Shown here one piece after another: positions 1-43,060 of a DNA stretch of 43,060 nt. Position numbers and translations under genes: made by a program. Source of the DNA: a virus. The DNA is taken from positions 1 to 43,060 of the IMG/VR virus record IMGVR_UViG_3300025876_000043; one strand, given 5' to 3'. The stretch's first letter is position 1; each line of letters opens with the position of its first letter. The notes under the pieces are model-generated. The model did not search any database and was not told the origin of the DNA. It worked only from the letters and a program-made list of their open reading frames with translations.

Positions 1-1
1 T

Positions 2-1537
2 GTAGGCTTTAGCGTTGAGCGTAATGCAGTTGAGAAGATGCCTGAAGTTCCTACCATTCAACGTACTGAAGAAACTATTGTAGTTGCTGACAGTAAGGAA
101 GGGTGGGCTAAAGGTCTACGTCAATTAATAGCTAGACTATATGCAGGTGAACATCCTACATGGGATTTAAGTAAGATCAGACCAGCTGGTAGCCGTCTAA
201 AGACATTTGGTGGACGTGCTAGTGGACCTGACCCATTGGATAACTTGTTTCGTTTTGTTACCTCTACTTTTTATAAGGCAGCTGGACGTAAGCTTTCAAG
301 CTTAGAGTGTCACGATGTTATGTGTGCTGTTGCAGCCGCTGTAGTTGTAGGTGGTGTACGTCGATCAGCTATGATCTCACTGTCTAATCTAAGTGATGAC
401 AGGATGCGTCATGCTAAGATGGGCAGTTGGTTTAATGAAAATGTAAATCGTAGTTATGCTAATAACTCAATTGCTTTTACTAGTAAACCAGACATGGGAA
501 CATTCCTTCGTGAATGGACTTCATTGTATGAATCTAAGAGTGGTGAACGTGGCATTTTCAATAGAGAAGCAGCTGTAAACAAAGCGGCTGAGATCAACAG
601 GAAGACAGAGTACGACTTTGGTACTAATCCATGTGGAGAGATTTCACTACGCTCTAAACAGTTCTGTAACCTTAGTGAGGTTGTAGTTAGACCGCATGAC
701 ACTAAGAAGACTATCAAAGAGAAGGTACGTATTGCAGCTATCATTGGTACGTTCCAATCTGCACTAACTGATTTTAAATACTTGTCTAAGAAATGGAAAG
801 ACAACAGTGAAGAAGAGCGTCTACTGGGCGTATCCCTTACAGGCATCTATGATAACAAACTAACGTATGATCCTGATCCTTCTTTTCTTAGTGAACTACG
901 GTCATTCTGTAGGGAGGTAAACGAAGAGATTGCTTTAGCTTTAGGCATTCCCCCTTCAGCTGCCATCACAACTGTTAAACCTTCTGGTACTGTTTCTCAG
1001 TTAGTTAACAGCGGTAGTGGTATTCATCCACGTTATGCTCATCACTACATCAGACGGGTTCGTGCTGACGTTACTGATCCACTAGCTAAGTGGATGATCG
1101 ACAGTGGTATGCCTTATGAGATCGATGTCTATAACAAACAGAACTATGTGTTCTCTTTTCCTATTGCTTCAGATAAAGGGGCAATGTCCCGTCATGATAT
1201 CTCTGCTCTTGATCATCTTGATCTATGGCTTAAATATCGGACACACTGGACTGATCACAACCCATCAGTTACAATCTACGTTGGAGAAGACGAGTGGATG
1301 GATGTAGGTCAGTGGGTATTTAAAAATTGGGATGAAGTATGTGGTATTGCTTTCTTACCTAAAGAAGACGATTCCCACAGTTATGTTCAAGCTCCTTACG
1401 AAGAGATTGATAAGGATAAGTACGCTGAACTAGCGGCTATGATGCCAGACATTGACTACAGCAAGTATGAAGAGTTCGATGACAATACTACGTCGTCACA
1501 AGAATTAGCTTGTACTGCTGGTGTATGTGAGATTTAA
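2..1537 (+). CDS. Class II (adenosylcobalamin-dependent) ribonucleotide reductase, C-terminal part
   Basis: Makes deoxyribonucleotides for phage DNA synthesis by radical chemistry with coenzyme B12. The reading frame is open at the left edge (the first codons read VGFSVER), so the N-terminal part, including the first redox cysteine, lies outside the window. Seen: NPCGEI with its Cys at 632-634, a second Cys 11 residues later (665-667) in FCNLSEV, a VKPSGTVSQL segment typical of the family, and a C-terminal Cys pair five residues apart (1511-1513 and 1526-1528) in CTAGVC. These spacings match the C408/C419 and C731/C736 pairs of the monomeric Lactobacillus leichmannii enzyme, so a monomeric triphosphate reductase is inferred. 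An ATG at 38 is internal to the domain and is not the real start. It leads a nucleotide-metabolism cluster with thyX. Confidence 0.93.
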   Translation, partial: VGFSVERNAVEKMPEVPTIQRTEETIVVADSKEGWAKGLRQLIARLYAGEHPTWDLSKIRPAGSRLKTFGGRASGPDPLDNLFRFVTSTFYKAAGRKLSSLECHDVMCAVAAAVVVGGVRRSAMISLSNLSDDRMRHAKMGSWFNENVNRSYANNSIAFTSKPDMGTFLREWTSLYESKSGERGIFNREAAVNKAAEINRKTEYDFGTNPCGEISLRSKQFCNLSEVVVRPHDTKKTIKEKVRIAAIIGTFQSALTDFKYLSKKWKDNSEEERLLGVSLTGIYDNKLTYDPDPSFLSELRSFCREVNEEIALALGIPPSAAITTVKPSGTVSQLVNSGSGIHPRYAHHYIRRVRADVTDPLAKWMIDSGMPYEIDVYNKQNYVFSFPIASDKGAMSRHDISALDHLDLWLKYRTHWTDHNPSVTIYVGEDEWMDVGQWVFKNWDEVCGIAFLPKEDDSHSYVQAPYEEIDKDKYAELAAMMPDIDYSKYEEFDDNTTSSQELACTAGVCEI

Positions 1538-1540
1538 ATT

Positions 1541-2116
1541 ATGATTAAAATGCCTTTTATAACAGTTGATAAATTTTTACAAGACGATCAATGTAATGAT
1601 ATTATTAACAGTCTAGAAAGTCATTTATTTTCTGTAGAGAAGGAGCAGCGAAGAGCAACTGTACTTAGTAATAATCAATCTGAATTACAAGAAAATGTAC
1701 GGTCAACTCAACTCTGCTTTCTTCCTACTGATACTTTATTATCAACCATATACTTTCATGCAGCTAAACACATGAATGAATTATGTAAATGGAATTTTGA
1801 TATTAAACAAGTAGAGTCCATTCAAGCTTTAAAATATGAAGCAGGTGACTTTTATGTTACACATATAGATGTTCTTCCACCGTCAAATCGAAATACTCAA
1901 AGAAAGATAACAGCTATGGTGTGGCTAACAGAACCTGAAGAATATGAAGGTGGAGAGTTTATTCTATATCCTTTAGATACTGATCCGATTCCTTTGAAGT
2001 TACGAAAAGGATGTGCAGTAATCTTCCCATCTTTTATTACACACGAAGCTTCTAAAGTTATAAGTGGACAAAGATATTCAACAACAGCATGGATAGAAGG
2101 ACCAAATTGGAAATAA
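1541..2116 (+). CDS. 2OG-Fe(II) oxygenase (prolyl-4-hydroxylase-like)
   Basis: A 191-residue protein with the double-stranded beta-helix metal site: HxD at H108/D110 (in YVTHIDVL), the distal His at H168 (in FITHEAS) and the 2-oxoglutarate-binding Arg at R178 (GQRYS). Family members hydroxylate protein side chains, or less often nucleic acids and small molecules, using 2-oxoglutarate and O2; the substrate here is unknown. It starts 3 bp after the reductase stop; a second ATG at 1550 is an alternative start. Such genes are frequent in marine phages. Position next to nucleotide-metabolism and glycosyltransferase genes permits a role in modifying a virion or host component, but that is inference. 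Confidence 0.88.
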   Translation: MIKMPFITVDKFLQDDQCNDIINSLESHLFSVEKEQRRATVLSNNQSELQENVRSTQLCFLPTDTLLSTIYFHAAKHMNELCKWNFDIKQVESIQALKYEAGDFYVTHIDVLPPSNRNTQRKITAMVWLTEPEEYEGGEFILYPLDTDPIPLKLRKGCAVIFPSFITHEASKVISGQRYSTTAWIEGPNWK

Positions 2117-2118
2117 AT

Positions 2119-2310
2119 ATGTTTAATGAACAAGAAATAACATTTGAAGATTATGAAGAGTCAATTATTGTTAAATCAATGAAAAGACTATTATACACTC
2201 TTAGTACAGATGAAAGAGATCATATGGAAAACTCTGATGAACTAGAAGAAGCTGCACGAGTTATGATTGAATACTATGGCATTCCACATAAGGATTATAC
2301 ATATGAGTGA
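2119..2310 (+). CDS. Small acidic hypothetical protein
   Basis: A 63-residue Glu/Asp-rich, probably helical protein that I do not recognise. The ATG at 2119 is preferred because it lies 2 bp after the preceding stop; an in-frame ATG at 2089 would overlap the oxygenase gene by 28 bp. It overlaps the next gene by 8 bp, so it is probably translated as part of the same message. Confidence 0.6.
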   Translation: MFNEQEITFEDYEESIIVKSMKRLLYTLSTDERDHMENSDELEEAARVMIEYYGIPHKDYTYE

Positions 2311-2563
2311 CTTTAAAAATAAGACGTATATTGAAACATCAGATGAAGCAATGCAAATTCTGGATGAATATGGGTTAGAGTACGAACATAAGAATTATGC
2401 GCTTTACATACAACATCCAACAAAAGAGTATAAAGCCTATGATTATAGATATACAACAAAACGCTGGGCTAATCTAGTAAACAGACGTAACCGGAACAGA
2501 AAACACTATTATTGTAAAGGTATACGTGATCTAATAGAAAGGTTTATTTTAAATGAAGGTTGA
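2303..2563 (+). CDS. Small hypothetical protein
   Basis: An 86-residue protein starting MSDFKNKTY and ending in a basic Arg/Lys/Tyr-rich half (WANLVNRRNRNRKHYYCKG). The start at 2303 gives a short overlap with the preceding gene, and the end overlaps thyX by 11 bp, the tight packing expected of a real phage gene. No domain recognised. The basic, aromatic-rich C-terminal half could bind nucleic acid, but this is only a guess from composition. Confidence 0.6.
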   Translation: MSDFKNKTYIETSDEAMQILDEYGLEYEHKNYALYIQHPTKEYKAYDYRYTTKRWANLVNRRNRNRKHYYCKGIRDLIERFILNEG

Positions 2564-3185
2564 TTACATACAGCATTGCGGAAGTGATCTAAGCGTTGTT
2601 AACGCAGCGCGAGTTTCCTTTGATAAAGAAAGTGATTTTATTTCAGACAACCAATTAGCTGATAAAGATAAAAAACTAATCAAGTATCTTTCAGATCACG
2701 ATCACACATCACCGTTCAATCATGCCTTCTTAACTGTACGTGTTAAAGCTCCTATCTTTGTAGCTCGTCAGTTAGTTAAGCATAAGTTTATGCCGTGGAA
2801 TGAAATAAGTAGACGTTATGTAGATAGTCCACCAGAATTTTATAATCCTTCTCCGTTACGTCAACGTGCAGAAGATAAGAAACAGGGAAGCAGTTCTGAT
2901 ACGGTAGAGTATTCTCTTAATCCAGCTTATCAGTATGCCTATCAATGTTACACGAACATGCTTGCTGATGGTGTGTGTCCTGAACAAGCACGTATGGTCT
3001 TACCACAATCAGTTTATACTGAGTGGTACTGGAGTGGTACGTTAGGAGCCTTCTTAGATATGTTGAAACTACGTTTAAAGCCTGACACACAACAGGAGAC
3101 AAGAGAGATTGCTAAGATGATAGCTAAGATTATTAAAAAATACTGGCCTGTAAGTTATGAAACTATATTAAAAGAAATAGCTTGA
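2553..3185 (+). CDS. thyX: Flavin-dependent thymidylate synthase
   Basis: Converts dUMP to dTMP using methylenetetrahydrofolate, FAD and NADPH. It is 210 residues long, normal for the family. The ThyX signature lies at residues 76-89 as KHKFMPWNEISRRY: the usual RHR is KHK and the first Ser of RHRxxSxNExSxRY is Pro, while NE, the second Ser and RRY are kept. Near the N-terminus HTSPFNHAF (51-59), and later RMVLPQSVYTEWYWSGTL and the LRL...QQETR stretch, are family hallmarks. The gene overlaps its upstream neighbour by 11 bp, with a possible ribosome site (AAAGG) before the ATG. With the reductase it secures dTTP for an AT-rich genome. Confidence 0.95.
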   Translation: MKVDYIQHCGSDLSVVNAARVSFDKESDFISDNQLADKDKKLIKYLSDHDHTSPFNHAFLTVRVKAPIFVARQLVKHKFMPWNEISRRYVDSPPEFYNPSPLRQRAEDKKQGSSSDTVEYSLNPAYQYAYQCYTNMLADGVCPEQARMVLPQSVYTEWYWSGTLGAFLDMLKLRLKPDTQQETREIAKMIAKIIKKYWPVSYETILKEIA

Positions 3186-3211
3186 CTTCGCAGTGCAATA
3201 TAGTATATAAT
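3182..3211 (+). promoter_or_regulatory. Sigma70-like promoter
   Basis: TTGACT (3182-3187), an 18-bp spacer and a perfect TATAAT (3206-3211). It straddles the end of thyX and the short gap before the 3277 gene. It is well placed to drive the 3277-7071 block (coiled-coil protein, glycosyltransferase, fusion enzyme, terS) with host RNA polymerase. Confidence 0.7.
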
Positions 3212-3276
3212 CCAAGATGGAAGTAGATGCCATAAAGGGTCTACATTTTAACTTGCTTTTAATTAAGGAGAAAATT

Positions 3277-3510
3277 ATGTTTACGAAACACTATCTAGAT
3301 GATGTTTTTAATTCTTATCTGACTCGTCCATCTGTCTACGTTGTATCTGATTCAACTATGAAAGATTGGCAAGAAAAACAAAAAGAGCAGTCACTTAAAG
3401 TGATTGATAATCAGATTAAACAACTACAAGAAACCCGTAAAGGGATTGAAGATTATTATACCGCTTCCAATAAACTTGACAATACTAAAGAAGAACGGGA
3501 AGCTGTCTAA
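3277..3510 (+). CDS. Small coiled-coil hypothetical protein
   Basis: A 77-residue protein starting MFTKHYLDDVF. The ATG at 3277 follows a good ribosome site (AAGGAG near 3266); an upstream ATG at 3217 lies immediately downstream of the promoter -10 and lacks such a site. Residues 28-60 are rich in Lys, Gln and Glu and likely form a coiled coil. First gene of a probable transcription unit beginning at the 3182-3211 promoter. Function unknown. Confidence 0.7.
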   Translation: MFTKHYLDDVFNSYLTRPSVYVVSDSTMKDWQEKQKEQSLKVIDNQIKQLQETRKGIEDYYTASNKLDNTKEEREAV

Positions 3511-3512
3511 GT

Positions 3513-4271
3513 ATGTACTCTAAACCTCCTACAATTTATATTGGTTATGATGTTAAAGAAGATTCAGCCTTTCAAGTAGCTGTAGCTTCAATTAAAAAAC
3601 ATGCAAGTAAACCAATTAACATTGTTCCTCTAAAGCAAGAAGCTTTACGAAGAGCAGGTTTATTTAAACGTAGTCATTATAATGTAGGGGATCAAAAGTA
3701 CGATTGCTTTGACAACAAACCTTTCTCAACTGAATTTTCATTCACTCGTTTCTTGGTGCCAGCCCTTAATCAATACGAAGGGTTGGCACTATTTATGGAT
3801 TGTGACATGATGTTGCGTTCTGATATATGGGAACTCTTTGACACGATATGTAAAGATGACTCAGCTGTCTGGACTGTCCCTCATAATTACAATCCTAAAT
3901 CTGTAAGAAAGATGGATGGACAAATTCAAGAAAGCTATAATAGAAAAAACTGGTCTAGTTTCATGGTGTTTAATTGCAGTCATGATGCTAACAAACTTAT
4001 CACAGTAGATGACGTATCAGTTAAAACTGGAAGCTGGTTACATGCTTTTGGATGGCTAGAGTACGAACAAATTGGAAAGATTGGTGAAGAATGGAACTGG
4101 CTTGATAACTGGTCTCCTGATTATATCAACGCAAAGAATGTTCACTTTACTACTGGTGGACCTCAATTTTCAGATTGGAAACCTTATAGACCTATTGATG
4201 CTACATATACGCATGAGTGGAAAGCGTATCAATTTAAATTAACTCACAAAGAGGCAATGAAAACACTATGA
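3513..4271 (+). CDS. GT8-like glycosyltransferase
   Basis: A 252-residue protein. The N-terminal YIGYDVKEDSAFQVAVASI resembles the start of GT8-type nucleotide-sugar transferases. The metal/nucleotide-binding DxD is at D96-C-D98 in LFMDCDMML. A later Trp/Tyr-rich region and a conserved-looking HFTTGGPQF fit the acceptor side of the fold. It probably transfers a sugar from a nucleotide donor to an unknown acceptor (virion protein, host surface glycan or DNA base). It overlaps the next gene (ATGA), so the two are probably co-translated and may act in one pathway. Confidence 0.82.
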   Translation: MYSKPPTIYIGYDVKEDSAFQVAVASIKKHASKPINIVPLKQEALRRAGLFKRSHYNVGDQKYDCFDNKPFSTEFSFTRFLVPALNQYEGLALFMDCDMMLRSDIWELFDTICKDDSAVWTVPHNYNPKSVRKMDGQIQESYNRKNWSSFMVFNCSHDANKLITVDDVSVKTGSWLHAFGWLEYEQIGKIGEEWNWLDNWSPDYINAKNVHFTTGGPQFSDWKPYRPIDATYTHEWKAYQFKLTHKEAMKTL

Positions 4272-6577
4272 AAAATCAGATCACATTTGTAACATCATTA
4301 AACGAAGAAGGATACAATAAATATGGTAAACAAATGCTTGAAGCAGTCCATAAATTTTGGGCTGAAGACTTGCGTCTGGTCTGTTTTTATCACGATTTTG
4401 ACATTAATAAGTATAATCCAGTTGTTAGTGACAGGATACATTTTCGTAATCTAAATGAACTTGAAGACCTTTTAGACTATCGAGAAACTTTTAAAAAACA
4501 TGATGGCAACATGTCCGGTTCCTATAACTGGAGACTGGATGCTATAAAATGGTGCCATAAGGTATTCGCACTATCCGAACAAGCATTCGACATGGCTGAA
4601 GAATCTATTGAAGCTGGTTGGATGGTTTGGATTGATGCGGATACCGTCACCACTAAACCTTTTAGTGCTAAAGATATTAAACCTTATCTTAATAATAAAG
4701 TATCACTCGTACATTTAGGACGTACTGCTACTGATTATAGTGAAACTTCTTTTGTAGGGTTTAATTTAAATAGAGAAAATGCTATTAGATTTATTGCAGA
4801 TTTACGTGGGGCTTATATGAGTGGAGAAGTACTCAGCTATCGTGAATGGCATGATGGTTTTATCTTTGAGCGTCTACTTAATATCTATAAAGCACATGGA
4901 ACTAACGTACACAATCTTACGCCTGATGTAAAAGACTTAGACGCATTTGGAGTGTCTCCTCTATCACAATGGATGATTCATTTTAAAGGTAATAAGAAAA
5001 ACTTAATCTCAGATGTTAATGCTGTAGCTCCTGATATAAATGGACCTAAACGATACGGTCAGCTGCTTAAAATTGTTAAGCATTACAAAGCTAAATCAGT
5101 TGTAGAAACTGGCACATGGAACGGTGGTAGAGCTATTCAGATGGCTGAAGCAAGCTTCTCTACTGGCAATAAAGAATTTACGTATACTGGCTTTGATCTT
5201 TTTGAAGAAGCTACAGAAGAGAGTGACAAAAGAGAACTTAATACTAAAGCACATAACACAGTCGAAGCTGTAGGTAATAGGCTTAAAGAGTATCAAGCTA
5301 AAGTAGCAGAAGATGGTAAGACATTTAACTTCACCCTTCATAAAGGTGACACTAATAAAACTGTACCTGCTTTGTCTCCATCAGCAGATTTAATTTATAT
5401 TGATGGTGGACATTCATATGAGACAACTAAAAGTGATTGGCTAAACACATCAGCTGATGTTGTAGTCTTTGATGATTTCTTTTCAGAAGATATGCAGGGT
5501 AAGAAACCTGATGATGACGGTTGTGGTACTAACTTTGTAATTACAGATATTACAAAACAAATTAATGACGATGGTAAAAAGTGGAGGATTAAAGTTCTCC
5601 CTTCTCAAGACGGTGTTAGAGATGGTGGTGTAACGCATCTAGCTGTAGTCCTTAAAGATGATAATCTTCCAGCCCTTCCTGAAGAGTTCTCTCGCATTCC
5701 TATTGTAGTGAATCCAAAAGACTGTATGCCTGATGACTACATAATTAATAATGTAAATGAGAATTTAAAGCTTCTCAAAGATGATCGTTGGATTAAGCGT
5801 TGCCGTATTACAGATGATCAATTAATTATTGTTTCAGGTGGAGACATTGATTATAAATCATTAAAAAATACAATTGATAATTTAAAAGCTGATAAGATTG
5901 GTTATCGAATTGCATGTGTTAAACATGCTTACCCTAAACTCTTGAAGCATAAAATTTATCCTCACTTCTGTATTATTCTTGATCCAAGACCTATTGATGG
6001 ACTATCAACTCACGGTGTAGTAAGAAAAGATTTGTTTAAAAAGATACGTAAAGATACACTATTCTTAGTCGCTAGTATGACTGATCCTTCTGTTACTCAA
6101 TACCTCTTAGATAAAAAAGCTAATATTAAAGTATGGCACGCTTACAGTGAAGCTATACGAGATAAAGATGCTAAAGAGCTAAAGACACATGATGATTGTA
6201 ACATTGCTAATGATGCAGTTTTAGTAACTGGTGGAACTTGTGCAGCAATGAGAACTTTAGGAATGTTTCATGTATTGGGGTTTAGAACTTTTCAGATGTT
6301 TGGATTTGATTGCTCCGTCAGAGAGCCGTCTGACGACGATAAGAAAGAGCTTCTTGATACAGGTCAGTCGAAGTATATGCAGGTTGAAACAAATGGTGAA
6401 AAGTTCTGGACAACCGGAGAACTTTTAGCAATGGCTCAAGACTGTGAGAAATTGTTTGGAAGAGAAGACATTGATTTCAACATTATATTTAATGGTAGTA
6501 ATACATTAGCATCTGAAGTCTTTAGAACTTCATTAAAGGCTAATGAACTTGATTATGTAGAAGACCTATGTCTGTAA
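4268..6577 (+). CDS. Three-domain fusion: glycosyltransferase-like / SAM methyltransferase / Maf-MptE-like
   Basis: A 769-residue protein in which three domains can be read. Residues 1-245: glycosyltransferase-like, with a DxD at D123-A-D125 (WIDADTV). Residues about 255-465: class I SAM-dependent methyltransferase, with the glycine-rich ETGTWNGG at 280-287, an acidic GFDLF near 308-312, YIDGGHSY at 377-384 and FDDFF at 401-405. Residues about 485-745: similar to the motility-accessory-factor/MptE-like (DUF115) family, with IIVSGGD (520-526), ILDPRP (570-575), VTGGTCAAMRTLG (653-665) and MFGFDCS (677-683). Maf proteins transfer nonulosonic acids to flagellin, so the set suggests building or capping a methylated glycan; the acceptor is unknown. 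It overlaps both neighbours. Domain calls are by motif reading only. Confidence 0.8.
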   Translation: MKNQITFVTSLNEEGYNKYGKQMLEAVHKFWAEDLRLVCFYHDFDINKYNPVVSDRIHFRNLNELEDLLDYRETFKKHDGNMSGSYNWRLDAIKWCHKVFALSEQAFDMAEESIEAGWMVWIDADTVTTKPFSAKDIKPYLNNKVSLVHLGRTATDYSETSFVGFNLNRENAIRFIADLRGAYMSGEVLSYREWHDGFIFERLLNIYKAHGTNVHNLTPDVKDLDAFGVSPLSQWMIHFKGNKKNLISDVNAVAPDINGPKRYGQLLKIVKHYKAKSVVETGTWNGGRAIQMAEASFSTGNKEFTYTGFDLFEEATEESDKRELNTKAHNTVEAVGNRLKEYQAKVAEDGKTFNFTLHKGDTNKTVPALSPSADLIYIDGGHSYETTKSDWLNTSADVVVFDDFFSEDMQGKKPDDDGCGTNFVITDITKQINDDGKKWRIKVLPSQDGVRDGGVTHLAVVLKDDNLPALPEEFSRIPIVVNPKDCMPDDYIINNVNENLKLLKDDRWIKRCRITDDQLIIVSGGDIDYKSLKNTIDNLKADKIGYRIACVKHAYPKLLKHKIYPHFCIILDPRPIDGLSTHGVVRKDLFKKIRKDTLFLVASMTDPSVTQYLLDKKANIKVWHAYSEAIRDKDAKELKTHDDCNIANDAVLVTGGTCAAMRTLGMFHVLGFRTFQMFGFDCSVREPSDDDKKELLDTGQSKYMQVETNGEKFWTTGELLAMAQDCEKLFGREDIDFNIIFNGSNTLASEVFRTSLKANELDYVEDLCL

Positions 6578-7071
6578 GTGAAAAGTATGAAATCTTCTGT
6601 CAACATTATGCACTAAGCCGTAATGGAACTGAGTCAGCTAAACAAGCAGGATACAGTAATAAATCAGCTGCTAATCAAGCTTCTAGATTACTTCAACGAA
6701 GTGAAATACAAGAACGTATTCTAGAAATAACTGGAGAACTATCTACTAATATTGATGTTGTCACAGAACTTGAAAAGCAATACATGACAGCTAAGTCCAA
6801 TAATCATGGACAAACTGCGATTAAAGCATTGGAGATGTTAGGAAGAATTAGAGGTGCTAATCCTGATAATGTTGAACAATCTCCTGAAACTTTAGAAAGA
6901 GAAATTATCAGGTGTTTAGAAATATTAGGTGAACAAAAGGTAATTGATTTAGTTGCTAATTGTAAATGGAACTACAGTCTACCTACTCTTGAAGAAAAAG
7001 AAGAAATTGAATATATTCTAGAAGAGTCACTCACAGAAGAACTAGATATTACTGAAGACATAGAAAAATAA
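6568..7071 (+). CDS. terS: Terminase small subunit
   Basis: A 167-residue protein. Residues 5-55 (FCQHYALSRNGTESAKQAGY, then SAANQASRLLQRSEIQERI) match the N-terminal DNA-binding helix-turn-helix of the Terminase_2 small-subunit family, which recognises the packaging site and recruits the large subunit. The middle is helical (oligomerisation), and the C-terminus is strongly acidic. It is on the opposite strand and about 33 kb from terL, an unusual arrangement. Overlaps the fusion gene by 10 bp; its stop is one base from the convergent endolysin stop, leaving no room for a terminator between them. Confidence 0.88.
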   Translation: MSVSEKYEIFCQHYALSRNGTESAKQAGYSNKSAANQASRLLQRSEIQERILEITGELSTNIDVVTELEKQYMTAKSNNHGQTAIKALEMLGRIRGANPDNVEQSPETLEREIIRCLEILGEQKVIDLVANCKWNYSLPTLEEKEEIEYILEESLTEELDITEDIEK

Positions 7072-7072
7072 A

Positions 7073-7534
7073 TTAGGATAAAAATAATTCTCTCTCTGCT
7101 TCTCTTCTTAGTACTAATCCTCTTAATTTACGTCCACCTGCACGGACCCACTTAGGCAGTTCATTAGCAGCTGCTAGTCTTTCATTTCTATTTAACTTCA
7201 TTCTAAGTGTGGAATTTTGCAGGTTCCCTAATCCTAAATTATATGAGAAGGATATCAGAGCCGCATGTTCATGTGGTTCAAGTTTAACTTTATTGATTAA
7301 ACGTAGTACACCATAAGCAAACTTCTGTAGATCGTGTTCTAAGATATCTTCAGCTTCCTGTTGCGTTACATCAGGATCGTCTATTGTTACACGCTTACCA
7401 TCAGGATATCTCGTAGCTCCGTAAGCTATCGTTGCTACGTTAGCAGGACAAAGATAAGCATATAGATGACAGCCTTCAAAATGTTTTATAATTGGAACAG
7501 CTAACTCAATAGCTTTTTTTACTTCTTGTTCCAC
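7073..7534 (-). CDS. Endolysin, GH24 lysozyme (muramidase)
   Basis: A 153-residue lysozyme that cleaves peptidoglycan at lysis. The catalytic core is E20-G-C-H-L-Y-A-Y-L-C29-P, then T35 in VATIAYG. This is the GH24 pattern Glu-8 residues-Asp/Cys-5 residues-Thr, with Cys in the Asp position. C22 and C29 are spaced as the Cys pair of phage P1 Lyz. A GALISFSYNLGLG-type segment (AALISFSYNLGLG) and WVRAGGRKLRGLVLRREAE finish the domain. No signal or SAR segment is visible, so release should depend on the holin. The start codon is GTG, 16 bp inside the holin gene, suggesting coupling. Confidence 0.93.
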   Translation of the reverse strand: MEQEVKKAIELAVPIIKHFEGCHLYAYLCPANVATIAYGATRYPDGKRVTIDDPDVTQQEAEDILEHDLQKFAYGVLRLINKVKLEPHEHAALISFSYNLGLGNLQNSTLRMKLNRNERLAAANELPKWVRAGGRKLRGLVLRREAERELFLS

Positions 7535-7980
7535 TTTGATACCATTCTATTTCCAAACCAAAATGAAATTACTGCAGCAAACAATGCTTGAGTATCTTCT
7601 GACCAAACTAATGCTACTGCATCAGGGGCGGCTACTCCTTTAGCTGTTAGTGCAAGATAAGCACTTACTTCAACAAAACAAAATAGACTAAAGAAAGCAT
7701 ACGTAATAACTGGACGTACAGTTGCAGACAGTGTGGATGTCCATGATGCAGAATGCTCCTGTAGGCTGCTGTCGTGCTTGTACATGGCTTTCATCTGGTC
7801 TACGTCAGCTTTGGTATTAATCTCTTCTAATCGCTGCACATGGGCTTCAGATTGCAATTTAATCTGTATCTCCATGACCTTTAGTTCATGAGATTTATCT
7901 GCACGATCTTGGAAGAAGGACATCACAGAAGGAAGGAAGGATGTACCAAAGCCTAAGAGTGAACCTAAAAGTGATAACAT
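7519..7980 (-). CDS. Holin, three-segment GTA-type
   Basis: A 153-residue membrane protein. A short hydrophobic/amphipathic N-terminus (LSLLGSLLGFGTSFLPSVMSFF) is followed by a charged helical region (about 25-85) and two hydrophobic segments near residues 90-112 and 125-145. This layout and the PVITYAFF and WFGNRM motifs fit the 3-TM holin family first described in gene-transfer agents. It would permeabilise the inner membrane to release the endolysin, whose gene overlaps it by 16 bp. Lys-rich C-terminus. Confidence 0.8.
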   Translation of the reverse strand: MLSLLGSLLGFGTSFLPSVMSFFQDRADKSHELKVMEIQIKLQSEAHVQRLEEINTKADVDQMKAMYKHDSSLQEHSASWTSTLSATVRPVITYAFFSLFCFVEVSAYLALTAKGVAAPDAVALVWSEDTQALFAAVISFWFGNRMVSKWNKK

Positions 7981-8017
7981 TATTTTTTTCCTACTCTTTT
8001 TCGTTTTTTAATATAAT

Positions 8018-8092
8018 CTATTCAGAAGGTGCTTGATGCCCTGTCTCTACTTCAGGTAACTTTATACGCACATTACGAGCCGTGGCCCTCAC
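8018..8092 (-). CDS. Possible 24-residue ORF
   Basis: In the gap between the holin and the 1399-residue gene, a short frame starting with GTG reads as a plausible basic-then-acidic peptide (RNVRIKLPEVETGHQAPSE at its end). There is no clear ribosome site; coding is uncertain. The rest of the 7981-8106 gap shows no terminator. Confidence 0.25.
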   Translation of the reverse strand: MRATARNVRIKLPEVETGHQAPSE

Positions 8093-8106
8093 TTCGAGCT
8101 TACGGA

Positions 8107-11100
8107 TTAATTATAAATATAAGACATGATTTTATCAAGAAAGGACCTTTTTACTTGAGGCCTCATGTCCTTAAGTACTTCTCTAAAGTCTTCTTCCAAT
8201 TTGTTATATAATCTATCAGGCCCGATAATACGGGAACTTTCTTTATACTCCTGAGCCATCTCTTTATAGATACCATCGCCATGCTTAAGGTCACCCATAC
8301 GAGCGGCTAACTCGTCATTCTTATCAGATTTAAGTACATTAACATCTTTACCTTCATTCTGTAAATCCGCATACTCCATACCTCTATGTCGTAGCTCATG
8401 CGCCATAACATCCATATTCTCAGTTAATGTAGATTGTCTATCAAGAAAGACAGAGTCATCTATCATGCCTTTATCTTTTAAATTAAAGAACTCCCCAAAC
8501 TCCTGCCGTGTATTCTCCATACGTTCGATAAGTTCTCCGTTAGACATATCTTTAATCTTGTGTGTATAAATACCTGCAGAGCTAAGATTAGAAGGAGATG
8601 TATATACATTAGGCTGCTCTCCGTAGGCTCTTAAGCCCACCTGTGCAAGTACATCATCTTTCTCATCTAAATAAGAAGATACCTCATTCCAGTATTCCAT
8701 ATCCCCGAAAGCTTCGTTAGTCTCCTTTTCTGACTTAGGTACAGGGGACTTTTTAGGAACACTTACACTTCCTAACTGACCACCTTCCGCACGATAACCA
8801 ATACGACCACCAGTAGATAGTTTTCTTTCATAACCTACATCTACTAAAGTATCTTCAAGACCATCTACAATGTCTCCTCTAAGACTATTAGCAATAGGAA
8901 TATTACCTAACAAAGGAACAGTAGACGTAATGCTTCTAGCAACTGTTCGTGGATTACTACTAGTTAAACCGCTAATTAAATCAGCTATTTTAGAAGGTAT
9001 TGGACCCAATAGAACAGATAAAGGACTAGAGCCGTATTCCGACGCATCTATCATATCTTTAAGAAATGTTCCTGCTCCAAAAATACCAGTATTCATTAAT
9101 AGATGAAGCAGCATAGCTCCACCTTCTTTATCATCAAAAGAAGAGTCTTCATCGCCGTAGCGAATTTCATCTTTCATTGCTTGAGCCGCAGCTGCAACTG
9201 TCATAATCATAGTTAATGATAAAGCAGCTTTTACAGCAGCTTCAGGATTTTTAGGGAGACCACCAGCTTTACCGCCATACATTGGAGTTGTAATATCTCT
9301 CCAAATACGAAAACCTACAGTATTTCCAAACACTGTTAAAAATGCTTTTAATTGAAATATTAAAGCGTAATTAGGATCACTCATAAGTAGTGGTTTATTA
9401 ACAGTATTAGGAGCCATAATATTGTCATCAACAGCTTTAGATAAAGCTCTATTAATTAATGTAGGATTATCTTTTCCACTTGATTCAATCCATTCTGTAA
9501 GTGTTTTATTTGTTTTAGGATTAGCAATACCATAAATCTTTTGAAGTCTTGACGCAGCCTTATTGCCATCAACAGTTGGTTTACTTAAAGAGTTATCAGC
9601 CTGTGCACGAATTGCATCATCAAGTAAATTCTTACGCATAGCAGAGTAAGCCATGTATCTGCTTAACTGAGTTACTTCAGTGAGAAGTGTTAGTTTAAAA
9701 AATGTATTTGTAATTTTTTTAGAAGTTGTAAATCCTTCAATTTCATTAAATCGTTCAGCTAGACTACCATCTAAACCCTGAAGAATATTTTCAAAATTCT
9801 TTTCCATTTCAGTTTTAGATATTTTAGGTAGGATACTACGTAAGGCTCTTCTAAATCCAATTCCTAATGTTTTAACTGTTAAAGGAAGAACGTGTTTAGG
9901 AGAAAGACTTGAAAAAATAATAAAAGGTTCTGATAATGCAGTAAAAGCTGATAAAGCCATTGTTGAAATGTAACCCGCAGCTCTAGCAAAATTACTAATT
10001 TTTCTTAACGATTCATCTTGAATTTGCCATTTACCATTTATAGCTTTATGAAGGTCTTTTATTCTTTCAAATTCACCTTTAGTAACAGACTCTGGACTTT
10101 CAGTAAATAATTTATTAACTGCATCTGTAATCTTTTGATTACCAATACGATTTCCTACATTTAAAAAATGACTTGTAAGAACAGCCGACGCATTGTCTTC
10201 TACTAATCCTGCATCAAATAAAGCATCTCTAGCTTTTTTAGGAAGTGTTCTACTTTCTTCAAACGCTTCTTTTTTAGCTACAGTTTTACGTCCTTCAGAA
10301 TCATATTCCCAAGATAAATCTTTAACCATTGGTTGACTTTGATAGTCTGTATCTTTAAGATTCTCAATAAATCTATCAATACTAGAAGGTTTCATTCCTG
10401 CTTTAATTAAAACTTCTTTTGCTAATTTTCGTTGAGCTTTAGTAGATAATTTATAAGATACAGGAAGATAATCAGCTTCAAAATTAATATCAATACCTTG
10501 ATCTAGTAATTCTTGAAATAGACCAGTATACTTTGTTTTTTTAAGTTCAGCATTTTGTAAAATTTTATACTGTGGATTTTTAGATTGTACTTCAGCTAAA
10601 GCTGTTTGAACATTTTCAGGAGTAGGTTCTCCCAATCCTTTTAAAGTTTCATTAAAATTTTCTTTTACACTATTAAAGGCAGAGTAGTAAGTTCCATTAG
10701 CTTGTTCTTCAGTAATCGCTCCTTTTTGAACAGCTTCATAAATCTCATTTAATGTTTGTTTATTATTTACAATAGCATCATTTAAAGATTGTTCAGTAAG
10801 TGTAATACCTTCTTCATCAATCTTTCCTAAAAGATTTCGAATCTGTTTTGCAGCTTTATCAATTCTAACGTCTGGAGAAGTATAAGTAGATTCGTTGAAT
10901 AAAGCTTTAGATAATTCTTTATTATCTTTTTTAGAAACAGGAGACTGAAAAGGAAGTTTTACAGATCGAATTAAATCATTTTCTTTTAATATATTATTAT
11001 ACTTATTAATAAATTTTGCAGTTGTTTCTGCTTTTACATCTGGTTGTGTATCAAATGCATTTTTAAGTTTAGAACCTAAATCAGATCGTTCAGCAAGATT

Positions 11101-12306
11101 AATTAAAGGTGATGTAGATTTAGCAGCTAACTTACGAGCAGCACCTATAAAACCTTCTTGAAAAGTATCAGTGTCTGATGCACGTTTACTTATTTCTGTA
11201 TCCGCATCGTTTACTGAATTTAATAATTTTTCATTTTCTTTTTTTATTTCTTCTGCTAATTTCATAGGAACATATCGTTCTTTAGGAGCAAAGTTTTCAG
11301 TTACTCCACGAATAGGTGCACCACCTGCAATACCTAAAGCAGCTGCATCTAATAAACGATTAATATTTTCATCTGTTTTATAAGGAAAAAGTCCTTCATC
11401 TGCAGACATTCCTGCAAATGAGATTTGAGTTTGTTCTTGAAGACCTTCAGTAATGCCTTCAGAAACACCGCCTTTAGCTGCCCCTTTAGCTGTAGTCTGA
11501 CCTATCTTTAACGCTCGACCTAATGCTGTTTCAGCTGCTTCTTCTCCTACATCTTTAGCTAAAACCTTTTTAACTTCGTCCTTACCAAAGTTTTTAACTA
11601 AACCGCTAAGTACAGAAGCTGCACCAATACGATCTAAAGCACCTATAACAGCACCACCAGCAATGGCATACTCTCTAGAATCTTTTTCAGAAGCTCCTAA
11701 TTTTTTAGCTTCTTCATAAACTCCACCAGTGCCTTGAGCAGTACCTACTAAAAAAGGAGCTACAAGTAAACTAGACCCTCCAGTAATAGGAGCAGCTGCG
11801 GCACCAGCTAAAACAGCTGAACCAGTTAATCCAAAACTACCAATAGCAGTTGCAACCATGTCTTTAGCTAATAACGCACCTCTTTCAATGGCACTGCCTA
11901 AACCTTCTTCATTATATAGATCAGATACCTCATCTATACCTTTTGTAAAACTTGCGCTTCTTTCTGAAGGTTTATATTTACTTATGTCTTCTTTTTGAGT
12001 TTCAATTCCACTATTAGCAATGTCTTTTAAAAAATCTAAATCAAGCTCATCACCATAAACTTTTAAACCACCAAAGAAATTTAACTGTGCTTCATCAAAA
12101 CTTTTACCTACTCTACCTGTAAAAGTATCTTGACTTTTATAAGCTCCTGCAGGGCCAGTACCTATACCAGTACCAATATTAATACTTTCTGTTAAGTCAT
12201 TTAAAGTAGGTATTTTAGTAGATAAACCGCCTGAACCAGACATAGCTTCAGCTAAAGCTGCATCTAAATCAACATCGGGTAATTCAATATTACGTTCTTC
12301 AGCCAT
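8107..12306 (-). CDS. Very large internal virion/ejection-type protein with HExxH motif
   Basis: A 1399-residue protein, the largest gene here. The N-terminal third has a long Ala/Gly-rich hydrophobic stretch (about 145-235), the middle is Lys/Asp/Glu-rich and helical, and further hydrophobic segments lie around 770-800 and 1030-1060. This resembles large ejection proteins of marine podoviruses that leave the virion with the DNA. A Gly-rich signature, STGGRIGYRAEGGQLG, lies at 1164-1179. HELRH at 1303-1307 is an HExxH zinc-protease motif, followed by acidic residues that could supply a third ligand. Lies at the end of the internal-protein cluster before the lysis genes. Function assigned by size, position and composition, not by recognised homology. 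Confidence 0.65.
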   Translation of the reverse strand: MAEERNIELPDVDLDAALAEAMSGSGGLSTKIPTLNDLTESINIGTGIGTGPAGAYKSQDTFTGRVGKSFDEAQLNFFGGLKVYGDELDLDFLKDIANSGIETQKEDISKYKPSERSASFTKGIDEVSDLYNEEGLGSAIERGALLAKDMVATAIGSFGLTGSAVLAGAAAAPITGGSSLLVAPFLVGTAQGTGGVYEEAKKLGASEKDSREYAIAGGAVIGALDRIGAASVLSGLVKNFGKDEVKKVLAKDVGEEAAETALGRALKIGQTTAKGAAKGGVSEGITEGLQEQTQISFAGMSADEGLFPYKTDENINRLLDAAALGIAGGAPIRGVTENFAPKERYVPMKLAEEIKKENEKLLNSVNDADTEISKRASDTDTFQEGFIGAARKLAAKSTSPLINLAERSDLGSKLKNAFDTQPDVKAETTAKFINKYNNILKENDLIRSVKLPFQSPVSKKDNKELSKALFNESTYTSPDVRIDKAAKQIRNLLGKIDEEGITLTEQSLNDAIVNNKQTLNEIYEAVQKGAITEEQANGTYYSAFNSVKENFNETLKGLGEPTPENVQTALAEVQSKNPQYKILQNAELKKTKYTGLFQELLDQGIDINFEADYLPVSYKLSTKAQRKLAKEVLIKAGMKPSSIDRFIENLKDTDYQSQPMVKDLSWEYDSEGRKTVAKKEAFEESRTLPKKARDALFDAGLVEDNASAVLTSHFLNVGNRIGNQKITDAVNKLFTESPESVTKGEFERIKDLHKAINGKWQIQDESLRKISNFARAAGYISTMALSAFTALSEPFIIFSSLSPKHVLPLTVKTLGIGFRRALRSILPKISKTEMEKNFENILQGLDGSLAERFNEIEGFTTSKKITNTFFKLTLLTEVTQLSRYMAYSAMRKNLLDDAIRAQADNSLSKPTVDGNKAASRLQKIYGIANPKTNKTLTEWIESSGKDNPTLINRALSKAVDDNIMAPNTVNKPLLMSDPNYALIFQLKAFLTVFGNTVGFRIWRDITTPMYGGKAGGLPKNPEAAVKAALSLTMIMTVAAAAQAMKDEIRYGDEDSSFDDKEGGAMLLHLLMNTGIFGAGTFLKDMIDASEYGSSPLSVLLGPIPSKIADLISGLTSSNPRTVARSITSTVPLLGNIPIANSLRGDIVDGLEDTLVDVGYERKLSTGGRIGYRAEGGQLGSVSVPKKSPVPKSEKETNEAFGDMEYWNEVSSYLDEKDDVLAQVGLRAYGEQPNVYTSPSNLSSAGIYTHKIKDMSNGELIERMENTRQEFGEFFNLKDKGMIDDSVFLDRQSTLTENMDVMAHELRHRGMEYADLQNEGKDVNVLKSDKNDELAARMGDLKHGDGIYKEMAQEYKESSRIIGPDRLYNKLEEDFREVLKDMRPQVKRSFLDKIMSYIYN

Positions 12307-12341
12307 ATTTTTTATGTATACCTATTAAATTATTATTAAAG

Positions 12342-14045
12342 TTAATCATAAATCTTATCGAAAAACCCTTCTGCTTCTTCTTCTTTTTCTTTTGTGAATA
12401 ACCCTGCTTCTTGCATTTTTTGAATAGCGAGTCGAGTAGCATCAGTTGCAGAAATAATTTGATTGTTTTGGCGGTAGAGTTCTTGCAAAGTTGCAGCTTC
12501 GGCTAAAATTTGAGGACTTCTTTTCTTAAAAAGATCATCCATATCTGTTAATTTAGCTACGTCGTTAATTACAATTTGCGCTGCTTCTGCATTTGGTCCT
12601 TTCTCTTTCCACTCTTTTGGAATCGATGGTGTAATAGTTTTTCCTGATTTAAGTGCTTTAAGTTTCATAGCTTTTAATGTTTCTTGATTAGTTAAAGCTG
12701 TAATTTGTTTTTCAGTTAAACCTAACTCCATCAGTTTATCTTGGAATCCTGCTTCAACATTAGCAGCTTCAAGTTCTCGTTCTCTTGTACGAGCTTCGCC
12801 AAGACCGCCTAATGCAGTTTTAGCAGCTGGAATACTTGCATCAAGTAATCCTTTACCCTGCCCACCAGCTTCAGCAATTTGAAGACCAGCCATTGCAAGT
12901 TGAAGAAATTTATCACGTCCTATATCTTCTTTTTGTTTTTCACGTAATGCTGCACGTTGCTCTTGTAATGAAGTTGATTCATCTTTTAACCCTTCAAGAC
13001 TTTGCATATACGAGTCTAAAGTAGTTTGATAAGAAGATGGTGTTTTTATTTGACTACCATTAGCTTTTTTAACATATCGTTTAGTTGGTAGATCAGCAAG
13101 ACCACCAGCCTTACGTTTAATTTGACCACCATCTTTAGCAAAAGCTTTTGCACCTGCAATACCTGCACCTGCAAGTCCTGCAAGTTGAGTACCTAAATTA
13201 GGCGGTGGAGTTGCAGTCTGTGTTACACCAAATTGATTAGGCGTAAGTGGGAAGCCCCTAATAATTGAACTATACTCTTGAAGAGTTCGTTCAGGATACT
13301 GAAGTTCTTCTTGAAACTGTTGATAACCAATATCAAGACCACGTTGTCCCTGTTGTTGTTGTGCAGCACCTACACCACTTAATGCACCTAATTCAGCTAA
13401 TGCAAGTCTGGGAGCTTGTTCACTTAAACCTGCAAGTTGTTGACCACCTGCAAGCTCTCGTCCCTTTTGACGTTCAAATTGTGCAGCACCTGTTTCAAAT
13501 GCAGATTGCTGTCCTTTAGCTTGAATATCAGCAAGTAATTGTGCTTCATTTCTACGCTGTTCAGATTCTTGAATAGCTTGACGAGAACCGCCAAAGCCAC
13601 CTGCACCTACTGCACTTGCTCCAATATCTTGTCGTTGAACATCACCACTACGCATAGCTTCACGTTTTTGAATATCAATAACTGACTGCATATAAGGAGA
13701 CATATACTGTTGTGCTGCAGCTGTATCAAATTGACCCAGTGATGCTTGTGTAGCATCTAAAGCAGGTTGCATATATGTTTTACTTGAAGCAAGAGTAGGA
13801 TCAGAAGCAAGACCACTACGAGCAATCCCTGCAATTCCGCTTTGAGCTTCTAACTGTTCAGGAGTAAACTCAGCAAGTCTTGGAGCAGGATAAGGAATAT
13901 ATCCTTCTGCATCACGAGCTTCCATACGGGTTTTAGACCGCTCTAGAATATCTGTGATGTATGGCTTTAGCTCTTCAGGAAACTCTGAAGTTTGGCTTAC
14001 CTGCTGTTGTGATGGTGGTGGTGGTGGCGCTCCTCCTCCTCCCAT
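12342..14045 (-). CDS. Internal virion-type structural protein
   Basis: A 567-residue protein beginning with a Gly/Pro-rich tract (GGGGAPPPPPS), followed by a Gln/Ala-rich helical region with GAGGFGGSRQAIQE (148-160), a stretch common in virion proteins of marine podoviruses. Residues 306-315 carry the basic Gly-rich signature GGQIKRKAGG shared with other proteins of this block. The C-terminal half is a long charged helix. Lies between the GNAT-like gene and the giant protein, in the internal-protein cluster. Probably packaged in the head or ejected with the DNA; no enzymatic motif seen. Confidence 0.6.
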   Translation of the reverse strand: MGGGGAPPPPPSQQQVSQTSEFPEELKPYITDILERSKTRMEARDAEGYIPYPAPRLAEFTPEQLEAQSGIAGIARSGLASDPTLASSKTYMQPALDATQASLGQFDTAAAQQYMSPYMQSVIDIQKREAMRSGDVQRQDIGASAVGAGGFGGSRQAIQESEQRRNEAQLLADIQAKGQQSAFETGAAQFERQKGRELAGGQQLAGLSEQAPRLALAELGALSGVGAAQQQQGQRGLDIGYQQFQEELQYPERTLQEYSSIIRGFPLTPNQFGVTQTATPPPNLGTQLAGLAGAGIAGAKAFAKDGGQIKRKAGGLADLPTKRYVKKANGSQIKTPSSYQTTLDSYMQSLEGLKDESTSLQEQRAALREKQKEDIGRDKFLQLAMAGLQIAEAGGQGKGLLDASIPAAKTALGGLGEARTRERELEAANVEAGFQDKLMELGLTEKQITALTNQETLKAMKLKALKSGKTITPSIPKEWKEKGPNAEAAQIVINDVAKLTDMDDLFKKRSPQILAEAATLQELYRQNNQIISATDATRLAIQKMQEAGLFTKEKEEEAEGFFDKIYD

Positions 14046-14046
14046 G

Positions 14047-14478
14047 TTATTCTCCTTTCTCTATGTTCTTAGTCATGACAGTATATCCTTCTTTCCAATT
14101 GATTTTATTTAAAACTCGTAACCAACCTTTACGTCCATATAGTACAAGTCTGTTACAGTTATTTTCTTTAGCAAATTCTTGAAATTGTGTTTCAGTTTTA
14201 AGTAAAAATTTATTAAAGTGTTTTCCAGTTACCATTCTCATTAGTAGTTCATTAAAGTTAGGATGCTCAACTACTTCAGTAACTGCTACACCCTGTATTT
14301 CTTTAGTATCTAAGTTAACTGCAATCCATAAATCCCAATACTGACTTTCAATATAATCTTGATAATCTTTAAGAGAGTATTCTCCGTCAGTTCTTTCTAA
14401 ACCTTTTATAATTAAAGGGGTAACTGCATCCCAGTAATATCCTGCATCTTTAGCAGATAAACGTACAAGTTCAATCAT
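14047..14478 (-). CDS. GNAT-like virion-associated protein (T7 gp13-like)
   Basis: A 143-residue protein. The N-terminal YYWDAVTPLIIKGLERT, a central LWIAVNLDTKEIQGVAVTEV and a C-terminal CNRLVLYGRKGWLRVL follow the GNAT acetyltransferase fold as seen in small phage proteins of the T7 gp13 kind. T7 gp13 is needed for virion maturation. The acetyl-CoA loop (R/Q-x-x-G-x-G/A) is not obvious, so acetyltransferase activity is doubtful. It sits between two internal-protein genes with gaps of 1 and 9 bp, supporting a virion or assembly role. Confidence 0.65.
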   Translation of the reverse strand: MIELVRLSAKDAGYYWDAVTPLIIKGLERTDGEYSLKDYQDYIESQYWDLWIAVNLDTKEIQGVAVTEVVEHPNFNELLMRMVTGKHFNKFLLKTETQFQEFAKENNCNRLVLYGRKGWLRVLNKINWKEGYTVMTKNIEKGE

Positions 14479-14487
14479 CTATAACCC

Positions 14488-16092
14488 TTAACTCATTAAA
14501 GTAGCCAACTCCTTTAAGCCATTTAATTGTTTTGGTTGCTCACCTTTATTATAAGCTTTATTACGAAGATTTGCTACAAATTTATCAAGTCTATCTGCAC
14601 CTGCATCAGTACTACCATTACCTAAAGCTGCTACACTATGAGCATCAATTACATATTCATCTTTAGAAAGTAATGCTTTATCCGGTCCTTCTTCTCCACC
14701 ATCAACAACATCAAATTCAACATCATCTGACATACCGTCTGCTCCTATTTCACCACCTTCAACTAGTCCTTTAAAGGTTTGAATATTGCCACCCATACCT
14801 TCATATAAGTCCTGTAGACTGCCACCACTTGCAGCTGGGACATATCCACCAACTGGACCCATCCCTTTAGCTGGCATACCTACAACGCCTGTTGGTCCAC
14901 CATATAAATTAGAAGGAGAAGAAACATTTGAAGGTCTACTTCCGCTTAAATATGTAAGAGGATCACTACGTCCTAAAGCAGATGAAAGAACTTCTTGAGT
15001 TGTAAGACCATCAGCTTTAGCAGGTTGTCTAATTTCATCAGCTGCACGAGTACCGTAAGCTGAAGGAGATGAAGCTTTTTGTTGTCCCATGTTATTTTTA
15101 GCTTCTTCATATGCTTTTCTTTGATCAATTGAAGCTTCTTGGATCATTCCCGCTGGAACACCAGTTGCAACTCCTACACCTGCTTTTTCAAGTGCTTGTA
15201 GTTGACTTACAGGTGTGGTCTGACCAAAAATTTCAAAAGGAGTAGCTGCCATAGTTTCAGCTGTACCTTTTCCTCCAACCATATCTGCAAAACCACCTGC
15301 TATTGATCCATCTAATTTTTCCGCTCCAGCAGCTTTTAATTGTTCATTTGTAAAAGTTCCAGAGTTTATAGCGTCTGAAAGAGTTGTTCCCGGTCCCTGT
15401 AGCGCTTCTGCTCCTGTAACAGCTAAACCTAAATTTTGATTAGTAGCAGCTGTAGTATCTCCTACTATACCAGTAAGTTTTTTACCTGCTTGTGATGTTA
15501 ACTCATCAAAGTATGCGCTTGCTTTACCTGCAGTACTAAAACCTTCTTGCGTTATAGCTTGACCTGTATCAGCTACTGCTTTTGCTGCAGGGTTTCCTAC
15601 ATTAAAAATTGCATCTTGCATAGCTTTAGTTTTAACACCTTCAATAGTTGCATCGGCACCAGCTTGTCCCATTGTTTTTGTAACATCTGCTCCTGCTTTT
15701 AATGCATCAGCAGATGGTCCTGCCATTGCACCACCAATACCTGCTGAAGCTCCACCTAACGCTCCTGCTAGTAATGCATCTTCTGTAGACCCACCCTGCA
15801 ATTTAGACATACCTGCATTAGCTGCTGCCATAATTGCCATTTGAGCAGGAATAGACAGACCTCCAGTTGCTATGCCTAAACCTACATTTGCAATCATTGG
15901 AAGTATTTGTTTAAAACTAAAAGCTTCAGGTAGACCCGTATCAGGGTTAATAGTTATCTTACCTAAAGATGCAAGACCTGCAATTTCTGGCTTTGTCATA
16001 TGAATAAGTTCAGTATCACCCTGACGACCTTTCATTGCCATTAAGCTAGATAGACCGCTAAGTGGTGCTTCTCTATTAATCATTTCAGCCAT
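14488..16092 (-). CDS. Gly/Ala-rich virion protein with C-terminal EYV-ALGNGSTDAGA domain
   Basis: A 534-residue protein. The N-terminal half is Ala/Gly-rich with hydrophobic helices (IPAQMAIMAAANAGMSKL; DALLAGALGGASAGIGGAMAG), suitable for membrane interaction. The acidic part before the C-terminus (DGMSDDVEFDVVDGGEEG) is followed by LSKDEYVIDAHSVAALGNG and STDAGADRLDKFVANLR, a conserved module found near the C-terminus of many marine phage virion proteins. Probably an internal or tail-associated protein that helps DNA entry; inferred from composition and place. Confidence 0.55.
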   Translation of the reverse strand: MAEMINREAPLSGLSSLMAMKGRQGDTELIHMTKPEIAGLASLGKITINPDTGLPEAFSFKQILPMIANVGLGIATGGLSIPAQMAIMAAANAGMSKLQGGSTEDALLAGALGGASAGIGGAMAGPSADALKAGADVTKTMGQAGADATIEGVKTKAMQDAIFNVGNPAAKAVADTGQAITQEGFSTAGKASAYFDELTSQAGKKLTGIVGDTTAATNQNLGLAVTGAEALQGPGTTLSDAINSGTFTNEQLKAAGAEKLDGSIAGGFADMVGGKGTAETMAATPFEIFGQTTPVSQLQALEKAGVGVATGVPAGMIQEASIDQRKAYEEAKNNMGQQKASSPSAYGTRAADEIRQPAKADGLTTQEVLSSALGRSDPLTYLSGSRPSNVSSPSNLYGGPTGVVGMPAKGMGPVGGYVPAASGGSLQDLYEGMGGNIQTFKGLVEGGEIGADGMSDDVEFDVVDGGEEGPDKALLSKDEYVIDAHSVAALGNGSTDAGADRLDKFVANLRNKAYNKGEQPKQLNGLKELATLMS

Positions 16093-16107
16093 TACTTCTT
16101 GCTCCCT

Positions 16108-16347
16108 TTAAATAACATTTTTTATATTCATATAATTAGATTGAACTTTTGTACCATCGGCGTATGCTGTATTAGCAGTGGAAGGCTGTATATCTTGTTG
16201 TTTATTATACATCTGTCCTGTATTAAACGCCAATCCACTCAATGTTTTATTTTCATCTATAATTACACCTGAATTAATATTCTGAATGTAAGTACTATTA
16301 TTAATTAAATCATAATACTCAGTTAGTTTAGTAGTTTTATCATCCAT
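16108..16347 (-). CDS. Small hypothetical virion-region protein
   Basis: A 79-residue Asn/Thr/Tyr-rich protein, starting MDDKTTKLTEYYDL. The ATG at 16347 lies 1 bp past the upstream stop; a frame extension to 16362 would overlap that gene. No domain recognised. Its place next to the 90-residue protein and the gp10-like gene suggests a minor tail or internal component. Confidence 0.6.
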   Translation of the reverse strand: MDDKTTKLTEYYDLINNSTYIQNINSGVIIDENKTLSGLAFNTGQMYNKQQDIQPSTANTAYADGTKVQSNYMNIKNVI

Positions 16348-16348
16348 T

Positions 16349-16621
16349 TTAATTAAAAGCATCCCATGCTGATGTTACTGCATTCCACCCATAGTATTTA
16401 CCAGTAGGCTCGATATATACAACAAACCCACCATTAGGTCTACCAATATCAGTTGTTGTTACAGCGGTTAAAATCTGTGTAGCAGGTTTAAAGTTTTGCT
16501 CTGTATCTCGTGTATCAAGTTCATTGATCAATTGACCTGACCATGATTGAATTGACATATATAAGTCCTGTAGCTCTTTAGTAGCCATATACTTATAATA
16601 AGATAGTTCAGGATATCTCAT
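16349..16621 (-). CDS. Small hypothetical virion-region protein
   Basis: A 90-residue protein with a helical N-terminal half (YMATKELQDLYMSIQSW) and a beta-rich C-terminal half ending in Trp/Tyr residues (GGFVVYIEPTGKYYGWN, then WDAFN). Its start codon shares a base with the stop of the gp10-like gene, so it is probably translated by coupling. The layout would suit a small tail-tip or fibre-connecting protein, but no family was recognised. Confidence 0.6.
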   Translation of the reverse strand: MRYPELSYYKYMATKELQDLYMSIQSWSGQLINELDTRDTEQNFKPATQILTAVTTTDIGRPNGGFVVYIEPTGKYYGWNAVTSAWDAFN

Positions 16622-18438
16622 TATCTGTTACCATCTCGTTGACCTGAAATACGAACTGCACCCCAACGCCAATAAGTATTATTAGAAGCAGCTGACACAC
16701 GTACTCGTGCCTGTCTTCCTCTTGCACGTAAGTCTACCTTTCTTGTTCCTGCATTAATATAGTATGGACCTTTAATTGTTTCTGGTCCTGTAGGATATTG
16801 TTTAGTTGTAATCTTAATAGCAATTGTTCCATCATTAAATTCAAAGTCAGGAATAATTTTATCAATGAATATCATATCCATACCTTCTTCAAAGTCAAAA
16901 TCAGATGACTCACAAAAGTTAGGAATTGTTTCATTATCACCTGTATAAATATCAACTGGTTCATTATCATATAAATAACTATCTGATCCAGTTGTAATTG
17001 TATTATCATATACATTACGATCTTTAAACGTAGTCCACTTACATGTACCATAAACCCAATGATCTTCTTCTGGATTATAAATTACATATGAGTCACATTC
17101 AATAGATTCACTAGATGGATATAACCAAATAATTTCTTTAAACTCACTATTAACTCCAGCATATACTTTATCTAACTGGTTAAAGTTAATATTGTCAAAT
17201 ACATATCTACGTACTGTAGACCGTAAGTTACGAACTTGACCGTCAAAAGAATAGAAGTTATCGTCTGACATCCAGAAAGCTCGACCATCATAGTCAACAC
17301 ATGCATGTTGTCCTAAAAGACCACAGTTAGTTCCTAATTGACGGAACTGAAAAACAAAAGGATTACCTACATAAGTCATACCGTACATAGATTTATCAGT
17401 CCAAATATTAATTTGGTTTCTACTACGAACACCACCAATAATACGAGTACCATCTGTAAGTTCAACTTCTCCACTTGTAGAGGAAACTGAAGGAGTCCAG
17501 TTAGTATAGTCTTCTTGATCCGACCAACGTACACGAAGTGGGGAGTAATCAGCTGCAAAACCAGTTGCACCTAATGAGATTACATGTCGATCATTAGGAG
17601 AAACTAGAATAGAATTAGACTGTGCAGGAGATGCAGTTACAACAACTGCTCTTGCTGGAATAGCCGCTGCATCTCTATCCCAATAATAAATCTGACCGCC
17701 TCTACGACATACAATTAAATCTTCACCCCAATTATCTAAAGACCACTGAGTTCCCTGTAAGATAATATTGGAAGATTCGGCTGGTTCATCCCATGCACGT
17801 TCCCCAGTTACTGAAACACCTGCATTGTAAATACCTGCTCCAAAACCTAAACCTGCAATTGCAATATTTGATCCTGTTTCTAATAAGAACTGACCAGTTC
17901 CTTCTCCTGCACTTGTTTGGGTTGCAGATGCAGCTGTTGCTGCAGAAATTGTAAAATTATCATCGTCAGTAACTGAAATAATTTCGTATACGCTTGTACC
18001 TAATACAATGCTGCCGCCAATTGTAGTTGATGAGCTAATTAATACAAAATCACCTATAACTCTATTATGAGATGCAGATGAAACACTAACCAAAAACGAA
18101 GCAGTTTGAGTTGCAAACGCACTGGTAAAAGTAGTAGATGAAACAATAGGTGTGATATCTACATTATTATTGCCGTCATAAACATATAACTTTTTTTCTG
18201 TACCAAAAGCAGCTAAACGTCTTGTATTATTATCTGACCAAATACGGAGATCACGAGCAGTACCATCAAAAGGAGTATCAACTCTTTTTACCCACCCGCG
18301 AAGATTTTCAGGTCTTCCTTCTCTAAACCGTACTTTATCACCATCATACCATTTACCTTCTTCCGTATAGCGAGTAGTCTCCCTATGGAAGCCAGCTTGA
18401 TAGTTTAATTTAAGTAGAGTTCCGTCAGTTGATGACAT
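16621..18438 (-). CDS. Tail hub / DNA-stabilisation protein, P22 gp10-like
   Basis: A 605-residue, almost wholly beta-rich protein. The N-terminal GKWYDGDKVRFREGRPENLR, the repeated Trp-Asp/Tyr-Trp blades (LRIWSDNNTRRLAAFGT; WSLDNWGEDLIVCRRGGQIYYWDRD; WSDQEDYTNWTPSV) and the tail ending RWGAVRISGQRDGNR match a family of podoviral tail proteins placed with P22 gp10, which plugs the portal channel and connects adaptor to needle. Blade-like spacing suggests a propeller-type fold. Together with the adaptor-type proteins and the lack of a tape measure it supports short-tail morphology. Confidence 0.6.
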   Translation of the reverse strand: MSSTDGTLLKLNYQAGFHRETTRYTEEGKWYDGDKVRFREGRPENLRGWVKRVDTPFDGTARDLRIWSDNNTRRLAAFGTEKKLYVYDGNNNVDITPIVSSTTFTSAFATQTASFLVSVSSASHNRVIGDFVLISSSTTIGGSIVLGTSVYEIISVTDDDNFTISAATAASATQTSAGEGTGQFLLETGSNIAIAGLGFGAGIYNAGVSVTGERAWDEPAESSNIILQGTQWSLDNWGEDLIVCRRGGQIYYWDRDAAAIPARAVVVTASPAQSNSILVSPNDRHVISLGATGFAADYSPLRVRWSDQEDYTNWTPSVSSTSGEVELTDGTRIIGGVRSRNQINIWTDKSMYGMTYVGNPFVFQFRQLGTNCGLLGQHACVDYDGRAFWMSDDNFYSFDGQVRNLRSTVRRYVFDNINFNQLDKVYAGVNSEFKEIIWLYPSSESIECDSYVIYNPEEDHWVYGTCKWTTFKDRNVYDNTITTGSDSYLYDNEPVDIYTGDNETIPNFCESSDFDFEEGMDMIFIDKIIPDFEFNDGTIAIKITTKQYPTGPETIKGPYYINAGTRKVDLRARGRQARVRVSAASNNTYWRWGAVRISGQRDGNR

Positions 18439-18450
18439 ACTATTTTTACC

Positions 18451-19332
18451 CTATACTGGTACTTTAAAATCTTTAATAATAACTGCATCTAGAACGGATG
18501 TTGCCCGTTGACTAAATACAAGAAGATCAACACTGCCACTAACTGATGTCAGTACAGGAGCAGTTCCTGATGGAAAATTATACATATCTCCATATGATAA
18601 AGTACGGTTACCAGTACCATCTTGAACAATATAAATATGACCAACTTGACCTACTTTACCATTAGTTGGATTCTCAAGTGTTCTATTACCAGCAAGAGAA
18701 ACTAAGAAATGGTTTCCAGTATTAAAGTTAACTGCAACTGAAGCTGCATCTGTAAGCGTTACAATTGGAGAATCGACTTGTGTAAATGAGTTAGTATTAG
18801 TAAATGTATTAGCCGCTGCTAGTTGACTATAACGAGCATCTGCAATTGAAACATCAGGAACATCAGTATTACCAGTTCCAATATTAGCAGAAGCCGCTGT
18901 ACCAAATCCAAAGGCATTCGGATTAATTGCACTGAATACAGATACTCCGTCACAAATTACAGCAATTCTAGAACCTACAGGAATATTGACTCCATCACCA
19001 CTAGCTGTTTTTACTGTAATATCCGTTCCAGCTGATGTTTGAGTTGCTTTATTATTAATGTAATAACTTTTAGGAACAGCTGGAATAATTACATTAACAT
19101 CTTCTGTAAGACCACCTGTAAACTCTAAGAACGGTGAACGAGACTGATCTGTAGTCCCGTTAATAGCTGTTAGAGTTACGTTAGCTCCTGTAAGAGCTAC
19201 AGTTGTATAAGAAGTTATAGCTTCGTCAATTAGATCAATTACGTTTTGATTGAGAATTGTACCCCAGTTATTAGGGTTTTCTCCATCAGCCTGTAACTCT
19301 AATCGAATATTACTTGTATATGTTGATGCCAT
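18451..19332 (-). CDS. Tail fibre/appendage protein with shared C-terminal domain
   Basis: A 293-residue protein. The N-terminus (RLELQADGENPNNWGTILN) resembles the virion-attachment start of phage fibres. The C-terminal about 100 residues (VNFNTGNHFLVSLAGNR, then HIYIVQDGTGNRTLSYG) are clearly related to the C-terminus of the 634-residue fibre at 24980-26884, so the two carry a paralogous knob. Likely binds the host surface or caps a fibre. Sits between the exported protein gene and the gp10-like gene. Confidence 0.72.
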   Translation of the reverse strand: MASTYTSNIRLELQADGENPNNWGTILNQNVIDLIDEAITSYTTVALTGANVTLTAINGTTDQSRSPFLEFTGGLTEDVNVIIPAVPKSYYINNKATQTSAGTDITVKTASGDGVNIPVGSRIAVICDGVSVFSAINPNAFGFGTAASANIGTGNTDVPDVSIADARYSQLAAANTFTNTNSFTQVDSPIVTLTDAASVAVNFNTGNHFLVSLAGNRTLENPTNGKVGQVGHIYIVQDGTGNRTLSYGDMYNFPSGTAPVLTSVSGSVDLLVFSQRATSVLDAVIIKDFKVPV

Positions 19333-19353
19333 TTTTTACTTAACTCCTTACAA

Positions 19354-19782
19354 TTAAATATGATCTTTTGCATATGGTGCATCTTTAGCCAATTCTTGAT
19401 AGACTATTGTATATAATATTTTATCAGTTTTTAAATGTTTATTATCTTCATTAAACTCTACTGTAACAACTTGAATTTTATTTCCTGCCGAATCAATATA
19501 ATCCATTAAAATACTTGTGATTATTACTCTAACTGGACCTGTAAGCTGATCACACATATTAAACTGAACTAAAGCTCTAAAAGTCATACTTGCTTTAACT
19601 GCGTTTTCAGAGTCTGCTTCTACAAATAGATAAATTGCGTCTTCTGAAAAACAAAAAGCACTCTGTCCAAATGTCTGTCCAATTTTAAAACCACTATCAG
19701 CCTTAACTGAAAATAAACAAAAAGTTAATGAAAGAATAACAATAATAAAGAACATTATTTTATTTTGAAGTAATTTAAACAT
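19354..19782 (-). CDS. Small exported (signal-peptide) protein
   Basis: A 142-residue protein with a clear signal peptide: Lys-containing N-terminus, hydrophobic core (IMFFIIVILSLTFCLFS) and a probable cleavage site after VKA near residue 28. There is no lipobox. The mature part has two Cys (in SAFCF and NMCDQ) that could pair in the periplasm. The role is unknown; a periplasmic protein made late could act in lysis, superinfection exclusion or envelope change. No homolog recognised. Confidence 0.65.
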   Translation of the reverse strand: MFKLLQNKIMFFIIVILSLTFCLFSVKADSGFKIGQTFGQSAFCFSEDAIYLFVEADSENAVKASMTFRALVQFNMCDQLTGPVRVIITSILMDYIDSAGNKIQVVTVEFNEDNKHLKTDKILYTIVYQELAKDAPYAKDHI

Positions 19783-19785
19783 TTG

Positions 19786-20418
19786 TTAAACTGGCTCTAT
19801 TACTTCTTCTTCAGCTTCAGCTGCTTCTGCTTCTGCTTCTGCTGCTTCAACTGCTGCTGCTGCTGCTTCTTCAGCTGCTTTAGCTGCTGCTGCAACTTCT
19901 GCAGCTACAACATCTTCATAACTAGACCATACTGATAATGTGCCTTCATTAATTAATGTTTTAATTGCAGCTACATCTGCAGCATTATTTATAGATGTTT
20001 CCATTGAAGCTGCATTAGCTCTCAGTTCATTTCTCCATGTTTGAATTGCAGATGGAATAGCTATTTCTTTATCTAATTTCCTAATGTAATACCAATCACT
20101 TTGAGAAAGATAACTAGATAATGTATTAGAAACATCTGTATTTAAACTTTGTTTAACTTCATCTAAATCACGATCTACAACTACATTAGATTCAACAACA
20201 GTATTATTTTCAAAGACTCTAGAAGAAGATAATTGTTTTTCAACTTTACTATTAAAGGATTTAATGTTTTTTGTAATACTATAAATACCAATTGTATTTA
20301 ATTCTTCTTCACTCCATAAAGTAAAAATAGTTCGTGGATGTTGGATGTTATTAATAGTTATAGGCTTTGGACGATTAAATGTACGTACAATAGTATTATT
20401 TTCAATTAAAGCCCACAT
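19786..20418 (-). CDS. Tail-fibre-associated protein with Ala/Glu-rich tail
   Basis: A 210-residue protein. The N-terminus MWALIENNTIVRTFNRPKPI resembles marine phage tail-fibre accessory proteins, and the middle (SDWYYIRKLDKEIAIPSAIQ) resembles the tail-fibre assembly/DUF4376-type segment with YxxR and a following helix. The last about 45 residues are a low-complexity Ala/Glu run (DNA 19800-19910 is made of gct/tct-type repeats) likely forming one long helix. Its ATG shares one base with the preceding stop (TAATG). Confidence 0.55.
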   Translation of the reverse strand: MWALIENNTIVRTFNRPKPITINNIQHPRTIFTLWSEEELNTIGIYSITKNIKSFNSKVEKQLSSSRVFENNTVVESNVVVDRDLDEVKQSLNTDVSNTLSSYLSQSDWYYIRKLDKEIAIPSAIQTWRNELRANAASMETSINNAADVAAIKTLINEGTLSVWSSYEDVVAAEVAAAAKAAEEAAAAAVEAAEAEAEAAEAEEEVIEPV

Positions 20419-20615
20419 TATTTATCTCCAGTTTTATTAAATGTATTTTTTTTATTATACCATTCTTGTAAAACAAAGACTAATCTAATTGTAACAACAA
20501 TTAAAGTAGTTACTGTAATACCAAATCGTAACCATTCTTCAAAAATAGAAACCCATAATGGCAATGTTAATGCTGGAGCAGCTAATGCTACATCAAATAC
20601 AAGCTTATCGTTCAT
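20418..20615 (-). CDS. Small membrane protein, second holin candidate
   Basis: A 65-residue protein with two hydrophobic segments (DVALAAPALTLPLWVSIF and FGITVTTLIVVTIRLVFVL) and a Lys-rich tail. Size and layout are like class II holins of the T7 gp17.5 kind. The start at 20615 is chosen because it follows a GGAGCG ribosome site and lies 4 bp after the upstream stop; an in-frame ATG at 20648 would overlap more. It could be a holin, antiholin or a tail-linked membrane protein. Confidence 0.6.
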   Translation of the reverse strand: MNDKLVFDVALAAPALTLPLWVSIFEEWLRFGITVTTLIVVTIRLVFVLQEWYNKKNTFNKTGDK

Positions 20616-20619
20616 TCTT

Positions 20620-20961
20620 TTACGCTCCGATTGCTGGATGTTTGCCATTGTGCATCCCATAAAGTTTATCTAAATTTTTTTGTGCTGTTTTCATTTCAGT
20701 ATCTAACGCTGTTAATTGTGTAGTTAATTCTTTTAAGTTTGCTGGAGATAAGATGCCTCCAAATATTTTAACTTGATGTTGAATAACAGCTTGTCCACTT
20801 TCAATAATTTCTAGTCTATTTTCTAACTTAATTGCATACTTTTGTAACTTAGCGATATCTTCCATAATTCTAGATACTTGTGATTTAACAACTGCAAATG
20901 CTCCTGCTAAAGACGCAAGTAATGTACCAAATTGAATAAGCTCTCGTACTCCAAATTCCAT
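20620..20961 (-). CDS. Membrane-anchored coiled-coil protein
   Basis: A 113-residue protein starting MEFGVRELIQF. The ATG at 20961 is supported by a strong GGAGGAG ribosome site inside the end of the upstream gene. One hydrophobic segment (FGTLLASLAGAFAVV) near the N-terminus is followed by a coiled coil (residues 28-55) and a second helix (75-105). The single N-terminal anchor plus coiled coil recalls i-spanins (Rz type), although the usual Rz1 partner is not evident. Role uncertain. Confidence 0.6.
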   Translation of the reverse strand: MEFGVRELIQFGTLLASLAGAFAVVKSQVSRIMEDIAKLQKYAIKLENRLEIIESGQAVIQHQVKIFGGILSPANLKELTTQLTALDTEMKTAQKNLDKLYGMHNGKHPAIGA

Positions 20962-20963
20962 AT

Positions 20964-21527
20964 TTAACAATCTCCTCCAGTACATCTATTCATCCAGATA
21001 ACAGCACCTGATATACCTACTCCTATAAAAATAGCTATCAGCTTACCAGCTTCAATAATGCACCTAATAATTTTATCGTAAAACGCTTCATCTTCTAATG
21101 CCTGTGCAGCCGCTGCTTCTTTCGCTTTCTTACGCTTCTCTTTACGCTCTTCAAGTAATGCTTTACGAGTAACTAGAATCTCATCCCATGTGCCTTCACC
21201 AAATTTATTATCAATACGAATACCTAAATTAAGTATATCTCTATCTATCTTCTTCTGCTCTAAGACCATAGCAGCAACGGCACCGACGCTTAGTTCGTCT
21301 TCTGTATCTTCACCTGTCTTCTTACTAAAGAAATTGTGTAGTTTTGACTTAGGTTTAGTTGGTTTCTCTTTCTTCTTAAGCTCTCGTGCAGCCGCATCAC
21401 GATGATGGAACAACGCATCAAGTCCTGCACTAATTCCCTGTACGTCTTGAGCCGTATCGACCGCTGACTTAACAGCATCAACGGCCCCTTTAACTAAGGC
21501 AAACGCTGCAAGAGATTCAGCTATCAT
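20964..21527 (-). CDS. Charged helical protein with C-terminal membrane segment
   Basis: A 187-residue protein. Highly charged Lys/Glu helices fill the middle (ARELKKKEKPTKPKSKL; EERKEKRKKAKEAAAAQ); a hydrophobic segment at about 162-179 (LIAIFIGVGISGAVIWM) is followed by a short Cys-containing tail (NRCTGGDC). Base use is more G+C-rich than most flanking genes and similar to the fibre upstream, so the two may have arrived together. Family not recognised; similar proteins occur near fibre genes of marine phages as I recall. Confidence 0.6.
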   Translation of the reverse strand: MIAESLAAFALVKGAVDAVKSAVDTAQDVQGISAGLDALFHHRDAAARELKKKEKPTKPKSKLHNFFSKKTGEDTEDELSVGAVAAMVLEQKKIDRDILNLGIRIDNKFGEGTWDEILVTRKALLEERKEKRKKAKEAAAAQALEDEAFYDKIIRCIIEAGKLIAIFIGVGISGAVIWMNRCTGGDC

Positions 21528-21529
21528 TG

Positions 21530-24500
21530 TTATCTAGCCCGTGCTTGTGTTACACCGTCAGCGCCTTGGAAAGGTTGCTCGGCGAATGCCATGTAAATGT
21601 ATGTCTGGCCAGATACGTTCACAATATCTGACGTATTTCGCAACTTAACACCGTTAGAAAGAAAATCCATAGCATAGGCGGGTGTTACCTCTGCATTTGT
21701 TAGGTTGGGGAATAAAATATGATCGACTTCATTATATGGATCACGGGAGTTATCAAAGATTCCCCAATTAGATGTGCTGCTTACTTTCTTAAATATAATA
21801 CACGCAGGTATAAAACCCGTATAGACAAAGGGACCATCAGCCGAACCATTGCCTGTATAGCTGCCGAACTTTGAGAAGCCTTCGACTTCGGACCAACAGT
21901 AGGCTATATAAGGAATACTACTTGCGTTTACCGCTTTTAGAGGCGTTCCTGATGTCCCGTTGTTAAATCCAAAAGTTGATGAATTATTTGGAGGTGAGTC
22001 TAATTCTCCATCTGCTATATCTCCTTCTGCGTTGGTTCCTTCGAATCTTAAAACTTTATCCGCAGACAAAGACTCATGAGTGACACACCAAGAACCCGAT
22101 TGTGTTCTGTTTCTTGCTATGATAAGAGAAGGAATAGTACTTAGCCCGTGACCCACTGTATCACTTGCTGTCCCACTTCCCGTATAAGAAACAATACTGA
22201 AACCGCTCGTCGTGTTGGCACTTACAGAACTTGTGATTGTCCCGTCAGTGTTTGAAACAGCAGCACCACCAGCTTTCCAACACCAAGCTACATAATCTTC
22301 GGTGTTTGTGTTAACTTGGACATCTGTGCCTAATGTAAACCCAGCGGAGTCAAAGCTCTTTAAAGTTTGCGCTGTTGTTGTTTCGGCATCTTGGGTGTTT
22401 GAATGTAAATCCTTTGTCGCTCCACGAACACTATCGTAAAGCATATGATTGTCCGTAGCATCTCTGTTTTTAATCCAAACAAAGTCTGGTGTAAAATCAA
22501 GAGAAGTTATGGCTAACTCTGATCCCGTACCCGTATAAAGCACCGTGTTCATGTGCTGTGAACCATCAGCGATTGTTGGGGCTGGTAGGTTTTGGGTGCC
22601 GAAGGACTTTGCTCCTGCCGTAACGGTCCCTTCCATTAAGGAAATGTTTGTATTTATTGAACAGGTTGCGGTTCCAGCAGCACGGGCAGCATAGAATGTA
22701 AACGGTCCAGCGGGTGTCCAAGAGTAAGTCCCGCGAGACACACCAGCCGTAAATACTTCAACTTCATTATCTGTGCCATTATACTCAAAACGTATAGTGG
22801 CATCTGTCGTAATTGACCCTTGCCCAACTGTGTCAATCGTTATCCCGCCGTTATTATATGCAACTTCACTGGCACCACCAGTAACACCAGCAACACCGAT
22901 TATGCTGTTCTGGATAAGACCTACGGCTGGTCTGTTTGACCCAAGACTAACATTCGTAAACTCAATAACCCATGTGTCTGTTGTGTCTTCAGGGATAACA
23001 ATTGTTCCGGGAACTTCAGAGTTACCAGCCGTTGCTGAGTAATTTAAGTTGCCATTAGATAGAGTAGCTCCCCCATCCCGTGTGTTATTCAAAGGGTTAA
23101 ATGTTGCAAAGTTACCAATTTCTTCATCAGCACTATCAGTTGGCGTGTCTTCTAGTTGATCGGATGTGGTGAAGTTAGTATCAAAATAGCTGGTTCCAGC
23201 TTGACCGTCTGCTGTGTATGCAATTCCGGTGAATGACATTGTTGCTCCGCCGCCAGCTAAAACAAAGCGCATCGGCCCTGTGTATGTTGCTGAGAACGTG
23301 TGGTTGCCGCCAGCCGTGTTAATTGTAATTGTTCCGCTGACCCGTGTGATGGTGATTGCACCATTTGTTTGAGAGACAGAAGCGGTTGTGCTTGAGCCTT
23401 TATAAAAGCTCGCTGCACCAAAGTTTGCATAGAAACTATTGGTCATACTGTCCATGCCAGCACTGTCAGCCCCTGAAGATACAAACGTGCTATCTTCATT
23501 AGCAGCGTAAACACCAATACGAGCAGCAGTAGCTCCAGATGCCATAGTCAGGGCGAGAGAGAAGTCACCAGTAAACACAGACGCAGAACGAATTGCATTA
23601 ACTGTTGTGGTACGAGAAGCTGTCCCACTTCCCATAGTCCATGCACCAGTAATATTTAGCCAAGCTGTTGCAGCAGGAGCAGCAGAAGAGAGTGCAGCCT
23701 GATCGTCCGTACCAGATACATTCTTACCAAAAAACGTTGTATCTGCGTAGTCCAACTGGAAGCCGTTAGTTCCTGCAACAATCTCATAATCAAACGATAC
23801 AGCCTCAAGATCAGCTACATTACCTTTACCTAAAGCTATACGCATTTGTGAGGTACTTGTGAATGTCATTGTCCGAATTAAGGATGCGTTCTTATACACC
23901 TTGAACGTACTACCTACGCGCTCAAACTTAATCACATCATTATCTGCTATGGCGATACTGGATTGTTCAGCGGAAGTGCCGCCCCAAAGAGAGAATGTTG
24001 TCGGGCTATCCAATCTCACAGAAAAGGACGTTGTTAGTCCTGTGGTATAGAATACACCAGCGGCATAAGCGGCGCTATTAAACGAACCATCACTTGCTGT
24101 CGGATAAACCCCAAATGTGTATGAAGAACTCGCTGTTGTTCTATGTGTCCACTCAACTGAGAAATCGTCTGAGAACGCATAATCTAAAGTTCGAACAGCA
24201 CTATCTCCAGCTGCTCCTGATATATCATCCGCTGTGAAAGTCCAGCCAGAACCTCCCGTCCATATCGCAGATGAACTTGCTACTGTAGGTGTAGAACCTG
24301 CAATATTGTATTCACCTTCAAACTCTATAGGATTCCAAAATCCATCGTCATCTGTCTCACCAAAAGCAGTCGGTGCTAATGCAGCGCCGTCAACGAGAAT
24401 TGGGAGAGCCATGAGTCCGTCGAAAGTGTTTGCCCCGCTCACTTGTGCGCCAATGTTATGCTCTTCGCTTACAGCATTAACCCACAAATCTTCATTTAGG

Positions 24501-24955
24501 CTTGGGTAGGTCGAAGAAGAAAATGAGGTTATCTGTGTGCCGTTGACGTATATCTTAATCCTATCTGAGCTTGTGGCCTGTGTTGTATCTACAGCTACGA
24601 CGATATGATACCAAGCAGCTGGATCACGGAGTACAGCCGATGTTGTCAGCAACATCGTTTGGGAAGATGAAGTATAGTTCTGAAAACTTAACGCTGCGTT
24701 ACCTGAATTTGTAGCAAAGTATAATGATGTAAGATCACCAAATACGCTTGAACTGAATATATAATGGTTACCACCAGAAAATCTTGCTGGCTTCACCCAA
24801 GCACTAAACGTCCAAGTCTTACGATTACCAGCAACAGAAGGTGTGCGGTTTAGGTACGCGCTGTCGTCGTCGTTAAACAGTAACGATTGTTCAATGAGAT
24901 AAGCATCTGCTGCTGCTGAAACTGCACCTAAAAGTAGGTTATTAGAAAATACCAT
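21530..24955 (-). CDS. Large tail fibre/receptor-binding protein with LamG-like lectin domain
   Basis: An 1141-residue protein. Residues about 30-215 form a LamG/concanavalin A-like domain (WTFSAWVKPARF, then WYHIVVAVD and IKIYVNG). The middle has repeated beta-sandwich-like units, each with a GFQLDYADTTFFG- or TSYFDTNFT-type border. The C-terminal 300 residues (FTPDFVWIKNRDATDNHMLY; YVAWCWKAGG; PFVYTGFIPACIIFKK) are of the pdfVWiKnR type frequent in marine phage fibres. It likely binds host surface glycans. The gene is visibly richer in G+C than its neighbours, a sign of recent acquisition or exchange. Confidence 0.75.
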   Translation of the reverse strand: MVFSNNLLLGAVSAAADAYLIEQSLLFNDDDSAYLNRTPSVAGNRKTWTFSAWVKPARFSGGNHYIFSSSVFGDLTSLYFATNSGNAALSFQNYTSSSQTMLLTTSAVLRDPAAWYHIVVAVDTTQATSSDRIKIYVNGTQITSFSSSTYPSLNEDLWVNAVSEEHNIGAQVSGANTFDGLMALPILVDGAALAPTAFGETDDDGFWNPIEFEGEYNIAGSTPTVASSSAIWTGGSGWTFTADDISGAAGDSAVRTLDYAFSDDFSVEWTHRTTASSSYTFGVYPTASDGSFNSAAYAAGVFYTTGLTTSFSVRLDSPTTFSLWGGTSAEQSSIAIADNDVIKFERVGSTFKVYKNASLIRTMTFTSTSQMRIALGKGNVADLEAVSFDYEIVAGTNGFQLDYADTTFFGKNVSGTDDQAALSSAAPAATAWLNITGAWTMGSGTASRTTTVNAIRSASVFTGDFSLALTMASGATAARIGVYAANEDSTFVSSGADSAGMDSMTNSFYANFGAASFYKGSSTTASVSQTNGAITITRVSGTITINTAGGNHTFSATYTGPMRFVLAGGGATMSFTGIAYTADGQAGTSYFDTNFTTSDQLEDTPTDSADEEIGNFATFNPLNNTRDGGATLSNGNLNYSATAGNSEVPGTIVIPEDTTDTWVIEFTNVSLGSNRPAVGLIQNSIIGVAGVTGGASEVAYNNGGITIDTVGQGSITTDATIRFEYNGTDNEVEVFTAGVSRGTYSWTPAGPFTFYAARAAGTATCSINTNISLMEGTVTAGAKSFGTQNLPAPTIADGSQHMNTVLYTGTGSELAITSLDFTPDFVWIKNRDATDNHMLYDSVRGATKDLHSNTQDAETTTAQTLKSFDSAGFTLGTDVQVNTNTEDYVAWCWKAGGAAVSNTDGTITSSVSANTTSGFSIVSYTGSGTASDTVGHGLSTIPSLIIARNRTQSGSWCVTHESLSADKVLRFEGTNAEGDIADGELDSPPNNSSTFGFNNGTSGTPLKAVNASSIPYIAYCWSEVEGFSKFGSYTGNGSADGPFVYTGFIPACIIFKKVSSTSNWGIFDNSRDPYNEVDHILFPNLTNAEVTPAYAMDFLSNGVKLRNTSDIVNVSGQTYIYMAFAEQPFQGADGVTQARAR

Positions 24956-24979
24956 GTAACTTTTTCTCCGTTATATCTT

Positions 24980-26884
24980 TTATTTAATATCTAATGATGC
25001 AATTGCTTGAACAGCAGTTGAAGTATATACGATATAGTCTATCCTATCTACCGCTGAAACACCAGTTGATAATGTAGGTGCAGTACCACCTATAAAGTCC
25101 CAACTTGTTCCATAACTTAATGTTCTACCACCTGTTCCATCTTGAACTATAATAATACTTCCTGTTTGTCCTGCTACACAATTAGTAGGATTTCCTAATG
25201 CTCTATTACCTGCTAGTTGAACAATAAAGTTCTGAGCAGTATTAAAGTTAACTGCAATTGTAGCACCATCAGTTAATGAAGCATACTGAGCTACAGCTGC
25301 TCCATTCATCGTTAATCGTTTAGCTCCTGCAACTGTCCCAATTCCTAAAGAACTTACATCAACTTCTTGTGCTGATACAGTGCCTGTAATCGTACCACCA
25401 GCTAGTGGGAGTCTAGAAGCTATACTTGTAGCCATCGTTGCTGACAGAGCTACTGCATAGTCACTTACGGACGTTATTCGTGTATTTGCAGTACCAATAC
25501 TAGTAGCCATTGTAGCTGACAGTGCTGTAATTGCAGTATTGCTATTACCAATGCTAGTTGCTAATGTTGAAGATAATGCAACTGCAAAATCGCTTACAGA
25601 TGTAATTCTTGTATTAGCAGTTCCAATACTTGTAGCCATTGTCGCTGACAAAGCTACTGCAAAATCACTTACTGAAGTAATTCGTGTATTTGCAGTTCCA
25701 ATACTTGTAGCCATTGTAGCTGATAGTGCTGTAATTGCAGTGTTACTATTACTAATACTTGTGGCTAGTGTTGCTGATACAGCTGCAAGTTCAGCATCAG
25801 TTACAAACCCTGTACCATCGCCAATAACTCCATTAATTGACGTAATTGCAGCTAAGTTTACAGATGTAAGTGCTGATACAGCTGCAATTACTGTATTACT
25901 GTTGCCAATACTTGTAGCCATCGTTGCTGACAGAGCTACAGCATAGTCGCTTACAGATGTGATACGAGTATTGGCAGTACCAATGCTAGTAGCCATTGTA
26001 GCTGACAGTGCTGTAATACTATCATTAACTGATGTAATCTGTGTAGCATTTGGAATTGCAGCACCTGCAATATAAATATTCGTGTCTGCATATAGATTAG
26101 CTGCGCTTACGTTTCCTGAGAATACTGCATTAGCTGCACTAACCATTCCTGTAAGTTGAGTACTTGAAAGAACAACTAAGTTATTAGCTGTAAAGTTAGT
26201 TACTGATGTACCAAAACCAATAACATTAAGTACGTTAGCAGTCATGATGCTACAAGAAACAATAGCTGAATTAATTTGTCCTGCATCAATAGAAGTAACT
26301 ACAATATTAGAAACTGAAGTAGTTCCGCTTACAGTTAAACTTCCAGCAATAAGCGTATTACCTGTAATACTTACATTAGATGATGCATTTAAATATTCAG
26401 TTGTAAAAGTTGAGCCTCTAATTTCAGCTACAGAAATACTTGTAGGAATAGTAGCACTTGTAACTTGTCCTACAGAGTTAACAGTTATAAGAGATACAGG
26501 GCCATATGTAGCTGCGCTAACTCCAGTAGTGTTAAGAGCAATAGTAGGATTACCAGACGTACCATTTGCATTTGTAATTGAAACTCCTGCACCACCAGTT
26601 AATGTTCTACCATAAGCAGTTCCACCGTCTACGGCAATCATACCAGTAGCGCCTGTAATATCAGCCAAAGCATTTAAACTAGAAACATTAGCAGTTAGTT
26701 GAACACCGCCAATTTGGAAATCTCCGTTAACATTTAATATTGAATTAGAAAGTTGTAATGGAGAAGCAGTACCTTCACCGTCTTGGACAGTACGGACAGT
26801 TGTATCAATACCGCTATTATCGTTATCAATATTAAGCAGACCTTTATAGGTATTTGCGATTGTTCTTCCGGTAAACGTAGACAT
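24980..26884 (-). CDS. Tail fibre with coiled-coil repeats and shared C-terminal knob
   Basis: A 634-residue protein, Ser/Thr/Ala/Ile-rich. Residues about 280-495 are built from repeats of the type ALSATMATSIGTANTRITSV, expected to form a trimeric helical stalk. A fibre motif, LPLAGGTITGTVS, follows the repeats. The last about 110 residues (VNFNTAQNFIVQLAGNR, then SIIIVQDGTGGRTLSYG) are homologous to the end of the 293-residue protein at 18451-19332. The N-terminus (GRTIANTYKGLLNIDNDNSG) probably attaches to the virion. Confidence 0.8.
   Translation of the reverse strand: MSTFTGRTIANTYKGLLNIDNDNSGIDTTVRTVQDGEGTASPLQLSNSILNVNGDFQIGGVQLTANVSSLNALADITGATGMIAVDGGTAYGRTLTGGAGVSITNANGTSGNPTIALNTTGVSAATYGPVSLITVNSVGQVTSATIPTSISVAEIRGSTFTTEYLNASSNVSITGNTLIAGSLTVSGTTSVSNIVVTSIDAGQINSAIVSCSIMTANVLNVIGFGTSVTNFTANNLVVLSSTQLTGMVSAANAVFSGNVSAANLYADTNIYIAGAAIPNATQITSVNDSITALSATMATSIGTANTRITSVSDYAVALSATMATSIGNSNTVIAAVSALTSVNLAAITSINGVIGDGTGFVTDAELAAVSATLATSISNSNTAITALSATMATSIGTANTRITSVSDFAVALSATMATSIGTANTRITSVSDFAVALSSTLATSIGNSNTAITALSATMATSIGTANTRITSVSDYAVALSATMATSIASRLPLAGGTITGTVSAQEVDVSSLGIGTVAGAKRLTMNGAAVAQYASLTDGATIAVNFNTAQNFIVQLAGNRALGNPTNCVAGQTGSIIIVQDGTGGRTLSYGTSWDFIGGTAPTLSTGVSAVDRIDYIVYTSTAVQAIASLDIK
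25400..26045 (-). repeat. Imperfect repeats encoding fibre stalk
   Basis: About eight imperfect copies of a roughly 60- to 66-bp unit, each encoding about 20-22 residues of the ALSATMATSIG / TRITSVSD kind. Copies differ mainly at third codon positions, so they are old at the DNA level and kept at the protein level. They allow stalk-length change by recombination. Confidence 0.75.
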
Positions 26885-26893
26885 TATTACTCC

Positions 26894-27172
26894 TTAAATG
26901 TTCTGCCAATCAGTATTGATATCTTCCCAATTCGTACTTACAAGCTGCCATTCTAAATTACGATCAATATTAGGATCAGGTCTTGGATCACGAATTGTCT
27001 CATTATCTTTTAAGTTAGCAGTGAAATTCTGTGGGTGATTAACTAAATCAAATGCACCTTCAAAATCTGTTGGGCATACACGTAATTTATATGAGTTATA
27101 CTTTAACTCTCGAAGAGGATATCTCCAACCGCATATATCACATAAACCTACTGCATGTTTATCACTTGCCAT
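26894..27172 (-). CDS. Small zinc-ribbon-like virion-region protein
   Basis: A 92-residue protein with CDICG (residues 11-15) and a VCPTDFEG knuckle about 20 residues later. This is a zinc-ribbon pattern in which the fourth Cys has become Asp; D or the following His (in VNHPQN) could replace it. The rest is Asn/Asp/Trp-rich with a tail NTDWQNI. Found between a fibre and an adaptor gene, as similar proteins are in other marine phages as I recall. Role unknown, probably structural. Confidence 0.6.
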   Translation of the reverse strand: MASDKHAVGLCDICGWRYPLRELKYNSYKLRVCPTDFEGAFDLVNHPQNFTANLKDNETIRDPRPDPNIDRNLEWQLVSTNWEDINTDWQNI

Positions 27173-27181
27173 TAGACTTTA

Positions 27182-27856
27182 TTATACCCTACTTAATTTT
27201 GGTTTGAAAAATAAACTTGTACGTTCACGGTCTTCCATTTGAGCATTACTGAGTAATTCTTCATAATTCTGTTTAAGTAAACCAATACGTTCATTTGCTA
27301 CATTAGGTCGTTTCATTGCCATATAGTAAGCAAGTCCCATTGTCAGACAGGGTAAAAAACGAGTTGGAATATCTACGTTTTCAGCTATAACATTTTCAAC
27401 ATCTTGAATCTTATGAATCTGTTCTAGTTTTAACATATCAGTTGAGTTTTCAGGAATAGGATATACAAACATTTCTGGATTATCTCTTCCTCTACGAATT
27501 GCGTATTGAGAAGGTCTTCCAGTTTGAGATTTATTATTAATCTGTAAATATTCTTCCATTGAAATACGAATCATTCCAAGATCACGATCATCTCTATTAA
27601 CAACTGCTTCTAAAATATCAATTGTAGAAGATGTTAATGCATAAGATGTAACTGATGTTGTAACTGAAATAGCTGTAGTTTTCACAGTCCATAAGTTAAT
27701 GCTTCGATTCTGCCAATCTGTAAGTACAAGATTAATGGATCGTTTAGCTGACGTTACTTCATTACCGAGTACAACTTCACCACCAATAAGCTCACTAGCT
27801 TCTTGAATGATTGTATCTACATCCAGATTAAAGTTATATGTACCGCTAGTAGCCAT
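27182..27856 (-). CDS. Head-tail adaptor-type protein (P22 gp4 / tail tubular A-like)
   Basis: A 224-residue protein. VDTIIQEASELIGGEVVLG at the N-terminus, INLVLTDWQNRSINLWTV, and a C-terminal LTMGLAYYMAMKRPNV helix ending in ELLSNAQMEDRERTS fit the podoviral adaptor family that binds below the portal and connects it to the tail. A helical bundle flanking a small beta domain is expected. Located in the tail section of the late block. Confidence 0.6.
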   Translation of the reverse strand: MATSGTYNFNLDVDTIIQEASELIGGEVVLGNEVTSAKRSINLVLTDWQNRSINLWTVKTTAISVTTSVTSYALTSSTIDILEAVVNRDDRDLGMIRISMEEYLQINNKSQTGRPSQYAIRRGRDNPEMFVYPIPENSTDMLKLEQIHKIQDVENVIAENVDIPTRFLPCLTMGLAYYMAMKRPNVANERIGLLKQNYEELLSNAQMEDRERTSLFFKPKLSRV

Positions 27857-27858
27857 GT

Positions 27859-28131
27859 TTATTTCCTTTTACCGTTACCATACTTTTTACCTGCTCTTTT
27901 AAATGAACGATTAACTTTAGCAGGAACAACTCGTAAATTACTTTTAGAATTATTAGATGTACGCCTATTCTTATGATCTACATCTTTACCATCACCTTTT
28001 TTAACAAGTCCTGCTTTCATAAGTTTAGCACGAGCAGCATTTCTTTGGGTACGTTTTTTAATTTGTTCTGGTTTACTTTTATATTTATTTTCTTGTTTAT
28101 AGTTTCTTTTATACGTAGGAGAACTGGGCAT
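27859..28131 (-). CDS. HNH-like basic protein
   Basis: A 90-residue, very Lys/Arg-rich protein. Residues about 48-80 read KDVDHKNRRTSNNSKSNLRV followed by VPAKVNRSF: the D-H-x-N ... N-x-x-S-N-L-R-V ... N order is that of HNH endonuclease beta-beta-alpha cores. It lacks the usual second zinc-binding motifs. May nick DNA during packaging or after entry, or be a virion DNA-binding relic. Active status is uncertain. Confidence 0.6.
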   Translation of the reverse strand: MPSSPTYKRNYKQENKYKSKPEQIKKRTQRNAARAKLMKAGLVKKGDGKDVDHKNRRTSNNSKSNLRVVPAKVNRSFKRAGKKYGNGKRK

Positions 28132-28145
28132 AATTTAAAAATCCT

Positions 28146-28481
28146 TTATTTACGTTTAATTCCACGAACTAACTTTTGACCTTTAGGAGGAGATTTTTTA
28201 GACCCTTTTGAACCTGCCCAGAAAAATTTATCAGCCCAATACGCAGCACTTGTTTTACCTTTTGCAATATTCTTACCGTGTCTAGCTTTAAAAGATTTAC
28301 GAGCTTCAGGTGAATAATTATGACCCATCTTTTGATCACCAAAGCGAATAATTTTAATTTTGTCTCCATCACTAACAGCCACAATTCCTTTTTTAGTAGG
28401 ATGGCTTGGAGTACGTTTTGGTTTATTTAATCCACTTAAACCATATCGTTTTAGTTTAGCTTTTTTAGGGTCTTCTGCCAT
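28146..28481 (-). CDS. Small basic conserved-type protein
   Basis: A 111-residue basic protein with RYGLSGLNKPKRTPSHPTKK, then IKIIRFGDQ and a C-terminal block ARKSFKARHGKNIAKGKTSA followed by YWADKFFW. I recall this arrangement as a domain of unknown function (DUF6321-like) found in marine phages; not verified. High Lys content and aromatic residues suggest nucleic-acid or virion binding. It overlaps the 42-residue gene before it by 17 bp. Confidence 0.65.
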   Translation of the reverse strand: MAEDPKKAKLKRYGLSGLNKPKRTPSHPTKKGIVAVSDGDKIKIIRFGDQKMGHNYSPEARKSFKARHGKNIAKGKTSAAYWADKFFWAGSKGSKKSPPKGQKLVRGIKRK

Positions 28482-28593
28482 TGGAAACTCTCCGTTTTGT
28501 AATCATTTTCTTAGTTTGTTTTTTCTTTTTATTTTTATTCTTCATAGGCGGTCTACTAATCTGCATTGGAATACTTGAACGAGATATTGGCAT
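28465..28593 (-). CDS. Tiny basic protein (42 residues)
   Basis: Found by direct translation of the - strand: starts MPISRSSIPMQISRPPM, followed by an almost pure Lys/Arg/Asn/Gln tract (KNKNKKKKQTKK) and an Arg-rich end. Its ATG shares one base with the stop of the upstream 82-residue gene (TAATG), a strong sign of translational coupling, and it overlaps the next gene by 17 bp. Likely DNA-binding or virion-associated by composition; no homology call possible. Confidence 0.65.
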   Translation of the reverse strand: MPISRSSIPMQISRPPMKNKNKKKKQTKKMITKRRVSNGRRP

Positions 28594-28841
28594 TATTTAA
28601 CCTTTCTATATTTTCTAGTTTTTTTAGCTATAGTTTTAGGTTGCTTTACAAATTGTTTTCCTGCTTTAGTTCCTGCACGTTTAGCTTTAGTTGTAGCTGC
28701 ATACTCTTTAGAGGATAAAGATTTAATTGCTTTTGCAGGTAAATACCTTTCTCCAGTTTTACTTGAAGGCTTACCTGACTTAGTACGCCATTTTTGCTTA
28801 GTCCAAGATTTTAAACTTTTCTGAGATTTTTTTAAAGCCAT
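28593..28841 (-). CDS. Small basic protein, KWTKQKWRTKSGKPS type
   Basis: An 82-residue, Lys-rich protein (more than a quarter Lys). The segment KSWTKQKWRTKSGKPSSKTG with ERYLPAKAIKSLSSKEYAAT and KQFVKQPKTIAKKTRKYR belongs to a type I recall in marine phages and in large algal DNA viruses; not verified. The composition suggests a DNA-condensing or virion-packed protein. Confidence 0.65.
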   Translation of the reverse strand: MALKKSQKSLKSWTKQKWRTKSGKPSSKTGERYLPAKAIKSLSSKEYAATTKAKRAGTKAGKQFVKQPKTIAKKTRKYRKVK

Positions 28842-28849
28842 AAGTTATA

Positions 28850-29599
28850 TTACTCTTCTGGATTATTTTTAATATAAAGAATTTCAAAATCAGCAGATAC
28901 TAAGTTATTAGTACCAGAACTCACTGCTCTAACTTCTAAATCTGTTTTTTCTTCAAAAGGTAAAGGATATTCTATAACAAAATCAGCAACACCACTCCTA
29001 CCTATAGTTTGTTTAAGTTGTACTCTAAAAACTTTATTAATTTCACGAGATATAAAACTTGCTGTAATATACTGATTTATATTAGCTGTACCTGATGCAA
29101 TATTAATATGATTTATATAAGCTGTATATCCAGCAGGAACTGTCCATAATGCCATTAAAGTTTGATTTACGCCTAATGTAATTCTAGCATATGTAGTTCC
29201 ACCATTAGCAATATTAATTGTTCCAGTTGGTTCTTGTGACCCACTTACAAAAGCTCTATACACTCGTAAAAATGTTTGTGTTGTAGTTGCAGTCCCTGCT
29301 CCTGCAAGTGTAACTTCTTCACTTACTTCATTGTAATCAGCATCAAGACCTTCAATTGTAACTAAAACACCATTATCATCTGCAGGTGTTCCAGCAGTTG
29401 TTGTAGCTGTCATAGCTATAGCACTAGTAGGATAAGTGTATATACCACCTACATCCCAAACAGTTTCTTCAGTTCCATTTATATCAGGATTAAAACCAAA
29501 TTTAAAAACACGTTTATGATATGGGATTTGATTACGAGAAACCTGTAATTCAAAAGGCTCGTTTCTTCCCCATCTTGTTACACTACTAGCAAGTGACAT
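28850..29599 (-). CDS. Virion structural protein (beta-rich)
   Basis: A 249-residue protein starting MSLASSVTRWGRNEPFELQV. It is beta-rich with Thr/Gly/Ala-dense strands, and has VWDVGGIYTYPTSAIAM and QTFLRVYRAFVSG segments that recur in marine phage and cyanophage virion proteins. A lectin- or jelly-roll-like decoration or tail-appendage domain is plausible. No Cys. Sits among the small basic virion-region genes. Confidence 0.55.
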   Translation of the reverse strand: MSLASSVTRWGRNEPFELQVSRNQIPYHKRVFKFGFNPDINGTEETVWDVGGIYTYPTSAIAMTATTTAGTPADDNGVLVTIEGLDADYNEVSEEVTLAGAGTATTTQTFLRVYRAFVSGSQEPTGTINIANGGTTYARITLGVNQTLMALWTVPAGYTAYINHINIASGTANINQYITASFISREINKVFRVQLKQTIGRSGVADFVIEYPLPFEEKTDLEVRAVSSGTNNLVSADFEILYIKNNPEE

Positions 29600-29606
29600 A
29601 TTTTTA

Positions 29607-29954
29607 TTACCTTATTGGTTTACGAGCTTTACCAAAGCCCTGAACTTGTGGTGATTCCTTACCAGTTACTGGACGCATATCCTCATAAATGTCTATAGGT
29701 GTTGGTGGAGTAGTATCAGCTTCCATTCCTTTATCAGGATTATTTTTTAATTTTTTCTTAATTTTTCCACCTTTTTTAAAACTTTGTTGTTTAGCTTGTT
29801 CTGTTTGACGTGTTACTTGATTAGTTTGATTTTTATTATCTTTATCTTTATTTCCAGAAGACAATAACATAGCTATAGGAGATACATATTTTAATTTATC
29901 TGGATCATCCATAAGCATTCCAATAGGTGATAATTTTGTTAATAATTTTTTCAT
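29607..29954 (-). CDS. Basic protein with GGKIKKK signature
   Basis: A 115-residue protein. Two similar N-terminal segments (LSPIGMLMDDPDKLKY and VSPIAMLLSSG) form an internal near-repeat. A Gln/Asn/Lys linker leads to FKKGGKIKKKLK at residues 59-70, one of the shared basic Gly signatures. The C-terminus is Pro-rich. Its stop overlaps the start of the 62-residue gene region by 4 bp. Likely a minor virion protein. Confidence 0.6.
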   Translation of the reverse strand: MKKLLTKLSPIGMLMDDPDKLKYVSPIAMLLSSGNKDKDNKNQTNQVTRQTEQAKQQSFKKGGKIKKKLKNNPDKGMEADTTPPTPIDIYEDMRPVTGKESPQVQGFGKARKPIR

Positions 29955-30139
29955 GATTTATATCCTCCACCAGCTTTTTTATATTTACTGGCTAATAGTT
30001 GAGCTTTACGTGCTGACCATTGACCTGCTTTACCGCCTTTAGTTCCAGCTTTAATTGATTCAAATAATCTTTTACGCATAGTAGGTTTAGTATAATTACC
30101 TGCTTTATTAACTGTTGATTTCTTTTTCTTTAAAACCAT
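29951..30139 (-). CDS. Small basic protein, GQWSARKAQLLASKYKKAGGGYK type
   Basis: A 62-residue Lys/Gly-rich protein: KPTMRKRLFESIKAG, TKGGKAGQWSARKAQLLA and a C-terminal KYKKAGGGYKS. I recall close relatives in marine phages and algal giant viruses (unverified). The C-terminal Gly/Lys/Tyr end resembles the signatures of neighbouring proteins. Its ATG shares a base with the stop of the Cys-rich microprotein (TAATG). Confidence 0.7.
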   Translation of the reverse strand: MVLKKKKSTVNKAGNYTKPTMRKRLFESIKAGTKGGKAGQWSARKAQLLASKYKKAGGGYKS

Positions 30140-30228
30140 TATTTTTTCTCTACTGGTTTATTGCAAGTACATTTACAAGTTTCTGGATTACAGTTTTTAC
30201 ATTTACAGTTACAAGTTTCACAAGCCAT
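30139..30228 (-). CDS. Cysteine-rich, metallothionein-like microprotein (29 residues)
   Basis: Read directly from the - strand: 29 residues with Cys at 3, 6, 8, 10, 13, 18, 20 and 22, that is 8 of 29. The Cys form CxxC and CxC clusters (CETCNCKCKNC, then CKCTC), and the two halves share an ETC-x-C-x-C pattern, suggesting an internal duplication. There are no aromatic residues and the rest is mostly Lys, Asn, Thr and Glu. These are metallothionein features, so metal binding (Zn, Cu or Cd) is inferred. It is joined to both neighbours by one-base TAATG overlaps (30228 and 30139), which argues strongly for translation. It lies in the late virion block; whether it enters the virion is unknown. No family assignment made. 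Confidence 0.75.
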   Translation of the reverse strand: MACETCNCKCKNCNPETCKCTCNKPVEKK

Positions 30229-30656
30229 TAGTAACCTCTCAGTGCTTTACCGTAACCTTTACTGCAACCAGCTTTACGTTTAATTCGACCACCTTTTTTA
30301 AATGTTAAATCTTTAAGAGGATTTAATTCTTTTGGTTTAACTGATTCATTATTTTTAGCTAAAGAACTAGTTTTTGTATCTTTTTTAGGAAAACCAAAGT
30401 TCCCTCCTTTTTTCTGATCAGCAATATCCTTATCCATACGTCTAGCTTGGGATAAACGATCTTGTCGTGCTACATCTTCAGGAGAACCTTTTTGAGGTTT
30501 TGGTTTAGGCTTCATAGGCTCTGCAGGAACTGCTTTTTTCCTTTGACTCATTGTAGGTTTATCAATCTTTTTAGCTCCCTGTTTTAAGTACTTAGGAAGA
30601 TGTTTAGCGGCTACCCTTAAAAGAGTGCCTCCTAATGCAATAATAATTGGAGCCAT
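30228..30656 (-). CDS. Basic virion-region protein with KAGC-GKALRGY tail
   Basis: A 142-residue protein. The N-terminus has a short hydrophobic helix (APIIIALGGTLLRVAA), then a Lys/Pro-rich linker. The C-terminus carries FKKGGRIKRKAGC and ends KGYGKALRGY (residues 122-142). The last 15 residues are nearly the same as those of the LysM protein gene just upstream, so these two share a tail by duplication or common function. Likely a minor virion or DNA-associated protein. Confidence 0.65.
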   Translation of the reverse strand: MAPIIIALGGTLLRVAAKHLPKYLKQGAKKIDKPTMSQRKKAVPAEPMKPKPKPQKGSPEDVARQDRLSQARRMDKDIADQKKGGNFGFPKKDTKTSSLAKNNESVKPKELNPLKDLTFKKGGRIKRKAGCSKGYGKALRGY

Positions 30657-30657
30657 T

Positions 30658-31443
30658 TTAATATCCTCTCAGTGCTTTACCCATACCACGTTTGCAGCCA
30701 GCTTTACGCATCCTACCACCACTTTGACGTTTAATACTTCCACCTTTTTTATTTTTAGAATAATCTTCTTCTTGTGGAAGAGTTTCATATGAACCTAAAC
30801 CAAACGGTAAGTTAACTTTATCTCCACCTTTTTTAGAATCAATTTGAGGCATAGATTTTAAACCAAATAAACGATCACGTTTTTTCTTAGCTGGTTTCTC
30901 TTCATTTGATATTTTAGTATTTTCTTTAGAGGTTGATGGCTTTTTAAAAACACTTTTAGGAGTTCCTGAATATATTCCCTCATCGTTTTTACGAGATAAA
31001 GGATTAACTTTAATTGTTTGTCCTACACGAATAGAGTTAGCATCTTTAATTGAAGGGTTTGCCTTCAGTAGTCTACCAACAGTAGTACCGTATATTTTAG
31101 CAAGCTCACTAATAGTATCTCCCTTTTTAATTGTATAAGATTTTGTTTTAGGAGAAGTAGCAGATGGTTTAGCAGAAGTAGCAGCTGGTTTAGCAGAAGT
31201 AGCAGCTGGTTTAGCAGAAGTAGCAGCTGGTTTAGCAGAAGCAGCAGGTGGTTTAGATTTAGTAGTATTTTGATCTTGCCGAGCTTTTTTGGCATCTTCA
31301 GACGAATAAGCTTTATTACCTTTACGCCGACGTTCTTTTTCTTTAGAAGGAAAACCACCTAAACCAAAAAGTCCGTTATCTAAAACATCTTCAGCCATTA
31401 CAGGTTTCTTTTTCTTGCTTCGATTTCTTGAGTTACGAGCCAT
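30658..31443 (-). CDS. LysM-domain virion-region protein
   Basis: A 261-residue basic protein. Residues 1-60 are Lys/Arg-rich; 66-98 are four tandem SAKPAAT-type units; 102-147 are a LysM domain (YTIKKGDTISELAKIYGTTV, ending IRVGQTIKVNP), which binds peptidoglycan. A Lys-rich linker leads to GGSIKRQSGGRMRKAGC and the tail RGMGKALRGY. LysM on a small virion-region protein suggests help in crossing the cell wall or a role at lysis; no hydrolase domain is attached. Shares its C-terminal tail with the next gene. Confidence 0.8.
   Translation of the reverse strand: MARNSRNRSKKKKPVMAEDVLDNGLFGLGGFPSKEKERRRKGNKAYSSEDAKKARQDQNTTKSKPPAASAKPAATSAKPAATSAKPAATSAKPSATSPKTKSYTIKKGDTISELAKIYGTTVGRLLKANPSIKDANSIRVGQTIKVNPLSRKNDEGIYSGTPKSVFKKPSTSKENTKISNEEKPAKKKRDRLFGLKSMPQIDSKKGGDKVNLPFGLGSYETLPQEEDYSKNKKGGSIKRQSGGRMRKAGCKRGMGKALRGY
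31166..31249 (-). repeat. Tandem 21-bp repeats in the LysM gene
   Basis: Four head-to-tail copies of a 21-bp unit (starts at 31166, 31187, 31208 and 31229; the last diverged) encoding SAKPAAT. The first three are identical, so copy number is likely to vary by slippage, changing the linker before the LysM domain. Confidence 0.85.
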
Positions 31444-31467
31444 TTTTAAATCTCCTTTAAATTAATG

Positions 31468-32124
31468 TTAATTAGAATACGCAATTACTGTGTTGTCAGC
31501 ACCTGCTGGTGATGCAGGAGCAGCCATATCGTCTCTACGAGTACGGCGAGCTTGATTTCGTAGTGTCTCAACAGCTTGCATGTATCTTTGCTCAAATAGC
31601 TGAACTGCCGAAAAGTTTTTAGTGAACACCATAGCTTCAACCATTGAAGCATTAAATAAAGCATCATAACAAATCTCAGTAAAATAATTAGTGGGGTTTG
31701 CAGATGTTAAGGTTACAGGTCTAGCAACAGTCATTAAAATACCGTCTGATGTTGAAGCAGGTGTAGGTGCAAGACGTACACGAGTATCTGTAACTCGTGA
31801 GTAATATCTTGGTACTTCAGTTGAAGCACTTGTAGGCCATACTGCATTTAAAAACTCATCAGTCTTTAACAATAAATTAATTTTAGAACCGTTATTAATC
31901 AGATTAAAATTCTTTACGATGCGTGTACCAGTAGGAAGAGTAATTTCTGCATTACTAGCAGAAACTGCAATTGATGTTTGAACAACTAAACCATAATCAT
32001 CTAAATCTCGCGTTAGTCTTTCTTCAGAACGATTGACCATGTTAGGAACATAAGCTAAAAACTCAGTTCCATCATTTTCACACGCACTGATAATATCATT
32101 TACAAGATAAGTATAATCGGTCAT
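31468..32124 (-). CDS. Head-tail adaptor-type protein (SU10-adaptor-like)
   Basis: A 218-residue protein starting MTDYTYLVNDIISACEN. VPNMVNRSEERLTRDLDDYG is a strong family-like block, followed by a beta domain (EITLPTGTRIVKNFNL; TRVRLAPTPAS) and a C-terminal helix (CYDALFNASMVEAMVFTKNF; QRYMQAVETL). This layout is that of adaptors that dock beneath the portal. With the 27182-27856 protein it gives two adaptor-type proteins. Confidence 0.6.
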   Translation of the reverse strand: MTDYTYLVNDIISACENDGTEFLAYVPNMVNRSEERLTRDLDDYGLVVQTSIAVSASNAEITLPTGTRIVKNFNLINNGSKINLLLKTDEFLNAVWPTSASTEVPRYYSRVTDTRVRLAPTPASTSDGILMTVARPVTLTSANPTNYFTEICYDALFNASMVEAMVFTKNFSAVQLFEQRYMQAVETLRNQARRTRRDDMAAPASPAGADNTVIAYSN

Positions 32125-32131
32125 TTATATG

Positions 32132-32428
32132 TTATCCGTAGAATACTGTAAGAGTTGCTGCAGATGTAGGCGCTGTTACTGAAACAAGACCATCCATACG
32201 CACACCTAAATCAGTCCAATCTAAATAAGCTGATCCAGTTACATCAAACTTAACAATGTTTCCTGCAATTGTTCCTAATGCAGTTGTAGAAGTTCCATCT
32301 AAAACATAGATGCCTGAACCAGTAGCATGAATAGATCGAATACGAGTGTCAGCAACTGTAACACTTGTAGTAATGTCTACAAGTACTCCACTACCTACAA
32401 GAAAAGCTGAACGAATATTTGTTGTCAC
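32132..32428 (-). CDS. Small beta-rich virion protein
   Basis: A 98-residue Thr/Gly/Val-rich protein. The start codon is GTG, backed by a strong AAAGGAG ribosome site. First gene after the capsid-gene terminator and probably driven by the promoter at 32480-32508. Composition and strand pattern suggest a small head or decoration protein; family not recognised. Confidence 0.65.
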   Translation of the reverse strand: MTTNIRSAFLVGSGVLVDITTSVTVADTRIRSIHATGSGIYVLDGTSTTALGTIAGNIVKFDVTGSAYLDWTDLGVRMDGLVSVTAPTSAATLTVFYG

Positions 32429-32479
32429 AATTACATCTCCTTTAAAGTCTATTATAATTATATAGCATCGTTAAATTTA

Positions 32480-32508
32480 ATTATAGTAGTATAAAAGGAT
32501 TTAAACAA
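32480..32508 (-). promoter_or_regulatory. Candidate sigma70-like promoter after capsid terminator
   Basis: On the - strand: TTGTTT, 17-bp spacer, TATAAT (perfect -10). It starts inside the T-tract of the terminator and would restart transcription for the 32428-to-7073 genes. The -35 is weak. Confidence 0.45.
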
Positions 32509-32547
32509 ACAAAGAAAAAAAGAAAGAGCCTCCGAAGAAGCTCTTTC
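32505..32547 (-). terminator. Rho-independent terminator after the major capsid gene
   Basis: A hairpin at 32522-32547 with an 11-bp stem (one U-G pair) and a UUCG tetraloop closed by C-G, followed on the - strand by a T-rich tract. It lies about 55 bp past the capsid stop. Confidence 0.88.
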
Positions 32548-32600
32548 AATTTAACTTTTTTAGAACGATTTAGAAATCGTCTAGATTGTAACTTCCAGTA

Positions 32601-33527
32601 TCAGCTTGAACCAGAAGCACCGCGCCACTGACGCCAGTCACTCCAACCGAAAGCATAACGCTCACGAGACTTGAAGCGCATGTTACCCGTATCGAAATCA
32701 GGCTCCATTTTGGTTTGGAGAGGAACGCGAACGAACATCTTCGTACCATTAGGAACGTCAGTCTTTAGGAACCATGCGTTGGTATCCGTAAAGCGACGGT
32801 TAACATAGAACCCATCAGAAACAACAGACTGATTGCGAATTGCATTGATGTTGTTCTGTGCGTATGCAGATGAACCACCTGCAACCGTTGTACCCGGCGA
32901 GTTAAGTACTTGATCTGCAGTATAGATAAGATCAGATGGAATGTGAAGTGATTCAGTTGAAGCACCGATCAAAATACCACGATCATCCTTAATTTTAGTT
33001 ACTGCAATCGTTGCGGTTTCAAGAGCAGCTTCTGAGAAATCAGTTGCTCCTACAGTGTTAGATTGATTTCCATCACCAATAGTTGGGTGAGTAGCTGAAA
33101 TCAAAGGTTGACCGTCACCACCGTTATAGCTTGTAGAAAACGCATTGTTAAATACGTCTGCAGCTTTAACCTGTTTGGTGTTAGCCATAGCACGAGCTAG
33201 ACCTTTAGCACGAACCTTCGAGAAGGTGTCATATAGGTTGTCTTCCATAGCTTCTTCAGTGATAGCAAACGCAAGAGCTACAGTTTCCATTGTGTAACGG
33301 GCTGTGTAACCTTCTTGTGCGTTGTCATACTGGACTGCTGAACCTTCTGATTTAGTAGGGGCAGAGCCGAAGCCGGTGAATAGAACTTCTTCCTCAAATG
33401 CACGATCTGAGTTTTCGATTTCATAGAGTGGAGCATGTTCGTCGTTTACTTCACCATAAGAAATACCGAAAATCTCATTAAGTCCGGGAAGGAGTTGTTT
33501 TGCAATACTACTGCGATTAATAGCCAT
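32601..33527 (-). CDS. Major capsid protein
   Basis: A 308-residue protein with features of a podoviral HK97-fold capsid protein: an N-terminal arm (QLLPGLNEIFGISYG), E-loop-type region around TGFGSAPTKSEGSAVQYD, a spine-helix region (AFAITEEAMEDNLYDTFSKV), the conserved-type HPTIGDGNQSN, PSDLIYTADQVLNS, and the C-terminal DFDTGNMRFKSRERYAFGW. It follows scaffold and two head genes and is followed by a strong terminator, consistent with a gene needing very high expression. No protease gene is visible next to it. Confidence 0.88.
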   Translation of the reverse strand: MAINRSSIAKQLLPGLNEIFGISYGEVNDEHAPLYEIENSDRAFEEEVLFTGFGSAPTKSEGSAVQYDNAQEGYTARYTMETVALAFAITEEAMEDNLYDTFSKVRAKGLARAMANTKQVKAADVFNNAFSTSYNGGDGQPLISATHPTIGDGNQSNTVGATDFSEAALETATIAVTKIKDDRGILIGASTESLHIPSDLIYTADQVLNSPGTTVAGGSSAYAQNNINAIRNQSVVSDGFYVNRRFTDTNAWFLKTDVPNGTKMFVRVPLQTKMEPDFDTGNMRFKSRERYAFGWSDWRQWRGASGSS

Positions 33528-33545
33528 TTATTTATCTCCCTTTCA

Positions 33546-34124
33546 TTAACCTGCGGAAATTCCGACAGTTGGATAAGCGTTAACATGCTGTTTCCAGATG
33601 ATTTCAACCCGTGGATTTGTATCTCCAAGAGCATTACCCGGTTCTTTAAATGCACCCAATACGGTTAGCATACCATCGTCACCACGAGTAGCGGCAGCAA
33701 TACCATGACCAGATTGACCAGTATATGTAGAACCTGTACCAAGAGTTACGTTAAAGGTGGTGGAATAAACATCACCTACTGTAACTGCAGCATCAGCTTG
33801 AGCAATAAAAGTAGTGTTTTGGTCGTCATTTACAAATGCTACAATGTCAGAAGCAGATGTACTTGCGGGCCAATATTTTGCAAAAACAGGTGCACCATTT
33901 TGAGTATAAGTACACCCTGCAAAAACACCAAGAGGAATATCGTTACCAAGACCGACAGTTGTTACAACTTCGACCTTACCAACATTAATGGTTACAACGT
34001 CACCGTTAAAAATGTTTGCTGCATAACCAGAAGCGATAGAGTATTCACTAACACCTGAAGAATTGGTAGCAGAACCTTTTTGACGTGAAGGACGGAAACC
34101 ATCAAGAGCTTTAGATAGAGCCAT
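33546..34124 (-). CDS. Head protein, probable capsid decoration or head completion
   Basis: A 192-residue beta-rich protein directly upstream of the capsid gene, with SGYAANIFNGDVVTINVG, IPLGVFAGCTY and a C-terminal NPRVEIIWKQHVNAYP. Size and place fit a decoration or head-stabilising protein. One Cys. No family call from memory beyond its frequent pairing with this type of capsid gene. Confidence 0.6.
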   Translation of the reverse strand: MALSKALDGFRPSRQKGSATNSSGVSEYSIASGYAANIFNGDVVTINVGKVEVVTTVGLGNDIPLGVFAGCTYTQNGAPVFAKYWPASTSASDIVAFVNDDQNTTFIAQADAAVTVGDVYSTTFNVTLGTGSTYTGQSGHGIAAATRGDDGMLTVLGAFKEPGNALGDTNPRVEIIWKQHVNAYPTVGISAG

Positions 34125-34184
34125 TTTAGTTCTCCTTAATTAAAATTACCATGACAAAATAATTGATCAACAACAGTGTTACCT

Positions 34185-34685
34185 TTACTTTTGAAAGTTA
34201 GGCGCACGTCCCTGAACAACCGATGATTTACTTGAGTTTGAAATTGGCATACGAGAATCGTTTTGATTTTCAAGTTGAGCGTTAACTGCATCCATCATTT
34301 CACGACTACGATCTTCATAATACCTTTTTCGAGCCTCTGCCTTACCAGCTGGCATTTTAGCAAGTGCTAAGTCTCCACGACAGACTGTACCTGCATAACG
34401 GCCTTCATTCTTCACGAGAGAATTGTGTGACATTTCGGGAACTTCTTCAGGTGTTACAAACACCCAACCATCTTGAAGTCGTTTTCCTACATTCTGAATG
34501 TCTTCTTTACCGCGTATTTCAATACGCAACCACCGAAGTATCATTCCTTCATCAGCAAAACGGTCTTTGATTATATCTGGAATTGCAAGATAGTCTGGTT
34601 CTTCAAAGGTATACTCTTCATAAGAACGCTGTTCAGTTTCACGGTTTGTCTCACTACGTGCTTGTTTTAATGTGTTACGTGTCAT
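34185..34685 (-). CDS. Head-region hypothetical protein
   Basis: A 166-residue protein starting MTRNTLKQARSE. The ATG at 34685 follows a GGAGGC ribosome site 7 bp after the scaffold stop; a longer frame to 34751 would overlap scaffold. It has EGMILRWLRIEIRGKED and WVFVTPEEVPEM segments and an RKRYYEDRSREMMDAVN helix; the Ser/Asn-rich end is flexible. Likely an assembly or minor head protein. Confidence 0.65.
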   Translation of the reverse strand: MTRNTLKQARSETNRETEQRSYEEYTFEEPDYLAIPDIIKDRFADEGMILRWLRIEIRGKEDIQNVGKRLQDGWVFVTPEEVPEMSHNSLVKNEGRYAGTVCRGDLALAKMPAGKAEARKRYYEDRSREMMDAVNAQLENQNDSRMPISNSSKSSVVQGRAPNFQK

Positions 34686-34692
34686 AATATTT

Positions 34693-35757
34693 TTAGCCTC
34701 CACGCTTAGATGTAATAATTGTGGTATACTCGCCTTCTGCTTTATCAGCAACTAGCTTTTGTTCTGCATACCGTTCAAGAGGAATACCCCAACGATTAGC
34801 CATTTCAATATCGTCTCGCGTTAGCTTAACTTTATTTGGCCTGTTTGTTTTAGGGTTAGCGACAGTGCGTGATGCTCCACTTACCACTTGAGAGGGTTGT
34901 TTCGGTTCCCTTACTTCCGCTTCTTGATCTGCTTCTTCTTCTACTACCTTTGCCTGTTTTTTAAATTTCTTAGGAAAAGATTGTTGAAGACGTTGATCAA
35001 TTTCTTCATAAAACTCATCGTCAGTAGGATCAAATCCTTCGCCTTTAAGCTGCTCATCAATTGCAATTGCAGCTGCGGTCATAATTTGATCTTGACCAAA
35101 CCAGTCATTTTGTGTTGCCCATTCTACTGCTTTAGGATCATAGTTTGCAGGATTAGGAGTTGACTGTTGAGGAACTTGTTGCTGTTGTTGTTGCTGAACA
35201 GGTTGTGGATTATTAGCTTCATAATCTGAATAAGCAGTCTTAGCTTTAGTTAGATTATCAAGCTGCAACTCTGCTCGATTTAATTGTCGTTGTGCAATAA
35301 CAATTTCATCAGCTTCCCCACTTTCTAGAGCTTTACGATAAGCTCCTTCAGCGAGTTTAATTTGGTCATTAACTTGTACTTCGTTAGAGTCTAAATTCTT
35401 TTTATACGTACTAACAATTTCATTATCTTTTTGTTTAAGCTTATTTTCGTATTCAGTAACTCGTGCTTCAAGTTCTCCAATACGATCTTCACGATCTTTT
35501 CGCTGCTTAATTAATTGTCTGATACGTTTTTGTGCACCTTTAGTTTCAACACCTTTTAATTCAGTTGCTTGTTCTTCTAAAGGTTTTTCAGTAGCTGTTT
35601 CTTCTTGTTCAGGCGCTGACTCTACTTTTTCATTAGTATTATCTTCTTCACCTTCAACTTCATATTCAACAGCAACTTTTTCAGTTTTTTCTGGAGGTGT
35701 AATTTTACCCCAATCTTCTGAGTCTTCAACTTCGTAGTTAACAGCTTCTTCAGCCAT
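34693..35757 (-). CDS. Scaffolding protein
   Basis: A 354-residue acidic, highly helical protein. The N-terminal 70 residues are Glu/Thr-rich; 75-130 and 140-180 are long coiled coils (RIGELEARVTEYENKLKQKD); a Gln run (QQQQQQQ, near 205) is followed by a Lys-rich, then Arg-rich C-terminal region (RPNKVKLTRDDIEMANRWG). Such acidic coiled-coil proteins with a basic C-terminal capsid-binding end, just before the capsid gene, are scaffolds. Confidence 0.8.
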   Translation of the reverse strand: MAEEAVNYEVEDSEDWGKITPPEKTEKVAVEYEVEGEEDNTNEKVESAPEQEETATEKPLEEQATELKGVETKGAQKRIRQLIKQRKDREDRIGELEARVTEYENKLKQKDNEIVSTYKKNLDSNEVQVNDQIKLAEGAYRKALESGEADEIVIAQRQLNRAELQLDNLTKAKTAYSDYEANNPQPVQQQQQQQVPQQSTPNPANYDPKAVEWATQNDWFGQDQIMTAAAIAIDEQLKGEGFDPTDDEFYEEIDQRLQQSFPKKFKKQAKVVEEEADQEAEVREPKQPSQVVSGASRTVANPKTNRPNKVKLTRDDIEMANRWGIPLERYAEQKLVADKAEGEYTTIITSKRGG

Positions 35758-35847
35758 TTATTTTCTCCTGTACGCCATTGCGAAATGGTCGGTTACGCTA
35801 CTATCCTTTAAAATACAATGTATTCTAAAAGTATACAAATTTAAATA

Positions 35848-36270
35848 TTATCCGCCAGTTGATAAGTTATAAGACGTATCCAAATCAGTAGGATCACTAA
35901 CAGTCATAATAACTTGATCATCAAAGATAAGAAGGAGTTTAACACCCTTATAGATTAGTTTAACTCCTGAGTGTTTACCGTAGCTAACGTAATCTCCTAC
36001 GTTGCACCACGGACCTTTTGGAAATTTACTTTTATCTTCGTAAGCTAAATCACCCAAAGCCACAACTCGCCCTACTGTTGTAAGGTACGCGATATCATCA
36101 CGCGTTGAGTCAGGTAGGATAATCCCACCTTTAGTTTGGCGTTTAACTGAAACTGGTCTTACTAGAACATGAAAACCAGTTAGTTTCGGAAGTACTTTAG
36201 GATCAGGTACGTCAATATCTGCAATCCATTCGTCATTTTTTAATGCTTTGCTCATTGTTTGATGTTGCAT
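35848..36270 (-). CDS. GroES-like cochaperonin
   Basis: About 140 residues from the ATG at 36270; other in-frame starts are the ATG at 36255 (MSKALKNDEW) and TTG at 36303. The core FHVLVRPVSVKRQTKGGIIL with PDSTRDD is the cpn10 beta barrel with its mobile loop; VGRVVALGDL and VGDYVSYGKHSGVKLIYKGV follow as expected. It probably replaces host GroES so that GroEL can fold the phage capsid protein, as T4 gp31 does. Placed between portal and scaffold genes, fitting that role. The 90-bp gap downstream has one small inverted repeat and no gene. Confidence 0.88.
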   Translation of the reverse strand: MQHQTMSKALKNDEWIADIDVPDPKVLPKLTGFHVLVRPVSVKRQTKGGIILPDSTRDDIAYLTTVGRVVALGDLAYEDKSKFPKGPWCNVGDYVSYGKHSGVKLIYKGVKLLLIFDDQVIMTVSDPTDLDTSYNLSTGG

Positions 36271-36274
36271 TGTT

Positions 36275-36481
36275 TTATTTAAAATCCTCTTCATCGTTAT
36301 CAATTTTTAAACGTCGATTTAATATTTCGACGGAAATATCAGCACCATCTGTAAGACCAGCTAAGTAGCCTACGATGTACCGATACTCAGGATAATCTGA
36401 AGCGGAGCCTGATGCAAGCGAATTTTTTACATCTTTAATTTTTTCTTCAACACCTCTACGGATGTCAGTCGTTAATATCAA
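36275..36481 (-). CDS. Small hypothetical protein
   Basis: A 68-residue acidic protein with DYPEYRYIVGYLAGLTDG near its middle. The start is a TTG preceded by AAGGA at proper distance; no ATG is near. It overlaps the upstream end of the GroES frame only if the longer GroES starts are used. Family not recognised. Confidence 0.55.
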   Translation of the reverse strand: MILTTDIRRGVEEKIKDVKNSLASGSASDYPEYRYIVGYLAGLTDGADISVEILNRRLKIDNDEEDFK

Positions 36482-36492
36482 AGTTTAATTCC

Positions 36493-36645
36493 TTATTTAG
36501 AGGAGCTACCTTTTGAAGATGTAGGAACCTGATAAGAAGACTTATCAAAATTATTTAGAACACCTTTGTTAGCTCGCACTGTAAATTGGTCTGTAGGAAT
36601 TTTAGCAGTATCCCCACAACCCGTTCCATTTGATTTATATTCCAT
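36493..36645 (-). CDS. Small hypothetical protein (50 residues)
   Basis: Found by direct translation: starts MEYKSNGTGCGDTAKIPTDQ and ends in a Ser/Lys-rich tail. An AGGAG ribosome site lies 9 bp before the ATG. It fills most of the gap between portal and the 68-residue gene. A small virion or assembly protein is likely by place. Confidence 0.65.
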   Translation of the reverse strand: MEYKSNGTGCGDTAKIPTDQFTVRANKGVLNNFDKSSYQVPTSSKGSSSK

Positions 36646-36661
36646 TTTAAATATTCTCCTT

Positions 36662-39232
36662 TTAAGAATTATTTGTTAAAGCAGCTTTACGAACATCTTT
36701 AAGTTCATCTTCCATTAGTTTAAAGACTGCCATACCTTTTTGCAAGTCAATTGTTTTATCTTGTTTAGCTAACTCACTTAACATTTTCAGAGCTTCTTGG
36801 ATTTGTTTAAGCTGACGATCTTTATCATTTTCTTCAGCTTTCATTAAGTTAGTTGCACCTTCAATGTAGGCTTCCAAAGCAAGTTCACGTTCTTTAATAT
36901 CAAGCTCACGGTTTTTAAGAGTACTTTCAGCATTTTCTTTAGCCATTTGAGATTGAAGTTGACGATCTTTAAGTATACTTTGAGAATTATCTTTAGCCAT
37001 TTGAACTTGAAGTTTACGCTCTTCAAGATCAATACGACGACCTTCCATCATAACCATTTGCTCTTCTGGTGTTTGTGGGCCTTTAGCAGCTTGCTGGTTA
37101 GCAACTAGCACTTTTTGGGCAGCTTGTATCATAGCTTGCTCTACAGCTTGTGGAGAGACGTTTTCTTGCCCCTGTAGCATCTGTTGAGTTACACCATTCA
37201 TTTGTTCTTGATACTTCATTACCGAATGCTCTTGAATGTTAGAAGACAAGATTGGAACAATACGCTGCATAATTGGATTTGCTCCATTAGCAGGGTCTTG
37301 CATGTAAGCCATTTTAACTTGGACATGAGCATCATGATCCTGTCCTGCAAAAGCACGAATAGCTATTCCTTTAGATGCGGCTAAGATATCAGAGACAGGA
37401 TCAAGAGGTTGCGGCTGGGGCTTAGATGGAATAATTAAATCTAGATTAGGAATATGAGCCGCTTTCAAAATAGTTTTATGTAGCTCTTCAGTATTATACA
37501 TTCCCGGTGGAGCTTGTTGAGCCATCTGCAATGCCATTTGAGCCATCATCATACGATGCGCTGAAGACGGAATGTTAGGATCAGATACAGGAACAATATC
37601 AATACGACCATCAAAGTCTTTACGTAAGACTTGAATCTCATCCCCTGCCATCTTAAACGGATAGTCAACAGGCATTGACTCATAGTTAATTCGAGCTAGA
37701 ATTTTAAGCTCTTCACGTTGAGCATGATGTAGACGCTTATGGATTGCAGAGAAAAACTTACTTGAAGCTTCTAGCAATGCCATTGTAGTCCCTACTGGAC
37801 CATAAGAAGCTGCATCACTAATTACTTGTTCTGTGTTATCTGCAAACTTCTGCCCAGTTGATGCTACAAACTGAAGCATAGCAAAAAGAGTTTGTGATGG
37901 TTCTTTGTATGGCAATGGAACAATTGACTTTGAAAGGTCCATTCCAGTTGCTTCAACTTCTTTAAACTCGCCGGGAGCTATAGGATCATTATCACCAGTG
38001 ATACGAACACCTTTAGCACGGAAACCAGCTGGTAAGTTAGCAAACTGACCTGCATCAAGTAGACTACGCATTGCTGATGTTGCAGATGCAGTTAAGTTAC
38101 CCAACATATGAATATAACCGATACCGTAAAATCCCAATGCAGGAACAAAACGATAGTGCGTAAAGAATAGTTTCTTTTTCCGTTGTGGATCATCAGGATC
38201 ATAGTTACGACGAATTGATAGAACTGCTCTGCTATCCATATCAATTGTTACAATATAAGGAAGAGTAAGATTCGTATCATCTTCTAAATCTTCAATATCT
38301 AAATAACAGTGTTGTTCAAGTAAAGTATACTGACCATCAAAGTCAGAACTTGTTGGAGACACGCCTGTAACTGAGTTCATCTTAGTACGAAGCGGAGAAA
38401 GATTAGGAACTTCAGGATTTTCTAATAGCTTATCAGATGCTTCATACATGCCACCTGCAATCTCACGTTCAAGTTGGATTGGGCTGCGGTAAAGCACTTG
38501 AGTGTATCTGTCTGCACTTCGTAAGTTAACTGCGAAATTAGATACTACAAATTGATCAATAGGAACGAACTCACTGACTGGACGATCCATACCATTATCA
38601 TAGTACATCTTTTTAAAACTTGAACCGAAGAGTGGGAGATGAAAGAGCATACGCTCCATTTCATCAAAGTACTCAGGCATAAGCTCAGTTAACTGGTAGT
38701 TCATGTACTCCTGAACACGATTAGCTTGATCTTGTTTTTCAGTAGTAATCTTACCCAATACTTGAGCTTTAACTGGACCACCTGCAGGAAATAGTTCTGC
38801 ACTTGCTTTAGATTGGAAGGAGACTGCAGATTCAATCAATAGTGGATGAACTGCAGTACATGCACCTTCAAATGGTTCATTAGTCTCTTCAAGTTTAAGA
38901 CCTAATAAATCTAAACCACTTGTGAACATATCTTCCCATTCAGCACGGGACTCTAAATCAGCTTCATAGGAATTAATAACTTGTTCTGCAATATCTTCTA
39001 AGTTGTCATCATCAAGTTCATTGACTAAGTTTTTATAGAAACCTGCAGGATCACTATAATTAACAGATGGGTTATCTCCTGCTTCAATTGAGAAGTCAAC
39101 AACTACACTTCCATCATTAGCATCATATTCAAATGTAGCTTCAGAATCAGGTTCTCCTACATCTAATTCAATAATATTATTATTTGTAGTAGAGTTCATA
39201 TTCATTTCAAAAGGGTTTCGTTCTGTAGCCAA
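36662..39232 (-). CDS. Portal protein
   Basis: An 856-residue protein forming the dodecameric DNA channel at one capsid vertex. The clip/stem/wing core is visible as a long central region with AVHPLLIESAVSFQSKASAE, RMLFHLPLFGSSFKKMYYD, HYRFVPALGFYGIGYIHMLG and TTMALLEASSKFFSAIHKRL, typical of large podoviral portals. The last 200 residues are Gln/Lys/Glu-rich coiled coils (barrel-like). The start is a TTG with a good AGGAG site; the first ATG is nine codons later. Longer than P22-type portals (about 725). Confidence 0.9.
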   Translation of the reverse strand: MATERNPFEMNMNSTTNNNIIELDVGEPDSEATFEYDANDGSVVVDFSIEAGDNPSVNYSDPAGFYKNLVNELDDDNLEDIAEQVINSYEADLESRAEWEDMFTSGLDLLGLKLEETNEPFEGACTAVHPLLIESAVSFQSKASAELFPAGGPVKAQVLGKITTEKQDQANRVQEYMNYQLTELMPEYFDEMERMLFHLPLFGSSFKKMYYDNGMDRPVSEFVPIDQFVVSNFAVNLRSADRYTQVLYRSPIQLEREIAGGMYEASDKLLENPEVPNLSPLRTKMNSVTGVSPTSSDFDGQYTLLEQHCYLDIEDLEDDTNLTLPYIVTIDMDSRAVLSIRRNYDPDDPQRKKKLFFTHYRFVPALGFYGIGYIHMLGNLTASATSAMRSLLDAGQFANLPAGFRAKGVRITGDNDPIAPGEFKEVEATGMDLSKSIVPLPYKEPSQTLFAMLQFVASTGQKFADNTEQVISDAASYGPVGTTMALLEASSKFFSAIHKRLHHAQREELKILARINYESMPVDYPFKMAGDEIQVLRKDFDGRIDIVPVSDPNIPSSAHRMMMAQMALQMAQQAPPGMYNTEELHKTILKAAHIPNLDLIIPSKPQPQPLDPVSDILAASKGIAIRAFAGQDHDAHVQVKMAYMQDPANGANPIMQRIVPILSSNIQEHSVMKYQEQMNGVTQQMLQGQENVSPQAVEQAMIQAAQKVLVANQQAAKGPQTPEEQMVMMEGRRIDLEERKLQVQMAKDNSQSILKDRQLQSQMAKENAESTLKNRELDIKERELALEAYIEGATNLMKAEENDKDRQLKQIQEALKMLSELAKQDKTIDLQKGMAVFKLMEDELKDVRKAALTNNS

Positions 39233-39279
39233 TGCTATTCTCCTGATGGACAGTAAAAAAATAAAGTAATTTAATGGTT

Positions 39280-39308
39280 AGTATAAAGAGATTTCAACTA
39301 ATAGACAA
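39280..39308 (-). promoter_or_regulatory. Candidate sigma70-like promoter before portal
   Basis: On the - strand: TTGTCT, 17-bp spacer, TATACT. It lies in the 78-bp gap between terL and portal and could raise expression of portal, scaffold and capsid genes. Confidence 0.5.
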
Positions 39309-39310
39309 AC

Positions 39311-40873
39311 TTAAACTCTCCAATAAGCTCTTTTACGTTTTTTATATCCAAAATCATCATAGTCTTCATGATCAATATCATCAGGATGTATTAAATTCCA
39401 ACTATCTCTCATGTAAATAATTGCCATTGTCATGCAGTCAACCATATCGTCATGTGCTGCATTTGGAAATTGAATTGATTCCATAAATAAAGCATCAGCC
39501 CATTCAGTATCAGGTAGCCACACTTTACCTGCTTCTAAGTAGGGAGACGCAGCGTAGACCCGTGAGACTTTATCCCTATCTGGCATGTACTCTAAGATTG
39601 GAATACGTGATCTTCGCATGTCTTGAATCAATGATTGACCACTTGCTTTCTTTTCAACTACACAGACATCAGGTTTATATTCAGCATACATTTCTTGAGC
39701 TAGTCTACGAAGTTCAGGATATTCATATCTACCATAAACATTAGATAATAAAATTAAATTACCAGTTGGTTGTTCATATCCATTAACATCTTCATCCATT
39801 GAAGTAAAGATACCCCATGTCTGAATTACACTATTGTCAGCCGTTGACTTAGTACTGAATGCCGTATCATAAGTTTGAAGAATAAAGTCACAAGCTGGAG
39901 GGTCTTCATATTCCCATGTCTTAAACCATTTCTTTTTAATGATCCCACCTTCATCTGGTTGTGGGTCTTGCATGTATAAAGCATTCCAGTATCTGCTACC
40001 GTTAGATGCTTTAATTTCTTGTTCATCAATTCTTAAAACACTATCTGGTTTCCACTCTGGAAAATACGATGAGCCAACTGGTAAGTCTAACAGTTCTGCT
40101 GATTCTTCATCTAACCATGCTGGAATGCGGATTACATCCCATTTATTATCCATTTCTAATTCTTGTTCTTGTTTTAAAAGCCACCCACAGATGTCATCAA
40201 AGTGATAACGAGTATTAATAATAATAATTGCACCATTAGGCATTACACGAGTTCGTAAGCCAGATGGATACCATTCTTTAATATACCGTCTACCGTTCTC
40301 ACTAATTGCATCTTCTTCTGACATCACGTCATCTAAGAGAGCAATGTGAGCGCCCCTACCTGCAATCTGTGATCTTACACCAGCTGCATAGTAAGACCCA
40401 TTCTTATTCGTCTTCCATTTACCTGCAGCCTTAACATCTGATCTTAATCGTATTCCATTAAATATTTTACTGTAGTCTTCTGAGTTTACAATGTCCCTTA
40501 CTGATCTACCAAAGTCAGAAGCTAGTTGATCACTGTGAGAGACTGACATAATCTCATGAGAAGGATTACGACCAATATACCATGCTGGAAATAGTTTAGA
40601 ACAGATTACTGATTTACTTGATCTCGGTGGTAGGAAGACCATTAATCGATTACATTTACCATCTACTACTTGCTGCAGCTTATGACAAAGAACTTGAATA
40701 TGCCTACCCATCTTAAACTCAGGTACAATTTTAGGAGCTTCTTTTCTTACAAAAGTTAAGAAGTCTTCATTTGATTTAGTATAAACATAATCTGTAAGAG
40801 ATTTTTTTAAATTACCGTAACTTTGAATATCTGATGAATTTATAATAGATTCAGTATTAGTCGAAGATGTCAT
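39311..40873 (-). CDS. terL: Terminase large subunit
   Basis: A 520-residue DNA-packaging motor and nuclease. ATPase: variant Walker A LPPRSSKS (81-88; Ser replaces the usual Gly), Walker B IALLDD (177-182) followed by Glu/Asp, and coupling motif NTRYHFDD (220-227). Nuclease: D336 in QTYDTAFS, E407 in CVVEKKASG and D475/D476 in NAAHDDMVD. It overlaps the preceding gene by 17 bp. Its small subunit partner is far away on the other strand at 6568-7071. Confidence 0.95.
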   Translation of the reverse strand: MTSSTNTESIINSSDIQSYGNLKKSLTDYVYTKSNEDFLTFVRKEAPKIVPEFKMGRHIQVLCHKLQQVVDGKCNRLMVFLPPRSSKSVICSKLFPAWYIGRNPSHEIMSVSHSDQLASDFGRSVRDIVNSEDYSKIFNGIRLRSDVKAAGKWKTNKNGSYYAAGVRSQIAGRGAHIALLDDVMSEEDAISENGRRYIKEWYPSGLRTRVMPNGAIIIINTRYHFDDICGWLLKQEQELEMDNKWDVIRIPAWLDEESAELLDLPVGSSYFPEWKPDSVLRIDEQEIKASNGSRYWNALYMQDPQPDEGGIIKKKWFKTWEYEDPPACDFILQTYDTAFSTKSTADNSVIQTWGIFTSMDEDVNGYEQPTGNLILLSNVYGRYEYPELRRLAQEMYAEYKPDVCVVEKKASGQSLIQDMRRSRIPILEYMPDRDKVSRVYAASPYLEAGKVWLPDTEWADALFMESIQFPNAAHDDMVDCMTMAIIYMRDSWNLIHPDDIDHEDYDDFGYKKRKRAYWRV

Positions 40874-41237
40874 TTTCTTTATTATCCATTACTATTTTTA
40901 CGTCCTGATAACCTTCATCGTCTTTATGCATACCAATTAGAATATCTCTAAATAGATATAATGTTTCTAGAGATTCTATATAGGTTGTACGAAGAAGTTC
41001 ACCAGCTTCTGTAGGACGAGTCATAGCTGGAGTAAATGCGATAAAAGATTGTAGTTCAAATATTGTATTTGAAATTAACTTAGCTGATGCTAAAGAACTA
41101 ATATTATGTTTACGCGTTATAATATCTTTATAAGATTTTAAATCTTTTAGTTCAGAACAAGCTGCAACTGCTGTAAGAGAATTATCTACATCATAAGAGT
41201 CAAGTTCGTCTTGTAATTCTAAAGTACTATTTTTCAT
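40857..41237 (-). CDS. Hypothetical protein preceding terL
   Basis: A 126-residue helical protein starting MKNSTLELQDEL. The ATG at 41237 has an AAAGG ribosome site; ten upstream codons to 41267 are open but unlikely. It occupies the place where terS usually sits, but its sequence (SLASAKLISNTIFELQSFIA; LLRTTYIESLETLYLFRDIL) shows no helix-turn-helix; the acidic end recalls no known family. First gene of the late block. Confidence 0.65.
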   Translation of the reverse strand: MKNSTLELQDELDSYDVDNSLTAVAACSELKDLKSYKDIITRKHNISSLASAKLISNTIFELQSFIAFTPAMTRPTEAGELLRTTYIESLETLYLFRDILIGMHKDDEGYQDVKIVMDNKENDIFD

Positions 41238-41434
41238 AATTTGATTACCTTTAATTATTAAGACCAAACCCGACTACTTGTAGGGTAGACCAAACCAAAG
41301 AGTAAGACAAGCATTTTATTTTTAATTTTAGTCTTGTAAACCTTTTTGAAATATGCTACGATTCTCTTTAACAAGCAAAGGGACTATATATATTATATAT
41401 ATTATATATATTATTTAAATAACTATAAATACTA

Positions 41435-41502
41435 TGTTAAAGTTGTTAATAATAATAATACACAGTATATACAATATTAATATATGTTAAAGACTGTTAA
41501 AG
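41435..41502 (+). repeat. Three TGTTAAAG repeats
   Basis: TGTTAAAG at 41435-41442, 41485-41492 and 41495-41502 within an AT-rich stretch. The last copy abuts the first long direct repeat. Possibly protein-binding sites. Confidence 0.5.
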
Positions 41503-41682
41503 ATGCGGACAAGTTAAGCATGTTATTCAATAGAGTAGGGTAGTCTACTTTATCATGATGATATACCCACACTTAAAACTGCTTATAAATGTAGTTCATT
41601 AACTTCATTACTTCAAACACTTACCTACATATTTAAATAGATGCGGACAAATATCATTGGATAGTCTTATGATGATATACCC
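41502..41682 (+). repeat. Composite direct repeat (GATGCGGACAA ... ATGATGATATACCC)
   Basis: GATGCGGACAA at 41502-41512 and 41640-41650; ATGATGATATACCC at 41555-41568 and 41669-41682, with TAGTCT kept between the two parts in each copy. The spacing differs (67 and 43 bp overall), so two separate conserved sites in the same order are repeated. No gene overlaps. Confidence 0.75.
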
Positions 41683-41733
41683 TCTATTTTTTTCTACTAT
41701 AATTTTCTAGATTTAGCGATATTTTATAAAGGG

Positions 41734-41767
41734 GGGGTATTCTAGAAATACTCCTTTTTTATTTTTT
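41734..41767 (+). terminator. Terminator-like hairpin (+ strand)
   Basis: GGGGTATT and AATACTCC form an 8-bp stem (one G-T pair) with a 5-base loop, followed by a T-rich tract. No gene lies upstream on this strand in the region, so it may end a small untranslated RNA or insulate the next promoter. Confidence 0.5.
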
Positions 41768-41771
41768 ATAT

Positions 41772-41800
41772 TTGACAAATTTTTAATTTTAGAATATGAT
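41772..41800 (+). promoter_or_regulatory. Strong sigma70-like promoter
   Basis: Perfect TTGACA (41772-41777), a 17-bp spacer and TATGAT (41795-41800). It points at the 42216 gene about 400 bp away, giving a long leader that contains the tandem repeats and inverted repeats. Confidence 0.75.
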
Positions 41801-41892
41801 TATAAACCGCTTTAATTTGAAATTATCCTTTAGGATCAATTACTACGCGCACGACACGGGCAAGTTTTTTTGGGTGGGGTTAAAAATTAATA

Positions 41893-41974
41893 ACCCTACC
41901 AGAATTGTGGGTATTCCGAGAAACCCTTCGAAAATTGTGGGTATTGCAAAGACCCTACGAAAATTGTGGTTATT
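41893..41974 (+). repeat. Three tandem 23-bp repeats
   Basis: Copies at 41893-41915, 41923-41945 and 41952-41974 with the core ACCCT...ATTGTGGGTATT (third copy GGTTATT); a degenerate fourth TTGTGG-GGTTATT follows near 41993-42005, as part of CCACAA-AGC-TTGTGG. Period 29-30 bp, nearly three helix turns, so a protein could bind all on one face. In the leader of the 42216 gene. Confidence 0.8.
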
Positions 41975-42027
41975 ATCTAATGTCCACAAAGCTTGTGGGG
42001 TTATTCTCTCGCGTCTGTTATATATAC

Positions 42028-42047
42028 ATATAAAGATATCTTTATAT
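42028..42047. repeat. Perfect 20-bp AT-rich palindrome
   Basis: Perfectly self-complementary with half-site ATATAAAGAT. Candidate binding site for a dimeric protein, or a melting site. Confidence 0.7.
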
Positions 42048-42150
42048 CCGTATACCATCCCCCCTATGCTATGCGTTAAGCGCATACCTGCTATGCAATT
42101 TAACATGGATAAATAGGTTGAGTTATTCAGACCATTCCGATATAGTTCAT

Positions 42151-42169
42151 TATGGGGATTGTCCCCATA
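42151..42169 (+). promoter_or_regulatory. Perfect inverted repeat TATGGGGA-TTG-TCCCCATA
   Basis: An 8-bp perfect stem with a 3-base centre, about 50 bp before the 42216 start. Could be an operator or an RNA hairpin in the leader. Confidence 0.6.
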
Positions 42170-42176
42170 TTTTCAC

Positions 42177-42193
42177 ATGTTGCAGTGCAACAT
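42177..42193 (+). promoter_or_regulatory. Perfect inverted repeat ATGTTGCA-G-TGCAACAT
   Basis: A 17-bp perfect dyad, 22 bp before the ATG at 42216 and only 5 bp ahead of the ribosome-site region. Typical size for an operator of a dimeric repressor. Confidence 0.6.
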
Positions 42194-42215
42194 AAACCAA
42201 AGAGGCTTAAAGACA

Positions 42216-42809
42216 ATGGCTAACACAAAAACAGATTTACCAGTAAACAGCGTAACGTCAATCACAACGACGGCTTTTGAAATTGCCGAATATCTCGACG
42301 AAAACTTGAATGCAAAGCAATTGCATAATGAGGACGCCAAAACGATAAAAGAAAATCGTATGTATAATGAAAACCGCGTTTTTGATTTACTAGTAAACGC
42401 GGACGATGTTTCTGCAGTATGGGCTGAAGTATATCACAACATGGGATTCACTCATGAAGTTATGGTTCCAATTCATGGAAAAAATACGCCAGTACCTGTT
42501 GAGGGTCCAAATGGTCAGCCGCCTGCAACATTAAAACAATATGCATCCGCAACGAAAGCTTTCGAAAAAGTGCTCGATACTTTCGAGCCTAAGTATAACA
42601 AAAAAGGCGACGTTATGACACTATCAAAACTCGGCGCATGCTGGTCCGAATACAAAGAAGCAGGCAAAAGCGCCGAACAAAAAGAATTTGAAGCGGCACT
42701 CGCAGCACTCAAAAAAGCTTATGGTGCGAACATTAAAGCCAAAAATACTGACACCGCTTCTGAATTGGTTCGAGAAGTCGTTACACTGAAGCTTGCATAT
42801 GGTGAATGA
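42216..42809 (+). CDS. Hypothetical early-region protein
   Basis: A 197-residue protein starting MANTKTDLPVNSVTS. AAAGAGG lies about 11 bp before the ATG; an in-frame ATG at 42159 is less likely because it lies within the inverted repeat. Mostly helical, acidic N-terminal half (IAEYLDENLNAKQLHNEDAK) and Ala/Lys/Glu-rich C-terminal half (EFEAALAALKKAYG). Third codon positions use more C and G than the late genes. It has its own promoter, a long leader and a terminator, so it is probably an abundant, regulated protein. No family recognised; a DNA-binding or host-takeover role is only a guess. Confidence 0.75.
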   Translation: MANTKTDLPVNSVTSITTTAFEIAEYLDENLNAKQLHNEDAKTIKENRMYNENRVFDLLVNADDVSAVWAEVYHNMGFTHEVMVPIHGKNTPVPVEGPNGQPPATLKQYASATKAFEKVLDTFEPKYNKKGDVMTLSKLGACWSEYKEAGKSAEQKEFEAALAALKKAYGANIKAKNTDTASELVREVVTLKLAYGE

Positions 42810-42823
42810 TTTACCAGTAAATC

Positions 42824-42857
42824 GAGAGGGGCTTTCGAGCCTCTCTCTTTTTTCTTT
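42824..42857 (+). terminator. Rho-independent terminator
   Basis: GAGAGGGGCT, TTCG loop and AGCCTCTCTC form a 10-bp stem (one G-U pair), followed by a long T tract. 15 bp after the stop of the 42216 gene. Confidence 0.92.
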
Positions 42858-42909
42858 TATTTTTTTTCACTGTTACTACTCTCATAACGGGACTACGGGA
42901 GAACACGAC

Positions 42910-43060
42910 ATGTTCAGTTTATTTCAAGACGATCCAAAAAGCTTTCGAGTTTTAGTTGACAGACAATGCGTCGGGACTATTCGACAGCGTGACGACGGAC
43001 TCTGGAAAGTCGAGAACATTGCACCGTCATATGTTTCACAAAGCTTCAAGAATTTTGTGC
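42910..43060 (+). CDS. Hypothetical protein, cut by window end
   Basis: Starts MFSLFQDDPKSFRVLVDRQC after a GGGAGA ribosome site and is open to the edge (50 codons seen). Small beta-type pattern (RVLVDRQCVGTIRQRDDGLW). Same G+C-richer codon style as the preceding gene. No family recognised. Confidence 0.65.
   Translation, partial: MFSLFQDDPKSFRVLVDRQCVGTIRQRDDGLWKVENIAPSYVSQSFKNFV

Follow-up and report, generated by a model that had tools for sequence, protein, structure and literature searches.

A 29-residue peptide with eight cysteines, encoded in the virion operon of a marine podovirus, is almost certainly the product of a real gene, and the best explanation for it is that of a late-made metal-thiolate (Zn/Cu) buffer, a reading to which we assign a probability of about 0.58. 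The window, i.e. the whole stretch of DNA analysed, is the 43,060-base IMG/VR virus record IMGVR_UViG_3300025876_000043; it is AT-rich and encodes a GroES-like protein, terminase, a Phage_capsid_4 major capsid protein, two SU10-adaptor-like proteins, ThyX and ribonucleotide reductase (Table 1). A family of microproteins encoded directly after the adaptor gene in a related clade, here called the adaptor-slot family, is a stronger and more surprising result than the window peptide itself.

Table 1. Features of the window referred to in the text
Feature	Position	Strand	Remarks
Metallothionein-like microprotein ORF (window peptide)	30228..30139	-	MACETCNCKCKNCNPETCKCTCNKPVEKK*, 29 aa, 8 Cys; ATG at 30228, stop codon ends at 30139; same strand as the whole virion operon
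Shine-Dalgarno-like GAGAGG	30235..30240	-	6 nt before the ATG of the window peptide; inside the LRG codons of the C-terminal KALRGY of the upstream gene
Upstream gene, 142 aa	30228..30656	-	C-terminal tail KAGCSKGYGKALRGY; TAA at 30230-30228 overlaps the ATG of the window peptide
Downstream gene, 62-aa basic protein	29951..30139	-	phrog_17747, function unknown; starts within the stop codon of the window peptide
LysM-domain gene	30658..31443	-	upstream in the operon; C-terminal tail KAGCKRGMGKALRGY, same as that of the 142-aa gene
249-aa gene	28850..29599	-	phrog_8198; cyanomyovirus homologues annotated as virion or tail-fibre protein; used as anchor for relatives
SU10-type adaptor gene	27182..27856	-	homologue in the related clade directly precedes that clade's metallothionein-like microprotein
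92-aa protein with CxxC...C motif	26894..27172	-	occupies the post-adaptor slot in the window
Major capsid protein (Phage_capsid_4)	32601..33527	-	~50% identical to the capsid protein of the microprotein-bearing clade

Translation of the minus strand confirmed the ORF described in an earlier note on this DNA, including its duplicated ETCxCxC half, while the plus strand of 30139-30228 yielded nothing of note. The cysteines lie at residues 3, 6, 8, 10, 13, 18, 20 and 22 (spacing CxxCxCxCxxCx4CxCxC), ETCNCKC (residues 4-10) is echoed by ETCKCTC (residues 16-22), and the 29 residues include no F, W, Y or H. The one-base TAATG overlaps of the ORF with both neighbouring genes, also described earlier, are real in the window sequence. 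Two further features of this block are of note. The adjacent genes 30658-31443 and 30228-30656 share the C-terminal tail KAGCxxGxGKALRGY, the codons of which provide the Shine-Dalgarno sequence of the next gene in the window, and in relatives RGCGKAMRGYG tails recur at the ends of several genes. In addition, 27182-27856 and 31468-32124 both match Pfam SU10_adaptor (43.9 and 65.1 bits, respectively), as if the adaptor had been duplicated; homologues of both are present in the clade bearing the adaptor-slot family.

The cysteine count alone is weak evidence for a gene, because short cysteine-rich ORFs also turn up by chance on the antisense strand or in another frame of Ala/Thr-rich genes. The window contains other cysteine-rich ORFs; one such decoy with 7 Cys in 29 aa (29276-29365, plus strand) lies antisense to the conserved gene 28850-29599. 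Scanning all viral contigs with the pattern CNCKCxxCN recovered the window's own group and otherwise little more than out-of-frame noise. A first-order Markov null nevertheless predicts ~0.01 chance ORFs of the kind of the window peptide per window. Because composition alone can mislead, we used conservation in place as the criterion. The ORF is kept in eight other IMG/VR contigs (L002, L003, L005-L009, L164) with 97-100% nucleotide identity. In the comparison with L007, all 90 of its 90 nt are identical, against nucleotide identities of 43% for the gene at 29607-29954 and 90% for the upstream gene; in spite of replacement of the upstream gene in L005 and L009, the ORF there still matches at 87 of 90 nt. 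In L005, L009 and L164 the stop codon comes one codon earlier, and the TAATG overlaps are lost with the ORF retained. Because the overlaps vanish in these three contigs while the ORF stays, the peptide rather than the overlap is what is kept, and the earlier proposal that the overlaps fix the ORF in the operon did not survive. We conclude that conservation in place lifts the window peptide above chance, and from this conservation we infer that the peptide is translated and under purifying selection. Within the window clade, there are too few changes for a usable dN/dS value. Cysteine positions are conserved amid free variation in the adaptor-slot family; for the window peptide, the relatives are either near-identical or strongly diverged positional ones.

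The strongly diverged relatives come from five more distant contigs (L163, L171, L176, L191, L212), in which the 62-aa gene is immediately preceded by a 9-Cys peptide (M[AS]CKNCNC[EK]ECGPDCNCVNCGDSCDCKK..., with MACKNCNCEECGPDCNCVNCGDSCDC ahead of the 62-aa gene). The 62-aa gene of these contigs is 84-89% identical to that of the window, and in most of the five the gene before the peptide carries a tail of the same type (RGCGKAMRGYG compared to AGCSKGYGKALRGY). When peptides of the window clade were compared pairwise with those of L212 and L073, only 13-43 of 2000 composition-preserving shuffles scored as well. The window-type microprotein keeps the 62-aa gene as its partner, although the 62-aa gene alone usually lacks a microprotein: it is widespread, and 106 of 124 loci have no cysteine-rich ORF in the gap. 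Relatives with the same flanking genes but no ORF, which the earlier note had named as evidence against the gene, were not seen; every locus in which a gene with a GCxxGxGKALRGY tail adjoins the 62-aa gene carries the microprotein, and at the sole tailed locus without it (L161) the tailed gene is 319 nt away. We also observed a second kind of microprotein, 31-32 aa in length (MKIVKWLWRYLKRIGCAILNKNCGPDCNCKVG; L141:1122-1217, L186, L197, L207 and ~35 other loci), which has a basic amphipathic N-terminus and a 4-Cys CGPDCNC end and in several contigs directly follows the 62-aa gene.

The adaptor-slot family was reached by a scan with the pattern CGPDCNC, which led to ORFs of 27-30 aa with 8-9 Cys directly after homologues of the window's adaptor gene in uncultivated marine podoviruses, the major capsid protein of which is ~50% identical to that of the window. 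The adaptor-anchored set comprised 80 of 591 adaptor relatives, six of which end within 60 bases downstream; the microprotein was present in all 74 of the 74 contigs with enough downstream sequence, and it begins 12 nt after the adaptor gene. In a second, profile-based scan, 61 of 64 loci passed the same test for post-adaptor position; of the other three, one lies on a truncated contig, one depends on the choice of start codon and one has a gap of 151 nt. Exactly one copy per genome was found in seven of seven longer records. The family as a whole numbers 146 loci, with some contigs counted twice; these fall into 88 distinct contexts and 74 distinct DNAs and encode 59 different peptides, which are 25-36 aa long and contain 7-11 Cys. 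At eight core columns, none of the 74 distinct DNAs has another residue in place of cysteine, although two sequences have a gap at one column, and the codons TGT and TGC alternate at each of the eight. Sequence drift is seen at positions other than Cys, K and E. The pN/pS ratio was 0.58, 0.42 and 0.39 in three divergence bins, and the median dN/dS in the first set was 0.26. The genes have strong TAGGAGG-type Shine-Dalgarno sequences, and throughout the clade the ORF overlaps the next gene by ATGA or TAATG. The adaptor-slot family thus represents a real, selected gene, and the pN/pS values, the invariant cysteines and the strong Shine-Dalgarno sequences strongly support that it is translated and under purifying selection. 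Conserved cysteines and a low dN/dS in related phages, which had been suggested earlier as a check, were thus found in this family as eight invariant columns and a pN/pS of ~0.4.

The codon evidence nearly excludes two alternatives. If the ORF were a translational coupler, its translation would matter and the peptide itself would not, which would account for the TAATG overlaps at either end of the window ORF and for the ATGA or TAATG overlap that joins the microprotein ORF to the following gene across the related clade; however, the cysteine columns do not vary although synonymous TGT/TGC exchange is free, and L005, L009 and L164 have retained the ORF with the overlaps gone, making this explanation highly improbable. 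Even less probable is a chance cysteine-rich ORF in a spacer: such ORFs do arise antisense or out of frame, but this one is on the sense strand, has a Shine-Dalgarno sequence, is conserved in place across replaced neighbours and has diverged positional counterparts, and the related family is under strong selection.

Is the window peptide a member of the adaptor-slot family? In the window, the slot after the SU10-type adaptor holds the 92-aa CxxC...C protein instead of an adaptor-slot microprotein. Against the adaptor-slot profile, 152 of 2000 shuffles scored as well as the window peptide (p ~0.08), while the L212 peptide scored above 1999 of 2000 composition shuffles of itself. A search of the window's own genome with this profile did not find the window peptide, and the cysteine spacing of the window peptide differs from the adaptor-slot core CxCx3CxCx2CxC. 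A chain from the window peptide via L212 to the adaptor-slot family, linked only through intermediates, is therefore a plausible but indirect connection; convergence on one design and relocation with drift are both possible origins of the two lineages.

In both the window peptide and the adaptor-slot family, the composition is that of metallothioneins (~20-35% Cys in CxC/CxxC arrangement, few or no aromatic residues). The core spacing of the adaptor-slot family, CxCx3CxCx2CxC, is that of the beta domain of vertebrate metallothionein, and 41 of 42 first-set sequences fit this core if an insert is allowed. The comparison sequences of SmtA, Neurospora metallothionein and the human MT2 beta domain serve as rough yardsticks only. 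Like the vertebrate beta domain of PF00131 and the short fungal Cu-metallothioneins, the phage peptides are short (25-36 aa) and rich in cysteines in CxC/CxxC arrangement, and the window peptide lacks aromatic residues; unlike them, they are phage-borne, lie in a virion operon and score below the curated cut-off, and the window peptide has its own spacing. Matches of relatives to Pfam PF00131 had E values of 0.003-0.006, which is below the cut-off, and the window peptide itself had no match above the cut-off among curated metallothionein models. The family profile and one relative had only weak PDB matches, all of them to metallothioneins. NCBIfam and PHROGs contain no family model for these phage microproteins. 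The metallothionein-like reading of the earlier note is supported as to kind, i.e. a conserved Cys-dense microprotein in the virion block with invariant cysteines in a related family, while no curated model was passed.

Prokaryotic metallothioneins (SmtA/BmtA, PmtA; MymT) are bacterial, cysteine-rich proteins with a role in metal buffering; they are ~50-80 aa in length, and those of the SmtA type contain His and a small folded part. The phage peptides share the richness in cysteine with them, whereas the bacterial proteins are longer and the SmtA type has His. Prokaryotic metallothionein models (Pfam, NCBIfam) gave no match at E values up to 10, and the window peptide is also devoid of His. 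A scan of bacterial genomes for CGPDCNC detected scattered cellular cysteine-rich ORFs with no link to a phage host; such bacterial and archaeal ORFs use the same CGPDCNC words as the phage peptides, but they are cellular, have another genomic context and are uncharacterised. In a bacterial MAG contig (region L429:4281-4301), a 30-aa, 11-Cys metallothionein-like ORF lies directly upstream of an apparent cysS (cysteinyl-tRNA synthetase). Other short ORFs with 7-9 Cys occur at unrelated positions (L056:226-351; L054:4058-4195; L210, L250, L254; e.g. MDMTEEKKKCATCECYECDCEECNCECHKEDNDEEVQGVPV) and are possibly independent metallothionein-like genes. Zinc-ribbon and zinc-finger phage microproteins have CxxC knuckles and small size in common with the phage peptides, but the latter are CxC-dense and have no spacer domain between two knuckles. 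AlphaFold gave no confident fold for the adaptor-slot family (mean pLDDT 63, pTM 0.30); this is expected for a metal-free metallothionein but lends no support.

The examined cultured relatives of either anchor gene (HMO-2011, HTVC, CRP, MEP, DSL-LC04, 023Pt_psg01) lack the peptide, so that it is dispensable for many phages. In cultured phage records, tblastn with the peptides gave no match, although the low-complexity filter may hide such peptides, and a search with a longer cysteine-rich relative gave chance-level matches only. A search of bacterial genomes with the adaptor, aimed at a host or prophage, identified no relative. Metallothioneins are known from cells. We found no report of a phage-encoded metallothionein in the open-licence literature; the metallothionein in a paper on phage Ab31 was considered as a phage precedent and rejected, as it is listed under the analysis of a bacterial genome sequence and is not a phage gene.

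In our working model, the window ORF, which is present and conserved at its locus, is a true gene of a marine podovirus that encodes GroES. The peptide would be translated late, together with the virion proteins. Because of the CxC/CxxC density and the lack of aromatic residues, we infer metal-thiolate binding, in which a few soft metal ions, either Zn(II) or Cu(I), would be enclosed as a small cluster by the eight thiolates. The peptide would then serve as a metal and thiol buffer in the infected cell during particle assembly, as host metal homeostasis fails. It is likely that the window peptide binds metal, and buffering is somewhat favoured over a structural or other role. Redox protection and the supply of metal to a neighbouring protein, as proposed in the earlier note, would likewise be putative roles.

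Two other functions were weighed against buffering. An unlikely one is that of a structural or assembly microprotein, i.e. a Zn-thiolate staple that is made beside its partner gene and aids assembly or maturation of the joint between portal, adaptor and tail. The fixed post-adaptor position in the related clade, the conserved gene for a small basic protein next to it in the window clade and co-translation via the stop-start overlaps speak for such a staple; however, one lineage has the microprotein after the adaptor and the other has it before the 62-aa gene, and the drift outside Cys/K/E together with a number of cysteines varying from 7 to 11 is unusual for a docking surface. Less likely still is a host-directed thiol- or metal-chelating effector that, for example, removes Zn from a protein involved in defence or transcription, or scavenges oxidants at lysis. 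Small, fast-evolving phage peptides are often effectors, and the acidic/lysine tail KKEE and the location in a late operon would suit this function, but the gene is in the late virion block and not in an early region, and one clade, although widely diverged, has kept it in 100% of testable contigs, which suggests a core rather than a host-specific role.

Returning to the metal-buffer reading, the 29-residue peptide and its kin probably represent a real, previously unannotated type of phage gene. More tentatively, marine podoviruses may encode their own metallothionein as a core late gene that is expressed with the virion, that arose or moved on at least two occasions (slot after the adaptor; slot next to the 62-aa gene) and that ties the phage burst to the availability of Zn and Cu in the ocean. 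If true, this would be a viral metal-homeostasis module that was never annotated because its products have <40 residues; libraries of phage families miss strongly selected genes of <40 codons. The finding raises the question of whether phages carry their own metal buffer, and whether the supply or toxicity of metals may be limiting during assembly in a metal-poor ocean.
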